In this document: positions 1 to 64,000 of the stretch, piece after piece
Position numbering within the stretch: position 1 is the stretch's first letter
Layout: each line of letters begins with the position of its first letter
Source of the DNA: Robiginitomaculum sp.
GTDB taxonomy: Bacteria; Pseudomonadota; Alphaproteobacteria; Caulobacterales; Maricaulaceae
Assembly: GCA_021776515.1 (NCBI GenBank)
Contig: JAJFFS010000012.1
Location: forward strand, 106,487-170,486
DNA length: 64,000 nucleotides
Direction of reading: 5' to 3'
The notes under the pieces: model-generated
The model's database searches: none
What the model was told of the DNA's origin: nothing
The model's input: only the letters and a program-made list of their open reading frames with translations
Made by a program: the position numbers and the translations under genes

Positions 1-1241
1 AGATTGTCTATCTTTGTCTGCAAACCTGCGTTTTGTGACTTTTGCTCTTCGCTAAGCTGTTCTTTTTCAGCGCGAAGGCATTTGATCAATTTGTCTTTCT
101 CTTCCCCCAATGTGTTTAATTCAGCAACCTTTGTCTTATGTTGCGTAGCCAAACGCCGTTGAACGTCACGATCAGCAGCGCGTTTAGTGGCGAGCTGGTT
201 TTGCTCATCGCGGGCCTTGGTCAGTTCCTCAATCTGTGTTGCACGCTCAGTGGCGAGCTGGTTTTGCTCATCGCGGGCTTTAGTCAGCTCCTCAATCTGT
301 GCAGCGCGTTTAGTGGCGAGCTGGTTTTGCTCATCGCGGGCCTTGGTCAGCTCCTCAATCTGTGCAGCGCGTTTAGTGGCGAGCTGGTTTTGCTCATCGC
401 GGGCCTTGGTCAGTTCCTCAATCTGTGTGGCACGCTCAGTGGCGAACTGGTTTTGCTCATCGCGGGCCTTGGTCAGTTCCTCAATCTGTGTTGCACGCTC
501 AGTGGCGAACTGGTTTTGCTCATCGCGGGCTTTGGTCAGGGTTTCATTTTTGTTTGACCAGTCTTCAACTTGAACCAGCGCTTCTGATTTCCAGTTGCGG
601 GCGTAGACAACCAAGGCAATTGCCGAATTACGCTCCCCGAATTGTGACACAGGTACAAAATGGTGTGCAGAAAGAAAGTCATCCAACGCAGGTTTTCCTG
701 TGCTCTCACCATTCTTTACATACGATTCATCTAAAACCGTCCTTGCCAGCACAACATCCAAACCGTCTATAAAGTTCTTTGCGCCTTTCAAAATTCCCAG
801 TGCGGGAAGGCAATCGATATGGACCCAGTTGATGCGCTCAGCATATTTATACTTTTCGTTTTGCTTTAAAAAAGTGGCCAACGTTATGGAGGGGCGCTCA
901 TCTTGCGATACTGTCGCTAAATTTTGCCAGATTGGAGTAAGTGTATCCGGGCAGACGAGGCCGCTTTCATTGGAGTTGCTGGCATTATAGAACGCAGCAT
1001 CACCATCTTGAGGCCCAATCAAGGCATTGTGAACCAACCAGTTTTCGCGTTCTTGAATTGCCCCGCCTAATTTTTCAGCACGCACCTCATCTGCCTCAAT
1101 GAATGCGGCAAGTGGAAAGTTATCTAAACCAAGATTTGCAAGATCGAAATTTTGCCCGGCACCAATTTGCATTAAACCAGAGATCGGGAAGAGTTGCTGA
1201 AGCAGCTCTATCAGGGGGAGGTTTGGATTATATCTCAGCAT
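1..1241 (-). CDS. FkbM-like methyltransferase with C-terminal coiled coil (3' end beyond window)
   Basis: This open frame is absent from the ORF track because it runs off the left edge. I translated it from the minus strand, starting at the ATG at 1241; the frame stays open for about 413 codons. Residues 1-215 look like an FkbM-type SAM-dependent methyltransferase: GLMQIGAGQN resembles the VDIGAGxG SAM loop, followed by AAFIEAD, a WLVHNALIGPQDG segment and WVHIDCLPALGILKGA. This fold usually methylates sugars or glycans. From about residue 235 the protein becomes a charged coiled coil made of near-identical 21-residue units (EELTKARDEQNQLATERA), i.e. three heptads each. The next gene upstream on the same strand (1336-3444) is another coiled-coil protein, 94 bases away, so the two probably form one transcription unit. 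The substrate is unknown; a surface glycan or glycoprotein role is inferred from family context only. Confidence 0.72.
   Translation of the reverse strand, partial: MLRYNPNLPLIELLQQLFPISGLMQIGAGQNFDLANLGLDNFPLAAFIEADEVRAEKLGGAIQERENWLVHNALIGPQDGDAAFYNASNSNESGLVCPDTLTPIWQNLATVSQDERPSITLATFLKQNEKYKYAERINWVHIDCLPALGILKGAKNFIDGLDVVLARTVLDESYVKNGESTGKPALDDFLSAHHFVPVSQFGERNSAIALVVYARNWKSEALVQVEDWSNKNETLTKARDEQNQFATERATQIEELTKARDEQNQFATERATQIEELTKARDEQNQLATKRAAQIEELTKARDEQNQLATKRAAQIEELTKARDEQNQLATERATQIEELTKARDEQNQLATKRAADRDVQRRLATQHKTKVAELNTLGEEKDKLIKCLRAEKEQLSEEQKSQNAGLQTKIDN
190..540 (-). repeat. 63-bp coding tandem repeat (about 5.6 units)
   Basis: Units begin at 190, 253, 316, 379, 442 and 505 with GCGA(G/A)CTGGTTTTGCTC. 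The period is exactly 63 bases, or 21 codons. Differences between copies are few and mostly conservative (E/K, F/L), which points to recent duplication or gene conversion. Because 21 residues equal three heptads, changes in copy number would lengthen the coiled coil without breaking its register. Confidence 0.93.
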
Positions 1242-1335
1242 TTTACATTATTCACACTTCCATTTTCCAAACGACACCAGAAGCAACCTGACTGATAACG
1301 TTTATATTCAATCTTGTTGTAAAACACCTTATCCA

Positions 1336-3444
1336 TCACTTTTTTACAAATCTCACCTTTCGAACACGCACCGCTAGGTCTCGAAAATCATCGGAGCCCT
1401 GGGTGGAGGGGGAGATTGTTTCAGGAAAGTTGAATGACAGTGTAAGTCCATCTTTGATGTCTGCAGATGTGATGTGAGCCTGGCTCGTAATCAAAAGAGG
1501 GTAATGAAGATTTGTTTTATCCAGTAGAGTTGCCAAAGGAGTCCATTGACTTGCATATGTTTTATTCAATAATTTTGCCAAGGGTGCCCACTGACTTGCA
1601 AGTGCTCCTTGCCACTTAAGGCTCAATGGTTTGTCGTTAAGGGAAATTTTCATTCCCCGCACAATATCTGGTGACATAGCGTCAACCACATCGACTTCCA
1701 GCCGATAATCCCCTTCGGCAATCTTATCTATGCGCAGTGCGCTTTGCATTTCTGGGCCGGCCCAGCGGCCATCATGCTCCGCATAATGCCAATTATCTCC
1801 ATCTACGAATTGCCGCAGATCAATAATTTTTTCAATTTTTACGTTAGCTTTATCATCTTCGCTATCGGTTTCCTGCTCATCCTCACGCTTTGTCGCCTCC
1901 TGGTATTTTTGGAAATACAGCTCCAGCTCTTCCTGAACCTGGTGCAATTGTAATAACTGTAATTCACTTTCCTGGGCCGTTTCATCAAGCTTGGCCTCAA
2001 GGCCTTTCACTTTCTTGGTATTTGCCTTGTGCTTGCCAACTTCAGCTTCTAATGATTTCAATTGTCCCTTGAATGCACCATTTTCTTTTCCCAGCTGTTC
2101 GCTTTTCTGGGCGGTTTCATCAAGCTTGGCTTCAAGGTCTTTAACTTTCTCGGTATTGGCCTTGTGCTTGCCAACTTCAGCTTCTAATGATTTCAATCGA
2201 CCCTTGAATACATCACTTTCTTTTTCCAGCTGTTCACGCTGCTTGGTCAGAGATCCGATTTTTGCTTGTAGTTCATTTTGAGAGTTTTCATTTTTCTGTA
2301 GTTTTATAAAAGTTTGTTCCAACTCTTCTTGAACTTGATGAAGCTGAAGAGTGAGCAGTTTGCCTTCCTCTTTTTGTTCATCCCCCTCGGCTATACTTTT
2401 CTCTAATTCCTGCTTTAGTTTTTCGTTTTTTTGCTTTTGTTCTTTCAGTGTCTTTTCAAGTTCATCAATCTGTTTCTTAGACATTTTTGATGCCTCTTCA
2501 GATTCTTTTTGCATTTGGTCGATTTGAGAGAGCAGTAAGTCGTTTTCCTTTTTTTGCTCTTCACGTTCCGTTTCTAGCTGGGATAGTTCATTTTCTTTTT
2601 GTTCGCCCTGCTTCTTCAATTCATTGAAATGTTCCCAGGATTTAAGCGCAAGCTCTAGTGGATCCAGCTTTTCACAATCATCCTGAGGTCCAAGAATATT
2701 GTGCCGGGAACTTGCACCAGAATCGCTAGTTTCGGATTGGATATAGTCCCCCGGTAAGTCGGCGGCGCTTTCTAATTCCTGATAAAGCGCGTAGGCATCA
2801 ACCGCATCTTCGACAAGCATCGGTGCAATTAAGTCGTGGATCGGGTCTCTTTTTGGAATAGCCACTGCATTATTTTTTATATCGATCAGGTCAGCGCCCA
2901 ACTGATCCCGGCTATAGTTGACAAAAAGGCTGGCGTCTCTGGAAAGAAAGTCAGAATTAAGCAGAATGCACCGCTCTTTATTTTTAAAATAAAACCGAAT
3001 TAACTCGGCATTGATTTTCTGCCAATCAGAAAGCGCCTGCTCCACATTTTTTGTGGAAAGCTCTCCCTCATTAGCCATTTCCGCTACAGCTTGATCGGGG
3101 GATGAATAGACCAGAACAAATTTGATTTGTGGATCAAAATCCCGCCAGTGTTCAAGCATATAAACCAGATTTGGATCAGCCCAGCCCCAATCAGACTCGG
3201 ATAAATTAGCCAGCATTAAATCTGTTGACAGTGCTTGCCAAACCTTGCCAGGCTCCACCTGATCAATCGAGACTAATTCATTCTTATCAAGCCCATAGGC
3301 GGAACATATACCGCTACTTATGTCTGTTGGTGAATAGTCTTCCCTTTTTGAGGGTTTGGCGCGTGCAAGCCCCGCTTTGATTAAAAAATCATAGGCTAGC
3401 TGATACCCTGAATTTTGCACCCCGCATACTAGAACAACTGCCAC
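1336..3444 (-). CDS. Sulfotransferase-like N-terminus fused to a long coiled coil; function unknown
   Basis: A 702-residue protein with a GTG start at 3444, preceded by AAAGG. Residues 1-200 begin MAVVLVCGVQNSGYQLAYDFL, which resembles the P-loop-like PAPS-binding opening of sulfotransferase-family proteins but without a clean GxxxSGTS signature. Residues about 250-540 form an uninterrupted Lys/Glu/Gln-rich coiled coil containing two copies of a ~45-residue module (KSLEAEVGKHKANT...LEAKLDETAQ). Residues about 550-700 form a separate C-terminal domain (WHYAEHDGRWAGPE, GDYRLEVDVVDAM) that looks like a beta-rich module; I do not recognise it with certainty. It lies upstream of the FkbM-like gene in the same direction. 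A role in decorating or organising a surface glycan is a guess from the pairing. Confidence 0.65.
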   Translation of the reverse strand: MAVVLVCGVQNSGYQLAYDFLIKAGLARAKPSKREDYSPTDISSGICSAYGLDKNELVSIDQVEPGKVWQALSTDLMLANLSESDWGWADPNLVYMLEHWRDFDPQIKFVLVYSSPDQAVAEMANEGELSTKNVEQALSDWQKINAELIRFYFKNKERCILLNSDFLSRDASLFVNYSRDQLGADLIDIKNNAVAIPKRDPIHDLIAPMLVEDAVDAYALYQELESAADLPGDYIQSETSDSGASSRHNILGPQDDCEKLDPLELALKSWEHFNELKKQGEQKENELSQLETEREEQKKENDLLLSQIDQMQKESEEASKMSKKQIDELEKTLKEQKQKNEKLKQELEKSIAEGDEQKEEGKLLTLQLHQVQEELEQTFIKLQKNENSQNELQAKIGSLTKQREQLEKESDVFKGRLKSLEAEVGKHKANTEKVKDLEAKLDETAQKSEQLGKENGAFKGQLKSLEAEVGKHKANTKKVKGLEAKLDETAQESELQLLQLHQVQEELELYFQKYQEATKREDEQETDSEDDKANVKIEKIIDLRQFVDGDNWHYAEHDGRWAGPEMQSALRIDKIAEGDYRLEVDVVDAMSPDIVRGMKISLNDKPLSLKWQGALASQWAPLAKLLNKTYASQWTPLATLLDKTNLHYPLLITSQAHITSADIKDGLTLSFNFPETISPSTQGSDDFRDLAVRVRKVRFVKK
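1975..2215 (-). repeat. ~135-bp coding duplication in the coiled-coil gene
   Basis: The segment encoding KSLEAEVGKHKANT and LEAKLDETAQ occurs twice in direct orientation, offset by about 45 codons. On the plus strand TTTCATCAAGCTTGGC and CCTTGTGCTTGCCAACTTC recur. It is an in-frame internal duplication of coiled-coil coding sequence. Confidence 0.8.
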
Positions 3445-3882
3445 CAGATATTACCTTTCTGTCTGTATTGTGTTTGGTGCTGGAGTTAGCCAGAAATAAC
3501 ATTCCGGTTCAACTCTGTTTCCTAAAATAAATCATGGTTTTATAATATTAGCCACCGTTAGGGTCCAGGCTCTTTCAATTCCAGAAGCAAATGAATGCTA
3601 CAAGGCATAATCCAGGGTCTTATGAGGGCCATACTCTGCTGGAGTATCGCGCTAGCGAAGCCCATTTTCACCGAATTGTTCCCGGTCATCGCTTATGGGT
3701 CTGATTTAGGTCTGAGCTAAGGGAGGTTTTGGTTCATCTCGATCACTTGGCTCTGTGGACTTTCCATATATTCCTTTACCCTGTTACAAAAAGGTAAATT
3801 AAAGCCCCCCCGTGCATCCCACTAAGGTGTAAACTTAATTGATCCACACCCTAGCCTGCATAAAATTTATGTAAGGCGAAGT
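3445..3882. other. Non-coding gap between accessory genes and the CRISPR-Cas locus
   Basis: No convincing ORF is present. The stretch holds the upstream region of the minus-strand coiled-coil operon. A small imperfect inverted repeat, GGTGT...ACACC, lies at 3826-3850 around AAACTTAATTGATCC and could be a worn insertion-sequence end, but nothing else supports that. No SDR N-terminal coding sequence is visible here that would pair with the truncated SDR on the far side of the array. Confidence 0.5.
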
Positions 3883-3920
3883 AAAAAGCCCCCCGATGTT
3901 TCCACCGAGGGGCTATTTTT
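3883..3920 (-). terminator. Rho-independent terminator of tracrRNA (bidirectional-looking)
   Basis: A perfect 12-bp stem (two G-U pairs) is formed by 3887-3898 and 3903-3914, capped on the minus strand by a GAAA tetraloop. On the minus strand it is followed by a T-run (3883-3887). On the plus strand it is followed by ATTTTTT, so it could also insulate cas9 from plus-strand readthrough. Confidence 0.88.
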
Positions 3921-3958
3921 TGGACTTGTTCTTTGCAGAACGAATTCCTTGTTAACGG

Positions 3959-3987
3959 AAAGCCCACGTTTTCTGATCAGCTATAAT
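3959..3987 (+). promoter_or_regulatory. Possible cas9 promoter embedded in the anti-repeat
   Basis: On the plus strand the anti-repeat ends in a consensus TATAAT (3982-3987). Seventeen bases upstream is AAAGCC, a poor -35 in the position where the array repeats have TTGGCC. It lies about 80 bases before the cas9 ATG. The -10 is good and the -35 weak, so this is tentative. Confidence 0.35.
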
Positions 3988-3996
3988 CAGTATTCC

Positions 3997-4025
3997 TGTA
4001 TACCCCTATTATTTCTGCGGTTCAA
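3997..4025 (-). promoter_or_regulatory. Predicted sigma-70-type promoter of tracrRNA
   Basis: On the minus strand TTGAAC (4025-4020) and TATACA (4002-3997) are separated by exactly 17 bases. The predicted start, about 7 bases after the -10, falls at the beginning of the anti-repeat, as expected for a tracrRNA. Confidence 0.68.
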
Positions 4026-4066
4026 GTGCTTTAATCAATTTATGGTTGAGAAACAGGAGGTTTGTC

Positions 4067-7000
4067 ATGAAATGGCGACTTGGGTTGGATGTGGGGACAA
4101 ATTCACTGGGCTGGGTGGTTTATGAAATTATTGATGGACACGATGGTCACGGTAATTTTTTAGGAAAACCAAGGCGTTTGGTCGAAAGCGGCGTGCGGAT
4201 ATTCTCGGATAGCCGTTCAAAAAAAGCAAAAACAAGATATGAATCTCTGGCAATTCCCCGACGAGGTGCACGCGGGGCACGGCGCAATCGTGACCGCTAT
4301 TTGCGCCGCCGGGCCGAATTTATGGATCGGCTGGTTGAATATGGCCTGATGCCAGAAGATAAAACCGCCCGCAAAGCGCTTGAAACGCTAGACCCGTGGG
4401 CATTGCGGGTGCGCGGGCTGGACGAAGAGCTTTCCTTGCATGAACTGGGCCGGGCCTTGTTTCATTTGCAACAAAGGCGGGGGTTTAAATCCAACCGCAA
4501 AACCGACAAGGGCGATAAGGACACGGGCGCGATCAAGGATGCGACCAACAAACTTATTGCTGATATGAAGAAACAAAGTGCCCGAACCGTAGGTGAATTT
4601 CTGGCCCGCGACCGCGTGGATGACCCGAAAATGGCGGCGGTTAAACAGGTGCGCGCCCGCCCGACATCGGTCAAAAACAAAAACACTTATGACTTTTATC
4701 CCACCCGTAAAATGATCGAAGAGGAATTTAATGCGCTATGGGACAAACAAAAAGAATTTCATGGCGATGCGTTAAGCCAAAAGGCAAAAAAGGCACTGGG
4801 TGATAGGGATACCGGCACCTTGTTTTTTCAACGGCCGTTAAAGCCGCAACCGGTGGGCAAATGCACCCTCGACCCGGATCAGCAACGCGCACCCAAAGCC
4901 CTGCCCTCGGTGCAGGCTTTGCGTATTTATCAGGAGGTCAACCATTTGCGCCTGCGTCTGCCGGGGCAGGCAGAGCGCCCGCTTACCGTGGAGGAACGCA
5001 ATAAAATTGCCGATAAACTCCTGAGTGTTGGTAAATTGAGCTTTGATTCCATGCGCCATCTCATCAAACATCCAGGGGTGATTTTTAGCCACGAAAGCAA
5101 AAAACGCAAACATCTCGATGGCGACAAGACCGCCGCGATATTGGCACAAAAACCCAGCGCCAAGGTCAGCGGCCGCTGGGGGCCGCAATGGCGCGATCTG
5201 CCACGCGAGCAACAAGATGCCATTGTCGAGATATTGATAGGCATGGAACCGGCGTATTCCAACGATAAACCCAATCCGGCGTTTGAACCTTTGGCACAAG
5301 GCATTGCGGCGACATTGGATATGCCGGTTGAACGGGCCAAAAAACTGCTTTCTGCCAATGATGAAAAAGCCATCATTGATTGGCTGGTACAAGATTTTGG
5401 CTTTGACGAAACCCGTGCTGCCAGCATTGCCAATGTCTCTTTACCAGACGGGCATGGGGGTTTGGGCCGCGCCGTCACCGCAAAAGTGCTGCCATGGTTG
5501 ATGAGCGATGCGCAAAATATCGACGATCCGGACCCGAAAAAAGAGGCATTGATCTCGGCCCCCTTCACCTATGACCAATCGGTGCGTTTGGGCGGCTATG
5601 ACAGCCATTCTTCTTTTGATGATGGCGAGGTGTTTGATCAATTGCCCTATTATGGCGAGGTTTTAGGGCGTTCGGTGGCTTTTGGTACGGGCGAGCCCGA
5701 TGACATCATCGAAAAACGCATTGGCAAATTGGCCAACCCGACCGTGCATGTGGCGATGAACCAGATCAGAAAAGTCGTCAATTCATTGGCCAAACGATAC
5801 GGCACGCCAACGGAAATTGTGGTGGAGATTGCCCGTGACTTGCCCCTGTCGGCGAAGGGCAAAAAAGATCTGGAAAAACTGCAAAGCGACAATCAAAAAA
5901 CCAATGAGCGCCGCGCCAAGGAGTTGGAAAATCACAACCAGACCAACACCTATGATAACCGCATGCGTATGCGCCTGTGGGAGGAGCTAAACGAGAATGA
6001 GCCGCACAATCGCTGTTGCGTCTATACCGGCGAGCAAATTGGCATAGAGCGTTTGTTTTCTGCGGAAGTCGAGATCGAACATATCTTGCCGCGTTCAAAA
6101 ACACTGGACGACAGCTTTTCCAACAAAACCCTCTCTATGCGTGAGGCCAATCGCCTGAAAAAACAGGACACGCCATTTGAAGCCTTTGGACTGGATCAGC
6201 ACGCACCTAAATACAAGTGGGACGCCATATCCCAACGCGCCGATAATTTACCCAATAACAAATCATGGCGTTTTGGCCCCGACGCTATGGAGCGTTATGA
6301 GGATGAGGAAAAAGGCTTTCTGGCGCGTCAACTTGGCGACACCCGCTATATTGCCCGCCTCACCCGCGAATATATGAGCAAAATGGCGGGGCGCGGCCAT
6401 GTCTGGGTGGTTACGGGGCAGATGACCTCTGATTTGCGCCATGCCTGGGGGTTAAACTCGGTATTGGCCGGACATAACCGCATGGAGTCCGAGGCCGAAG
6501 ACGTCAAGAAAAACCGCAACGACCACCGCCACCACGCGCTGGACGCGGTGGTGATTGGTTTGATTGACCGCGCATTATTGCAAAAAGTTGCCACTGCTGC
6601 CGGGCGGGCAGAACAGCGCTTTAGTCGCAATTGGGCCAAAGACTGGCCAGATCCATGGACCGGCTTTCGTGATGATGTGATCCGTTCCATGGAGAAAATC
6701 ACGATTTCCCACAAGGCCGATCACGGGGTGGAGGGTGAACTGCACGAAGGTACCAATTATGGCGTTGTCGCCGATCCGGTAACCGGCGAGCCACGTTTGG
6801 CGTCCCGCAAGGCACTAACCGCCCTGACCGAGCCGGAAATGACCCGTATTGGTGATCTGAAAATTCGCGCCGAATTGGAAGAAAGAATGCGCGACATAGA
6901 CGATCAGGGCCTGCCTAACAAAGACCGCACCAAAGAAATTATCGCCATGCTGGCCGAATATGGCAAGGAGACTAGCGTGCGCCGGGTGCGGGTGCACAAG

Positions 7001-7468
7001 GTGCAGGCCGATTATGAAACCATCCGCCATAATGGCCATCAAAAAGCGGTTATCCCCGGCGAGAATTATTGCGTTGATCTGGTGCAAACCACCAATGGAA
7101 AATGGCACGGGGTCGGGGTCACCCGCTTTGCCGCCAACCGACAAAAACGCCTTGGGGCGACAACGCCGTTATGGAAACAACAATACCCGGACGCACAACA
7201 CATTATGCGGGTGCGCAAGGGCGACCTTCTGATGTTGGAAAAAGATGGCCGCGAGCAGGTGATGGTTGTTGTACAATTGCATTCAAGTGCTAATCGGTTT
7301 TTCTTGGTGGGCCATACCGAAGCAGGCACGTTGAATGATCGCCATAAAGATAAGGATGATTTATTTAGGTGGGATATGGCCTCTTTTAGCAAACTCAAAG
7401 ACCGCAAGGCTCGTCTTGTCTATGTCGACCCGGCGGGCAAAGTGCACGATCCGGGGCCGCCATCATGA
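4067..7468 (+). CDS. cas9: CRISPR-associated endonuclease Cas9, type II-C
   Basis: RNA-guided DNA endonuclease, here 1133 residues, within the compact II-C range. The ORF track starts at a TTG (4046), but AGGAGG at 4055-4060 sits 6 bases before the ATG at 4067, giving MKWRLGLDVGTNSLGW, so I use 4067. RuvC-I has D8 in LGLDVGTNS; an Arg-rich bridge helix spans about residues 65-85 (RRGARGARRNRDRYLRRR); RuvC-II has E587 in IVVEIARD; the HNH domain has H672 in EIEHILPRS; RuvC-III has H823 and D826 in HHALDAVVIG. All catalytic positions are therefore intact. The C-terminal ~250 residues should be the PAM-interacting region; the PAM cannot be read from sequence. It overlaps cas1 by 4 bases (ATGA), and no csn2 or cas4 follows, which fits II-C. 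Confidence 0.97.
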   Translation: MKWRLGLDVGTNSLGWVVYEIIDGHDGHGNFLGKPRRLVESGVRIFSDSRSKKAKTRYESLAIPRRGARGARRNRDRYLRRRAEFMDRLVEYGLMPEDKTARKALETLDPWALRVRGLDEELSLHELGRALFHLQQRRGFKSNRKTDKGDKDTGAIKDATNKLIADMKKQSARTVGEFLARDRVDDPKMAAVKQVRARPTSVKNKNTYDFYPTRKMIEEEFNALWDKQKEFHGDALSQKAKKALGDRDTGTLFFQRPLKPQPVGKCTLDPDQQRAPKALPSVQALRIYQEVNHLRLRLPGQAERPLTVEERNKIADKLLSVGKLSFDSMRHLIKHPGVIFSHESKKRKHLDGDKTAAILAQKPSAKVSGRWGPQWRDLPREQQDAIVEILIGMEPAYSNDKPNPAFEPLAQGIAATLDMPVERAKKLLSANDEKAIIDWLVQDFGFDETRAASIANVSLPDGHGGLGRAVTAKVLPWLMSDAQNIDDPDPKKEALISAPFTYDQSVRLGGYDSHSSFDDGEVFDQLPYYGEVLGRSVAFGTGEPDDIIEKRIGKLANPTVHVAMNQIRKVVNSLAKRYGTPTEIVVEIARDLPLSAKGKKDLEKLQSDNQKTNERRAKELENHNQTNTYDNRMRMRLWEELNENEPHNRCCVYTGEQIGIERLFSAEVEIEHILPRSKTLDDSFSNKTLSMREANRLKKQDTPFEAFGLDQHAPKYKWDAISQRADNLPNNKSWRFGPDAMERYEDEEKGFLARQLGDTRYIARLTREYMSKMAGRGHVWVVTGQMTSDLRHAWGLNSVLAGHNRMESEAEDVKKNRNDHRHHALDAVVIGLIDRALLQKVATAAGRAEQRFSRNWAKDWPDPWTGFRDDVIRSMEKITISHKADHGVEGELHEGTNYGVVADPVTGEPRLASRKALTALTEPEMTRIGDLKIRAELEERMRDIDDQGLPNKDRTKEIIAMLAEYGKETSVRRVRVHKVQADYETIRHNGHQKAVIPGENYCVDLVQTTNGKWHGVGVTRFAANRQKRLGATTPLWKQQYPDAQHIMRVRKGDLLMLEKDGREQVMVVVQLHSSANRFFLVGHTEAGTLNDRHKDKDDLFRWDMASFSKLKDRKARLVYVDPAGKVHDPGPPS

Positions 7469-8373
7469 TCGGGCGGTTTGTGGACATTGTCGATGACGGG
7501 GTGCATTTATCCGTCACGCGGGGGTTTTTGAAAGTCAGCAAAGCCCACGAAGAAATTGGCCGTGTGGCGCTGGACGATATTGCCGCTTTGATCATCCACG
7601 CCCATGGGGCAACGTTTAGCGCCAATCTGGTCACCCGGCTGTCTGCGCGCGGCGCGCCGATTGTCATGTGCGCCGCCAATCACACGCCCATTGCCTTTGT
7701 TTTGCCAATGGATGGGCATTATGAGCAGGGCGTACGTATGGGCGCGCAAGCCAAGGCTACACCGCGCAAATGCGATGCCTTGTGGCGCGACCTCATCAAG
7801 GCAAAAATTATTGCGCAAGGCGATGTTCTTGATGCGTGCGGCTTGCCCGGGCAAGGGGTTCGCCATTTGCACCGGGCGGTCAAGGCGGGCGACCCGGCCA
7901 ATGTGGAGGCGCAAGCGGCGCGGCGGTATTGGTCGTTAATGTTGGGCAAGGGTTTTCGTCGGGATCGGGACATTGGCGGCGCCAATGCCTTTTTAAACTA
8001 TGGCTATACGGTGTTGCGGGCCGCCACGGCGCGCTCCATCCTTGGGGCTGGTTTGCACCCTTCGCTTTCGCTCCATCATATTAGTCGTGGTGCGGCCCTG
8101 CGGCTGGCCGATGATTTGATGGAACCGTTTCGCCCTTATGTTGATTTGGTGGTGCGCCGCCTTGGGCCCAAAGAAGGTGCCGAACTGGACCGCGAAGCCA
8201 AGGCGGCTTTGGCTGCCATTACTCTTTTTGACCTGACCGGGCCCAAGGGTGCCTCGCCGATACAAACCTGTCTGGATCGTTTGGCGGTTTCGTTGGCACA
8301 GGTATTTTTAGGCGAAATAAAAAAACTGGAACTGCCCGGGCCGCCTTTGCCATTGGGGGTCGCGGCATCATGA
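7465..8373 (+). CDS. cas1: CRISPR-associated endonuclease Cas1
   Basis: Spacer-integration nuclease of 302 residues, type II-type Cas1. The start codon overlaps the cas9 stop (ATGA), indicating translational coupling. Visible features include the N-terminal beta domain (MIGRFVDIVDDGVHLSVTRGFLKV), the active-site Glu in NVEAQAARRYW and the conserved His in LGAGLHPSLSLHH, followed by LADDLMEPFRPYVD carrying the expected acidic ligand. With Cas2 it should form the integrase that adds ~30-bp spacers to the adjacent array. No sign of damage. Confidence 0.97.
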   Translation: MIGRFVDIVDDGVHLSVTRGFLKVSKAHEEIGRVALDDIAALIIHAHGATFSANLVTRLSARGAPIVMCAANHTPIAFVLPMDGHYEQGVRMGAQAKATPRKCDALWRDLIKAKIIAQGDVLDACGLPGQGVRHLHRAVKAGDPANVEAQAARRYWSLMLGKGFRRDRDIGGANAFLNYGYTVLRAATARSILGAGLHPSLSLHHISRGAALRLADDLMEPFRPYVDLVVRRLGPKEGAELDREAKAALAAITLFDLTGPKGASPIQTCLDRLAVSLAQVFLGEIKKLELPGPPLPLGVAAS

Positions 8374-8702
8374 AAACATTAAGTGGGTATAGAATTATGT
8401 GGATGATCGTTTTTTTTGATTTACCTGTGGTGGACCCGGTCGAACGCAAACAGGCCAGCAAGTTTCGATTGTTTTTAAAAGACCTTGGTTTTGAAATGGC
8501 GCAGTTTTCCGTTTATATTCGCCACACCCCCGGCAAGGATGCGGTAGAGGCTTATCGACGAAAAATTGAATCGGCCTTGCCCTCCCAAGGCAAGGTTGAT
8601 ATTTTACAATTTACCGACAAGCAGTATGAGAATATTGTCAGCTTTCGAGGAACAAAGCGTGATTCACCGAATCAAAATCCGGAACAATTATTGCTTTTTT
8701 AG
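8370..8702 (+). CDS. cas2: CRISPR-associated protein Cas2
   Basis: A 110-residue Cas2, partner of Cas1 in the integrase complex. The start overlaps the cas1 stop by 4 bases (ATGA). The N-terminal strand with the conserved Asp (MIVFFDLPV) and the following helix (RKQASKFRLFLKDLGFEMAQFSVY) are typical. It is the last gene of the plus-strand cas operon and stops 72 bases before the first CRISPR repeat. Confidence 0.96.
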   Translation: MKTLSGYRIMWMIVFFDLPVVDPVERKQASKFRLFLKDLGFEMAQFSVYIRHTPGKDAVEAYRRKIESALPSQGKVDILQFTDKQYENIVSFRGTKRDSPNQNPEQLLLF

Positions 8703-8730
8703 CAAAAATGCGATCAATCATGTTCGTCGA

Positions 8731-8762
8731 AACAACAAAAAAACCCTTGTTTTCAAGGGTTT
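8731..8762 (-). terminator. Terminator between cas2 and the CRISPR array, oriented for minus-strand array transcripts
   Basis: AAACCCTTG (8741-8749) and CAAGGGTTT (8754-8762) form a 9-bp stem with a 4-base loop. Read on the minus strand the stem runs straight into TTTTGTTGTT, a proper U-tract. On the plus strand it is followed by GATTGCAGG, with no U-tract. It would therefore end RNA arriving leftwards from the array. Confidence 0.75.
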
Positions 8763-8774
8763 GATTGCAGGTCT

Positions 8775-9666
8775 GTTATAGCTGATTAGAAAACGTGGGC
8801 CAACCGCAACTCCGGCGTCTCGGACAAGTTCTTCAATCGCGTTATAGCTGATTAGAAAACGTGGGCCAACCGCAACCTCTCTTTTACAGACAGTAAACGC
8901 CTTTCCGTTATAGCTGATTAGAAAACGTGGGCCAACCGCAACGACCGCCAAGTCATCGAACGCGACAAGTAGTTATAGCTGATTAGAAAACGTGGGCCAA
9001 CCGCAACCATCTAGTACTCCAGATAGTAATCCAATATCGTTATAGCTGATTAGAAAACGTGGGCCAACCGCAACTCATCTCCGGCGATGCCACTGAATTG
9101 GGGGTTATAGCTGATTAGAAAACGTGGGCCAACCGCAACACAATGCCGCCAATGGTGCACTGGCCATTGGTTATAGCTGATTAGAAAACGTGGGCCAACC
9201 GCAACGGCTCCGTTTCCATCGAGGCAGACAACGCCGTTATAGCTGATTAGAAAACGTGGGCCAACCGCAACTGGCGGAAGCTTGTGGAGCAGATGCACCC
9301 TGTTATAGCTGATTAGAAAACGTGGGCCAACCGCAACTAGAGTTAGGTTAGAGGCGTTAAGACATCTGTTATAGCTGATTAGAAAACGTGGGCCAACCGC
9401 AACACCGAAGATATAGCTAAGAAATTCGGAGAGGTTATAGCTGATTAGAAAACGTGGGCCAACCGCAACGACAGTGACTTCCTATCTTGGTCGTCGTCCG
9501 TTATAGCTGATTAGAAAACGTGGGCCAACCGCAACGACAAGGCTGCTGAATTGTGGGCTGATTGGGTTATAGCTGATTAGAAAACGTGGGCCAACCGCAA
9601 CTTCATCCGGGCCTTGCTCATAGCTTGTATGTTATAGCTGATTAGAAAACGTAGCCCAACCGCAAC
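8775..9666 (-). CRISPR. Type II-C CRISPR array: 14 repeats of 36 bp, 13 spacers of 29-31 bp
   Basis: Repeats start at 8775, 8841, 8907, 8972, 9039, 9104, 9170, 9236, 9302, 9368, 9434, 9500, 9566 and 9631. On the plus strand each begins GTTATAGCTGATTAG and ends GGGCCAACCGCAAC. Thirteen copies are identical; only the last (9631-9666) differs, with GTAGCCC for GTGGGCC. All spacers are unique. The minus strand is assigned as the crRNA strand because (a) it gives the correct duplex with the predicted tracrRNA; (b) a U-tract terminator lies at the left end; (c) every repeat carries TTGGCC-17 bp-TATAAC in that direction. No AT-rich leader is obvious on the right, where truncated SDR coding sequence begins at once. 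Confidence 0.97.
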
Positions 9667-10453
9667 AAAAACGCTGTGCGGTATTCCCCAGGAAGACAAT
9701 GTGCACATTCACCAAATTCAGCTGGATCTCACTGATAAAGTTTCAATTGAAAATGCAGTTGCCAGTATTCTGGATGCCGAAGGCAGGATCGATGTCCTTG
9801 TCAATAATGCGGGTATTGTCAGAGGCAGTAATATTGAAGAAACCGACATGGATGCCGTTCGGGAAATGTTTGAAACCAACTTTTTCGGTACTGCCGAACT
9901 CATAAAGAACGTCGTACCAGGCATGCGCCAGCGCCGATCTGGGACCATTGTTAATGTAACCTCTATCGCCGGGCGGCTGGTTTCTGTGAGCGGAGGATAT
10001 TATGCGGCCTCGAAATATGCATTCGAGGCACTATCGGAATCCCTTACCATGCAGTTGGCACCGTTCGGTGTACGGGTGAAAATCATCGAGCCCGGGGCAA
10101 CAACCACATCCATGCTTTCAAATACGCAAAAGGCAACTCGCCCCGCCAACCCCAACTCCCCATACAAAACTCTGGCACGTCGTTTCGGGGCATATTTTGA
10201 TGCCCAGCTTAATCGTCCCAATGCCACGCCTCCCGATGCCGTAGCACAAGTTATTGAGAGGGCCATTGCCACCGATGACCCTAAATTGCGCTATGTTGTC
10301 GGCGATGATTCCGAAACCTTGCTGGCAGGGCGCCAAAGCATCACGGATGAGGATGCGGTGGCTTTCTGCCAGATCGAAGACGACGAAGAATACTATGACG
10401 CGATGCAAAAACTATATGGCCGTGACCTTTTCAGACGTCAAAACCTTTCTTGA
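9667..10453 (+). pseudogene. SDR-family oxidoreductase truncated at its 5' end by the CRISPR array
   Basis: The frame carries most of a short-chain dehydrogenase/reductase: DVLVNNAGIV (NNAG motif), TIVNVTSIAG with the catalytic Ser region, and YYAASKYAFEAL (catalytic YxxxK). Missing is the N-terminal Rossmann segment with the TGxxxGxG cofactor-binding motif, about 35 residues in this family. In the same frame, coding-like sequence extends upstream of the listed GTG start (TLCGIPQEDN) right up to the last repeat, and the next in-frame stop lies inside that repeat. The gene was therefore interrupted where the array now ends. The GTG at 9701 has an AGGAAG nearby, but any product would lack the NAD(P)-binding loop. 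Confidence 0.75.
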
Positions 10454-10654
10454 TGTGGCTAGGCTCAGGACCTATTCATCCATCCAAACAGAATTGAGAA
10501 GTAATATTGCGGGTCGAAAGACCAAACTTGAAGCGCACCCAAGGGCGTGACTGCGCCCCGGCGATCGTTCGCCGCCCCGTCGGAGGCGCTTCTTCGCACC
10601 GCGAGACAAGAAAATTAGTGTCCTCAAGCAGCAAAGCGGTAGGGCAGCTAAAAA
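10454..10654. other. Intergenic spacer, no feature recognised
   Basis: About 200 bases between the SDR remnant and the tRNA. It has short GC-rich inverted segments (GCGATCGTTCGCCGC) and no supported gene. Confidence 0.4.
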
Positions 10655-10741
10655 TGGTGCGGGCGGGGGGAATCGAACCCCCACGATCTTTCGATCCCAG
10701 GATTTTAAGTCCTGTGCGTCTACCAATTCCGCCACGCCCGC
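10655..10741 (-). tRNA. tRNA-Leu (anticodon UAA)
   Basis: The minus strand reads GCGGGCG at the 5' end, pairing with CGCCCGC plus discriminator A and an encoded CCA at 10655-10657. The anticodon stem CAGGA/TCCTG encloses CTTAAAA, giving anticodon TAA. A long variable arm and GGTTCGATTCC T-loop are present, as expected for a leucine tRNA of 87 nt. A T-rich run (ATTTTTAG) follows. Confidence 0.96.
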
Positions 10742-10835
10742 AAAGATGTAACGTCTGTCGCGCACTATGGCAAAAGCGTGAGTAAAATAAAGCCCCTATT
10801 GCGGTGAATACTGATGCAAGGGCAGAATAACAGCC

Positions 10836-11534
10836 ATGCGATTCTCCGAACCCCTTATCCCCGCCCGACTGATTAAACGCTATAAGCGATTTCTGGCCGA
10901 TGTGCGCCTTGGCTCGGGCGAGGAAATAACCGTGCATTGCGCCAATCCCGGCTCCATGCTGGGCTTGAACACGCCGAACGCCCGGGTGTTTATCTCTGAC
11001 AGTAACAACCCAAAGCGCAAATTACGCTACAGCCTTGAACTGGTCGAGGCCGATGGCGCTTTGGTTGGCGTTCATACAGGCCGGGCCAATGCGCTGGCTG
11101 AAGAGGCCATCCTTGGCGGCATGATTCCCCCTCTAAACGATTATGACGAACTGCGCCGCGAGGTGAAATACGGTGAGGCCAGCCGGGTGGATTTTCTGCT
11201 TAACAGTGACGGCCGCCGCGCCTGCTATGTTGAGGTAAAAAGCGTTGCTCTGTCTCGTTCTTACCAATTGGCAGAATTCCCAGATTCGGTCAGTAAACGC
11301 GCCGCCAAGCACATGGATGATCTGACCAATGAAGTGCGAAAGGGCAATCGCGCCGTAGTCCTGTTTGTGGTGCAGCGTGGCGATTGCACCCGTTTTGCAC
11401 CGGCCAGCGATATTGATCCGGCTTATGGGCTGGCACTACAGCGCGCCCGCGATGAGGGCGTTGAAATACTGGTTTATGGTGCCAACATCACACCGGAAAA
11501 AATTTGCATTCAAAAACCGATATCGTTTGATTGA
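10836..11534 (+). CDS. sfsA: SfsA family DNA/RNA nuclease-like protein
   Basis: A 232-residue protein of full family length. It has the OB-like N-terminal half with the conserved EITVHCANPGSMLGL, and the nuclease-like core SRVDFLLNSDGRRACYVEVKSV (D...E-x-K) followed by FPDSVSKRAAKHMDDL. SfsA was named as a regulator of sugar fermentation in E. coli, and the family has a PD-(D/E)XK-like fold. Here it stands alone, transcribed away from the tRNA. Confidence 0.93.
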   Translation: MRFSEPLIPARLIKRYKRFLADVRLGSGEEITVHCANPGSMLGLNTPNARVFISDSNNPKRKLRYSLELVEADGALVGVHTGRANALAEEAILGGMIPPLNDYDELRREVKYGEASRVDFLLNSDGRRACYVEVKSVALSRSYQLAEFPDSVSKRAAKHMDDLTNEVRKGNRAVVLFVVQRGDCTRFAPASDIDPAYGLALQRARDEGVEILVYGANITPEKICIQKPISFD

Positions 11535-11567
11535 GATTATGGGTAAGGGCAGAGGGCGACAAAAAAT

Positions 11568-11963
11568 ATGAGTGATTTTATAGATGATGCCATTGAAAAT
11601 GCAGGTATAACTCTTAGTGCAGAAAAAACTGCGCCGGGCGTATTTCGCTGCACAATGGTCAGCCATTATGGTGAGATGGTACGTGATATTACTGTTAAGG
11701 AGGGCGTAGACGAGACCCCGGGTGTGGCCAATTTACTTTATCATTTCACCCTGCAAACCCAGAGCGTTGATATTTGTGATGATCTGGAAGATTGGGCCGA
11801 TGAATATAGTTATGATGCCTCTAATGAGGCCATTAAAGCCAAATACGAGCAATATTGCCGGGACGCCAAAGACCTGCGCGCCCTATTGGGCAATGATGCT
11901 TTTGAAAATCTGATGGGCGGGCTGGCTATTTCTCAAGCGATTGGTAATGCACGCCCCAGATGA
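11568..11963 (+). CDS. Hypothetical protein
   Basis: A 131-residue acidic soluble protein that I do not recognise. It has no signal peptide or membrane segment. A GAGGG lies 12 bases before the ATG, and it follows sfsA by 33 bases in the same direction, so it is probably co-transcribed. It contains one compact segment with Cys (CDDLEDWADEY, EQYCRDAKDLRALLG). Confidence 0.7.
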   Translation: MSDFIDDAIENAGITLSAEKTAPGVFRCTMVSHYGEMVRDITVKEGVDETPGVANLLYHFTLQTQSVDICDDLEDWADEYSYDASNEAIKAKYEQYCRDAKDLRALLGNDAFENLMGGLAISQAIGNARPR

Positions 11964-11971
11964 TCTGGATA

Positions 11972-13159
11972 CTAAAGCATTTCCAGTGCCACGGCTGTGG
12001 CTTCACCGCCGCCAATGCACAGACTGGCTACGCCTTTGGTTTTGCCATTTTTTTCAAGTGCGGCCATCAGGGTTGCCATAATACGGGCGCCAGATGCCCC
12101 AATAGGATGACCCAGTGCACAGGCACCGCCATGTACATTAACTACATCATGGCTGAGGCCCAGCTCTTTCATGGCGATCATCGGCACCACGGCAAAGGCT
12201 TCGTTAATCTCCCACAGGTCAACATCGTCCACGTCCCAACCAGCCTTTTCCAGTGCTTTTTTCATTGCCGGAACCGGGGCAGTGGTAAACCATTCCGGCT
12301 CGTGCGCATGGGCCGCCGTCGCCGCGATTTTGGCAATGGGTTTCAGACCGCGCTTCTTGGCCTCTGAAGCGCACATCATCACCAGTGCCGCCGCACCATC
12401 TGATATGGCCGAGGCATTAGCGGCGGTTACGGTGCCGTCCTTATTAAACGCCGGGCGCAAATGCGGGATTTTTTCCGGGCGGGCGTTGCGGGGCAATTCG
12501 TCCGTCTTAATAATTTGCTCGCCTTTGCGGGTTTTTATGGTCACCGGCGTGGTTTCGCGGGCAAACGAGCCATCTTCTGCGGCGGCTTGCGCCCGCCTTA
12601 GGGTCTCCAGCGCGTAGGCATCCTGTGCCTCGCGGGTGAACTGATATTTTTGTGCGGCGGTATCGGCAAATTTACCCATAGGCTCATGGGCATAGGCGTC
12701 CTCCAGCCCGTCCAGTGCCATGTGGTCCAGTATTTGGGTGTGCCCATATTTAAATCCGGCGCGATGGCTGGGCAGCATATGCGGGGCGTTGGTCATGCTT
12801 TCCATACCGCCAGCAATAATAACATCAGCCTGACCGGCGCTTAGCGTATCGCGTGCCATAATGGCCGCCTGCATGCCGGAGCCGCACATTTTATTTAAGG
12901 TAGTCGCCTCGACGGATAAGGGAAGCCCGGCCTTTAGTGCCGCCTGACGCGCCGGGGCCTGCCCCTGCCCGGCTGGCAAGACGCAACCCATAAAGGCCTG
13001 CTCTACCGCTTCCTTTTCAAGGCCGGCATCTTCCAGTGCCGCCTTGATCGCAACGGCCCCTAATTCATTGGCGCTAAGGGGTGTCATTTCGCCCAGCAGG
13101 CCACCAATAGGCGTGCGTGCATAGCCAACAATAACGATGGGGTCGGTGACTTGAGACAT
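11972..13159 (-). CDS. Acetyl-CoA acetyltransferase (thiolase)
   Basis: A 395-residue thiolase that condenses or cleaves acyl-CoA in fatty-acid or polyhydroxyalkanoate metabolism. The nucleophilic Cys lies in LNKMCGSGMQA; the catalytic His is in NVHGGACALGHPIGASG; and the C-terminal Cys is in ASLCIGGGEATA. Length matches the biosynthetic/acetoacetyl-CoA class. The gene converges with the hypothetical gene on the left (9 bases apart). Confidence 0.95.
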   Translation of the reverse strand: MSQVTDPIVIVGYARTPIGGLLGEMTPLSANELGAVAIKAALEDAGLEKEAVEQAFMGCVLPAGQGQAPARQAALKAGLPLSVEATTLNKMCGSGMQAAIMARDTLSAGQADVIIAGGMESMTNAPHMLPSHRAGFKYGHTQILDHMALDGLEDAYAHEPMGKFADTAAQKYQFTREAQDAYALETLRRAQAAAEDGSFARETTPVTIKTRKGEQIIKTDELPRNARPEKIPHLRPAFNKDGTVTAANASAISDGAAALVMMCASEAKKRGLKPIAKIAATAAHAHEPEWFTTAPVPAMKKALEKAGWDVDDVDLWEINEAFAVVPMIAMKELGLSHDVVNVHGGACALGHPIGASGARIMATLMAALEKNGKTKGVASLCIGGGEATAVALEML

Positions 13160-13241
13160 GACGGGCTCCGCTTTTGATGCACTGCAACATGGACATGAGT
13201 CAGCGATCCGTCAAGCGCGCGGTGCAAGGAAGGCAGTACCC

Positions 13242-13442
13242 CTATTTTACCTCAAAGGTGATCTGCATATTGACCCGGAACTTATCAACCTTGCCGTTGT
13301 CGACAGTGACCGACATATGATTGACGCTGGCCGAACGCACATGTTTTATGGTTTTGGAAAATCGCTCTACACCATTGGATACAGCATCTTCAAAAGACTC
13401 ACCGGATTCAGATAGAATTTGTGTTGATTTGAGTATGGTCAT
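13242..13442 (-). CDS. Dodecin, flavin-binding storage protein
   Basis: A 66-residue protein matching the dodecin family in length and pattern: STQILSESGESFEDAVSNGVERFSKTIKHVRSA, then VTVDNGKVDKFRVNMQITFEV. Dodecins assemble into hollow dodecamers that bind flavins or coenzyme A. It has a strong GGGGGA ribosome site 5 bases before the ATG and a TATAAT at 13468-13473 in the right place for a -10. Its neighbour upstream is a flavoprotein gene. Confidence 0.88.
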   Translation of the reverse strand: MTILKSTQILSESGESFEDAVSNGVERFSKTIKHVRSASVNHMSVTVDNGKVDKFRVNMQITFEVK

Positions 13443-13467
13443 GACTTCCCCCTACTTTACCAAGGGG

Positions 13468-13473
13468 ATTATA
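13468..13473 (-). promoter_or_regulatory. Candidate -10 element of the dodecin gene
   Basis: TATAAT is read on the minus strand about 26 bases upstream of the dodecin start. No good -35 is seen at standard spacing, so it may be activator dependent or not a promoter. Confidence 0.4.
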
Positions 13474-13531
13474 AACCAAAAAGTTAACGATACGCCAGTC
13501 ACAAATTTGATGCTGTACTCAAAAGTCCAGT

Positions 13532-14800
13532 TTATTTGGATTTGGTAATGCCCAGCATGTCGAGTGCCATTTTCTCAAAGAACGGTTCGGAAACCCCGCG
13601 CCTTACTTTGCCAAGAAAGAATTTCTCAAAGGCGATCTTGCCCAAATGCACCCATTTGCCTTCCGAGGCCCAGTTTACATTACGCGGTGGAATTTGCGGC
13701 ATGGCGACAAAGGCAACCCCGCCATCGCCAAAGTCGGCCAGGCACACGGCATTCCATGACCCTTCATGTTGTGGCTCTTTGCCATCCAGAAGTGCGCGGA
13801 TGTTATGTGATGTGGCCCGCACCATGCTTTCGATCATAAAGCCGGTTTTAGGGACACCCACCGGCACCGGCGTTGACCCCACGGGCGGTATGGCGATGCA
13901 CACCCCGACCGAGAAAATATTGGGATAAGCCTGATTGCGCTGATGCTTATCCACCGTGACAAACCCGCGCGGGTTGACCAGGCCCTCCTGCCCCATCAGG
14001 GGTTTAATGCCACGAAAAGCGGGCAGCATCATGGAATGTTTGAACGGCAGATCATGTGTCGCCTTGACCGCGCCATCCTCGCCCATTTCCTCAACGATCA
14101 TCTGCCCGTCCATAACCTTTTTAACCCGGGCATTGGTGATCCAGTTGATATGGCGGTTGCGCATTTCACTTTCCAGTATGCCTTTGGTATCGCCAACCCC
14201 GCCAAGGCCCAAATGGCCAATATAGGGCTCAGCGGTAACATAGGTCATCGGCACCTTGTCCCGGATTTTACGTTTGCGCAGATCGGTATCCATAATCATG
14301 GCAAATTCGTATGCCGGGCCGTAACAGGATGCGCCTTGCGCCGCGCCAACAACAATGGGCCCGGGGTCTTCTACAAATTCCAGCCATTTTTTGCGCGCAT
14401 GGTCGGCATGATCGGTGGTACAGATGGACACCGTATGGCCATCCGGGCCAAGGCCCTCTACCTCATCAAAGGCCAGATCCGGCCCGGTAGCAATAACAAG
14501 GTAATCATAATTGATGGTTTGGCCATCGCTTAAGGAAAGTGTGTTTTTCTTTGGGTCGAGTGCCTCGGCACTGGCATGAATAAAATCAATGCGCTTTTTT
14601 TTGAACATTGGCGCCAGTTCAACCTTGATCTGATCCGCTGCACGCCAATCTACCGCCACCCAGGGGTTGGAGGGGGTGAAGTTAAAGGTTGGGTTATCAC
14701 AAATCACCGTGATCTGGTCTTCACTACGTGCCTTATTGCGCATTTCCAGCGCCATCGGTACGCCGCCAAGCCCTGCACCCAAAACAACAATATGCGCCAT
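13532..14800 (-). CDS. FAD-dependent oxidoreductase, sulfide:quinone oxidoreductase-like
   Basis: A 422-residue two-dinucleotide-binding flavoprotein. The N-terminus has an FAD motif (IVVLGAGLGGVPMALEMR), a second conserved block reads NYDYLVIATGPDLAFDEV, and the C-terminal FAD contact is NIFSVGVCIAIPP. It contains GAAQGASCYGPAYEFA with a Cys in the position SQR-type enzymes use. The overall pattern matches the SQR/NDH-2-like family that passes electrons to quinone. Whether the donor is sulfide cannot be decided here. GGGGAG precedes the start. Confidence 0.78.
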   Translation of the reverse strand: MAHIVVLGAGLGGVPMALEMRNKARSEDQITVICDNPTFNFTPSNPWVAVDWRAADQIKVELAPMFKKKRIDFIHASAEALDPKKNTLSLSDGQTINYDYLVIATGPDLAFDEVEGLGPDGHTVSICTTDHADHARKKWLEFVEDPGPIVVGAAQGASCYGPAYEFAMIMDTDLRKRKIRDKVPMTYVTAEPYIGHLGLGGVGDTKGILESEMRNRHINWITNARVKKVMDGQMIVEEMGEDGAVKATHDLPFKHSMMLPAFRGIKPLMGQEGLVNPRGFVTVDKHQRNQAYPNIFSVGVCIAIPPVGSTPVPVGVPKTGFMIESMVRATSHNIRALLDGKEPQHEGSWNAVCLADFGDGGVAFVAMPQIPPRNVNWASEGKWVHLGKIAFEKFFLGKVRRGVSEPFFEKMALDMLGITKSK

Positions 14801-14886
14801 GTTTTATCTCCCCAGACAAATCCTGTTTTGCGTACTTAACGCCTTTGAGGCGAAACTGGCAAGAGAAGGGGGCAACCAGCAGGAGA

Positions 14887-16077
14887 TTATTCCGTTTGCA
14901 TCTCTTGTCTTTTTTGCGTCTTTGTAATCCAACCACCACCCAAAACCCGTGAATGATCGCCTGTCGGTTCATAAAATACGCAGGCCTGACCGGGTGCCAC
15001 ACCTTCATCACCATCATCAAGAATAACCTGCAAAGCCCCGGCTTCATCACGGGCAAAATGCCCCGCCATTGGCGGGCGGGTAGAGCGTACTTTAACCGCC
15101 ACCGGCTTACCATCCAGTGCAGATTGGTCCCCATCGCCCAGCCAGTTCACTTCGCGCACGGACATGCTGGCAATCTGTAATGCCTCACGCGGGCCAACAA
15201 ATACTTGTGCGCTGGCGGCATCCAGCCTCACCACATAAAGCGGCTCCCCCAGCGCCACGCCAAGGCCGCGCCGCTGGCCCACAGTATAATGGATAACACC
15301 CTTGTGCTGACCCAGCACCCGGCCATCCACATGCACAATATCGCCGGGGCGCACCGCACCCGGGCGCAGGCGCTCGACAACAGCGGCATAATTGCCATCG
15401 GGGACAAAACAAATATCCTGACTGTCAGGCTTGTCAGCGGCGGCAAGGCCCAGCTCAGCGGCCAGCGCCCGTACCTCATCCTTTTGCAAACCGCCCAGCG
15501 GAAAGCGTAAAAAATCCAGTTGTTCAGCCGTGGTGGCAAACAGGAAATATGACTGGTCCTTGCTGGCATCCACAGCCCGGTACAATTGCGCCCCGGCAGA
15601 GGTTGTCACCCGCCTGACATAATGCCCGGTGGCCAGCGCCGCTGCGCCCAGATCCTTTGCCGTACGCAAAAGGTCAGCAAACTTGACGGTTTGATTACAT
15701 CGCACGCAGGGGATGGGAGTTTGTCCGGCCAGATAACTATCGGCAAAATCCTCCATAACGGCCTCTGAAAAGCGCCCTTCATAATCCAGCACATAATGAG
15801 GAAAGCCCAGACGCTCCGCCGCCTGGCGCGCATCATGAATATCATCACCGGCGCAACAGGCACCTTTACGAGCAATCGCTTCGCCATGGTCATAAAGCTG
15901 CAAGGTGATACCGACCACATCATAGCCAGCTTCTTTAAGAAGTGCGGCGGTAACCGTGCTGTCAACACCGCCGGACATGGCCACAACAACACGAATTTTG
16001 GATGGATCGCCGTCTGGTAGGTCCAGCACCGCAGGGTCCAGCGCCAGCGCCCGGGCGCGGCCAAGTATATCAGTCAT
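14887..16077 (-). CDS. mnmA: tRNA-specific 2-thiouridylase MnmA
   Basis: Adds sulfur to U34 of tRNA-Lys, -Glu and -Gln. The 396-residue protein has the ATP pyrophosphatase loop [17 protein letters not shown], the first catalytic Cys in [13 protein letters not shown] and the second in [13 protein letters not shown], plus the C-terminal barrel domains ([20 protein letters not shown]). GGAGG lies 6 bases before the ATG. Confidence 0.97.
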
Positions 16078-16180
16078 TTCTCGCCTCCAGCGGGATCAAA
16101 GGCCCGCAGCAAACATCACAAGACGCGATATAGGCCCAATGCATCAGGCAAGAAAGGTCAGGACGCAGTCATAATAAATG

Positions 16181-17323
16181 CTAGTTCAAGCCAATATCGG
16201 CAAAGGCAATATTCAGTTCGCGCTGCACCTGACCATCCATGTCCTTAATCTTCCAGCTTAGCGCCCGGCCAGCCCAGTCTATGTCCACAAGACCAAAATT
16301 ATTGGGCCCATAGGCGGGCACCAATTGTTCCTTGTCCATTTCTCTGGCGTTCTGGGTGAAACTCATGTTCAGCGCAGAGGAGGTAAATTCATAAAGCGGA
16401 TAATCTGTATCACCTTCATGGCGGTAAAATGCGCCAATGTGTCGATCGCCGGAAATCACCACTACGCCTTTGGCACCACTGTTGCGTACCGTATCAAAAA
16501 AGCGTTGACGCTCAGGCAAAAATTCGGCCCAGGCTTCCCAACCATGGTCGGCGGCGATAACCTGTATAGAGGAGACCACAAGGCGTATATCGGCGGGCTT
16601 TTTCAGTTCATCAGCAAACCATTGCCATTGCGCCTCGCCCAACATGGTCATGGCCGGATCGTTTGATTTCAGATAGCGCTCCTTGCCGGGTGCGCCGCGA
16701 TCATCAGAGGGGATAAGCGGCGAAGAGCGAAAACTGCGCGTATCCAGCATTATGATCTGCACGCGCTTACCCTCTGGCCCGTAAATACGGCTATCATAAA
16801 GCCCTTCGCGGGTGCGATGTACGCTTGTCTCGTCTGCGCCCCAAAAGGTCAGAAATATTTCCTTGGCCCAACGTTTGAAGGCAAAATCACCACCGGCGTC
16901 ATTCAGGCCATAATCATGATCATCCCAGGTTTGCAGCATGGGGGTGGAGGCCCGCAGGCGGGCAAACTCTTCGCGATTGGCCAGATCAGCATATTGCTGG
17001 CGCAAATTGGGCAGGTCCGCATTGCCCCGGCGCGTATCGCCATAAACATTGTCGCCCAGATAGAGAAACAATTGTGCCTCTTCTTTTATCACCGCGTCCA
17101 GAATGGGAATGGGTTTCCAAGAGGCCTGACACGAGCCCATGGCAATTTTTGTTATCAGCGTATCCGCAGCTGGTTCGGCAAGACCGGGTGGGGCCTTGGG
17201 CAGATCAATATCCAGGCTGGCGTAATACTGATCCAGTGTCTCAAATGTGTTTTGCGGTTTTTGTTGTGAGACGCCAGTGCAAGCCGCGAGGCAAAGACAA
17301 AGCCCGATAGTTCCAATACGCAT
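16181..17323 (-). CDS. PhoD-like alkaline phosphatase, predicted lipoprotein
   Basis: The track ORF begins at 17374, but the ATG at 17323 starts a lipoprotein signal (MRIGTIGLCLCLAACTG; lipobox LAAC), so I use it; the product is 380 residues. Metallophosphoesterase motifs of the PhoD family are present: GSCQASW, YLGDNVYGD, TWDDHDYGLND, VVISGDRHIGAF. These enzymes hydrolyse phosphodiesters or monoesters and are exported; here the product is probably anchored in the outer or inner membrane. Confidence 0.88.
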   Translation of the reverse strand: MRIGTIGLCLCLAACTGVSQQKPQNTFETLDQYYASLDIDLPKAPPGLAEPAADTLITKIAMGSCQASWKPIPILDAVIKEEAQLFLYLGDNVYGDTRRGNADLPNLRQQYADLANREEFARLRASTPMLQTWDDHDYGLNDAGGDFAFKRWAKEIFLTFWGADETSVHRTREGLYDSRIYGPEGKRVQIIMLDTRSFRSSPLIPSDDRGAPGKERYLKSNDPAMTMLGEAQWQWFADELKKPADIRLVVSSIQVIAADHGWEAWAEFLPERQRFFDTVRNSGAKGVVVISGDRHIGAFYRHEGDTDYPLYEFTSSALNMSFTQNAREMDKEQLVPAYGPNNFGLVDIDWAGRALSWKIKDMDGQVQRELNIAFADIGLN

Positions 17324-17340
17324 TTTGTTTTCTCTCAGTT

Positions 17341-18006
17341 TTATTTCGGCAATCGTGTGCGATCCATCAGCCATGCACCACAGACCAGAACGGAATAGGC
17401 GACAAGCGCGGTGATGGCAAAGGGGGTAGTTGGCCCGTTTTCTTCGGCGGTACCCATATGGCTATAGGCCTGCACCAAACCCAGAAACAGCAAAAACACC
17501 CAGGGAGCAATGCGCCCTACGGCACCTTTGGGCGCGGTATGGCGCATATAAAGCCAAAACCCGCCCAATAGCAGGCCCATCTCTGCAACTTGCGACCATA
17601 AAAGCGAACGCCACAGACCAAAACCAAACTTAGGATCACCCGAGACAAGCGGCAGGTCCGGCGCGTGGACAAGTAAATCTGCAAACCAGTGCGACAGGAC
17701 CGCAGCGCCCACAATAATACTGGCTGCCCAATGGCCCGCACCCTTGCGCGCAGCGCCATAAAGAAGGGCCGCCGCCACTGCCCAGATAAACGCCCCAACA
17801 AGGCTATGGGTAAAGGGCATATAATACAGGTCCAGCGGCGAGGCCTCCATAAACCCCGGCACAATGCGGACCTTCTCAACACCGGCAATAACCAGCCCGG
17901 CCCAGATGAAATCCACCAATTGCACCGCCACAAACAACAGCCAGAGCGGCACCGCAGGTTTGAAGGCCCGTGCGGCAAAGGCGGCGCTATAATGACCAAT
18001 GAACAT
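17341..18006 (-). CDS. Integral membrane protein, possible membrane-bound metal-dependent hydrolase
   Basis: A 221-residue protein with about six hydrophobic segments. MFIGHYSAAFAA at the start and FTHSLVGAFIWAV plus LSHWFADLLVHAPDLPL carry the His/Asp pattern of the YdjM/DUF457-like family. The function is not established for this family in general. It is transcribed between the M28 peptidase and PhoD-like genes, with 2 bases to the upstream stop and 17 to the downstream start, so the three probably form one operon. Confidence 0.7.
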   Translation of the reverse strand: MFIGHYSAAFAARAFKPAVPLWLLFVAVQLVDFIWAGLVIAGVEKVRIVPGFMEASPLDLYYMPFTHSLVGAFIWAVAAALLYGAARKGAGHWAASIIVGAAVLSHWFADLLVHAPDLPLVSGDPKFGFGLWRSLLWSQVAEMGLLLGGFWLYMRHTAPKGAVGRIAPWVFLLFLGLVQAYSHMGTAEENGPTTPFAITALVAYSVLVCGAWLMDRTRLPK

Positions 18007-18008
18007 AT

Positions 18009-19391
18009 CTAGTCCCCAAACGATCCGGCTGGACCCGGAAACACAACCGGGCTTTCCGCACCGTCCCTGGCGACCGAGGCCACACCAAAATAATAATTAT
18101 CAATCACAATGTTTTTTAGCGTGTAATGATCAACCTTGCCGACAAAGCGCGAGAACTGCCATTGTGGTTGATCGGTCAGGCGCCAGTAAATTTTATAGCC
18201 TGCCAGGTTTTTCGCCGCTTTTCCTGTTGCTGCCGTCCAGCTAAGTTTCGTTGAAGGTTGCACCGCACCCTTGATCTTCACACCTGCCGGAAAGGGGGGG
18301 GCGGCAGCCATTTCGGCAAGAGCGACCACATTTAATGCGGTCAGTTTGCGCGCATAATCAAAGTTTACCCCCTCGATGACATCGCCAAACTCACGCCCGT
18401 CCTCGGTGCGGATATTCTGGTGCTGGCGATCATAATGCTCGTGGGTTTCCATCAGGCGCACGCCTGGTATGCCCACAGCATTAAATGGCCGGTGGTGGCC
18501 ACCCCGCCCAAAGCGGTCGAGGCGGTAAATCATCATCACATCAAGGTCGGGAATATACCGATCCGCCCGCACATCAATATAGCGGGCAAGATTACGCGAA
18601 GGCGAATCCACTTCGCCGCCGGTAAAGCGCCTGATGCGGGCCTCTTGCAGCGTTTCATTATCTCGCGTGCCTTCAGAAAACACCCGTGCCGTTGTGTTAT
18701 CAACCACGCCATCAATGCCGGTGATATTGCCAATCATATCGTTGTTTAGCACCGCCTTGATGCGCCATTTTTGCGCCAGCGCGTGGGCGGCAACAATCTC
18801 GCCGCCAAACAAGCCCTGTTCTTCACCCGAAAGACCGGCATAGATGATCGAGCCCGCAAATTTATGCTTTGATAGTACCCGCGCTGCCTCAATGACGCCG
18901 GCCATGCCGCTGGCATTATCATTGGCACCGGGGCTATCAGAGGTAAAATCCATAATGTCGGTCACGCGGCTATCTATATCGCCTGCCATCAACACATAGC
19001 GGTCCGTATCCAGCGTGCCGCGCTGAATAGCGATCACACTGACCACCTCAACCGGATCGGGAATGCGCGTCTTGCCTTCAATGGTGTCCGCGATAGTGAT
19101 GACCTCAAGGCAGCCACCGCACTCGGCGCTAATGCGCTCGAACTCTGATTGGATCCAGCGCCTTGCGGCACCAATGCCGCGTGTGTCAGATTTGGTATCA
19201 GACAGGGTGTGGCGGGTGCCGAAGCTGACCAGTTTTTCAATGTCGGTTTTAATGCGGGCCGCCGACACATCACCCGCCAGTTCGTGCATTAGCATGACCT
19301 CGCCCGCCGGGGCTGTTTCTGCGGCCAGCGTCGTTCCTGATAATGAAACTGTAGTCATTGAAATGACAAGCGTTGCAAAGCGAAAAAGCAT
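18009..19391 (-). CDS. M28 family zinc metallopeptidase, exported
   Basis: A 460-residue protein with a signal peptide (MLFRFATLVISMTTVSLSGTTLAAE). The M28 core shows DFTSDSPGANDNASGMAGVIEAARVL (Asp metal ligand), AGLSGEEQGLFGG (catalytic Glu pair) and a downstream HEHYD segment. The last ~90 residues (PSTKLSWTAATGKAAKNLAGYKIYW) look like a fibronectin type III-like module. It probably acts in the periplasm as an aminopeptidase. Confidence 0.9.
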   Translation of the reverse strand: MLFRFATLVISMTTVSLSGTTLAAETAPAGEVMLMHELAGDVSAARIKTDIEKLVSFGTRHTLSDTKSDTRGIGAARRWIQSEFERISAECGGCLEVITIADTIEGKTRIPDPVEVVSVIAIQRGTLDTDRYVLMAGDIDSRVTDIMDFTSDSPGANDNASGMAGVIEAARVLSKHKFAGSIIYAGLSGEEQGLFGGEIVAAHALAQKWRIKAVLNNDMIGNITGIDGVVDNTTARVFSEGTRDNETLQEARIRRFTGGEVDSPSRNLARYIDVRADRYIPDLDVMMIYRLDRFGRGGHHRPFNAVGIPGVRLMETHEHYDRQHQNIRTEDGREFGDVIEGVNFDYARKLTALNVVALAEMAAAPPFPAGVKIKGAVQPSTKLSWTAATGKAAKNLAGYKIYWRLTDQPQWQFSRFVGKVDHYTLKNIVIDNYYFGVASVARDGAESPVVFPGPAGSFGD

Positions 19392-19531
19392 GATGAAATT
19401 CCCCTGATTTTCTTTGCCTTACCTTAGGGGAGACAATGGATCGCAGCAAATTAAACTTGCGCCACAAAGGCATATCCTTGTTCCTCCCTCGTTGCTATAA
19501 GGGCGAAAAATATAATTACGGGAACTCCAAA

Positions 19532-20662
19532 ATGTTACAAATCGCATCCGCCTTTGATGCTGGCAATATCGAAGTCCTCAGCCTGGATGATCCACAGGAT
19601 ATTCGCCTTGAGATCAAAAAAGATAATGGCTCGGACTTTTATCAATGGTTTTATTTCCGCCTGACCGGGGCCAGGGGTGTACCTTGCCGCTTGCGCATCA
19701 TGAATGCAGGCGGTGCCGCCTATGCGCAAGGGTGGCCCGGATACCAGGCCGTGGCGTCAACGGATCGGGAACACTGGTTCCGCCTTGATACCGATTATGA
19801 AGATGGTGTTCTGGATATCCATCTGGTGCCCGAAGACGATGCCATCTGGGTAGCATATTTTGCGCCTTATTCCATGGAGCGCCACGGGGACCTCATCGCC
19901 AGCGCCCAAAGCTCTGACCGGGTGAATTTAAGTGTTCTGGGTAAAACGCTGGATGGGCAGGACATTGATCTGCTGCATGTCTCAGATGGCAGCGAAGCGC
20001 AGAAGAAAAGCTGTTGGATCATGGCCCGCCAGCACCCGGGTGAAAGCATGGCAGAATGGTGCATGGAAGGGATTATAGGCCGCTTGCTGGATGAAGCTGA
20101 CCCGGTAAGTCGCGCGCTATTAAAACGCGCAGATTTTTATCTGGTACCCAATATGAACCCGGATGGTTCACGCCGTGGGCATTTGCGCACAAATGCGTGC
20201 GGGGCAAACCTTAACCGCGAATGGGATAACCCAAGCATGGCGCGCTCGCCAGAGGTCTATCTGGTACGCGAATATATGCGCCAAACCGGTGTGGATTTCT
20301 GTCTTGATGTGCACGGCGACGAGGCCTTGCCATATAACTTTATTGCTGGTGCCGAAGGTACGCCGGACTGGTCAGAAACCCGCGCGGCTGAGCTGGCGGC
20401 CTATAAAAAAGCACTCATGACGGCCAGCCCGGATTTTCAGGTTAAGCACGGATACCCGGTCTCCGAGCCTGGCACCGCTAATTTGAGCATGGCCACAAAT
20501 TGGATAGCGCAGGAGTTTACCTGCCTGTCCATGACCCTGGAAATGCCGTTCAAGGACACGGTGGATAGCCCCGATGCAATCCAAGGCTGGTCACCGGAAC
20601 GCTCGGCGGCTTTGGGGCGGGCCTGCCTTGATGCCTTATGGACACGGATTGATGATGTGTGA
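19532..20662 (+). CDS. M14 family carboxypeptidase, cytosolic type
   Basis: I take the ATG at 19532 (MLQIASAFDAGNIE) rather than the track start at 19436, because the N-terminal beta domain of this M14 subfamily begins there. The product is 376 residues. Zinc ligands lie in RQHPGESMAEW (HxxE) and DVHGDEALP; the catalytic Glu is in TLEMPFKD; NPDGSRRGHLRTN and ANLNREWDNP are the usual substrate-site blocks. It has no signal peptide and is divergent from the M28 peptidase. Confidence 0.9.
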   Translation: MLQIASAFDAGNIEVLSLDDPQDIRLEIKKDNGSDFYQWFYFRLTGARGVPCRLRIMNAGGAAYAQGWPGYQAVASTDREHWFRLDTDYEDGVLDIHLVPEDDAIWVAYFAPYSMERHGDLIASAQSSDRVNLSVLGKTLDGQDIDLLHVSDGSEAQKKSCWIMARQHPGESMAEWCMEGIIGRLLDEADPVSRALLKRADFYLVPNMNPDGSRRGHLRTNACGANLNREWDNPSMARSPEVYLVREYMRQTGVDFCLDVHGDEALPYNFIAGAEGTPDWSETRAAELAAYKKALMTASPDFQVKHGYPVSEPGTANLSMATNWIAQEFTCLSMTLEMPFKDTVDSPDAIQGWSPERSAALGRACLDALWTRIDDV

Positions 20663-20682
20663 GGGGGTTTAGGTTTTCACCC

Positions 20683-20775
20683 CCTTCGAGGCTACGCTGC
20701 GCTACGCACCTCAGGGTGAGGCAGCAACACACCACCCTCATCCTGAGGTGCCTGCTTCTTGGCAGGCCTCGAAGG
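20683..20775. repeat. Dispersed palindromic element (CCTTCGAGGC...GCCTCGAAGG)
   Basis: Two arms, CCTTCGAGGC...CACCTCAGGGTGAGG and CCTCATCCTGAGGTG...GCCTCGAAGG, form a long imperfect inverted repeat between the convergent M14 and ccrM genes. A single-arm relative occurs at 32718-32760. Confidence 0.85.
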
Positions 20776-20849
20776 ATGGGTACCGAATAGGCATCATTTT
20801 TTCCGCAATGGCACAAAAATACGGATTTATTTTGCCGTATTAATGCTGG

Positions 20850-22033
<1,184 letters not shown>

Positions 22034-22040
22034 CTAAATC

Positions 22041-22637
22041 CTAATGCTGTGCGGCCAGCATCACCGGTCTGAACGAATACCGGTGGATCGGGCATGGCCC
22101 CAACCGTTCCAGCGCGGCCTTGTGGTGTGCGGTTAGATAGCCCTTATGCCGTGCGAAGCCATAATCAGGATACAGCACATCAGCCTGCACCATCAACGCA
22201 TCGCGCACCACCTTGGCCACAACGGACGCTGCCGCAATGGACAAGCTTTTACTATCGCCTTTGATGATTGTTTGGGCGGCGCAGGGCATGTTTTTGGGCA
22301 GACGGTTGCCATCAATAAGCGCCATTGCCGGTTCCATCGGCAAGGCATGAACCGCGCGGCTCATGGCCATCATGCTGGCATGCAGGATATTCAGCCGGTC
22401 AATTTCCTCTGGCTCGGCCATGCCAATACCTATGTGTGCAATACCTTGCAGTTCTCCAAAAAGCGCCGTGCGGCGTTTCTCGGAAAGCTTTTTGGAATCG
22501 TCGATACCCGCCGGAATATTTGCAGGGTCCAGAATAACCGCCGCGGCTACCACCGGCCCGGCACCCGGTCCGCGCCCCACTTCGTCAACACCACAAACCG
22601 GACCGGGGGAGGCATTTTCAAAGGAAAAATCTGGCAT
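22041..22637 (-). CDS. rnhB: Ribonuclease HII
   Basis: Removes RNA from RNA-DNA hybrids and misincorporated ribonucleotides. I start at 22637 (MPDFSFEN, 198 residues), which keeps the gene clear of the upstream stop (22649); the listed start at 22679 lies inside cusA. Catalytic acids are in CGVDEVGRGPGAG (DE) and later in MALIDGNRLP and KGDSKSLSIAAASVVAKV. It is the last gene of the metal-efflux run. Confidence 0.94.
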   Translation of the reverse strand: MPDFSFENASPGPVCGVDEVGRGPGAGPVVAAAVILDPANIPAGIDDSKKLSEKRRTALFGELQGIAHIGIGMAEPEEIDRLNILHASMMAMSRAVHALPMEPAMALIDGNRLPKNMPCAAQTIIKGDSKSLSIAAASVVAKVVRDALMVQADVLYPDYGFARHKGYLTAHHKAALERLGPCPIHRYSFRPVMLAAQH

Positions 22638-22648
22638 GATGGGAAACC

Positions 22649-25600
22649 CTAACTGACACGCAAACCCATGCGCTTCCAAATCAAAAACACTGCCGGGATG
22701 ACCAGCAATGTCAAAACTGTGGCACTGAGCAAACCGCCGACCATAGGCGCGGCAATGCGGCGCATAACCTCTGATCCGGTACCTGTGCCAAACATAATGG
22801 GCAAAAGCCCGGCAATGGAAGCGGTAACCGTCATGATGATAGGGCGCACGCGCAAAAGCGCTCCGTTAATGACAGCACGGCGCACATCCGCCTGATCCAT
22901 TGTTCTGTCTTCCTTTTGTGCCACGATCTGTTGTGCCGCCAAAGCTTGTTCCAGATAGACAATCATCAACACGCCAATTTCAATGGATACACCGGCCAGG
23001 GCAATAAAGCCGACGCCAACAGCAACCGACATATTATAACCCAGCACATCCATCAGCCACAAACCGCCGACCAGCGCCAGCGGCAAGGTTCCCATAATGA
23101 TAAGTACTGGTGCCAAACGGCGAAAGTTTAAAAACAGCAATAGCAGGATGATCACCAACGTAACCGGCACCACCACGGATAATCGCTCTATGGCCCGTTC
23201 CATATATTCATACTGGCCGGACCAGCCCAGCGAATAGCCGGGCGGCAAGACAATACCCCTGGCCACAGCCGTTTTGGCGTCGGCCACATAAGAGCCAATA
23301 TCGCGTCCGGCAATATCAACATAAATCCAGCCATTCAGGCGCGCATTTTCACTGCGGATCATCCCTGGCCCGTCTGTAATGGAAATATTGGCTAGCCGCT
23401 CAAGTGGTATCTGCGCGCCCATAGGCGTCACAATGGGCAGGGTTTTTAGCGTGGCTATGCTGTCCCGGTAATCACGCGGATAGCGCAAATTTATCGGATA
23501 GCGTTCCAGTCCCTCAACGCTTTTAGTAATGGTCATGCCACCAATGGCGGTGCGCACAACGTCCTGCACATCGGCCACATTCAAACCAAACCGTGCCGCC
23601 TCGGCGCGGCGAATATTCACATCAATAAACCGCCCACCAGTAACCCGTTCGGCATAAACCGAGGCGGTGCCGGGAACGTCCTTGATGACGGCCTCAATAT
23701 CCTTGCCAATGCCGCTAATAACATTCAGATCAGGCCCGGCTATTTTGATCCCCACTGGAGTTTTAATGCCGGTAGCCAGCATATCGATACGGTTTTTAAT
23801 GGGCATAATCCACACATTGGTCAGGCTGGGCACCTGCACAAGGCGGTCCAGATCTGCTTTTAATTTAGCCATCGTCATGCCGGGCCGCCATTCAGACTTT
23901 GGCTTTAGCCGTATGGTGGTCTCTACCATGGTCAGCGGTGCGGGATCAGTGGCAGTTTCGGCGCGTCCGGCCTTGGCATAGGCGGTTTGTACCTCTGGCA
24001 CGGTCATGATCAACTTGTTGGTTTGTTGAATAATTTGCGCCATTTTACCCGCAGAAACCGCGGGAAAAGCACTGGGCATGTACAGCAAATCTCCTTCATC
24101 AAGGTCTGGCATAAACTCACCGCCCATGCGCGATAATGGCAAAGCGGCACTGGCCATTATCAAGCCGGCAATAACCAGCATCATGATGGGGCGTTTCAGC
24201 ACCAGATTGATAAAAGGCCGGTAGCTGGCAATCAATGCCCGGTTAACGGGGTTTTTGTGTTCGGGTAAAACCCTGCCCCGAATAAAATACCCCATCAGTA
24301 CCGGCACCAAAGTGACAGAAAGCCCTGCCGCCGCCGCCATGGCATAGGTTTTTGTATAGGCCAGCGGGTGAAACAGACGCCCTTCCTGCGCTTCCAGCGC
24401 AAAAATGGGCATAAAACTGAAGGTGATAATCAACAGTGAAAAGAATAATGCCGGGCCAACTTCTGTGGCTGCATCGCCGACAATGCGCCAGCGATTATCA
24501 CGGCTCAGCGGCTCGCGCTCTATATGCTTGTGCATATTTTCAATCATCACAATGGCTGCATCGACCATGGCACCAATGGCAATGGCAATACCGCCCAGCG
24601 ACATGATGTTGGCGTTTATGCCCTGCATATTCATAACAATGAACGCGGCAACAATGCCCAAAGGCAGGCTAAGCACGATGACCAGTGATGAACGCAAGTG
24701 GAAAAGAAAAATCGCGCACACGATGATGACCAGAATAAACTCCTCACCCAACTTTTCGCGCAAATTATCCACAGCCCGCTTGATCAATGCCGAGCGGTCA
24801 TAGGTGGTGACAATTTCCACCCCCTCGGGCAAAGCAGCTTGCAGGGCTTTCAACTTCTCCTTGACCCGGGCAATGGTACGCAGGGCGTTTTCGCCCGAGC
24901 GCATGATAATAACACCGCCAACCGCCTCGCCTTCACCGTTCAGCTCACCAATGCCCCGGCGCAGCTCTGGCCCCAGCCGTATCTGCGCCACGTCTTTTAA
25001 CAGGACAGGCGTGCCGTCTTTGGTCATTGTTAGCGGGATCAGGCGCAGATCCGCCATCGACTTTATATAGCCAGAGGCACGCACCATGTATTCGGCCTCG
25101 GCCATTTCAATGACCCGGCCCCCGGTTTCCTGATTACCGCGCTCTATGGCCCGGCGCACTTGTGCCAGCGGGATATTATAACTGCGCAGCTTATCCGGGT
25201 CGGCGATGACCTGATACTGCTTGACCATGCCACCAATGGTTGCCACTTCGGACACCCCCGGCACGCTTTGTAATTCAAATTTCAGGAACCAGTCCTGAAC
25301 AGAGCGTAATTGTGCCAGATCGTGCGTACCGGTGCGATCTACCAGCGCGTATTGATACACCCAACCTACACCGGTGGCATCTGGCCCCAGCGCCGGTGTC
25401 GCACCGGCGGGCAAGGTCGGGGCCACTTGCGAGAGATATTCCAGCACGCGGCTACGCGCCCAGTACAAATCCGTACCGTCCTTGAAAATAATATAGACAA
25501 AGCTGTCATTAAAAAACGAATAGCCCCGCACAGTTACCGCGCCCGGCACCCCCAGCATGGCCGTGGTTAAGGGGTAAGTGACCTGATCCTCCACCACCTG

Positions 25601-25774
25601 GGGTGCCTGACCGGGATAACTGGTTTTGATAATCACCTGCACATCGGAAAGGTCAGGAATGGCGTCCAGCGGCGTTTGGCGCAGCGTATACCCCCCCCAA
25701 CCCGCCAGTAATAAAGCCAGTACAACGACCAGAAACCGGTTGGTTATGGACCAGCGAATTAGCGCGGCAATCAT
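22649..25774 (-). CDS. Heavy-metal efflux RND pump (CusA/CzcA family)
   Basis: A 1041-residue inner-membrane proton antiporter that exports metal ions through a trimeric envelope complex. The first TM segment ([18 protein letters not shown]) is followed by the typical [23 protein letters not shown]-type stretch, then the large periplasmic loops and [20 protein letters not shown] with the charged proton-relay segment of TM4. [14 protein letters not shown] is characteristic of the heavy-metal branch, not the drug branch. It overlaps the adaptor gene by 4 bases. The ion is not settled; Cu/Ag is suggested by the CusF-like tail on the adaptor. Confidence 0.95.
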   Translation of the reverse strand: [1041 protein letters not shown]

Positions 25775-27252
25775 TGTTCTGCGCCTTTTTTATCTGCCAT
25801 TTTCTCTATGGCCGTAATGACAAAGTTGCCATTGTCATCGGCCAGTTCGCGCACGCTGAAATGCACCAGATCGCCAACCGTCATGCCTTCCAAATTTTGC
25901 GGAACGGTCATAAAATCCATACTCATGGCAGGCCAGCCAAAGTCCGCGACAGGCTCGTGCTGAATAGTGATCATGCCGTGATTGATCATCAGTGATTTTA
26001 TGATGCCCATAGCCTTGGCTTCGCTGATAGCCTTGGCCGGTAATGGCGCGCCCATGCGTAAAGTGGTGCCTTTCAGGCTGGCCTCACTATCAATCAAAAA
26101 CTGGCTGGATACGACTATTGTTTCGCCCTCGGTCAGGCCTTCAAGGATTTCCACCCTGTCGTTTGATTCCATACCTGCGACAACTTTGGCCGGTTGAAAT
26201 TGTCCATCGTCCAACGCCAGGATCACCCGCGTGGATTTGCCAGTGCGGATCAGGGCCTCACGATCAATATTTAGCACGTTCACCTGCGGGTCGGTCTTGA
26301 TCCGTACCTTGGTATACATATCCGGTTTTAGCGCACCATCCGGGTTATCAAAACGCAGACGCACCTGAAGGGTGCGGGCGCTGGCGTTCAGGCTGGGGTA
26401 GATATAATCCACCATGCCCGGCCAGATGCGGCCCGGCATTGCCTCAAGGCGCATTTTCACATCTTGCCCGGCCCTGACCCAATTGGCCTCGGTTTCAAAT
26501 ACCTCGGCCAGCACCCAGACGGTGGAAAGGTCAGCCAGCATCATAATTTGCCGTCCCGGTTTGACAAACGCACCCTCGCCAACACCAAGCATGGTAATAA
26601 TGCCATCCTGAGGGGCGGTGATGCGCACCAGACGACGCGCTTTGCCAGACTTTTTTATGCTGGCTATTTGTCGCCCACTCATACCCAGCGCATCAAGACG
26701 GCTTTTGGCGGCACGGATCAGTGTTTCCTTGCCAATACGGATGGCTTGCAAATATTCTTCCTGCGCACTGACCAGCGGACGCGAATAAAGATCAAACAGC
26801 GCTTGGCCTTTATGAACTTCCTCTCCCGGTGATTTTACGTAAAGCGTTTCAATCCAGCCCTCGGTGCGTACATCAACGATGGCGGTTTCCTCTTCATTGG
26901 TACGCACAAACCCGATGGTATCGATCATGCGGTGCAATGTGCTGCGTTCTACCGGCGCTGTGCGCACTCCAATGTTATTTTGCACAACGGGGTTGATACG
27001 CACCAAACGGGCAGCATCATCACCAGCACCTTCTTCGGCATAAACTGGCACCAGATCCATCCCCATAGGTGATTTTCCAGGTTCATCGCGGCGATAATCA
27101 GGATCCATCGGCGCTTTCCAGTAAAGGATTTCCCGTTGCGAACTAGCTGCGGGTTTTTCGCTGGTTGTACTGGTCATCTTTGCCAGAAAAAATCCGCCTG
27201 CAAGTCCGGCACCTAAAACCATAGCAACAAGGATGATTGTTGATCTATTCAT
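25771..27252 (-). CDS. RND periplasmic adaptor (CusB family) with CusF-like C-terminal domain
   Basis: I start at 27252 (MNRSTIIL), preceded by GGAGA, rather than 27303; the product is 493 residues. An N-terminal TM anchor is followed by a heavy-metal-binding segment (ILYWKAPMDPDYRRDEPGKSPMGMDLVPVY), the membrane-fusion barrel and hairpin (VRTEGWIETLYVKSPGEEV), and at the end a CusF-like module (GMITIQHEPVADFGWPAMSMDF) with the Met/Trp pattern used to bind Cu(I) or Ag(I). The fusion would hand periplasmic metal directly to the pump. Its start overlaps the TolC-like stop by 8 bases. Confidence 0.92.
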   Translation of the reverse strand: MNRSTIILVAMVLGAGLAGGFFLAKMTSTTSEKPAASSQREILYWKAPMDPDYRRDEPGKSPMGMDLVPVYAEEGAGDDAARLVRINPVVQNNIGVRTAPVERSTLHRMIDTIGFVRTNEEETAIVDVRTEGWIETLYVKSPGEEVHKGQALFDLYSRPLVSAQEEYLQAIRIGKETLIRAAKSRLDALGMSGRQIASIKKSGKARRLVRITAPQDGIITMLGVGEGAFVKPGRQIMMLADLSTVWVLAEVFETEANWVRAGQDVKMRLEAMPGRIWPGMVDYIYPSLNASARTLQVRLRFDNPDGALKPDMYTKVRIKTDPQVNVLNIDREALIRTGKSTRVILALDDGQFQPAKVVAGMESNDRVEILEGLTEGETIVVSSQFLIDSEASLKGTTLRMGAPLPAKAISEAKAMGIIKSLMINHGMITIQHEPVADFGWPAMSMDFMTVPQNLEGMTVGDLVHFSVRELADDNGNFVITAIEKMADKKGAEQ

Positions 27253-28495
27253 GATTGTCTCCATCCAGATAAAGCAGCGCCGCATGGGCTTTTTCGCGGT
27301 CAATCTGCAAGCGCAGCATGGTCAGTTCAGTACCCAGTACCATCAGTTCTGCACGCACCAGTTCGGCAAAATCCGCCGTTTCATTCTCATAACCGTTTAG
27401 CGCCGCCTCAGCGGTGTCTTGTGCGCGGCTCAGCACATCTGTCTCGTAAAGCGTTATGCGTTCGCCCAGCCTCACCCACTGCGCATAGCTACGTCCCAGT
27501 TCGCGGTTTAGTTCCAGCAATTGTGCATCACGGCCCAGACGGGTTGAACTTTTCAGGCGCTTGGCGGCATTAAGGCTGCGGTCCTGCCGGTTAGCGGTAA
27601 AAAGTGGCATGCTTACGCTCACACCAATACTGCCAAAATCCGAGCGCCTGTCTCTGGCACCATAGGCACCCTCAACGGCGAAACCCGGCTTGTATTGTTC
27701 ACCGGCAATATCAATGTCGCGGTCCCGGGCGGCCAGCCGGGCATCAAATATTTTTACGCTGGGATGTTGTACCAGGCCTGATTGCATGTCTTGCGCCGCC
27801 GCAAATAGTGGCAAGTGTGGGAACGCATCCGGCAAGGGCCGGGCTGCATTGGCAATGCCAATGAGGCGGATCATATCGGTCCGTGCCACATCCATCTTGC
27901 GGTCTATCTCAACCAGACGAGCACCCAGCAAAGAGGCCTCCAGATCAATGCGCAGCACATTTTGCGCCCCGCCGCGCCCACTGGCAAATTGCATCTCGGC
28001 CACGCCGCCAAGGTCAATAATTTGTGCCTGACTTTGTTCTGTTATCTGGCGTGCGCCCTGCCAATAATACATTTCCAGCCAGGCATTGCGGGTTTGCAGG
28101 GCAATCTGGCGTAAGGCCAATTGTTTGCGCATCCGCTCGCCCATGGCCTCACTTTGGCGCTTGGCACGGGTCAGGGCGCGGCTTTTGCCTTTGGGAAAGG
28201 CCTGACGAATGCCAACAGATAATTGCGTCATGCCTTCGCGGTTTATATCAAACGAGGAAAGCGGCACGTTTTGCATCCGCGCCATGACCGTAGGGTCTGG
28301 CAACTGGCTGTCGGCAATTGCGCGTTCTTCCAGCGCCAAAGCCCGTTCTTCAAACAGCATGACGCTGGGGTCATTGGCCTGCACCGCAATGGTCACGCTT
28401 TCGCCAAGGCCAAGCGGCGTTTGTGCGACCACCGGGACCGCCAGAAACATACCGGCCAGCGCAGCAGGTATAAAAGTGGGTATTGATAAGGGCAT
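27245..28495 (-). CDS. TolC/CusC-type outer-membrane efflux protein
   Basis: I start at 28495 (MPLSIPTFIPAALAGMFLAVPVVAQ), which gives a clean signal peptide and a GAGGCGG upstream; the product is 416 residues. Two repeated helical halves are visible (LALEERAIADSQLPDP... and FDARLAARDRDIDIAGEQYKPGF), as in outer-membrane channel proteins of tripartite pumps. It is the first of the three pump genes, in the order channel-adaptor-pump. Confidence 0.9.
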   Translation of the reverse strand: MPLSIPTFIPAALAGMFLAVPVVAQTPLGLGESVTIAVQANDPSVMLFEERALALEERAIADSQLPDPTVMARMQNVPLSSFDINREGMTQLSVGIRQAFPKGKSRALTRAKRQSEAMGERMRKQLALRQIALQTRNAWLEMYYWQGARQITEQSQAQIIDLGGVAEMQFASGRGGAQNVLRIDLEASLLGARLVEIDRKMDVARTDMIRLIGIANAARPLPDAFPHLPLFAAAQDMQSGLVQHPSVKIFDARLAARDRDIDIAGEQYKPGFAVEGAYGARDRRSDFGSIGVSVSMPLFTANRQDRSLNAAKRLKSSTRLGRDAQLLELNRELGRSYAQWVRLGERITLYETDVLSRAQDTAEAALNGYENETADFAELVRAELMVLGTELTMLRLQIDREKAHAALLYLDGDNHE

Positions 28496-28583
28496 AGCCG
28501 CCTCTCTGATAAAGGAAAACTTTCTTTTCAGGCGCAATGGCGCCTCGTGCTGACATCAGTCAGAGCACTAACAACAAGAAAAT

Positions 28584-28955
28584 TCAGCTTCGTGGAGGCG
28601 GCGCATCCAGCCAGGTTAAGCGGCTGACCATTTTTTGATTAGTCTTGGTGTGATTGCGGGCTTTGATAGCAATTTGTCCCGACCCGGCATCAGAAAGCAC
28701 CGCGACTATGCCAACCGACATAGCGCAGGCCAAAGCACAATCCAGACCATCCGCACATATCCCGTTATCGGCTTCATCGCAGCAATCATGCTGACCTTCA
28801 GCCATCATGCCTTGCGCATGTTCCTGGCAATCATGTGCTGAATTGGTGCTGGTTGCCTTTGCCATAGCAGAAGGTGATGCGGCAAACGAAATGGCCACCA
28901 TCAGCAATAATGCCATGGCGGCTTTCACGCTTTTTATGGCGTATGAAACATTCAT
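28584..28955 (-). CDS. Small exported Cys/His-rich protein leading the metal-efflux operon
   Basis: A 123-residue protein starting at the ATG at 28955 (MNVSYAIKSV), with AGGTG upstream. It has a signal peptide (MALLLMVAISFAASPSAMA), then a short region dense in Cys, His and acidic residues (HDCQEHAQGMMAEGQHDCCDEADNGICADGLDC) and a hydrophobic stretch. I do not recognise a named family. The position 88 bases upstream of the TolC-like gene and the composition suggest periplasmic metal binding; this is inference. Confidence 0.7.
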   Translation of the reverse strand: MNVSYAIKSVKAAMALLLMVAISFAASPSAMAKATSTNSAHDCQEHAQGMMAEGQHDCCDEADNGICADGLDCALACAMSVGIVAVLSDAGSGQIAIKARNHTKTNQKMVSRLTWLDAPPPRS

Positions 28956-29037
28956 GCTTTCACCTTTATGCACCGGCATTATACACAAAAACAGGAGTGA
29001 ACACCACCCTGCTGACGGTACACTTTCACGAACATGG

Positions 29038-30486
29038 TTAGGAAACCCAGAACCGGGGCAGGAACAACACCAGTACGGTGAACAGCTCCAGCCTGCCGAC
29101 CAGCATGGTGAAGGCCATCACCCATTTGGCAAAATCAGGCAGAGGCGCAAAGTTCCCGGCCGGGCCAACAATGTCGCCAAGCCCGGGGCCGATATTACCA
29201 ATGGCACTGGCCGCGCTGGAAATGGCTGTTGTTGGCTCTAACCCGGCAAAAGACAGAACAATGGCGGCGGCGGCAAAACAGGCAAAATAGACAAAAAAGA
29301 AGTTATACACCGAGAAAAGTGCCGATTTTGGCAAGGGCAAGCCGTTATACCTCAAAGGCTTTATCAAGGTCGGGTGAAGCATACGACTGATATGGGCGCG
29401 CAGTCCCTCTATGGCGACCTGAAAGCGGAATATCTTGATCCCGCAGGTGGTCGAACCGGCACAGCCGCCGATAAACATAAAGATAAAAAACGCGGGCGTC
29501 GCCATGGTCCCCCATACCTGATAATCCCCCAGCGCATAGCCCGTACCGGTAACGATCGAGATCACATTAAAGGCGGCCAGACGCAGCGGATGTGTATCGC
29601 CCTGATAGCCCATCAATACCATATAGAGACCCATTGCCGCGATCAGCACCGCAAGCAAACCAACAAACCCGCGTACCTGTGCATTGCGAAATAATGCCGC
29701 CGGGTCGCCGCGCACGGCCAGAATGTAGGCAGCAAAAGGCAAGGACGCCATCACCATAAAAAGGCTGGCTGCCATGTCGGCACCATTGGCGGCATAACTG
29801 GCAAACGAAGCATCTGAATTGGCAAAGCCGCCAGTGGCAATTGTGGTCATGGACAGGCACATGGCATCAAAGGCCTCTACGCCCAGCATCCAGTAAACGC
29901 CGCCGCTTAAAATTGTCAGGCCCAGATAAGCCGCGCCAATACCAATGGCGATGGTTTGGGCGCGCGGCAACACCTTGCCCATGGGTTCAAACCATTCGGC
30001 CCGAAACAATTGCATCCCGCCCACTTTCAGCATTGGCAGAACCGCCATGGCCACCACAATAATACCAATGCCCCCGATCCATTGCAGCAATGCCCGCCAG
30101 AGCAAAATGCCCTTTGGCTGGTTTTCCAGGCCGCTCATCACCGTTGAGCCGGTAGTGGTCAGGCCGGACATGGCCTCGAAATAAGCATCCACCAGCGATA
30201 AAGGCACCGGGGCCAGCATAAAGGGAAGCGAGGCAAAGGCGGCCATCACCACCCATGAGAAACTGGTAAGAATAAAGGCGGCGCGTATATTCATACGCAA
30301 TTTCCCGCCCCTTGCGGCCAGCATTAATATAGCCCCGGCAAAGAGCGTTAGCGCAGATGCCGTACCAAAACTGCGCCATCCCTCCGCGCCAGAAACCGCA
30401 TCGGCAATCATTGGCCCCAGCATGAACACGCCCAGGATGATCAACAAAGCCCCCATCACCAAAAATATAGACCGGACGCTATTCAT
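29038..30486 (-). CDS. TrkH-family potassium uptake protein
   Basis: I start at 30486 (MNSVRSIF; 482 residues). The protein shows four repeated pore-like units of the TrkH/KtrB type, e.g. SGLTTTGSTVMSGLE, SMTTIATGGFANSD, SIVTGTGYALGDY and SAIGNIGPGLGD, which carry the selectivity Gly residues. It is an inner-membrane K+ channel-like subunit that normally works with the NAD-binding TrkA; trkA is not in this window. Confidence 0.95.
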   Translation of the reverse strand: MNSVRSIFLVMGALLIILGVFMLGPMIADAVSGAEGWRSFGTASALTLFAGAILMLAARGGKLRMNIRAAFILTSFSWVVMAAFASLPFMLAPVPLSLVDAYFEAMSGLTTTGSTVMSGLENQPKGILLWRALLQWIGGIGIIVVAMAVLPMLKVGGMQLFRAEWFEPMGKVLPRAQTIAIGIGAAYLGLTILSGGVYWMLGVEAFDAMCLSMTTIATGGFANSDASFASYAANGADMAASLFMVMASLPFAAYILAVRGDPAALFRNAQVRGFVGLLAVLIAAMGLYMVLMGYQGDTHPLRLAAFNVISIVTGTGYALGDYQVWGTMATPAFFIFMFIGGCAGSTTCGIKIFRFQVAIEGLRAHISRMLHPTLIKPLRYNGLPLPKSALFSVYNFFFVYFACFAAAAIVLSFAGLEPTTAISSAASAIGNIGPGLGDIVGPAGNFAPLPDFAKWVMAFTMLVGRLELFTVLVLFLPRFWVS

Positions 30487-30630
30487 GGCGCTGCACGATG
30501 CGAACAATAGTATTGTTTGTGGTCTTTTCCGGGCTCATAAACCTATCTATGTCCAAATCAGTACGTTCGGCAAGCACTTGCATCAATCAAAAGAATCGCC
30601 CAGCTTCTATTTGCAAGAGGCAAGGTAAAA

Positions 30631-31662
30631 ATGAGCACAACACAAATACTTCCCGATCACAAAATAAACCAGTGTGTTGATGATGGTATCATCAACTTTG
30701 AAACGCCGCTGGACGGCGATCAAATTCAACCGGCCAGCATGGATTTGCGTCTGGGAACACGGGCCTTTCGTTTGCGTGCCAGTTTTCTGCCCGGCAAGGA
30801 TACGCCGGTTAAGAACCGCCTGAAAGCCCCATTGGTGATGCACGAAATTGACCTTTCCCAGGGGGCGGTTCTGGAAACCGGGTGCATTTATCTGGTGCCT
30901 TTGATGGAAGCGTTACATCTGCCCGGTGATATTTGTGCCCGTACCAATCCCAAAAGCTCAACCGGGCGCATTGATGTATTTACCCGGGTTATTTGCGATG
31001 GTGCCATCGCTTTTGACACGGTTCCCTCGGGTTATGAAGGCGGCCTGTGGCTGGAGATTAGCCCGCGTACCTTCTCCATCCTTGTGCGCCCCGGTGACAG
31101 GTTATCGCAAATCCGTTTGCGCCAGACGTGCGCGGGGGTCGAGACCGCACCAACAAAATCCCTTGAGGTTTCACTGGCCCTGACACCTGGCGAAATGGTC
31201 GGCTTTCGCGCCAAACGCCACGCCGGTGTTCTGGATTTACGCACTATCGGCGCCCATGATCCGCGTGATTTCTGGGAGGCCTTATCATTGCGCGACGGGG
31301 CGCTGGTGCTCGACCCCGGTGAATTTTATATTCTGGCCTCCAAAGAAGCCATCTGCATCCCCCCCGGCGAGGCCGCCGAAATGGCCCCCATCGCCCCCGA
31401 AATTGGCGAATTTCGCGTGCATTATGCCGGGTTTTTTGACCCGGGCTTTGGCTTTGATGGTGCGGGCGGCGGCGGGGCCAAGGCGGTATTGGAAGTACGG
31501 GGCCGCGATGTACCGTTTATTTTGGAGGACGGCCAAACCGTGGCCAAACTGGTATTCGAGCCAATGGCTGAAACGCCCTCGGCGCTTTATGGCACCGCCG
31601 GTTCCAACTATCAGGGGCAAGGCCTGAAACTCTCCAAACTGTTTTCTGACTGGGAGGGGTAG
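30631..31662 (+). CDS. dcd: 2'-deoxycytidine 5'-triphosphate deaminase, long alphaproteobacterial form
   Basis: At 343 residues it is almost twice the length of E. coli Dcd (about 190), as in the duplicated alphaproteobacterial form. Each half holds a dUTPase/DCD-type core: first half DGDQIQPASMDLRLG and ARTNPKSSTGRIDVFTRVI; second half EIGEFRVHYAGFFDPGFG and GQTVAKLVFEPM. It converts dCTP to dUTP in pyrimidine nucleotide supply. Confidence 0.92.
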   Translation: MSTTQILPDHKINQCVDDGIINFETPLDGDQIQPASMDLRLGTRAFRLRASFLPGKDTPVKNRLKAPLVMHEIDLSQGAVLETGCIYLVPLMEALHLPGDICARTNPKSSTGRIDVFTRVICDGAIAFDTVPSGYEGGLWLEISPRTFSILVRPGDRLSQIRLRQTCAGVETAPTKSLEVSLALTPGEMVGFRAKRHAGVLDLRTIGAHDPRDFWEALSLRDGALVLDPGEFYILASKEAICIPPGEAAEMAPIAPEIGEFRVHYAGFFDPGFGFDGAGGGGAKAVLEVRGRDVPFILEDGQTVAKLVFEPMAETPSALYGTAGSNYQGQGLKLSKLFSDWEG

Positions 31663-31675
31663 GGCCTCCACTGTA

Positions 31676-31699
31676 TCATCCCGGCTTGATCCGGGGTCT
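31676..31699. repeat. Short palindromic element (ATCCCGGCTTGATCCGGGG)
   Basis: It lies just after dcd and is a worn copy of the element seen intact at 32624-32644 and 32884-32904. Confidence 0.65.
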
Positions 31700-31720
31700 A
31701 TGATTCAGAGGTTTAAAATA

Positions 31721-32440
31721 TTACATAAAATTTTTGCGCCTTCGAAATGCGCGAATGTCTTTTGCTGAAAGGTCGAACCATTCACCCTTCTTGCATTTAT
31801 CTCGAAAACGATTGTGCCAATACGCCTCTATGCCACTTGGATCATCTGTTTCTATGCTGTGGATTGGCTTTATTGTCTCGGGAAGTTGCAGGCCAATTTC
31901 ATACCGGCGACGGTCGATAGAATTTGTTCTCCCAATTTTATAATATTTTCCAGATTTCATTAAATAAACATACCCAGTTTGGGAATCCCCAATTGCATCG
32001 TTGGTATGTTCTTTTTCTTCTATTTTTGCATTTTCAAGCATTTCAACAAGGTGGCTCGGAGCACCAATCTTTTGCGCATACTCTATTACTTTTGAGAGCG
32101 TTGCATTTTTCCTGCCAAGTCGTTTTTCAAACGTAGTGCGGGCTGGAAATGATTTGTCGTTCTTCGCTTTGAGCAATAAGTCACCTGCTGTTGGTGCTCG
32201 TCCTAATTGCTCCGCAAAATCTAGATAGGTTTGTAAAAGGCCTTCAAGCGGAAGCGCTGCCGTTTTGCTATTTGCTTTGAAACCAGCTTCAATGAGAACA
32301 TCGCTCCATTTGGCCCAATACCGCCCATACCAGCCACTTCTCGATATTCCTGTTTGTTTTTCAAATTTTTTATAACCAGGTGCCTTGCCCTCGATTGTTG
32401 CAATGCGCTTAACTTCTTCAATAATTTGATCGCGGGTCAT
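31721..32440 (-). CDS. GIY-YIG nuclease-family protein with homing-endonuclease-associated repeats
   Basis: A 239-residue protein. The C-terminal third begins GYVYLMKSGKYYKIGRTNSIDRRRYEI and continues through EAYWHNRFRDKCKKGEWFDLS, matching the T5orf172/MUG113 branch of GIY-YIG-like nucleases (Y..L..G..YKIG...R, and the catalytic-position Glu). The N-terminal part (EVKRIATIEGKAPGYKKFEKQTGI... KWSDVLIEAGF and a second EQLGRAPTAGDLLLKA unit) resembles the short repeats that accompany HNH homing endonucleases. Such proteins are often mobile or phage-derived. Activity is unknown. Confidence 0.75.
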   Translation of the reverse strand: MTRDQIIEEVKRIATIEGKAPGYKKFEKQTGISRSGWYGRYWAKWSDVLIEAGFKANSKTAALPLEGLLQTYLDFAEQLGRAPTAGDLLLKAKNDKSFPARTTFEKRLGRKNATLSKVIEYAQKIGAPSHLVEMLENAKIEEKEHTNDAIGDSQTGYVYLMKSGKYYKIGRTNSIDRRRYEIGLQLPETIKPIHSIETDDPSGIEAYWHNRFRDKCKKGEWFDLSAKDIRAFRRRKNFM

Positions 32441-33035
32441 GCCTATTAGTCTATGGCAATAGTTGGTGAATGCAATACACCCTCAAATCGTCATTGTGGC
32501 GAAGGCCACAATCTATTGTGATGCATCAAAACACCACCGGCCTGCGCCGGGGCGACGAGGTGGGAGGCGTGGGGCAATGTGCCGACGGTTTCATCTCTCC
32601 ACTTGCTGTTGTTTCTTCTTGTTATCCCGGGCTTGATCCGGGATCCATAGTGCGGTGCGCGTTGATACTGGACCCCGGGTCTGCCGCCCGGGGGCCCTGG
32701 GGTTTGTGTTATGCCATCTTTCGAGGCGACGCTGCGCTACGCACCTCAGGATGAGGCGGAGGTAATATAATTGCCCTCATGCTGAGCTTGTCGAAGCATG
32801 GAGGAACCCTACCCGTGTCACCCTGGCCCCCACTTTTGTAATGGTAAACTGGCCGGGGCCTATTTTGATGCCTCCCTTTCGTCATCCCGGGCTTGATCCG
32901 GGATCCATAGAGAATTGCCATTTGGTTCGGGCGTCCCCCGGCAAGCGTGCTAACCCATCTGTGCCTTACGCTGTAAATTAAGTAGAGAATGATCCGCATT
33001 TACGCTATGGTGGTATGAACTTTCCGGAGAATATC
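32441..33035. repeat. Gene-free region packed with dispersed palindromes
   Basis: About 590 bases without a gene. It contains GTGGCGAAGGCCAC (32495-32508, within a CGTCATTGTGG element), ATCCCGGGCTTGATCCGGGAT at 32624-32644 and again at 32884-32904, a CTTTCGAGGC...CACCTCAGGATGAGG arm at 32718-32756, and a CCTCATGCTGAGCTTGTCGAAG element at 32776-32797. The region looks like a landing zone for REP-like repeats between GIY-YIG and glutathione peroxidase genes. Confidence 0.85.
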
Positions 33036-33653
33036 ATGACAAGCTCTTCTGACACACCAAGCCCGAAACGCCGTCGCGGGCTTTATGCGGGCATTGGCCT
33101 GACCACTGTGCTGGGCTTTGCCGGCATGGCTTATCTGGCGGTTATGGGCGGTGCAGTGGCCGCCGAAGGCTCGGCCTATGATTATCAGTTTACCTCGATC
33201 GATGATGCGCCGCTGCCGCTGGAGCAATATCGTGGCAAGACTGTTTTGCTGGTCAACACTGCATCCCAGTGCGGCTTCACCCCGCAATATGAAGGCCTTC
33301 AGGCATTGTGGGAAGAGTATCGCGATCAGGGCTTTGTGGTTCTGGGTGCCCCCAGCAATGACTTTGGTGGACAGGAACCCGGCGATGAAAGCGAGATCAA
33401 GCAATTCTGCGAAGTCAATTTTAACATCAATTTTCCGTTGACCAGCAAGGTCGTCACCAAGGGTGATGAAGCCCACCCGTTTTATAAATGGGCGCGGGGC
33501 GAGACCGGCTCCGGCCCGCAGTGGAATTTTCACAAATACCTGATTGACCCCGATGGCAAGCTGGTTGGTTCTTACCCGTCCATTGTCAAACCCATGTCTG
33601 CCAAATTGCGCAAGGCCGTGGAAAAGAGTTTGCCGAAAACGGTTGCGGGGTAG
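33036..33653 (+). CDS. Glutathione peroxidase family protein, membrane-anchored or exported
   Basis: I take the ATG at 33036 (MTSSSDTP), with CCGGAG upstream; 205 residues. A basic N-terminus and one hydrophobic segment (LYAGIGLTTVLGFAGMAYLAV) act as anchor or signal. The thioredoxin-like core has NTASQCGFTPQYEGLQALW with the peroxidatic Cys (not Sec), then GAPSNDFGGQEPG and the Trp/Asn block QWNFHKYLIDPDG. It reduces peroxides in the periplasm, probably with thioredoxin rather than glutathione, as is usual for Cys-type bacterial members. Confidence 0.92.
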   Translation: MTSSSDTPSPKRRRGLYAGIGLTTVLGFAGMAYLAVMGGAVAAEGSAYDYQFTSIDDAPLPLEQYRGKTVLLVNTASQCGFTPQYEGLQALWEEYRDQGFVVLGAPSNDFGGQEPGDESEIKQFCEVNFNINFPLTSKVVTKGDEAHPFYKWARGETGSGPQWNFHKYLIDPDGKLVGSYPSIVKPMSAKLRKAVEKSLPKTVAG

Positions 33654-33660
33654 CACTCAC

Positions 33661-33730
33661 CGTCATTCCGATGACAATCGGAATCCAGAATGGGGTCATA
33701 ACTGGACCCCGGTTTTCACCGGGGTGACAG
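33661..33730. repeat. REP-like palindromic element
   Basis: CGTCATTCCGATGACAATCGG is followed by AATCCAG and TGGACCCCGG...CCGGGGTGACAG. Two hairpins sit side by side between converging genes, the same layout as the 82-83 bp elements at 40077 and 48475 but with different stem sequences. Confidence 0.8.
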
Positions 33731-33734
33731 CCCC

Positions 33735-34493
33735 TTATTTTATCTCACCCTCACCGTTTTCCAGCTCCACACGCAATTCATCAATCAGCCTGAAAAACTT
33801 TCCCCTTACCCCGGCAGAATAAGGGTTTTCCCGCTCAATGGCGCGGAACAGCTCATCTGAATCGCCGCGTACCAATTGCATGGCGTTGACCAGATAATCA
33901 AAGCTAAGCGTCGTTTGGCGGCGCGGCAGTGGCTCCATTTCGTCCAGCACCTTGGCAATCAAGTGGGTCAAACCCTGTACCATGGCCATGTCTTTATCGT
34001 GGCTGTCCGGATCACTAAGGAAGGCATCCAGGTGCAGCTCATTTTGCAAAAAATCAATCAGTCGCCGCGTACGTGTCGCCCCGGCCCCGCGCACCGGGCA
34101 GATAGCAATCTTTAGCCCCTCAAGACCGTCAAGCGCACTTTGAGGACCAAACAGGGGATGGGTGCCAATAATACGAACGGTATCGGGCAGCGCAGCAGAC
34201 ATTTCGCGTGCCGGACCAAGTTTAACCGAGGCCACATCCAGCACTGTTGCGCCCGGTAGCACATGAGGCGCGATAGCGCTGGCAACCGGGCCAACTTGTA
34301 ATACAGGCACGGCCAGTACCACATAGCGGGCGCTGGCGCATTCGCTTATACTACCAAGGTTAACCCCTTCTTGTGCGGCAAAAGCGGCAGCCTCAGGCGA
34401 AGGGTCGTATGCCGTAATGGCAAAGTAAGGGCGCAAATGTTGCACCAGTAATTGCCCGAAAGCCCCAAGCCCGATCACCCCCATACTTTGCAC
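33735..34493 (-). CDS. Prephenate/arogenate dehydrogenase-like protein
   Basis: NAD(P)-dependent dehydrogenase of tyrosine synthesis by fold. I use the GTG at 34493, which has GGAG 7 bases upstream, rather than 34532; the product is 252 residues. The dinucleotide motif is MGVIGLGAFGQLL; GTHPLFGPQSALDGL and ICPVRGA match the prephenate dehydrogenase pattern. The C-terminal all-helical domain is present (HDKDMAMVQGLTHLIAK). Specificity for prephenate or arogenate is not decided. Confidence 0.85.
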   Translation of the reverse strand: MQSMGVIGLGAFGQLLVQHLRPYFAITAYDPSPEAAAFAAQEGVNLGSISECASARYVVLAVPVLQVGPVASAIAPHVLPGATVLDVASVKLGPAREMSAALPDTVRIIGTHPLFGPQSALDGLEGLKIAICPVRGAGATRTRRLIDFLQNELHLDAFLSDPDSHDKDMAMVQGLTHLIAKVLDEMEPLPRRQTTLSFDYLVNAMQLVRGDSDELFRAIERENPYSAGVRGKFFRLIDELRVELENGEGEIK

Positions 34494-34556
34494 GTTTATT
34501 CTCCGCCATGGGGATATATGGGCTTTGGTCAATCATCACCAAAGCCCGCTTAGACC

Positions 34557-36296
34557 CTAATCGTCCGCATGCATCCATTTTTTGATGATCGGCGAGATAA
34601 GCAACATGCCTACGCCTACGCCCATCGCCACATATGCAACATTGGAATAGACCGTTACATAGGTTGCCTTGGCCGCCACAACGTCAGTTAGCTGCCCGCC
34701 AATGGTTTCCGCGCCGGTGCCCCGGGCGATGACGCCAGCAAGATAATTCGATAAACCAGAATATAAAAACCAGGCTCCCATGCTCATGCCAACGGCCCGC
34801 GCCGGGGCCAGCTTGGTCACCGCAGATAAACCCACCGGCGATAACATCAACTCACCCATGGTGTGGATCCAGTAAATCAGGAAAATGAAATAAACGGCGA
34901 TGAGACCCGCACCGGAAGCGGCAATGCCAGCAACCAGAGACAAGAAGCCCAGCCCGGCAAGAAAAACGCCGAAGGCAAATTTCACCGGTGCTGATGGCTC
35001 CATCTTACGTTTGGACAGCGCAATCCACATCCACGCAAACAGCGGCGCGAAAAGCACAATAAAGCCAGCGTTCAGGGATTGAAAAACAGGCGTTGGTACA
35101 GAAATGCCAAACACCGTCCGGTCCACAAGCCGCGCCGTCAGCAAAGTAAGCGATGAACCGGCCTGCTCAAACAAGGCCCAGAACGGAATTTGGGCGAGGA
35201 TAAAATAAATCGCCGCAAGCATGCGGTCGCGCTCTTTGCCCGCCAGTTTGGTCATGGCGTATCCCACAAGATATATAAATACGGCAATGCCCAGCATGCC
35301 GACAAACCATTCTGGCACCAAATGGGCATTCATGACCGTAATCATAGCAAAAACGATAATACCAATGCCGGTAAGATAGCACGCCCACTCAACATTGATC
35401 GGACCCAGAACTTTCTCTTTCAGTTTTTCAACACTTGGCGGATCCGCCCGGCCTTCAAGCCAGGGCTGGAAAACAAGGAATGTCATAAGGCCGGCAAGCA
35501 TGCCAATACCGGCAAGGCCAAACCCGTAATTCCACCCGTATTTAATGCCGATAGTGCCGACAAATATGGTCGACAATAATGATCCAAGATTGATCCCCAT
35601 ATAGAAAATCGTAAAGCCAGAATCCCGTCTTGTATCGCCGAGGTTATATAACGCCCCAACGATTGTAGAGATGTTGGCTTTCAAGAAACCAACGCCGGCA
35701 ATAATCAACGCCAGTGCCAGATAGAGGGTTTTGACGTAAAGCGCCTGTTTTTCAACCCGCGTTGTATAGGCGCTTGTTTCTATGGTCGCAGGCAGCCCAA
35801 CCGCTTCGGGGTCTGCAATGATCATCTGTGTTGCGCCTTCATTGAAGCTGATTAATGTGCGCCCGCTTTCCGACACCAACACCTGCGACACATCACCGCC
35901 GCGCCCATCCAGAGTAATCTGATAGTCCTGCCCCTCAAAAGTGAGATATTCTTTAGAACCCGCACCTTCAAAGGCCATCAGGCCATGACCCATCACCAGC
36001 AGGATGGCACCAAAGGTCACTGCTTTGCGCTGACCAAGGTATTTGTCAGCCAGCGAGCCACCAATGATCGTCATCACATAAACCAGCGCCGTATAAGCGC
36101 CGTACATCACCGCAGAGCGTTCATCTGAAAACAAAAAGTGCTGCGTCAGATAAAGCATTAGCAAGGCGCGCATGCCGTAATAGGAAAACCGTTCCCACAT
36201 TTCGGTCATGAACAAGATGGCCAGTCCGCGTGGATGACCAAAAAATGATGTGTCTGTTGATGCGGCGCCAGGCGCCCCGGCTTCTTCTGCTGCCAC
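34557..36296 (-). CDS. POT/PTR2-family proton-dependent peptide transporter
   Basis: I use the GTG at 36296 with GGGGAG upstream (VAAEEAGAPG..., 579 residues); the track start at 36410 adds an unlikely N-terminus. The family's E-x-x-E-R-F motif is clear (FMTEMWERFSYYGMRALL), as are GGSLADKYLGQRKAV and FYMGINLGSLLST. About 14 TM segments are expected. A soluble insertion of ~90 residues between early TM helices (GSKEYLTFEGQDYQITLDG...) occurs in some proteobacterial members. It imports di/tripeptides. Confidence 0.9.
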   Translation of the reverse strand: MAAEEAGAPGAASTDTSFFGHPRGLAILFMTEMWERFSYYGMRALLMLYLTQHFLFSDERSAVMYGAYTALVYVMTIIGGSLADKYLGQRKAVTFGAILLVMGHGLMAFEGAGSKEYLTFEGQDYQITLDGRGGDVSQVLVSESGRTLISFNEGATQMIIADPEAVGLPATIETSAYTTRVEKQALYVKTLYLALALIIAGVGFLKANISTIVGALYNLGDTRRDSGFTIFYMGINLGSLLSTIFVGTIGIKYGWNYGFGLAGIGMLAGLMTFLVFQPWLEGRADPPSVEKLKEKVLGPINVEWACYLTGIGIIVFAMITVMNAHLVPEWFVGMLGIAVFIYLVGYAMTKLAGKERDRMLAAIYFILAQIPFWALFEQAGSSLTLLTARLVDRTVFGISVPTPVFQSLNAGFIVLFAPLFAWMWIALSKRKMEPSAPVKFAFGVFLAGLGFLSLVAGIAASGAGLIAVYFIFLIYWIHTMGELMLSPVGLSAVTKLAPARAVGMSMGAWFLYSGLSNYLAGVIARGTGAETIGGQLTDVVAAKATYVTVYSNVAYVAMGVGVGMLLISPIIKKWMHADD

Positions 36297-36477
36297 GATA
36301 ATACTCCCCAATATATGTTCGCGCCATTTTGAAACGCGTTGGCGCGCACCAAAGCATGACCATGCAATGCACTCAAGAGGGGAACGGGAAACTATGGCTG
36401 TTGATGGCACTTGTCAGGTGCCTGGGTGGACCCGGATCAAAACCGGGACCTCACCCGTGAAGCTATGTCTGCCTAGG

Positions 36478-37260
36478 TTACCGCGGAGGCATGCGGGCAC
36501 CCGCATCAAGACGAATGCTTTCGGCATTAATATAATCGTTCTCAACAAGAGTTGCAGCAAATTCACCATATTCTTCAGGTTTGCCAAAGCGTGCCGGAAA
36601 TTGCACGTGGGCGCGCAAACTGTCTTTGACCTCTGATGGTAAAGATTCGTAAATCGGTGTTTCAAAAAACCCCGGCAAGATAACATTGCAACGTATTCCT
36701 TCGCGGGCCAGATCGCGGGCTATGGGCAATGTCATGCCAACAATGCCGCCTTTGGAAGCCGAATAGGCCACCTGGCCAATTTGTCCGTCCTGGGCCGCGA
36801 CCGAGGCCGTGTTGATAATCACGCCGCGTCCTGAATCGCCCAGCGGGTCAAGGCTCATCATCCCGGCCGCAGATTTTGCCAGGCACATAAATGTACCCAC
36901 AAGATTGATATTGATCACCAGTTGAAAATCACTGATCCTATGGGCTTGTATTTCGCCGGTTTTACGGTTGCGCCCGGCAGTTTTACCGGCCCAGCCAATA
37001 CCGGCACAGTTGACCATGATCCGTTCCTGACCGTGGGCCGCCCGTGCCAGGGCAAAACCCGCATCCACACTGGCTTCATCGGCGACATTCACTTTGGCAA
37101 AAGCACCACCAATATCGCCAGCAACCGCGTTGCCGCGTTCTTCGTTGAGATCAAAAAGGGTAACTTTTGCGCCTTTGGCGGCCAGAACCCGTGCTGTCGC
37201 TTCGCCAAGACCCGATGCACCACCGGTAACAATTGCAGATATTTCAGAACTGATTTTCAT
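36478..37260 (-). CDS. SDR-family 3-hydroxyacyl-CoA dehydrogenase-like protein
   Basis: A complete 260-residue short-chain dehydrogenase with AIVTGGASGLGEATARVL (cofactor loop), NCAGIGWAGK, NTASVAAQDGQIGQVAYSASKGGI (catalytic Ser, Tyr, Lys) and LPGFFETPIYESLP. The pattern fits the type II 3-hydroxyacyl-CoA dehydrogenase (HSD17B10-like) group used in beta-oxidation. Unlike the SDR at 9667 it is intact. Confidence 0.88.
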   Translation of the reverse strand: MKISSEISAIVTGGASGLGEATARVLAAKGAKVTLFDLNEERGNAVAGDIGGAFAKVNVADEASVDAGFALARAAHGQERIMVNCAGIGWAGKTAGRNRKTGEIQAHRISDFQLVININLVGTFMCLAKSAAGMMSLDPLGDSGRGVIINTASVAAQDGQIGQVAYSASKGGIVGMTLPIARDLAREGIRCNVILPGFFETPIYESLPSEVKDSLRAHVQFPARFGKPEEYGEFAATLVENDYINAESIRLDAGARMPPR

Positions 37261-37329
37261 AAATTGTGCCTTCTCTTTGCCGTATTCACTTGGTCAGATA
37301 AGCTGACCTTCTGGAGGTATGTTATCGCA

Positions 37330-37725
37330 ATGAACGAAGAACCCAACCGCTTAGATGCAGGTGATCGCGCAGAAATTGCCTCAGGTTTACCGCTTGCATT
37401 GGATACACCACAACGCCGGGTACCCCGTCGTTTCTGGCCAAAATTCTGGGCGACGTTAGGCAAAGTACCGTTCTCAGAGGAATTGGGAGCGGCTTATTAT
37501 TGCGCCAGCGACAGCCAAACCCCAACCCGGGTTAAAGGCATATTATTTGCGGCTCTTGCCTATTTTGTGGTGCCCACCGATATGATACCGGACTTTATAG
37601 CCGCGCTGGGCTTTAGCGATGATGCAACCGTGCTGGCCACCGCTATGGGCATGGTTGGCGCGCATGTTAAACCCCGCCATAGCGATGCCGCGCGGATTTT
37701 GTTGCGTCGGCAGGTTAAGCCTTAA
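37330..37725 (+). CDS. YkvA/DUF1232-family protein
   Basis: A 131-residue protein starting at the ATG at 37330, with GGAGG 13 bases upstream; the track ORF from 36922 reads through the antisense of the SDR gene. The DUF1232 core is clear: TPTRVKGILFAALAYFVVPTDMIPDFIAALGFSDDATVLATA, a hydrophobic pair around DxxPD. The function is unknown; it is likely membrane associated. Confidence 0.85.
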   Translation: MNEEPNRLDAGDRAEIASGLPLALDTPQRRVPRRFWPKFWATLGKVPFSEELGAAYYCASDSQTPTRVKGILFAALAYFVVPTDMIPDFIAALGFSDDATVLATAMGMVGAHVKPRHSDAARILLRRQVKP

Positions 37726-37789
37726 AACAGATAAACAAGATCAAAATGCTCGTTTCAGGACGGGGAAACATCACTGATCGGATTTTCCG

Positions 37790-37804
37790 TTAAGCCTGGG
37801 TTAA
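37790..37804 (+). promoter_or_regulatory. Candidate CtrA binding site
   Basis: TTAAGCCTGGGTTAA is an exact TTAA-N7-TTAA CtrA consensus, 42 bases upstream of the IalB-like start. CtrA is the cell-cycle regulator of many alphaproteobacteria; binding here is inferred from the motif alone. Confidence 0.55.
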
Positions 37805-37845
37805 GCTGTGATGCGCTTTGATATAGTGATGAAAGAGGATAAATT

Positions 37846-38358
37846 ATGCGCCCGTTTAATTTTCTGATTATCGCCCCCGTATTTATCTTGCTTGGGGCTC
37901 AAGGTTCATACGCCCAGGCTGGGCCAAAACTGCACCAGACCATAAGGGACTGGGCAGTTTTCACCATGCCTAGTAATGGCGATACAGTTTGTTATGTGCG
38001 CAGCTTTGCCCAGGATAAAGCGCCCAAGAATGTTAATCATGGAGATGTGATTTTTTTCGTTACCTCTTGGAAATCCGGTATTGCTAAACACCAGCCCAGT
38101 CTGATGACTGGTTATGCGTTTAAAGCCGCACCGCCACCAAAAGCCAAGGTCGGTTCCACCCAGATCACCATGTATCCAGACGGCAATGAAGCTTTCATAG
38201 AAGAGGCGCGTGATGAGAAAAAACTGGTCACGGCCATGCGCAAAGGCTCAGTAATGCGTGTCGATGCGCGGTCCGCACGCGGCACGAGCACAACTTATGA
38301 ATTTTCATTATCCGGCATTACGGCGGCACTGCAAAAGGCTGACGCACTTTGTAAATAG
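37846..38358 (+). CDS. Invasion-associated locus B (IalB)-like exported protein
   Basis: A 170-residue protein with a signal peptide ([25 protein letters not shown]). The mature part has the IalB-family flavour: [34 protein letters not shown] and a terminal Cys (ADALCK) that could pair with the first one. Family members are periplasmic; many non-pathogens carry them, so no virulence role is implied. GAGG precedes the ATG and a CtrA-like box lies upstream. Confidence 0.75.
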
Positions 38359-38374
38359 GGGTTATAACCCCAGC

Positions 38375-39514
38375 ATGACAGATAAAGCCATCATTACCTC
38401 CCTTGCCGGTCTGGACCGCACTGAGCTGCGCGAGATTGTTCTGGCCGTGGGCGTACCTGAAAAACAGGCGCGGATGCGTGTGGCCCAACTTTGGCGCTGG
38501 ATATACTATTCCGGCGTTACTGATTTTGCAGCCATGACCGATATTGCCAAACCTTTACGTGCAACACTGGCAGAACACTATAATCTTGCCCGCCCTGCAC
38601 TGGCCGAGAGGCAAATTTCTAAAGATGGTACGCGGAAATACCTCATCGAACTTGGTCCGGGTATTGAGGTTGAAGCTGTTTATATTCCGGGTGTTGGTCG
38701 ATCGGGCGCCTTGTGTATTTCCAGTCAGGTGGGGTGTACTTTGAACTGTACGTTTTGCCATACCGGCACACAAAATCTGGTACGCAATTTAACTGCCGCC
38801 GAGATTGTTACGCAGATCATGATTGCCCGCGATGATCTGGATGACTGGCCACAATCATCCAACGCGCAAGCTAGTCGCGCCATCACCAATATTGTGTTTA
38901 TGGGCATGGGCGAGCCGCTCTATAACCTCGATAACGTCGCCGATGCCATGTCGATATTAAGTGATGGTGAGGGCATTGCCATATCGCGCCGCCGCATCAC
39001 TGTTTCCACCTCGGGCGTGGTGCCACAAATGCACGATCTTGGCACGCGCACCCAGGCCATGCTGGCCATATCCCTGCATGCGGTTAATGACGAGCTGCGC
39101 AATGAACTGGTGCCAATTAACAAGGCCTACCCGCTAAAAGAATTACTGAACGCGTGCCGCAATTACCCCGGCGCCTCCAATGCCCGGCGGATCACTTTTG
39201 AATATGTCATGTTAAAAGACGTGAACGATACTGATGCTGAGGCGCGCGAACTGGTACGCCTGCTGGCCGGCATTCCAGCAAAAATAAACCTCATCCCGTT
39301 CAACCCCTGGCCAGGTACGCCCTATGAGTGTTCCAGCTGGGAACGGATTGAGGCCTTCGCCGAAATTGTCAACAAAGCGGGCTATGCCTCTCCCATTCGC
39401 ACACCAAGGGGCCGCGATATTGATGCCGCCTGCGGCCAGCTACGCTCAACCAGTATCAAAAAACGCGCCAGCGAACGGATGAAAGAACGCCTCGCCGCGC
39501 AAATGCCGTTATGA
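38375..39514 (+). CDS. rlmN: 23S rRNA (adenine-2503-C2)-methyltransferase RlmN
   Basis: Radical-SAM enzyme that methylates A2503 of 23S rRNA and A37 of some tRNAs. I start at the ATG at 38375 ([12 protein letters not shown]; 379 residues), 17 bases after the IalB-like stop. The iron-sulfur motif is [12 protein letters not shown] (CxxxCxxC). Other family blocks are [31 protein letters not shown] and the C-terminal [14 protein letters not shown] with the methyl-carrying Cys. Confidence 0.97.
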
Positions 39515-40038
39515 AAATACCACCGCCGGTTTTGAAAACGGATCGCCTCGTCCTGCGCCCATTAAAGTCAACAGATGCCCCGGATTTGTTTGAGGTGTTT
39601 TGTGATGAAGAAGCCTGCTTGTACTGGTCCCATGCGGCCCACAAAACGATTGCAGAAACCCAGGCTCGCGTTGATGAGCTCATGGAAAAAACAGATGGTT
39701 TTCTTTGGATTATTACCGAAGGTACTGATGGCCCTTCCTTAGGATGGGTGGTGTTAATGCCTCGCAAGGAAGGCATTGCTGAACTGGGTTATATCTTGAG
39801 CCGAACTGCCTGGGGCCGGAGTATAATGGCCGAGGCTGCCAATGCGGTGGTTAATTATGGTTTTCAAACAGAAGGCTTACGCCGTATTTTTGCGGATATG
39901 GACCCGGACAATATCGGCTCCATTCGCATCGCGGAAAAATGCGGCATGACCTATGAAGGTCGTTTGAAAGGCAATTGGCACACGCACATTGGCGTGCGCG
40001 ATAGCCTTATCTATGGCCGGGTTGAACTGCCAGATTAG
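39511..40038 (+). CDS. GNAT-family N-acetyltransferase (RimJ/RimL-like)
   Basis: A 175-residue acetyltransferase whose ATG overlaps the rlmN stop by 4 bases, so the two are co-translated. [23 protein letters not shown] at the start and [50 protein letters not shown] are the acetyl-CoA site and tail of the RimJ/L class. The target is unknown. Confidence 0.9.
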
Positions 40039-40076
40039 CGTGTTTTATGTTTTAGAAAGTCCGGAAATAACACCAA

Positions 40077-40158
40077 GTGTCATTGCCTGACTGGTTCAGG
40101 CAATCCAGATATGAAGCAATGCAAAACTGGATTACCCGAATAAATCGGGTAATGACAC
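40077..40158. repeat. 82-bp double-hairpin REP-like element
   Basis: The outer ends GTGTCATT and AATGACAC are inverted. Inside are two separate hairpins, TGCCTGACTGGTTCAGGCA and TACCCGAATAAATCGGGTA, joined by ATCCAG...CTGGAT. It shares size and layout with 48475-48557, though the stem sequences differ. Confidence 0.88.
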
Positions 40159-40175
40159 AATGGGAGTGTTCTCAA

Positions 40176-41990
40176 TCAGACGAGCGCGCACACGTCACGC
40201 AGCCAGCCTAATTCTTCGTCATTTAACGCCATTTCATGTATTGCCAGAACCCGGGCATGGTAATCATTTAACCAGTCGCGCTCTTCCTTGTTCAACAAGT
40301 CCGGATTGATCAGGCGGCTCTCTATGGGGGCCAGTGTTAGTATTTCAAAACCCAGCATGGGCGTGTCGCCGCCATCAATGGCTTCAGCCTCCGTCACCAC
40401 CTGCAGGTTTTCAATGCGAATACCGTATTCCCCGGTTTTATAATAACCGGGCTCGTTAGAGACGATCATGCCTGGCATAAGCGGCGTATCATTCCAGGCG
40501 CGTGCGATGCGCTGCGGCCCCTCATGAACGCCTAGGTAAGAGCCAACACCATGGCCCGTGCCATGAGCATAATCGAGCCCCGCCTCCCACAAGGCGGCCC
40601 GCGCCAGCGTATCCAGATGCGTTCCTGTTGTGCCAGCGGGAAAGCGCACACGACTTAGGGCAATATGGCCTTTGAGCACGCGGGTGAAGCGATCGCACAT
40701 TTCATCGGTGGGATTGCCAATGGCAATAGTGCGGGTGACATCAGTTGTGCCGTCCCGGTATTGCCCGCCAGAATCAATCAGATAAAGCGTCCCCTGTTCC
40801 AGTTTGATGTTACTGGCATTGGTGACCCGATAATGCACAATGGCACCATTAGCCCCGGCACCGGAGATAGACTCAAAAGATAAATCTGTCAGTGCGCCCG
40901 TGTCAGCGCGAAAGCTTTCCAGTTTTTGCGCGGCGCTGATCTCGTCCATCTGCCCGCTCTGGCCTTCTTCGCCAGCCATAAAACACAAAAACCGCGTCAG
41001 CGCGGCCCCGTCGCGGATATGGGCGCGGCGCGCACCCTCCACCTCTGTTTCGTTCTTGCATGCCCGTGGCAAGGCACAAGGGTCAGGAGCGCGATACACC
41101 GTGCCACCCGATTTTTTTACCTGCTCAAATATCCATGCCGATGCTGTGCCGGGGTCCAGACTGACGTTGGCATTTTTCAATTTTTTTAGTGCACCGGGTA
41201 AATTTTCTTCGGTATGGATTGCCACACTGTTGCCCAAATGCGCCTGCACCTCGTCAGTAACTTTGACCGGATTAACAAACAGCTCTGCTGTGCCGTCCGC
41301 ACGCACCAAAGCGGTGCTAAGCGGTAGGGGCGAGCACGCCACATCCTGTCCTCGAATATTAAATAACCAGGCAATAGACGCTGGTGAAGTAATAACGGCA
41401 GCATCGACGCTGGTTTTTTTTAAAGTTTCGGCGATTTGGGCAATTTTTTCGCCGTGCGGTTTGCCAGCAAATTCAAGTGCGTGAACGGATAAGGGGGCAT
41501 CCGGCATGGACGGCTGGTCGTCCCAGACCATATCGATGGGATTGCTATCCTGCGCAAGCAGTTCTGCCCCCGCCACCCTGGCCGCATTTTCAATAGCCCC
41601 AAGAGAATCGGGACTATGCAAACGCGGGTCATAGCCAAATTTATCACCTTTTTTGGCATTTTCTCTTAGCCAGCCCGCTATGCCGGTTTCTACCAGATCA
41701 GCAAAGGCAAACAGCGCATTGTCTACTTGATCGCGTACCTGCAAGGTATAGCGCCCGTCCACCAAAACGACCGCTTTGGTCTTCATGACAACCGCCGCAC
41801 CGGCAGAGCCGGTAAAGCCGGTCAACCATGCCAGACGGTCCGTTGCCGCTGGCAAATATTCGTTTTGATATTCGTCCTCATGAGGAACAATGAAGCCATC
41901 CAGCCCGCGCAGCGATAACGCGCTTCGCAAGAGGGGCAAATGAGCGCGGCCCGCTTCAGGCCCGCCTTTAACGGTAAAGTTCTGTATCAT
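40176..41990 (-). CDS. Xaa-Pro aminopeptidase, M24B family
   Basis: A 604-residue peptidase that removes an N-terminal residue preceding proline. It has two creatinase-like N-terminal domains and a C-terminal pita-bread domain. Metal ligands are visible in LIDSGGQYRDGTTDVTRT (two Asp), HGTGHGVGSYLGVHEGP (His), VSNEPGYYKTGEYGIRIENL (two Glu). There is no signal peptide, so it is cytosolic. The length fits the long eukaryote-like AMPP class common in alphaproteobacteria. Confidence 0.94.
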   Translation of the reverse strand: MIQNFTVKGGPEAGRAHLPLLRSALSLRGLDGFIVPHEDEYQNEYLPAATDRLAWLTGFTGSAGAAVVMKTKAVVLVDGRYTLQVRDQVDNALFAFADLVETGIAGWLRENAKKGDKFGYDPRLHSPDSLGAIENAARVAGAELLAQDSNPIDMVWDDQPSMPDAPLSVHALEFAGKPHGEKIAQIAETLKKTSVDAAVITSPASIAWLFNIRGQDVACSPLPLSTALVRADGTAELFVNPVKVTDEVQAHLGNSVAIHTEENLPGALKKLKNANVSLDPGTASAWIFEQVKKSGGTVYRAPDPCALPRACKNETEVEGARRAHIRDGAALTRFLCFMAGEEGQSGQMDEISAAQKLESFRADTGALTDLSFESISGAGANGAIVHYRVTNASNIKLEQGTLYLIDSGGQYRDGTTDVTRTIAIGNPTDEMCDRFTRVLKGHIALSRVRFPAGTTGTHLDTLARAALWEAGLDYAHGTGHGVGSYLGVHEGPQRIARAWNDTPLMPGMIVSNEPGYYKTGEYGIRIENLQVVTEAEAIDGGDTPMLGFEILTLAPIESRLINPDLLNKEERDWLNDYHARVLAIHEMALNDEELGWLRDVCALV

Positions 41991-42049
41991 GGGCGCACGC
42001 TATGTCAGCTGTCATAGCGGCGCAAGATCATGAAGGCGGCGGCTAGCAC

Positions 42050-43936
42050 CTATTGACAGGCGAGGCATTCCTCATAGTCGGTTGGTGCTACCATTTGCAG
42101 GTCATTTTCTTTAACCGCAGCTTTAGTGCCATTGGCAAAGGCGGTACGTTGCACAGATTTCGAGCGACAATAGTAAAGTGACTTCACGCCCTTTTCCCAG
42201 GCCGACCAGTGCAGCATGTGCAAATCCCATTTGCTGACATCGCCCGGCAAAAACACGTTGACCGACTGGGATTGGCAAACCAGCCCGGCCCGATCCGCTG
42301 CGTGTTCAATAATCCACCTTTGGTCTATCTCAAAGGCGGTGCGATAGAGGTATTTTTCATCATCATCCAGCATTTCCAGGTGTTGGACAGACCCTTCATG
42401 CTCCAAAATACTGGCCCACACTTCTGTCGTATTCGCGTTTTTGCTCTCAAGAATGCTTTCCAGGTTTGTATTGCGTACCGTGAACGATCCCGAGAGCGTT
42501 TTATGAGTGTAAATGTTGGCAGGGATCGGCTCAATACCGGCTGAGGCACCACCGCAAATAATGGAAATTGAGGCTGTGGGTGCAATCGCCATTTTATGAG
42601 AAAACCGCGCCTTCAAACCGGCGTCTTCGGCATCAGGACAAGCACCGCGTTCCTCGGCCAGTTTAACCGAAGCCGCATCAGCACCGCGACGAATATGTTT
42701 GAAAAGGCGCAAATTCCAGGATTTGGCCAAGGCCGATTCAAACGGCGCCTTTTGCGATTGCAAAAATGAGTGAAAACCCATCAGGCCAAGCCCGACAGAG
42801 CGCTCACGCTGGGCCGAGTACACCGCCCGTTCCATTTCTGATGGCGCCCGGTCGATAAAGTCTTGCAAGACGTTATCCAGGAACCGGTAGATGTCCTCGA
42901 TAAAGTGTTCATCCTCACGCCATTCGAGGAATTTTTCGGCATTGACAGAGCTAAGGCAGCATACTGCCGTGCGCTCATTGCCCAGATGATCCGGCCCGGT
43001 GTGCAACATGATCTCGGCGCACAAATTGGATTGTTTTACTGAAAGACCAAGATCGCGCTGGTGGCGTGGCATGGCCTTGTTTACCGTGTCGGAGAAAATA
43101 ATATAAGGCTCGCCGGTCTGAACGCGCATCTCAAGAAGCTTTTGCCATAACAGGCGCGCATTCACCTGACGTACTGGTTCGCCGGTTTTGGGGCTAAGGA
43201 GGTCAAACTCGGTATCATCGCGCACCGCCTCCATAAAGGCATCGGTGATATTCACCCCGTGATGCAGGTTAAGCGCCTTGCGATTAAAATCACCGGACGG
43301 TTTGCGGATCACCAGAAACTCTTCGATCTCCGGATGGTGAATATCCAGATAAACGGCGGCTGAACCCCGGCGCAGCGAGCCCTGGGAAATAGCCAAAGTG
43401 AGCGAATCCATAACCCGCACAAAAGGGATAATCCCTGCGGTATGGCCTTTTTGCCCGACTTTTTCACCAATAGAGCGTACCCGGCCCCAATAAGTGCCAA
43501 TCCCGCCGCCATTGGACGCCAGCCAGACATTTTCATTCCAGGTTTCTACAATGCCATCAAGCGAATCACTAACCGAGTTCAAAAAGCACGAGATGGGCAA
43601 ACCGCGCTTGGCACCGCCATTGGAAAGCACAGGTGTTGCCGGCATGAACCATAGATCAGACATATAGTTATAAAGGCGCTGGGCGTGTGCCAGATCGTCA
43701 CCGTATGCCATGGCAACGCGGGCAAACATATCCTGATAGCTCTCGCCAGGTAAAAGGTAGCGATCACGCAAGGTGGTCTTGCCAAACTCGGTTAAATTGG
43801 CGTCCTTGGCGTAATCCAGTTGAATGCCTTCAACAATGCGTAAACCAGCTTGTTTGTCGTTGTCCTCTACCACCTTACCGGAGGCCGGAGCGCCCTTGAA
43901 TGCCTTTACTTCACTAGCCGACATTGTCTTGTTCAT
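42050..43936 (-). CDS. nrdA: Ribonucleoside-diphosphate reductase, alpha subunit
   Basis: Makes deoxyribonucleotides with a class I beta subunit. I start at the ATG at 43936 (MNKTMSASEV; 628 residues), preceded by GGGGGTGG. Core blocks: MPATPVLSNGGAKRGLPISCFLN (active-site Cys), NLCAEIML (N-x-C-x-E), CCLSSVNAEKF, and the swinging C-terminal pair in EECLACQ. The short N-terminus lacks a full ATP-cone. No nrdB lies next to it in the window. An NrdR-like box is found 112 bases upstream. Confidence 0.95.
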   Translation of the reverse strand: MNKTMSASEVKAFKGAPASGKVVEDNDKQAGLRIVEGIQLDYAKDANLTEFGKTTLRDRYLLPGESYQDMFARVAMAYGDDLAHAQRLYNYMSDLWFMPATPVLSNGGAKRGLPISCFLNSVSDSLDGIVETWNENVWLASNGGGIGTYWGRVRSIGEKVGQKGHTAGIIPFVRVMDSLTLAISQGSLRRGSAAVYLDIHHPEIEEFLVIRKPSGDFNRKALNLHHGVNITDAFMEAVRDDTEFDLLSPKTGEPVRQVNARLLWQKLLEMRVQTGEPYIIFSDTVNKAMPRHQRDLGLSVKQSNLCAEIMLHTGPDHLGNERTAVCCLSSVNAEKFLEWREDEHFIEDIYRFLDNVLQDFIDRAPSEMERAVYSAQRERSVGLGLMGFHSFLQSQKAPFESALAKSWNLRLFKHIRRGADAASVKLAEERGACPDAEDAGLKARFSHKMAIAPTASISIICGGASAGIEPIPANIYTHKTLSGSFTVRNTNLESILESKNANTTEVWASILEHEGSVQHLEMLDDDEKYLYRTAFEIDQRWIIEHAADRAGLVCQSQSVNVFLPGDVSKWDLHMLHWSAWEKGVKSLYYCRSKSVQRTAFANGTKAAVKENDLQMVAPTDYEECLACQ

Positions 43937-44047
43937 CGTGTATTCCACCCCCGGTAATGCGGCACAAATCTGCCCGGTGCGTGATCAGCATTCGCTTCTC
44001 ACGCGTTTTATATTTATTTCGTTGAATAGCCAGAAATTTCGCCCCTG

Positions 44048-44063
44048 ACACCACATATAGTGT
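44048..44063 (-). promoter_or_regulatory. Candidate NrdR box upstream of nrdA
   Basis: ACACCACATATAGTGT closely follows the NrdR consensus (ACACWATATNTWGTGT). A second, much weaker copy (TCAATATGTAG) is centred about 31 bases away, the usual three-turn spacing. NrdR represses ribonucleotide reductase genes when dATP is abundant. The nrdR gene is not in this window. Confidence 0.62.
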
Positions 44064-44237
44064 TTCGCTTCGCAAGCAGGGTCAATATGTAGGAAGGAAG
44101 AAAAGTGCTTTTTTTGTTTACAAACCGTTAAGAGCCGAAAATTGCTTGAGAAAAAATTTACTTTCATAGAAAAACAGGCATGGATTTTCCTGACTATTTG
44201 ATCCGGTTTTGCTCTACAATGTTTTGGTCAATGTTAG

Positions 44238-44271
44238 GAAAAACACGAAACCCCTTTTGGCACAAGGGGTT
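44238..44271 (-). terminator. Possible terminator downstream of pyrF
   Basis: AACCCCTT...AAGGGGTT forms an 8-bp stem with a 7-base loop (44249-44271). On the minus strand it is followed by TCGTGTTTTTCC, a broken T-run. It lies about 100 bases past the pyrF stop. Confidence 0.4.
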
Positions 44272-44371
44272 GGCCAGTTTCGCCAAAAAATTGAAAAAAA
44301 TTGAGCGCTTGTCGGCTAATCAATGCCATTTTTCACTGAATGATAAAACCACCAGCATTTCCATGCAGAAA

Positions 44372-45241
44372 CTAGCGCATCTTCATTGCAACATTTAAAT
44401 CATCACGCGCTTTAGTAAGGGCAGCGTCAAAAATGCACTCCCACTCTGCGGCGTTATCCGCCTCAAAAGCACCTGGTGCAAAAAGAATACCACGAGAGGA
44501 ATTGACCACCACACCCTGGCCATCCATGGCAGCTGTGACAGCATCGGCGGCACTGGCCCCTTGCGCCCCATACCCTGGCACCAAAAACGGGCTGTGCGGT
44601 AACGCCAAACGCAAATGACGCGCTTCAACCGGCGCGGTGGCCCCCACCACAACCATCAATGATGACCAGCCGCTTGATAGCCCGCGCCGTTCCCGGGCAA
44701 AGGGCGCCAGCGCATCGGCAATATGTTGATAAAGCGGTTTGTCCTCAACAATTAATTCTTCAAAATCTGCCGCCCCCGGATTGGAGGTGCGCACCAGCAC
44801 AATCACGCCCTTGTCCCGCTCATCAGCCATGCCCAGAAACGGCTCCAGCGTATCCATGCCCATATAGGGATTTACGGTAATGGCATCGCAATGCACCCAG
44901 GCATCAGGGCCAAGGTAGGCGCTGGCATAAGCGCTGGCGGTTGAGCCTATATCGCCGCGTTTGGCATCCATAAGCACGATAAGCCCCGCATCACGGGCCT
45001 GCGCGCACAAACGCGCCAACACAGCAAGGCCTTCCGGGCCATAGCGTTCAAAAAAAGCAATCTGTGGCTTGATAATACCGCAATGTCCGCCAAGACGTTG
45101 CAAAACAGCACTAAAGAAGGCCTCGACACCTACCAGCCCTTGCCCGAAAATTGCCGGGATACTGTTTGGATGAGGGTCAAGCCCGACGCAAAGCGGGCCG
45201 TATTTTTGGATGGCCCCGGCCAGTCTGTCACCAAAATGCAT
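44372..45241 (-). CDS. pyrF: Orotidine 5'-phosphate decarboxylase, type 2
   Basis: Final step of UMP synthesis. At 289 residues it belongs to the longer, mycobacterial-type PyrF group. The catalytic D-x-K-x-x-D motif is LMDAKRGDIGSTA; other blocks are CVGLDPHPNSIP, VNPYMGMDTLEPFL, VVGATAPVEARH and FLVPGYGAQGAS. It is preceded by a DUF4149 gene 36 bases upstream on the same strand. Confidence 0.95.
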   Translation of the reverse strand: MHFGDRLAGAIQKYGPLCVGLDPHPNSIPAIFGQGLVGVEAFFSAVLQRLGGHCGIIKPQIAFFERYGPEGLAVLARLCAQARDAGLIVLMDAKRGDIGSTASAYASAYLGPDAWVHCDAITVNPYMGMDTLEPFLGMADERDKGVIVLVRTSNPGAADFEELIVEDKPLYQHIADALAPFARERRGLSSGWSSLMVVVGATAPVEARHLRLALPHSPFLVPGYGAQGASAADAVTAAMDGQGVVVNSSRGILFAPGAFEADNAAEWECIFDAALTKARDDLNVAMKMR

Positions 45242-45277
45242 GGAATGTTCTCGCGCTTGCAGGTTGTGCGCAGCAGC

Positions 45278-45715
45278 TTATCCAAAGGCAAGAAATCCGC
45301 AAGCCGCCAACAGAGCCAAATATTGCAAGGCATTGGCGCGAATGGCCTGACCGCGTGCTTTGCGAAAATCAACCAGCGCCAGCTCATCGCCCGCCCGGGC
45401 GGCATCGCGTGCCTGTTCCAGTGTTGGCGTGATGGACCAGCCTGCCCACAAAAATGCGCACGCCGCAATGATGAGAACCGCAGCACCTGACGTCTGGCCA
45501 CCAAAGGCGGAGAAGAGCGCCGCAAGGGCGCTAAGAAGTGCAAACAAGTCAAAGGCCCGGGGAAATACCGCCCGGCTCAGTAAAAGAACCGTCTTTGAAG
45601 ACCCGGCGCGACCAGCGGCAGGCGCGACAAAAAAAGCAAAAAACGACATGGCGCCAAGAATGGCAGCCGTCAAAGATAAAGCGAGCGCGATCAAAACGAA
45701 CCTCCAGCGTATCAT
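45278..45715 (-). CDS. DUF4149-like integral membrane protein
   Basis: A 145-residue protein with four hydrophobic segments: RFVLIALALSLTAAILGAMSFFAFFVA, AFDLFALLSALAALFSAF, AAVLIIAACAFLWAGW and ALQYLALLAACGFLAFG. The pattern matches DUF4149 proteins; no function is known. It is upstream of pyrF on the same strand. Confidence 0.7.
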   Translation of the reverse strand: MIRWRFVLIALALSLTAAILGAMSFFAFFVAPAAGRAGSSKTVLLLSRAVFPRAFDLFALLSALAALFSAFGGQTSGAAVLIIAACAFLWAGWSITPTLEQARDAARAGDELALVDFRKARGQAIRANALQYLALLAACGFLAFG

Positions 45716-45813
45716 TTCGGCGCGGTTTTGAAGAATTTACGCCGTTTCGCCAGTGACTTCGCAAGTCTTGCGCCGGAATGAACCGGGGTGCCACAGATAT
45801 GATTTTGGTTTCC

Positions 45814-45978
45814 CTCATCCTGAGCTTGTTCTATTTCCTCATCCTGAGCTTGCTTTATTACCTCATCCTGAGCTTGCTCTATTTCCTCATCCTGAGCTTG
45901 TTCTATTTCCTCATCCTGAGCTTGTCGAAGGATCAGAGGGCGCTGATAATCACCCTTCGACAAGCTCAGGGTGAGGGC
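45814..45978. repeat. 24-bp tandem array from a palindromic element (5 copies plus inverted arm)
   Basis: CTCATCCTGAGCTTG recurs at 45814, 45838, 45862, 45886 and 45910 with a period of exactly 24 bases; the last copy continues into TCGAAGG. An inverted arm, CCCTTCGACAAGCTCAGGGTGAGG, follows at 45953-45976. It lies in the gap between the TPR gene and DUF4149. The minus strand would read (I/V)EQAQDE repeats, the same peptide found in the TPR protein. Confidence 0.93.
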
Positions 45979-46032
45979 CGCTCTTTCTTCTTTGTCATTG
46001 CCGGGACAAGTCGGAAACCCTGGGTATGTTGA

Positions 46033-48360
46033 TCACTTCACCCAGTTTTCTTTGGGATTGGCCAGTTGTGCCTCAATGGCGGCGCGGTGTCTGGCGACAT
46101 TTTCTGCCATGCGCTTTTCCCGTGCCGCAAATTCCGGCGTGTCGCGCAGGTCGTCAAAGGCGGGATTTCGCAAAAATGTATTATCGGCAAAGCCGCGGTC
46201 TAAAAACGCATCAATCCAGTCATAAGCCTTTTTGGGTTTATTTTTAACCATCTGCACAATGGCCCCGGCTTGTAATTCTTCCACCAAGAGGTTGTCCACC
46301 GGGCCATTCGTGCCAAGATGGGCGTCAAATTTTTCAACCAAAACTTCCGCCTCAGCATCACCCGCGTGCTGGTAAATAAACGCAACACTGGCAAAGGTAG
46401 TCAGATAAGACGGGTCGAGTTGTCGTTCCGCCCAGTTAATTTGCGCTTTGCGCGCTTGTATATCAGCATAGGCGGCAGAATAATTACCCATAAAATAAAG
46501 GAAAAACCCCTTGATTGCGTTGTCGGGATCAGCATCAAAGAGCGCCAATGCGGAGCTGTTGTCACCACGCAAAAAATAATTGAGCGCCCTGTCGTCGGTT
46601 GAACGGGCCACGGCCTCTGCCTTGTCCAGAAGACCGACATACCCATAAATCTCCACAAGAGTGGATTGCACCTGGGCAGCATCCGGGTTCAGGGCTTGCG
46701 CATCCTTGTACAGGCTGTGGGCACCAGCGAGATCACCGTCTTCAAACAACATGCTACCCAGCCCGCCCTGCCCAAACGGGCTATCGGGGTTCCATCGCGC
46801 AAGGTCCCGATATATCTGTTTTGCCGCGCCTCTATTGCCCAGTGCTAAGTGAACGTCGGCAATATTGGCCAGAATGACGGGGGATAGCGGATCCAGTGCC
46901 CGGGCTTTTTGAAATACGATCAGTGCTTTATCAAGATCGCCCAAAGCACTATACGCATTACCTTTCCTAAGAAAAGCATCGGCATAGTTTGGATTCGCGA
47001 CAATGGCGCGTTCCGCCAGAGCCACCGCCTCTTCAGGGCGTATTTCAGCGTTGGCGAAAAGGGCCGCCGAGGTTAAGGCTTCGGCAGAGTCTGGCGCCAG
47101 TTCAAGGGCGCGGGCCACATGAGGTTTGGCCAGAGACAAGCTCTCTTCCTCGCTCATATCCGTATAGTACCTCATAAGAAGGTAGGTATCAGCCAGACCC
47201 GCATAAGCCGGGGCAAAACCGGGGTCCAGCGCGATCACCTGTTGGAAACCTTCCACGGCAGCGCGTAACGTATCGGGCAGGCGCTTTATCATTTGCTCTC
47301 TGGCACGCAGATAAAGCTCATAGGCCTCTAATGATGCCGTTTTTGCGGCTTCGCTGGTTTGCGCAACAGACAGGCGACCCTTGATATTACCAACGATAGC
47401 GGCGGCTATTTCGTCCTGAATGGCGAAGATGTTCTCCGCCGTTAGTGGCCGGTCATAGGTCTCTGACCAGAGGTGTTCGTCATTGGCAGTGTCGATAAGC
47501 TGCGCGGTGATGCGCAAGGTAGCTCCGGCCTTGCGGATGCTGCCTTCCAGAATATGGCCCACATTCAATGCCTCGGCGATCTCGTCCATGCTGGCGTCAC
47601 GATCTTTAAGGGCAAAGGATGAGGTGCGCGAAGCCACCCGCAAACCATCAATGCGCGCCAGTACGTTCAACAGCTCTTCGGATATGCCCTTGGCGAAGTA
47701 TTCCTGATTGCCTTCTGAGGAGAAATCCTCAAACGGCAGCACGGCGATGGAGGGTCCGGGGGTTGTGTCTGCATCCTTCGAGGTTCCCTCTGATCCTTCG
47801 ACAAGCTCAGGATGAGGGTTTTCTTCTGCAACCACCCCGACCTTATCCTGAGCTTGACCTCCCACCTCATCCTGAGCTTGACCTCTGACCTTATCCTGAG
47901 CTTGACCTCCCACCTCATCCTGAGCTTGACCTCTGACCTTATCCTGAGCTTGACCTCTGACCTTATCCTGAGCTTGACCTCCCACCTCATCCTGAGCTTG
48001 TCGAAGGATGGGCGCAGAACGTGTCCCCTGCCAGATGACCAGTGCCGCGACCAGTACGAGCCCGGCAACAATCACATAATCCAGTCTCCGCCCCGTCTTG
48101 GCCGTTACACTCTCACCCTCAGCCACAATTTCGGTGCGCTTCATCCCCTCCGGGGTCATTTCAAACGCCCAGGCCAACAGCAAGGCAATCGGGAAACCGA
48201 TAAGCAGCAAAATAGCAAAAAAGCTGTCTACCCAGTCCGGTAAAGCCAAAGCAGGGGTCATCACCGAGACGACCTGCATCAATATCCAGCCAACCACCGC
48301 ATAAACACCCGCAACGCGGAAGATATTACGGCGGCGCAGTTCTGTGAAAAGCGTGTTCAT
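46033..48360 (-). CDS. TPR-repeat membrane protein with FlgO-like domain and in-frame repeat insertion
   Basis: I start at the ATG at 48360 (MNTLFTELRRRNIFRVAG; 775 residues). The N-terminal RRRNIFRVAGVYAVVGWILMQV is the hallmark of a large family of TPR proteins with TM segments. Three hydrophobic stretches cover residues ~15-110. Then comes a repetitive linker (QAQDKVRG/QAQDEVGG units, ending PHPELVEGS), a FlgO-like domain (SIAVLPFEDFSSEGNQEYFAKGISEELLNVLARIDGLRVASRTSS) and about ten TPR units to the C-terminus. The linker derives from a dispersed DNA repeat. The role of the family is poorly known; peptide or signal sensing in the envelope is only a guess. Confidence 0.85.
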   Translation of the reverse strand: MNTLFTELRRRNIFRVAGVYAVVGWILMQVVSVMTPALALPDWVDSFFAILLLIGFPIALLLAWAFEMTPEGMKRTEIVAEGESVTAKTGRRLDYVIVAGLVLVAALVIWQGTRSAPILRQAQDEVGGQAQDKVRGQAQDKVRGQAQDEVGGQAQDKVRGQAQDEVGGQAQDKVGVVAEENPHPELVEGSEGTSKDADTTPGPSIAVLPFEDFSSEGNQEYFAKGISEELLNVLARIDGLRVASRTSSFALKDRDASMDEIAEALNVGHILEGSIRKAGATLRITAQLIDTANDEHLWSETYDRPLTAENIFAIQDEIAAAIVGNIKGRLSVAQTSEAAKTASLEAYELYLRAREQMIKRLPDTLRAAVEGFQQVIALDPGFAPAYAGLADTYLLMRYYTDMSEEESLSLAKPHVARALELAPDSAEALTSAALFANAEIRPEEAVALAERAIVANPNYADAFLRKGNAYSALGDLDKALIVFQKARALDPLSPVILANIADVHLALGNRGAAKQIYRDLARWNPDSPFGQGGLGSMLFEDGDLAGAHSLYKDAQALNPDAAQVQSTLVEIYGYVGLLDKAEAVARSTDDRALNYFLRGDNSSALALFDADPDNAIKGFFLYFMGNYSAAYADIQARKAQINWAERQLDPSYLTTFASVAFIYQHAGDAEAEVLVEKFDAHLGTNGPVDNLLVEELQAGAIVQMVKNKPKKAYDWIDAFLDRGFADNTFLRNPAFDDLRDTPEFAAREKRMAENVARHRAAIEAQLANPKENWVK
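47793..48007. repeat. Coding 24-bp tandem repeat flanked by a 23-bp inverted repeat
   Basis: CCTTCGACAAGCTCAGGATG (47793 onwards) and its exact complement ending at 48007 are 23-bp inverted arms. Between them lie seven QAQD-encoding 24-bp units (CTTATCCTGAGCTTGACCTC and CTCATCCTGAGCTTGACCTC types). The whole segment is in frame within the TPR gene, just after the third TM helix. Confidence 0.94.
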
Positions 48361-48474
48361 CAACGGTGTCCCCACACAGTGTATTCCTGCGTTTGGATGT
48401 TCCTACCGCATGACATGGCTGATGGGCAAGTAGAGAAGCGACCAGGGTATGAATGACCAAGAATAAACAACCTG

Positions 48475-48557
48475 ATGTCATTGCCGGGCTTGTCCCGGTA
48501 ATCCAGCTCTCATTTTGCACTACATCTGGATTGCCTGAACAAGCCCGGCAATGACAT
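48475..48557. repeat. 83-bp double-hairpin REP-like element
   Basis: The outer arms ATGTCATTGCCGGGCTTGT and ACAAGCCCGGCAATGACAT are exact 19-bp complements. Between them is TAATCCAG...CTGGATTGCC. It lies in the gene-free gap 48361-48637 upstream of the TPR gene. Confidence 0.92.
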
Positions 48558-48637
48558 TGAGAGAATTATGTTTCAACAGTTTGGACGATCAGGCTTAGCG
48601 TAACTCTGTCTTAGGGTCCAAAAGCCCGGGCCGAATA

Positions 48638-49225
48638 CTAATCAGCGGCATCAGCCGTTTTAGCCGTTGATTGCGCATCAGCGGCAGGGCGGCGAACGCG
48701 GCGGCGCGGGGTGCGCGCCGGTTTGGCGGGAACTGGCTCAGAGGCCGCCTTGGGGGCAGGGCTGGCTTTTGGTGTGACAACATCCATCGGCCCGGTGCCG
48801 CCATTATTATCCGGGGCGGGCGCTGCGGTCTCTGGTTTTGGTGCAGGTTGCCCCTCGGTTTGCTGTGCTGCCGGGGCAGGTTGTTGTTGCGGTTGCTGAT
48901 TGCGTTCTTGCTGTTTTGCCTTGCGGGCATCGTACTCTGCCTGGCGGGCAGCGCGCTGGGCGGCCTGCTCTTCTTCGCGTTGTTCGCGCTGTTCCTGCTG
49001 CGCCCGTATAATTCGAAAATAATGTTCGGCAAACTGAAGGTAGTTTTCAGCCATAACCGGATCACCCGAAAGAGAGGCATCACGGGCCAATTGCTGGTAC
49101 TTTTCGTGAATGGTGGTAACGGCACCCCGAACTTTAACGCCGGGTCCGTTGCTCTCCATCGCCCTGTTGGGGTTATGAGACTTGTTATGATTGTTATTCC
49201 GACTGCGGCCTCTTTGGCGTTTCAT
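48638..49225 (-). CDS. DUF4167-domain protein
   Basis: I start at 49225 (MKRQRGRSRNNNHN), with AAGGA upstream; 195 residues. The N-terminal ~75 residues are the DUF4167 signature (RAMESNGPGVKVRGAVTTIHEKYQQLARDASLSGDPVMAENYLQFAEHYFRI), typical of alphaproteobacteria. The rest is low-complexity Gln/Ala/Pro/Lys-rich sequence, probably disordered. The basic RG/N-rich start suggests nucleic-acid binding; this is not established. It lies downstream of prmC on the same strand, as in many relatives. Confidence 0.88.
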   Translation of the reverse strand: MKRQRGRSRNNNHNKSHNPNRAMESNGPGVKVRGAVTTIHEKYQQLARDASLSGDPVMAENYLQFAEHYFRIIRAQQEQREQREEEQAAQRAARQAEYDARKAKQQERNQQPQQQPAPAAQQTEGQPAPKPETAAPAPDNNGGTGPMDVVTPKASPAPKAASEPVPAKPARTPRRRVRRPAADAQSTAKTADAAD

Positions 49226-49455
49226 GCCTGTTGTCCTTGAAGTTTCTCTTGTTTGCATTAGCTCGGCCCAAATGGCATGGAGCTTTTTCATGCGTTACAA
49301 TCTGCAATTCAGCAGGGTTATCAGCGCGCACAAACCTTTTCCAAAAAACTCCAGGAATGTGCGTGGTTCAGACGGAAAGTCTTTTGACCTTCGTGCGCCT
49401 TGGGTAAGACCCTACCCCCCCTTGTGGTGCATTCCAAGCGTTTTTTGCGGCACAG

Positions 49456-50331
49456 TTAGCAATGCGTTGCACAAAACACCCTGTCTCGCCCCGCAAGATC
49501 AGCAAAAAGGCTTATTTTATTTAAAAAATCATGGCCTTGCGCCAAATCCATTACAGCATCACCCTGATCGGCACCGATCTCGAAAATAAACCGCGCACCG
49601 GGTTTAAGGTAGTGCGCCATCAAGGGAAGAAGTGCGCGATAGGCATCCAGACCGTCCGCACCGCCATCAAGGGCCAGCATTGGCTCGAACTGTCTGACCT
49701 CCGGCTCCAGCGTCTCAATAACATCGCTCACAATATAGGGCGGGTTGGAGACCACCAGATCAAACGGGGCGTATGCCAGGGCGCTATCCCAATTGCCCTG
49801 AATAAATTCTGCCCGGTCATCAAGTTTCAGGTTTTCGGCATTGGCCCTGGCGACGGCAAGTGCGGCAGGTGAAAGGTCAACGCCCACACCTTTGGTATTT
49901 GGGCATTCAGCCAGTAACGCCAGCAAAATCGCGCCGGACCCGGTACCAAGGTCAAGAATATGCGCCGGTTTCGGCCCCAGAGTTTCAAGCGCAATTTCCA
50001 CAAGACGCTCGGTCTCCGGGCGCGGGGTCAGCACGTCCTTGCTGACCTTCAAATCCAGCGACCAAAACCCCCACTCGCTTAAGATATGAGACAAGGGCTC
50101 GCGGGCTTCGCGACGCGCGCACATAGCTTCAAGCTGTGCAGCCTGCGCATTATCAAGAGACTGGTCCGGGTCCAGCCAGTGACCAGAAGCCTCAGTGTTG
50201 AACAGCGCATCCAGCATATGGCGAGCCTCAATCGGGGCTTCTTTAATGCCGGCATCATGCAAGCGATCTGTCACAGTACGCCGCACAATGGCCAGTTTTG
50301 CCCCGGCCCATGAGGGCGTATCTGCGATCAC
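49456..50331 (-). CDS. prmC: Release-factor glutamine methyltransferase PrmC
   Basis: Methylates the GGQ glutamine of release factors. The 291-residue protein has an N-terminal helical domain, the SAM loop [18 protein letters not shown] and the catalytic NPPY ([12 protein letters not shown]). Its ATG overlaps the prfA stop by 4 bases, so substrate and modifier are co-translated. Confidence 0.97.
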
Positions 50332-51419
50332 GAAAGGTTCTCGTCTTCCATAGCGGCCAGCTTCGCGGCCTGATCTTCGGCCAATAGCGCATCAATAACC
50401 TCGCCCAGCGCTTCACCGGCGATAACCTTGCCCAGATTATAAAGTGTCAAATTGATCCGGTGATCGGTTACGCGCCCTTGCGGAAAATTATAGGTGCGAA
50501 TGCGCTCCGAGCGATCGCCAGAACCAATTTGTCCTTTACGGTCTGCGGCCCGGATAGAATCCACCCGTTGCCTCTCGCGCTCATAAAGCCGCGCCCGCAG
50601 CACCATCATCGCTTTTGCCCGGTTCTTGTGTTGGGATTTTTCGTCCTGTTGAGAAACCACCACACCTGTAGGTATATGAGTAATGCGTACCGCTGAATCG
50701 GTGGTGTTTACCGACTGCCCCCCCGGCCCGGATGCGCGAAATACGTCCACACGCAGATCACTGTCGGCGATCTGAATATCCACATCTTCGGGTTCGGGTA
50801 AAACCGCCACAGTGGCTGCCGAGGTATGTATGCGCCCTTGCGTTTCCGTATCGGGAACCCTTTGCACCCGGTGTACACCGGATTCAAATTTCAAACGCCC
50901 AAAGGTGTTATCGCCCTTGATCGAGGCAATGACCTCTTTATAGCCGCCCATTTCACCGTCGGAAGCCGAAACCAGTTCCATCTTCCAGCCCTGAAGCTGG
51001 GCGTAGCGTTGATACATGCGAAAGAGATCACCGGCGAACAAGGCCGCCTCATCCCCGCCGGTACCCGCACGCACCTCCAGCATCACCGGGGCCGCATCAT
51101 CCTTGTCCTTGGGCAGCAACAATATCTGCATGGCGCGTTCGCGTTCCGGCAATTTTGCTTTTAGCTCATCAAGTTCTTCGCGCATCATGGCCAGCATCTC
51201 GGCATCTTCACCGCCTTCGGTGACCATGCTTTGCATATCGGCCAGCTCACTACGCAGGGTATTCAGCTCACGCGCCGCTTCGGCGACTGGCTGCAAGGCG
51301 GCATGTTCCTTGGCCAGAGCGACGATCTCGGTGCCATCTGTGGCAGCACCCATGCGCGCCTCGATCTGCTCAAAGCGATCAATAACCATATCCAGACGGG
51401 TTTGGGGAATGTGGGCCAT
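50328..51419 (-). CDS. prfA: Peptide chain release factor 1
   Basis: Terminates translation at UAA and UAG. I start at 51419 ([16 protein letters not shown]; 363 residues), with AAGGAA upstream. The GGQ loop is [25 protein letters not shown] and the codon-recognition segment includes the P-x-T-type motif ([16 protein letters not shown]). It follows the ispG stop by one base. Confidence 0.97.
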
Positions 51420-51420
51420 A

Positions 51421-52539
51421 TTATTCCTTGGCCTCGCGTAGGCTGGCAGCGCGCGCTTCAACCAGTTCTATAATATGTTCAACCATGGTTTCATTACTGC
51501 GTTTATGATCTGTTTTGCCAGCAAGATAGACCATGCCATGACCGGCACCGCCGCCGGTATATCCAATATCGGTATAGGCCGCTTCGCCGGGTCCGTTAAC
51601 CACGCACCCGATAATGGACAAGGACACTGGCTCGGCTATATGGGCCAGGCGCTCCTCCAAAGTTTGCACCGTCTTAATCACATCAAAGCCCTGACGAGAG
51701 CAGGACGGGCAGGCGATGATATTCACCCCTCGGGAACGTAAATTTAGTGATTTAAGAATATCAAAGCCAACCTTGATCTCTTCCACCGGGTCCGCCGACA
51801 GCGACACCCGTATGGTGTCGCCAATACCAGACCAGAGCAACATACCCAGACCGATAGACGATTTCACCGTGCCGGTGCGCAAGCCCCCGGCCTCGGTAAT
51901 GCCAATGTGCAGCGGGCAGTCAATGGCGGTGGCAAGCTGCTGATAAGCAGCAACAGTCAAAAACGGATCCGAGGCCTTTACCGAGATTTTATAGTCACGA
52001 AAATCATGATCTTCCAAAATAGCCGCATGACGCAGTGCGCTTTCCACCATGGCTTCCGGGCAAGGCTCGCCATAGCGCTCAAGCAGTTCCCGCTCAAGTG
52101 AACCACCGTTAACGCCGATACGTATGGAACAGCCATGATCCTTGGCAGCCTGAACAACATCGCGGACACGATCATCACTGCCAATATTGCCAGGATTAAT
52201 GCGCAGGCAGGCTGCCCCGGCTTTGGCAGCCTCAATGGCGCGTTTGTAATGAAAATGAATATCGGCCACAATTGGCACGCTGGCGGCACGGGTAATGGCC
52301 CTTAACCCTTGTGTCGATTCCACATCAGGGCAGGAAATGCGGATAATATCCGCCCCGGCTTCTTCCAGCGCACACACTTGTTTCAAAGTTGCCGCAACAT
52401 CAGGCGTCGGCGTGTTGGTCATGGATTGTACGCTAATGGGGGCATCACCCCCAACAGGAACATCACCAACCATGATTTGACGCGAGACGCGCCGTTCAAT
52501 TGCGCGCCAGGGACGAAGCGCACTCATGGCGTCAGTCAT
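51421..52539 (-). CDS. ispG: 4-hydroxy-3-methylbut-2-enyl diphosphate synthase IspG
   Basis: Iron-sulfur enzyme of the MEP isoprenoid pathway. I start at 52539 ([11 protein letters not shown]; 372 residues). Conserved blocks: [49 protein letters not shown]. The cluster Cys residues lie in [14 protein letters not shown] and [13 protein letters not shown]. Confidence 0.97.
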
Positions 52540-52600
52540 CGCAATACTGCCCAGTTTCAATTTAAGGTGATGTCAGGTTTGGCTCGTGTAAGGGCTGTCG

Positions 52601-53152
52601 TCAACTGTCATCAAGGCTGATATGTGAGCCGGGAAGGTTTGGTACGCTGTTCAGGTCTTGGGATTTTGCCCAACCTTCCAGCGCTTCAGGCACCGCAGGG
52701 ACCGCAGCCATTGATTGGGACGGGGCCCGTAAGCCATACCATGTTGCCAGGCTAAGGGCACAGACAACCACCAAAACAATGCCGGTACCCCGTGGCAAAC
52801 GAAAATCTACCCATGCCGGTGCCGGGCGTGGTGACAGATCACCCAATGGCGACAGACCATCATAAAACTGCGTTTTAAAATCGCTGACCATTTCATCAGC
52901 CTGCAGGCCAAGATGGTTCGCATAGCACCGCACAAAACCAAGTGCATAGGCACGAGGCGGCAATGCTGCCCTGTCCATGGATTCTATAGCTTCCAGGTAT
53001 TCACTGTTGATTTTGGTCGCCGAAGCAACATCATGAAGGCTGAGGTCAGCGCGCAGACGCGCAAGTTTCAATGTGTCACCAACGCCATGAGAAGCGGTTT
53101 CAACCGCATTGTCCATGTCAGTCTGATGCAGGATCGCCCCCGAAGCGTCCAT
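52601..53152 (-). CDS. RodZ-like membrane protein with N-terminal helix-turn-helix
   Basis: A 183-residue protein: a Cro/CI-type helix-turn-helix (LKLARLRADLSLHDVASATKINSEYLEAIES) with the RodZ hallmark following (LPPRAYALGFVRCYANHLGLQ), then one TM helix (GTGIVLVVVCALSLATWYGL) and a short periplasmic tail. RodZ links MreB to the envelope in rod-shaped cells. This version has a much shorter periplasmic part than E. coli RodZ. AAGGG precedes the ATG, and ispG is next downstream. Confidence 0.85.
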   Translation of the reverse strand: MDASGAILHQTDMDNAVETASHGVGDTLKLARLRADLSLHDVASATKINSEYLEAIESMDRAALPPRAYALGFVRCYANHLGLQADEMVSDFKTQFYDGLSPLGDLSPRPAPAWVDFRLPRGTGIVLVVVCALSLATWYGLRAPSQSMAAVPAVPEALEGWAKSQDLNSVPNLPGSHISLDDS

Positions 53153-53304
53153 TATAATATCCCTTCAAATCAACGTTATAACCCGAATCACAGAAATAAA
53201 AGGGTTTTTTCAACGCGATATTTTTGCCGCAATCAACATAAAAACCCAAGTTTCGTCCAAGATCAAGAAGATTTCCTAAATATGTTTACCCAAATGCAGA
53301 CGGA

Positions 53305-55566
53305 TTACAAAGAAAGTCCCTTGACCTGTGCATAGGCCATCAGGTTTTCTCTCACTCGCGCCTGCGGTTCCACGACCCATTTTGCAAGTTTGGTGCCAAG
53401 GTCTTTTTGATCCAAAGAGAGAATCATCCGCTTTATCGGACCTATGGCTGCGGGCGGAATGGAAAGTTCGGTAAAACCCAGGGCAATCAGTATTGCCGCT
53501 TCTACGCTTTGCCCGGCTATTTCTCCACAAACTGAAACCGGGCGTTTTGCTTTGCGGCATATAGTGGCAACATGCCCCAACATATTTAAACTTCCCGGAT
53601 TGAGGATGTCATAACGCTCTGCCACTCTGGGGTTTTCACGATCAGCAGCAAAGAAATATTGCATCAAATCATTTGCCCCTACCGAAACAAAGTCGGCTTC
53701 CTTAAGCAAGCCTTCAAGTTGCCAGACAATAGCGGGCGTCTCGACCATGGAGCCCACGCGTACCTTTGCCGGCATCTCATAGCCGAAACGTGTCATGCGT
53801 TTGATCTCTTCATCCAGCAAATTCCGCGCAATACGAAACTCCGTCAAAGTGGTAATCAAGGGGAACATGATGTTCAGTTCCCGTCCGCCGGTGGCATCAA
53901 TGAGAGCGCGAAACTGGTAACGCAGCAGGCCAGGGCGATCGATTGCCATACGCATGGCTCGCCATCCCAGAGCAGGGTTGCTTTCGCGTTCATGGGCGAC
54001 GTAGGGAAGAATTTTGTCGCCGCCAAGATCAAGGGTGCGAAAAACAACCGGGCGTGTTCCTGCAGCATCCAAAACAGCCCGATAAAGTTGGGCCTGTTCA
54101 TTGAGACGGGGTAAGTGATCAGAAAGCAAAAATTGAAATTCAGTACGGAACAAGCCAATGCCTTCAGCACCGGATTCTTCCAATTGTGGCAGGTCAACCC
54201 GCAATCCGGCATTCATGGTAAGCGTAATGCGCTGACCATCTCTGGTGCGGGCGGGTTTTTCACGTAATCGCGCATAGGTGGCCCGGCGCTGGCGGCGTTC
54301 ATCAACGCGTACCCGAAAAAGGTCTTCTGTATCTGTATCGGGGCGAATGGAAACAATACCTTCCTCGGCATTCACCATAATCGTATCATCAGGGCTGATG
54401 CGATCCAGCAGCCCGGTTACCTGTCCCACAACCGGCAAACGCAATGCCCGTGCCACGATGGCAGCATGGGAGGTGGGCGAGCCTTCCTCCAGCACCAGCG
54501 CTTTCAGGCGGGACCGATCCAGCTCAAGAAGTTCTGCCGGACCAATTGTCCGGGCAATGAGAACAGCATCTTCTGGTAATTCCACCAGTTCATCAACGGC
54601 ACCAAGATGACGCAGTAATCGATTGGCCAAGTCCTCCAGATCATGCAGACGTTCGCGCAAATATGGGTCTTTGGCGCTCAGCAAACGTGCACGATGTTCC
54701 CCGCGCACACGCTCAACAGCGGCCTCAGCACTCAGGCCAGAGCCAGCGGCCTCGCATAAACGGTCCAGCCAACCCTGATCATTGGCAAACATACGGTAGG
54801 CTTCCAGAACCTCCCGTGATGGTCCGCCAAGACGATTTCCCTTACCTTGGTACAGAGCATCCACGGCATGCCGCAACTCTGTGATCGCTGTTAGTAACCG
54901 TGTTTTTTCTGCCTCCGGGTCTTCGGCAATGAGTATGGTTTTTAATCTAGCCGGATCGTGCAATACAGCGCTGCCAACAGCCAAACCATCAGAAATACGC
55001 CGCCCCGACAAAGTTTCTGCCCGGCTGGGGCGCAGAGCAACATTTTCAAGCTCATGGGCGGTGAGAAGGTCGCCTGAAGATACAATTTCAGCCAGAATCA
55101 TGGAGACGTTTTGCAAAGCTTCTATATCATCATTGCTATAATGCCGGGCTTCGCGGCTTTGCACTGCCAGCACGCCAAGCAAACGTCCTCCGCGCAAAAC
55201 CGGAACGCCAAGAAAGCCGTGGAACGGATCTTCTGCTGTTTCCGGATGAAAAGAAAAAGCTGGATGTGATGGTGCTTCGGTTAAGTTAAGTGGCCGGGCG
55301 AGGCGTACAATCTCACCGACCAGCCCCTCACCGGCACCAAGCCGGGTAATGTGGACAGCGTTCGGGTCCAGGCCATACGTTGCCCACAATTCCATGCTGG
55401 TATCCGGGCGACGTAAATAGAGTGAACACACGTCTGCGTGCAGATTTGATGCAATGGCTTTAACCAGTGCATCAAGACGGTATTGCGCCGTACCTTCTGC
55501 CGCCATAATTTTGCGAATATGACTGAGCAGTTTGCGATGCCCGGGATGTCGATTTGAGTCTGGCAA
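53305..55566 (-). CDS. ptsP: Phosphoenolpyruvate-protein phosphotransferase PtsP (EI-Ntr)
   Basis: First enzyme of the nitrogen-related phosphotransferase system. The start is a TTG at 55566, right after the lysC stop; AGGA lies upstream and the residues that follow (HRKLLSHIRKIMAAEG) fit the family N-terminus. Length is 753. An N-terminal GAF domain (LDALVKAIASNLHADVCSLYL) is followed by the EI swivel domain with the phospho-His (EEGSPTSHAAIVARALRLPVVG) and the PEP-binding barrel (GLFRTEFQFLL, ERESNPALGWRAMR, SVCGEIAGQ). EI-Ntr passes phosphate to NPr and EIIA-Ntr; neither is in the window. Confidence 0.95.
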   Translation of the reverse strand: MPDSNRHPGHRKLLSHIRKIMAAEGTAQYRLDALVKAIASNLHADVCSLYLRRPDTSMELWATYGLDPNAVHITRLGAGEGLVGEIVRLARPLNLTEAPSHPAFSFHPETAEDPFHGFLGVPVLRGGRLLGVLAVQSREARHYSNDDIEALQNVSMILAEIVSSGDLLTAHELENVALRPSRAETLSGRRISDGLAVGSAVLHDPARLKTILIAEDPEAEKTRLLTAITELRHAVDALYQGKGNRLGGPSREVLEAYRMFANDQGWLDRLCEAAGSGLSAEAAVERVRGEHRARLLSAKDPYLRERLHDLEDLANRLLRHLGAVDELVELPEDAVLIARTIGPAELLELDRSRLKALVLEEGSPTSHAAIVARALRLPVVGQVTGLLDRISPDDTIMVNAEEGIVSIRPDTDTEDLFRVRVDERRQRRATYARLREKPARTRDGQRITLTMNAGLRVDLPQLEESGAEGIGLFRTEFQFLLSDHLPRLNEQAQLYRAVLDAAGTRPVVFRTLDLGGDKILPYVAHERESNPALGWRAMRMAIDRPGLLRYQFRALIDATGGRELNIMFPLITTLTEFRIARNLLDEEIKRMTRFGYEMPAKVRVGSMVETPAIVWQLEGLLKEADFVSVGANDLMQYFFAADRENPRVAERYDILNPGSLNMLGHVATICRKAKRPVSVCGEIAGQSVEAAILIALGFTELSIPPAAIGPIKRMILSLDQKDLGTKLAKWVVEPQARVRENLMAYAQVKGLSL

Positions 55567-55568
55567 AA

Positions 55569-56801
55569 TTACGTCCTGTCCAGATCAAAGGCGTTGTGCA
55601 AAGCACGAACAGCAACTTCCACATGATCAGCGGGGATCAATGCGCTGATACGTGTTTCCGATGTTGCCACAGCCCCGATCGAAATACCTTTTGTATAGAG
55701 AGCTTCAAACATTGTATGTGCCATTTTCGTTTGTGAACGCAGTCCGATACCAATCACTGATACCTTGGCCATTTCCTGATCAAGTTGAACATCCTGAAAC
55801 ACAAGATTATGACAGGGATTGGTCAGAAGGTCCAAAGCCTCCTGTGCATCAGCGCGGCGTAATGAAAAAACCAGTGTACTTTCACCGGCCCTTTTACCAG
55901 GGCTTTGCACGATCAGGTCAATTTGTAAGCCAGCTCTACTTAAAACGGCAAAAACATCCTTTAGGGCTTTTGGCCCGGTCGGCATGGCATGTACCATAAT
56001 TCGGGCTTCATCGCGGCTGTAACTAACGGCACGGACTATGGCGCGCTCCAGACCAGCTTGCTGATCAATCATTGTCCCTGTGGTTAGCTCATCACCGTCA
56101 TGAAAGCTGGAACAAATTCGCAAAACCACCTTTTCTGCCATCGCCAGTTCAACCGAGCGGCTTTGCATTACCTTTGCCCCTTGCGAGGCCATTTCCAAAA
56201 GTTCGTCATAACTGAGGCGTTTGATTGGTTTGGCATGTGTTTCTATGCGTGGATCTGCACTGTAAACACCCTGGACGTCCGTATAAATTTCGCACGCCTC
56301 TGCTTTTAATGCGGCGGCCAGCGCGACGGCGCTAAGGTCAGAGCCACCTCGGCCCAGCGTGGTGATGCGCCCGTCCGGGCCAAGCCCCTGAAAGCCCGCA
56401 ATAACGGCAATTGTACCTGTATCAATAAGTTTACCAAGACATGTTGCATCGACATTCTGAATTTTAGCCTGACCGTGCTTTTCATTTGTTAAAACACCAG
56501 CCTGCCACCCGGTAAGTGAACGTGCATCCAACCCTTGTCTGCGTAAAGCCATCGCCAGAAGCGCCGCATTGATTTGCTCACCGGCGGCCAGCACAGCATC
56601 ACCTTCATCAGGCCATTGTTCTTTTGGGTCAGCTTTTTTTACGTCCTGAGATAATTGATCTGTCATGCCAGCGGGGGCCGAAACCACTACAGCCAGACTG
56701 ACGCCCTGTTTATACCTGGCCGCAATGAGTGCGGCACAGGCATCCAGTCTCGACTGATCTGCACTGGACGTGCCACCAAATTTCATCACCAGACGTTTCA
56801 T
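55569..56801 (-). CDS. lysC: Aspartate kinase
   Basis: First step of the aspartate amino-acid family. I use the ATG at 56801 (MKRLVMKFGGTSSADQSRL; 410 residues). Kinase blocks: KFGGTSSAD, ITTLGRGGSDLSAVALAAAL, YTDVQGVYSADPRI. Two C-terminal ACT domains (VFAVLSRAGLQIDLIVQS and VSVIGIGLRSQTKMAHTMFEAL) are the usual lysine/threonine feedback sites. The gene is divergent from ubiG with 72 bases between the starts. Confidence 0.96.
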   Translation of the reverse strand: MKRLVMKFGGTSSADQSRLDACAALIAARYKQGVSLAVVVSAPAGMTDQLSQDVKKADPKEQWPDEGDAVLAAGEQINAALLAMALRRQGLDARSLTGWQAGVLTNEKHGQAKIQNVDATCLGKLIDTGTIAVIAGFQGLGPDGRITTLGRGGSDLSAVALAAALKAEACEIYTDVQGVYSADPRIETHAKPIKRLSYDELLEMASQGAKVMQSRSVELAMAEKVVLRICSSFHDGDELTTGTMIDQQAGLERAIVRAVSYSRDEARIMVHAMPTGPKALKDVFAVLSRAGLQIDLIVQSPGKRAGESTLVFSLRRADAQEALDLLTNPCHNLVFQDVQLDQEMAKVSVIGIGLRSQTKMAHTMFEALYTKGISIGAVATSETRISALIPADHVEVAVRALHNAFDLDRT

Positions 56802-56873
56802 CTGCGCCCTGTTCGTGCCTGTCATGTCGGTGTAGGTAAGGGGCAGAAACGCAAACGTCTAGGGTTCCTGTTC

Positions 56874-57641
56874 ATGTCTCGACCGTCCAGCGCCACCTCT
56901 TCACGCACCATCAGCATCGATCCTGATGAAGTTGCTAAATTCACAGCCATGGCCGCAGAATGGTGGGATCCACATGGCAAGTTTCGTCCCCTGCACCAGT
57001 TTAATCCGGTACGCCTGCGCTTTATTCGTGATACCATTACTGATCATTTCGGGCTCAGCGCAAATGTGCGCAAACCATTTGAGAACTTACGGATTTTGGA
57101 CATCGGGTGCGGCGGCGGGTTGCTGAGTGAGCCCATGTGCCGCCTTGGTGCCAACATGGTCAGTGTTGATGCCTCCGGTGCCAACATAAATACCGCCAAA
57201 ATTCATGCGCAAGAGCAAGGGCTTGGCATTGATTATCGTCATGGAGCGGCAGAAAACCTGTTACCGGGCGATGCGAACAGTTTTGATGCGATCCTGAATA
57301 TGGAAGTGATCGAGCACACGGCAAATCCTGCGCAATTTCTACAATCCTGTACGGCACTATTGCGGCCCGGCGGCGTGATGATTATTGCCACCATAAACCG
57401 CACTCCCAAAGCCCGGCTTTTAGCGATTTCCATGGCTGAACGAGTGCTACGCTGGCTACCCGCAGGAACTCATGATTATGAGAAACTGGTAAAACCACAG
57501 GAAATTCGCACCCCGCTGGAGGAGGTCGGTATACAGGTTACCGGCCCCTTCGGGGTAAGTTACAACCCGCTTGGTGGCAATTGGCGCCTGAGCCGCGACA
57601 GTGCTGTTAATTATATGATGGTCGCCAAAAAAGAAGTTTAG
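56874..57641 (+). CDS. ubiG: Ubiquinone biosynthesis O-methyltransferase UbiG
   Basis: SAM-dependent O-methylation of ubiquinone intermediates. I start at 56874 (MSRPSSATSSRTISIDPDEV; 255 residues); the longer track ORF runs through lysC antisense. Family blocks: KFTAMAAEWWDPHGKFRPLHQFNPVRL, LDIGCGGGLLSEPMCRLGA and NMEVIEHTANP. Divergent promoters are shared with lysC. Confidence 0.95.
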   Translation: MSRPSSATSSRTISIDPDEVAKFTAMAAEWWDPHGKFRPLHQFNPVRLRFIRDTITDHFGLSANVRKPFENLRILDIGCGGGLLSEPMCRLGANMVSVDASGANINTAKIHAQEQGLGIDYRHGAAENLLPGDANSFDAILNMEVIEHTANPAQFLQSCTALLRPGGVMIIATINRTPKARLLAISMAERVLRWLPAGTHDYEKLVKPQEIRTPLEEVGIQVTGPFGVSYNPLGGNWRLSRDSAVNYMMVAKKEV

Positions 57642-57649
57642 GCGTAATT

Positions 57650-58459
57650 TCAGGCCTTGCCAGCAGGTGTGCCAATTGCGTCGCCTTGAGCTGGGTTTTT
57701 CATTTCCTGGGTAACCAGACGCTGCCAGTTAGCCTGAGAGAGCATTTGCGCATAAACAGCCATCAAGCCTCCATTGTCGCGCAATTCCATAATTTTCTCA
57801 GCAGGCAGTTTATTGAGTTTTTCCTGGGACAAGCCAACAAATTCACCAATTTTTTGTTGAACGACGGATTTACCATCTTCGCCCTGTTGCGGGATGGTAA
57901 CATCCTGTGTCTCGAACAAATCAAGATCAGTCATGACCTTGATGAAGTTGCGGGCACCTTGTGTTTCCATTTCATAGTTTTGTATGAACTCAATGGCGCG
58001 ATTGGTGAAGTCAGACGGTTTCCCATCAACAAAAAATGGTTGTTCTGGGTTTTCAGTTACAACCGAGGCTTCACGGTCAATACAAACCATCAGGTTTTCC
58101 TGGTCACCATTATTAGTGGCAGGAACAAACGGATAGCGACGGAGAAAACCAGGAACATAAGCACCATCTGCCATTAGCCCGTCTGCATCAATATACGCAT
58201 TATGATCTTTTTGCAGACCCATAACCACGGCAGGCGTGCGTTCCGTGCCGGCAAAGATAATTGGATAGCAGAGCGCGGAGGTGGCAAACTCAGCAACAGT
58301 AATGGGAATAAGCTGCGTACCTTTTGCAAAGGCAAAGGGCGTTTTGGTGTCAGACGTAATGCCCAGTTTGCCATGGACATCGCTGTTTAGCGGTTCTGGC
58401 TTTTTGTAAAAAAGAAGATTGCCTGTGGTTTCAATCGTACCAGTATTGGTGTCCGCCAT
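57650..58459 (-). CDS. SapC family protein
   Basis: A 269-residue protein starting at 58459 (MADTNTGTIETTG). SapC-type blocks include FAKGTQLIPITVAEFATSALCYPIIFAG, VVMGLQKDHNAYIDADGLMADGAYVPGFLRRYPFV and CIDREASVV. The family is named after a Campylobacter S-layer accessory gene, but its function in alphaproteobacteria is unknown; no S-layer gene is adjacent. It converges with ubiG, 8 bases apart. Confidence 0.88.
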   Translation of the reverse strand: MADTNTGTIETTGNLLFYKKPEPLNSDVHGKLGITSDTKTPFAFAKGTQLIPITVAEFATSALCYPIIFAGTERTPAVVMGLQKDHNAYIDADGLMADGAYVPGFLRRYPFVPATNNGDQENLMVCIDREASVVTENPEQPFFVDGKPSDFTNRAIEFIQNYEMETQGARNFIKVMTDLDLFETQDVTIPQQGEDGKSVVQQKIGEFVGLSQEKLNKLPAEKIMELRDNGGLMAVYAQMLSQANWQRLVTQEMKNPAQGDAIGTPAGKA

Positions 58460-58557
58460 AATATTCCCCAAATGAGTTGTGGTCTGTGCAGCGGGCGTCT
58501 TACCGGATCATATCTTGTCTGCCAACTGTGCACATGTATATAGTTGTCTGTGGACGC

Positions 58558-58597
58558 ATAAAAAAACCGGCTCATGCCTTACACAAACCGGCTTTCT
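58558..58597 (-). terminator. Possible terminator of the OmpW-like gene
   Basis: On the minus strand AAAGCCGGT and GCCGGTTTT pair imperfectly (two G-U pairs) around a 15-base loop, followed by a run of seven T. It sits just past the stop of the porin gene. Confidence 0.45.
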
Positions 58598-58614
58598 ATA
58601 AAATTCGATATGGA

Positions 58615-59253
58615 TCAGAAGCGGCGGCCAACCCCAATACCCACAATCCACGGGTCAAGGTCTACGTCAGCATTGACTATGCCAAGTCCACCGGCATCAA
58701 TTCTGACATCGGTGTTCAGGAATATTTTCTTGACATCGAAATTCCAGAACCAGTCATCATTGATATCAACATCAACACCTGCGTTCAGAGCCAAGCCAAT
58801 TTTGTCCTTATAATGAATGTTGGCCAGAGGTGATGTATTGGGCAGACCTGAACTGTAGGTCACGGTATAATTCACCCCGGCCCCAATATAAGGGTTGATC
58901 ATAGCATCAGGCGCAAAATGATACTGCAATACCAAAGTTGGTGGCAGCAACCACACATCTCCCAGATCAAGATTACCCAAAGCCGTGGCCTTGGCCGATA
59001 CATCATGATTGGTCGTGGCCAGAACCAGTTCCATTGAGACATTGTCATTAAAGAAATAAGAAATATCCAGCTCAGGTACATAGGCCTGATCTACTGAGGC
59101 TCGTCCACCAATGGGTGAAACTACTGAATCCACATCAGGCAATACGGCAATGGCACGCACCCGCACCTGCCACGGCCCATCCTGGGCCACGGCAATGCCA
59201 GAACTTAAAAATGTTGCGGCCAGAGCCGCAATAGCGATTTTAGAAAATTGCAT
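58615..59253 (-). CDS. OmpW-family outer-membrane beta-barrel protein
   Basis: A 212-residue protein with a signal peptide (MQFSKIAIAALAATFLSSGIAVAQ). The mature part begins PWQVRVRAIAVLPDVDSVV and shows family blocks VPELDISYFFNDNVSMELVLATTNHDV, WLLPPTLVLQYHFAPDAMINPYIGAGVNYTVTY, WFWNFDVKKIFL, and ends with the aromatic-terminated strand VGIGVGRRF. It would form a small 8-stranded barrel. GGAGATAGGCG precedes the ATG. Confidence 0.93.
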   Translation of the reverse strand: MQFSKIAIAALAATFLSSGIAVAQDGPWQVRVRAIAVLPDVDSVVSPIGGRASVDQAYVPELDISYFFNDNVSMELVLATTNHDVSAKATALGNLDLGDVWLLPPTLVLQYHFAPDAMINPYIGAGVNYTVTYSSGLPNTSPLANIHYKDKIGLALNAGVDVDINDDWFWNFDVKKIFLNTDVRIDAGGLGIVNADVDLDPWIVGIGVGRRF

Positions 59254-59389
59254 CGCCTATCTCCCTATCTATGCAGTCAGCCCAGTCATCTGGAGCCGTT
59301 CATCCTGTCACATCGCATTACCACATAACTAATGTGGGTAATAGCGGCAGGTTGTCGCATGTGGAAATGAAGAAACTAATAAGTCAGGA

Positions 59390-61396
59390 TTAAAAATCCG
59401 CCACTACACGCGCTCTTAATGAGCGCCCGGCGGCAGGTACCCGTTGTTTGAGGAAGGAGGCATGGGTGCGATGAACCGCATTGGTAAGGTTATCCAGTTT
59501 AAAAACCAGGCGTACACCTTCCTTGGCGGCTATCGGCCTTATCGTGGTGCTTAGGTTAATGATCGTCGAACCTTTGGTTGAGGTTTCAAAAGCTGCTGTT
59601 CTGGTTTGATGATTGGTCCAGATGAACTCGGCACGGCTTTTAACCCTGCCGGCAAGAAGTGTAAGTCCACTGGTGATTTCCAATGGTGGTATGCGGGGAA
59701 GGTTGCCAAAGCTGTCAGCACGGGCCCGCACATATTCCAGTGCAGCATCCCCATCCAGGTTCCATGAACCTTGTGTCCACAAATGCCGCTCAACAGAAAT
59801 TTCTGTGCCATAAAGTTTGGCGTTGTCTTGTAGATAAACAAACTCTGTCAGCCCATCAATGGTAGCCCCGGTTGGGCTGAGAAAAACAAAGTTGTCAAAA
59901 TTGGAATGAAAAAGATTGATGTGCGTATCCCAGCCTTTGGCATGGAAGCGGGCAATGCCCTCAAATGACAAGGCGCTTTCCTTTTTTAAGGCAGGGTTGC
60001 CGTGCTCAAACGTACTTTCTGCCAAATGCGGCCCATCAGAGAACAGTTCAATATCTGTAGGCGCCCGCTCTGTTCGTGAAGCAGACAGAGACAAGAATAT
60101 ATCAGCGCCCGGGCGCACAAAAGCCCCCCCTGAAAAACTGGTCGTGGTAAAGTCGCGTACGGCAAAATCAGTGCGCAAATTGCGTGTTTCTATACGTCCG
60201 CCAACTTCCACCCCCCAGGTTTTATAGTCGAGACGCTCGGCGATAAAGGCACCCAGATTGCGTGTTCTCGTTTTAGGTAAAAAGGCTTCATCACCCAGGG
60301 CTGAAAATGTTCGGCGCACGGCATCAAACCCTAATGAGCCGGACCACCCTCCGATCTCACCTTGCCGGACGCGAGAGCGCATTTCCCAGCCTTCATTATC
60401 AAAGCGCGTGCCAATAGTGCCATCTTCCAGCTCAAAATGTCGGTAGTCCGAAATACCAAAATCAACGCTGAACTGATCGAATGCAGCAAAAGGAAGGTCG
60501 GTGACGGTGCGTGCATCAAGGCGCGTTTGCGCCATATCAATGCGTGCGGCTTCTTCCTGTGGCAAACCATAATTGGCTGTACTGCGCTTTAAAGAAACGC
60601 CGCTAAACCCCCAATTGCCCACATAAGAACCGCCAAGCGCTCGGGTGTTGAATGTCAGATCTGAATTGGGCAAGCGGCCTTGGGGACCATCCCCTTCAAT
60701 AGCCCGCAATGCCGGTGTGCGGGCAAAACCGGGAATACGCTCGACCCCGCTATGGCGGTGTACTGCCTCCGCATTAAAGACCAATGGCCCGGCGTTGGTG
60801 CGCAAACGTAAAGCTTCGACATTACCGCCATCTACAGAAGAAACACCAGCTACCAGCCGACCCTCTATGGTGGCATCCAGCCGTGTTTCAGGAATGCGGC
60901 CATCAATGACATTAACCACCCCGCCAATGGCGTTACCACCATAGACAATCGCGGCTGGCCCACGGACCACTTCGATCCTTGTGGCCTCAAGGGCTTCGGC
61001 AGCAACGGCATGATCCGGACTGGCCGTTGAGGCATCCATAATGCCCACGCCATTAATCAGCATTCTTACACGATCACCGCCAAGTCCGCGAATGATCGGG
61101 CGACTGGCAGCAGGTCCAAAAGCTGTTGTAGACACCCCTGCCATGGAATCCAGTACATCGCCGAGACCTGCGGAGGCATCTTCAGCAAGAGCACTTTGCC
61201 CCATCACTGTCACGCCTTGCAACAGCTCATCGGCGCGTGCACCAACCGGTGATGCCGTAACAATAATGGTTTCTTCTTCTGCATTTGCCTTTTGGTTATT
61301 CACCACGCTGTCCGGGGTTTGTGCCAGGGCAAAGCTAGTGAAACCGAGGGCAAAGCCGGCACTAAAAATAAAAATTTTAACACGCATAAACGTCAT
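59390..61396 (-). CDS. TonB-dependent outer-membrane receptor, probable zinc receptor (ZnuD-like)
   Basis: I start at 61396 (MTFMRVKIFIFSAGFALGF), which gives a signal peptide; the track start at 61507 adds an unlikely extension. Length is 668. A TonB box-like stretch (EETIIVTASP) is followed by the plug (LGDVLDSMAGVSTTAFGPAASRPIIRGLGGDRVRMLINGVGIMDAS) and a barrel ending LRARVVADF. It stands divergent from a Zur-like gene, and the plug resembles ZnuD-class receptors. Zinc as the substrate is inferred from that neighbour. Confidence 0.88.
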   Translation of the reverse strand: MTFMRVKIFIFSAGFALGFTSFALAQTPDSVVNNQKANAEEETIIVTASPVGARADELLQGVTVMGQSALAEDASAGLGDVLDSMAGVSTTAFGPAASRPIIRGLGGDRVRMLINGVGIMDASTASPDHAVAAEALEATRIEVVRGPAAIVYGGNAIGGVVNVIDGRIPETRLDATIEGRLVAGVSSVDGGNVEALRLRTNAGPLVFNAEAVHRHSGVERIPGFARTPALRAIEGDGPQGRLPNSDLTFNTRALGGSYVGNWGFSGVSLKRSTANYGLPQEEAARIDMAQTRLDARTVTDLPFAAFDQFSVDFGISDYRHFELEDGTIGTRFDNEGWEMRSRVRQGEIGGWSGSLGFDAVRRTFSALGDEAFLPKTRTRNLGAFIAERLDYKTWGVEVGGRIETRNLRTDFAVRDFTTTSFSGGAFVRPGADIFLSLSASRTERAPTDIELFSDGPHLAESTFEHGNPALKKESALSFEGIARFHAKGWDTHINLFHSNFDNFVFLSPTGATIDGLTEFVYLQDNAKLYGTEISVERHLWTQGSWNLDGDAALEYVRARADSFGNLPRIPPLEITSGLTLLAGRVKSRAEFIWTNHQTRTAAFETSTKGSTIINLSTTIRPIAAKEGVRLVFKLDNLTNAVHRTHASFLKQRVPAAGRSLRARVVADF

Positions 61397-61448
61397 TATT
61401 AGAAGCCTAAACCAATACCCATTATATAGGCAAAGCGCCCATTCCGGA

Positions 61449-61463
61449 TGTGATAACATAACA
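61449..61463. promoter_or_regulatory. Candidate Zur operator between receptor and regulator genes
   Basis: ATGTGATAACATAACA contains an imperfect dyad (TGATAAC / CATAACA) in the divergent gap, about 55 bases upstream of the receptor start. Zur boxes of other proteobacteria are AT-rich dyads of the TGTTATA type. The match is loose. Confidence 0.38.
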
Positions 61464-61587
61464 AAATGCAAAAAAACAAGTGTACTTTCTGTTAGATTGT
61501 GGCTCACTTCTGGTGGGTCAAACTCAGGCTCTGGTTACAAGGTGACATCGATAGTGGAGCTGCTATCCTGATTCTACGGGAGAAGAC

Positions 61588-62007
61588 ATGAACGCACCAG
61601 ACATACTTGAAGACGCCGAACGCCATTGTAGCAAAACCGGAGTGCGCCTTACGCCGTTAAGGCGGCGCGTGCTGGAATTGGTGGCCCGTGCCAATGCGCC
61701 GGTAAAGGCCTATGATTTATTGTCTCAAATTGACCGTGCCAACGCCAGTGCCAAACCACCTACTGTTTATCGCGCCCTTGATTTTCTCATTGATGCCGGT
61801 TTGGTTCACCGGGTTGAAGCCCTCAATGCCTTTGTTGCCTGTCCGCAAGCCGGGCATGGCCATGCGGCGGTTCTCTACATTTGTGAAGCGTGCACCAAAG
61901 TCACAGAAGTGCAGGGTGCGCGTCCCGGTCAGGAGCACAAACCCCGCAGTTTTACCGTCAAGCGTAGCGTCATAGAGCATTATGGGCGGTGTGCGAATTG
62001 CCAATAA
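61588..62007 (+). CDS. zur: Fur-family transcriptional regulator, Zur-like
   Basis: A 139-residue metal-sensing repressor. The winged helix runs through TGVRLTPLRRRVLELVARANAPVKAYDLLSQI and PPTVYRALDFLIDAGLVHRVEALNAFVAC; the structural-zinc Cys pairs are YICEACTKV and YGRCANC. The HGHAAVLYICEAC arrangement favours Zur over Fur. GGGAGA precedes the start. It is divergent from the TonB receptor, its likely target. Confidence 0.82.
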   Translation: MNAPDILEDAERHCSKTGVRLTPLRRRVLELVARANAPVKAYDLLSQIDRANASAKPPTVYRALDFLIDAGLVHRVEALNAFVACPQAGHGHAAVLYICEACTKVTEVQGARPGQEHKPRSFTVKRSVIEHYGRCANCQ

Positions 62008-62102
62008 GCTAAAATTTGTACGCCGACATTTACCTGATTTTCAGCATTCTTGTATATGACCTTCCACAAACAATAAGACGCGAAAAGCGCACGGGGATGG
62101 AA

Positions 62103-62621
62103 ATGGTCAGAAAACAGCAGTATCCTGATGTTCGGGTTTTACTTGTCGAGCGGCAATCACAAAATTCATCGCTCTATCAGTTTGCCCTTGAAGATATGGG
62201 CTTTGGGAAGATTATATTGGCTTCCAACACCGAAGAAGCGCTTGATCAAATGTATTTTAATGGTCCTAGCCTGATTATTCTAGGTGACGACCTTACGCCC
62301 AAACCGGTTGATGAATTTTTGCAGGATATTCGGTCTGGAAATACTGGCGCTGTCAAAGATGTGCCCGTCATAGTCATTAGCTCAAAGAAAACCAAAGCGG
62401 CGATTGAAGCCATACGTGATAGCGGTGTGACAGAAGTTGTCAGCATGCCGCTTTCAGCAAAAAGTCTGCGTTTGCGGGTCGACGCAGCCCTGAAAGCTTC
62501 TCGTGAATTTATTGATACAGAGGTTTATCAAGGACCAAGTCGCCGTCGTCGTCATGTTGAGAATGACAAGACCGGTAAACGCCGTATCAAAGACCAGATT
62601 GGCGAGCATATTGAAATATAA
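62103..62621 (+). CDS. Response-regulator receiver-domain protein
   Basis: I use the ATG at 62103 (MVRKQQYPDVRVLLVERQ; 172 residues) because GGGG lies 6 bases upstream. The receiver fold shows VRVLLVE, the likely phospho-acceptor Asp in SLIILGDDLTP, the Thr/Ser position in VPVIVISSKKTKAA and a hydrophobic VSMPLSAKSLRLRV with no obvious conserved Lys. The ~35-residue basic tail (PSRRRRHVENDKTGKRRIKD) has no output domain. No histidine kinase is adjacent. Confidence 0.75.
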   Translation: MVRKQQYPDVRVLLVERQSQNSSLYQFALEDMGFGKIILASNTEEALDQMYFNGPSLIILGDDLTPKPVDEFLQDIRSGNTGAVKDVPVIVISSKKTKAAIEAIRDSGVTEVVSMPLSAKSLRLRVDAALKASREFIDTEVYQGPSRRRRHVENDKTGKRRIKDQIGEHIEI

Positions 62622-62633
62622 ATGCCAGCAGCC

Positions 62634-63566
62634 CTAGCGGCACTGCATAACCTTGCCAAAGCGTTCAAAACATTCCTCTGAAGCACCAAGCGCCCCGGGT
62701 ACCAGCCCGGTGAGCGAAATAAACCCGTGCGGCATGGCCTTGAAATGAAGACTTTGCACAGCAATACCCGCAGCGGTAAGTTTATCGGCATAGGCACGGC
62801 CCTCAGCCTTTAAGGGGTCCAACCCGGCGGTAATCATCAGTGTTGGTGGGACGCCCTGAAAATTATTGCAAAATAATGGAGACAGGCGGGGGTCTGCCGG
62901 GTCCGCATCGGCCACATAAAGAGTGCGAATAGCGGTTAGCGCCTGGCTACTTAGCACATGGCCATCCGGTGATTTTCTTTGCTTTGATTTAATTTCCACC
63001 AATTGCAGTAAAGGAAAAATCAGTAATTGCCCCGCAAGAGACAGTCCTTCTTCGCGCGCATAATGGGTTAGCCAGGCGGCAAGAGTGCCCCCGGCTGAAT
63101 CGCCGCCAACAGCAATACGGTTTACGTCCATGTCCAGATTATCAGCGTTTTCCATGACCCATTTTAGCGCGTGCTGTGCATCATCATGAGCTGCTGGAAA
63201 AGGGTGTTCCGGGGCAAGGCGGTAGTCCACCGAAAGTACCCGCAAACGTGAATGCGCAGCCAGACGCCGACAGGCGCTATCATAACTGGCCACATCCCCG
63301 ACAATAAAACCGCCACCATGAAAATAAAGCAGTCCTGGACCCGGAGCCACGCCGGCACCCAGTGGCGTATAAAGGCGGGCTGGAATGGTTCCCTCAGGTG
63401 AGGGAATACTTACCGCACGGACAGTGGCAATGGGTGGTGCGGGTTTTTGCCAATTGTCTTTTCCACCAGCAATGGCGGTGCGGGCAAAGGCTACGGCGTG
63501 CGCCGGCGTATCCGTGGAAAATCGCGTCACGGCTTTGTCAAAAAGGTCGCGAAAATACTTGTCCAT
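62634..63566 (-). CDS. Alpha/beta hydrolase, hormone-sensitive-lipase (HSL) family
   Basis: A 310-residue esterase. The oxyanion-hole motif YFHGGGFIVGD and nucleophile elbow GGDSAGGTLAAWL define the HSL family; the catalytic Asp lies near LMITAGLDPLKAEG and the His in FKAMPHGFISLTG. There is no signal peptide. It acts on short acyl esters by family; the natural substrate is unknown. Confidence 0.94.
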   Translation of the reverse strand: MDKYFRDLFDKAVTRFSTDTPAHAVAFARTAIAGGKDNWQKPAPPIATVRAVSIPSPEGTIPARLYTPLGAGVAPGPGLLYFHGGGFIVGDVASYDSACRRLAAHSRLRVLSVDYRLAPEHPFPAAHDDAQHALKWVMENADNLDMDVNRIAVGGDSAGGTLAAWLTHYAREEGLSLAGQLLIFPLLQLVEIKSKQRKSPDGHVLSSQALTAIRTLYVADADPADPRLSPLFCNNFQGVPPTLMITAGLDPLKAEGRAYADKLTAAGIAVQSLHFKAMPHGFISLTGLVPGALGASEECFERFGKVMQCR

Positions 63567-63597
63567 AGTTTTCAGTTAGCGGCCTTGCTGCTTCTGG

Positions 63598-63810
63598 TCA
63601 ATGCAAAGACAAGCCCTGGTCGCGCTGAATACGCCCATCCAGCGCATCCTCAATGACAGACTGCAACGCCAACCACGCACTGGTCCGTGGCTCATCCCCC
63701 AGGGCGCGCATTTCATCAACGGCCTGCCCGGCTAATACCGCAGCGTTATCGCCATGCCGGTCAACCATGGTAAAAGCCATAAAACACAAGTCATTTGGAC
63801 TGATCGACAT
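63598..63810 (-). CDS. Small hypothetical protein
   Basis: A 70-residue ORF from the ATG at 63810 (MSISPNDLCFMAFTMVDRHGDNAA), with AAGGAA upstream. It is probably all alpha-helical (AAVLAGQAVDEMRALGDEPRTSAWLALQSVIEDAL). I do not recognise it. It lies just upstream of the hydrolase gene on the same strand. Confidence 0.65.
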   Translation of the reverse strand: MSISPNDLCFMAFTMVDRHGDNAAVLAGQAVDEMRALGDEPRTSAWLALQSVIEDALDGRIQRDQGLSLH

Positions 63811-63902
63811 GAACGGTTTCCTTCTGCGTGCCCTTTCACAGTTAAAATGCAAAAGTCGGGCGGTAATACCCCCCTTTATAGAGGGCATCGTAAGTAGAAC
63901 GG

Positions 63903-64000
63903 TTATGCGGCTATGGACATGTCCATGGCCGATTTCTGTTTTGGCGTGATACCGCCGATAGCCATATTGGGTCTTTCGTTATTGTAAGTCCAGAGCCAGT
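63903..64000 (-). mobile_element. C-terminal end of an IS3-type transposase (rest beyond window)
   Basis: On the minus strand the frame entering from the right edge reads WLWTYNNERPNMAIGGITPKQKSAMDM and stops at TAA (63905-63903). The NNERPNMA-GG-TPKQ pattern is the standard end of IS3-family OrfB integrases. The insertion-sequence end must lie between 63840 and 63902, next to the start of the small ORF; I cannot define the terminal inverted repeat from one end. Confidence 0.82.

Follow-up and report, generated by a model that had tools for sequence, protein, structure and literature searches.

The CRISPR locus of Robiginitomaculum sp. raises the question of how guide RNAs are made from an array that appears to be read against its own cas operon and that abuts the body of another gene at the end where its transcription would begin. 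From the sequence of the 64-kb stretch of DNA analysed here (the window), we propose that each repeat of this type II-C locus very probably carries, at its 3′ end in crRNA sense, a housekeeping (RpoD-type) promoter from which guide RNAs would be made one by one.

A compact type II-C locus and its crRNA strand

The window contains a compact type II-C locus in which cas9, cas1 and cas2 lie contiguously on the plus strand, without csn2 or cas4, and a 14-repeat array lies beyond them. Its components are as follows.

3887–3990, minus strand: tracrRNA gene upstream of cas9, with the anti-repeat (3986–3962), a nexus hairpin and a strong terminator (3914–3887)
3997–4025, minus strand: candidate tracrRNA promoter TTGAAC-17-TATACA, found by eye; the predicted start is at about 3990, just before the anti-repeat
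4067–7468, plus strand: cas9, 1133 aa, ATG start behind AGGAGG (TIGR01865, E 2.9e-188)
7465–8373, plus strand: cas1, type II (NMENI) family (TIGR03639, E 1.6e-59)
8370–8702, plus strand: cas2 (TIGR01573, E 1.6e-16)
8775–9666, minus strand (crRNA sense): CRISPR array, 14 repeats of 36 bp and 13 spacers of 29–31 nt

The interval from cas2 to the array holds no further open reading frame of at least 90 aa. The size of Cas9 fits the II-C clade, as do its closest named plasmid-borne relatives, all alphaproteobacterial (Azospirillum thermophilum, 42%; Nitrobacter hamburgensis, 38%; Novosphingobium, 37%). Upstream of the CRISPR locus the window is repetitive (138–3444, with a 30-bp unit present six times at 195–539) and carries a 702-aa coiled-coil-like open reading frame on the minus strand (1336–3444).

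A tracrRNA gene with anti-repeat and terminator close to the cas genes is characteristic of type II-C. An Rfam scan returned tRNA only, with no match to a CRISPR or tracrRNA family; in the anti-repeat, 24 of 25 bases match the 3′ two thirds of the repeat. Joined by a loop, repeat and tracrRNA fold at −79.8 kcal/mol (z = −12.5) into the usual Cas9 guide scaffold of lower stem, internal loop, long upper stem, nexus and terminator, which identifies the minus strand, opposite to cas, as the crRNA strand. This orientation is the rule for II-C systems (PMC6737040; PMC3936727), and the claim of an earlier note on this DNA that the array is read against the cas operon is supported by two terminators on the minus strand, by the predicted tracrRNA gene and by the duplex of repeat and anti-repeat. 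None of the 13 spacers matched the phage and plasmid collections searched, which thus gave no protospacers from which to read a PAM. The degenerate oldest repeat (9631–9666) marks the cas-distal, transcription-upstream end of the array, as is typical of such arrays, and growth presumably takes place at the opposite end. In a relative from the same genus (L095), one isolated repeat copy lies at 11607–11641, about 2.4 kb past its array.

A promoter match within the repeat

The putative promoter elements, their spacing and their strand can be read directly from the repeats, which include the following.

8775–8780, minus strand: TATAAC −10 element of the last (cas2-proximal) repeat; these are the final six bases in each of the 14 repeats
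8798–8803, minus strand: TTGGCC, resembling a −35 element, in the last repeat and 17 bp ahead of its −10; 13 of the 14 repeats have it
9631–9666, minus strand: first-transcribed ('extra', oldest) repeat, with two substitutions

The layout TTGGCC-N17-TATAAC on the minus strand, proposed earlier for every repeat, was confirmed by a pattern search that found 13 copies, all in the array, against 0.03 expected by shuffling; the word 'every' has to give way, as the oldest repeat reads TTGGGC, with its −10 TATAAC intact. The 14 copies are one sequence and were therefore counted once for estimates of chance. Dinucleotide-shuffled versions of the repeat contain an equally good E. coli-type promoter (9/12, spacing 16–18, either strand) in 2.3% of cases, or in 0.8% with a spacing of 17 only, and at a rate of about 2% a single-repeat match of the E. 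coli type is by itself only moderately surprising. With a gap of 14, the site also agrees at every position with the Caulobacter RpoD consensus TTGNCNS-N14-GCTANAWC (as quoted in PMC8144410), for which the window has 13 matches, all in the array. A match of this kind is far rarer than one of the E. coli type: with gaps of N10..14, about 1.2 Mb of related loci contain just five that lie outside arrays. A standard sigma-70 scan, which requires T as the sixth −10 base, did not detect the repeats. With an apparent −10 element closing every repeat in crRNA sense, this array would belong with those that have repeat-internal promoters.

Conservation of the putative −10 element across the class

Relatives, with their flanks, came from Cas9 matches to whole genomes within the order, class and phylum of the window; this whole-genome search replaced a Cas9-based scan for related loci that had given two distant loci only. 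It provided 62 usable arrays with 36-nt repeats, among them 51 distinct repeats from the window's class. In crRNA sense, every one of the 51 has T31 and A32; position 36 is occupied by T (43 repeats) or C (8), position 29 by G in 48, and positions 33–35 are much freer. This pattern of conserved first, second and last base around a free middle is the signature of a −10 element, and the hexamer 31–36 is the top TATAAT match of all offsets on both strands. The −35 part of the earlier reading is less secure than the −10 part: TTG stands at positions 8–10 in only 19 of the 51 repeats, so that the hexamer is not conserved among relatives, and the region is altered in 14 of the 51 first repeats. At the predicted start position, the composition of 1,256 spacers showed no purine preference.

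Some repeats of the class end in TAGGCT, a poor −10, with a terminator behind the array in none of eight, and such relatives may not work by repeat promoters. Repeats with a poor −10 form a GCCGTGG...GGTAGGCT group of II-C loci (L097, L099, L100, L112, L113, L118, L124, L150 and L162), whose arrays may be transcribed differently.

The first repeats provide a second record of what is retained. Thirty-four of the 51 are mutated, and in none has T31, A32 or base 36 changed. Substitutions per six-base bin from the 5′ end number 88, 35, 13, 5, 4 and 1, so that positions 1–6 take 88 of the total of 146. Part of this gradient is accounted for by outside-in erosion, which by itself favours retention of the inner end; with edge runs excluded, the last six bases still take only 1 of the 20 substitutions at positions 13–36 (p = 0.024). 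In other II-C arrays, too, mutations of the first repeat were reported in its 5′ part, and a promoter role was put forward as one reason why its decay is limited (PMC12080349). More-eroded repeats upstream of an intact first repeat were convincing only in L108, with a 3′ end that is still TTTAGCTT.

These data also bear on whether the GCTAnnnY repeat end is instead a docking or cutting signal for Cas1–Cas2 integration, its likeness to a −10 incidental, which we consider unlikely. New spacers in II-C systems enter at the last repeat (PMC12080349), the 3′ end of which is the leader–repeat junction, and the near invariance of G29 and TA in the class repeats would suit such a signal. Yet TAnnnY is the −10 pattern and a full RpoD-like site is met here, and the first repeat, unused for integration in the cited model, still has T31, A32 and base 36 intact in all 51 arrays. 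Were integration what maintained the motif, the oldest repeat would be free to lose it; its retention makes integration no easy explanation, and the comparative case against it is moderate. Promoter and integration functions could coexist in the repeat end.

The upstream flank

The flank from which minus-strand transcription would enter is the body of an SDR-family oxidoreductase gene that the array abuts directly, with no intergenic leader. About 43 codons are missing from the start of this gene (9667–10453), and the array stops exactly at its broken 5′ side; 18 genomes of the genus contain no close orthologue, the best match having 35% identity. A tRNA-Leu gene (taa; 10655–10741, minus strand) lies about 1 kb from the array and is possibly the insertion site of a CRISPR-carrying segment.

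It is quite unlikely that the minus-strand array is transcribed as one long pre-crRNA from a promoter beyond 9666, with the repeat-end motif kept for some other reason. The tracrRNA and the terminator past the last repeat are equally consistent with such a transcript, and read-through from the tRNA-Leu gene could supply it. The flank is nonetheless coding sequence without a leader, a promoter scan of the minus strand from 9667 to 10600 found no promoter-like site, and first repeats keep their −10 though eroded elsewhere. Promoters within the repeats would need no leader promoter upstream.

Anti-repeats and the repeat end

Here the anti-repeat and the 3′ end of the repeat do pair, as they should if the motif were kept solely for tracrRNA pairing. 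Were pairing the cause, anti-repeats would keep the motif too, but TAnnnY is found in the anti-repeats of only 14 of the 51 loci, as against the repeats of 49 of the same 51, in which count the two misses are script artefacts (one of register, one of orientation); in whole clades the anti-repeats have diverged from about position 26–29 onwards. Pairing alone is thus largely refuted and very improbable, and the comparative case against it is clear. The earlier reading of TATAAC as a −10 element finds support on three sides, in T31, A32 and Y36 in 51 of 51 class repeats, in the loss of the motif from anti-repeats and in its retention in eroded first repeats.

The plus strand of the anti-repeat itself reads TATAAT (3981–3986), a better −10 than the repeat's TATAAC, facing the cas9 ATG at 4067. 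Within this genus it might drive cas9 from a site that overlaps the tracrRNA gene. We rejected such a role for the relatives in general, TAnnnY being kept in only the 14 anti-repeats counted above and lost in most Neisseria-type loci.

A terminator at the growing end

Between the array and cas2 lies a further minus-strand element.

8741–8762, minus strand: intrinsic terminator AAACCCTTG AAAA CAAGGGTTT TTTTGTT

On the minus strand this site reads AAACCCTTGAAAACAAGGGTTTTTTTGTT and lies 12 nt beyond the last repeat. A crRNA-strand terminator occurs no more than 110 nt past the last repeat in 25 of 60 distinct arrays (1.6 expected by shuffling), as against 3 with one on the other strand, although related arrays are not independent and such counts overstate the evidence. 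All start 1–21 nt from the repeat, most often 11. Terminators before the first repeat, reported for some II-C arrays, were found in only 4 of 50. The terminator accompanies 19 of 29 arrays with TTG in the −35 region of the repeat, against none of eight in the GCCGTGG...GGTAGGCT group. A terminator with such strand bias just past the array was less to be expected than promoters in the repeats, and we found no description of a terminator at the growing end of an array in the open papers searched.

Transcription of the array on the plus strand with cas, from the cas2 side, has the simplicity of a co-directional operon and no listed plus-strand terminator between cas2 and the array in its favour, but is barely credible given a tracrRNA whose terminator, correct lower stem, bulge and upper stem fit a minus-strand crRNA only, the general opposition of II-C arrays to cas (PMC6737040) and the 25-to-3 bias of terminators towards the crRNA strand.

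A proposed mechanism

With repeat-internal promoters, RNA polymerase would bind each repeat and start about 6–8 nt into the next spacer. Start sites and promoter strength are here predicted from the elements, as are end processing and insulation of the cas operon. The transcript would span the remaining 22–25 nt of the spacer and the next repeat, its crRNA 5′ end needing no cutting; the tracrRNA made from upstream of cas9 would pair with that downstream repeat, leaving RNase III or other nucleases to trim the 3′ side only. The oldest repeat (9631–9666) would have only to remain a promoter, and its tracrRNA-pairing half could decay. At the other end, the newest repeat (8775–8810) would fire towards cas2, where the terminator 12 nt on would halt its transcripts before an antisense run into cas2 and so spare the convergent cas operon.

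We give about even chances to a broader proposal, that the II-C repeat of this class is a host-tuned RpoD promoter and that many arrays add a terminator at a near-fixed distance (usually 11–12 nt), so that the duplicated promoter never fires into the convergent cas operon. If true, the growing end of the array would permanently include the terminator. More generally, the analysis carries a mechanism measured in a few species over to a class as a whole, using a test that tells promoter function apart from tracrRNA pairing and, with less sharpness, from the integration of spacers. It allows prediction of where guides begin and how long they are in many Cas9 systems of the class, and it points to an insulating terminator at the growing end.

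Comparison with known systems

The earlier note had taken the layout to be known from Neisseria and Campylobacter II-C systems, which is correct, but it is not special to them: by 2025 repeat-internal promoters are described as a general property of II-C systems. Experiments in Campylobacter jejuni demonstrated a start site within each spacer (Dugar et al. 2013, PMC3656092), and in-repeat promoters were measured in Neisseria meningitidis according to the accounts of Zhang et al. 2013 in PMC5006608 and PMC7038990. They were inferred for Clostridium cellulolyticum H10 (PMC7038990) and Flavobacterium (PMC8092290, PMC10309648) and have been doubted for Riemerella.

The C. jejuni locus shares with ours an operon of cas9, cas1 and cas2 only, a crRNA strand opposite to cas, and a −10 in the 3′ part of the repeat with a start in each spacer, there measured and here predicted. 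It differs in that our −10 is TATAAC within GCTATAAC, with a TTGGCC −35 at 17 bp and a match to the alphaproteobacterial RpoD consensus, and our tracrRNA lies upstream of cas9. N. meningitidis, so far as those accounts describe it, likewise has a promoter at the repeat 3′ end, a crRNA strand opposite to cas and a tracrRNA that pairs with the downstream repeat; a Neisseria-type locus among our relatives (L142) differs in a repeat that ends in GCTACAAT and lacks TTG at 8–10. The Azospirillum repeat likewise terminates in GCTACAAT. C. cellulolyticum H10, from another phylum, has an extended −10-like repeat end and crRNAs with 23–26 nt of spacer (PMC7038990), its promoter inferred as ours is. The EHCas9 locus, closest to Alphaproteobacteria, has the same layout with an incomplete array, and its authors suggest repeat promoters as one option (PMC10281378). 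Repeat-internal promoters were thus already accepted for II-C; what our analysis adds is a sequence test spanning the class, the agreement with an RpoD consensus of the host type and a terminator biased to the crRNA strand.
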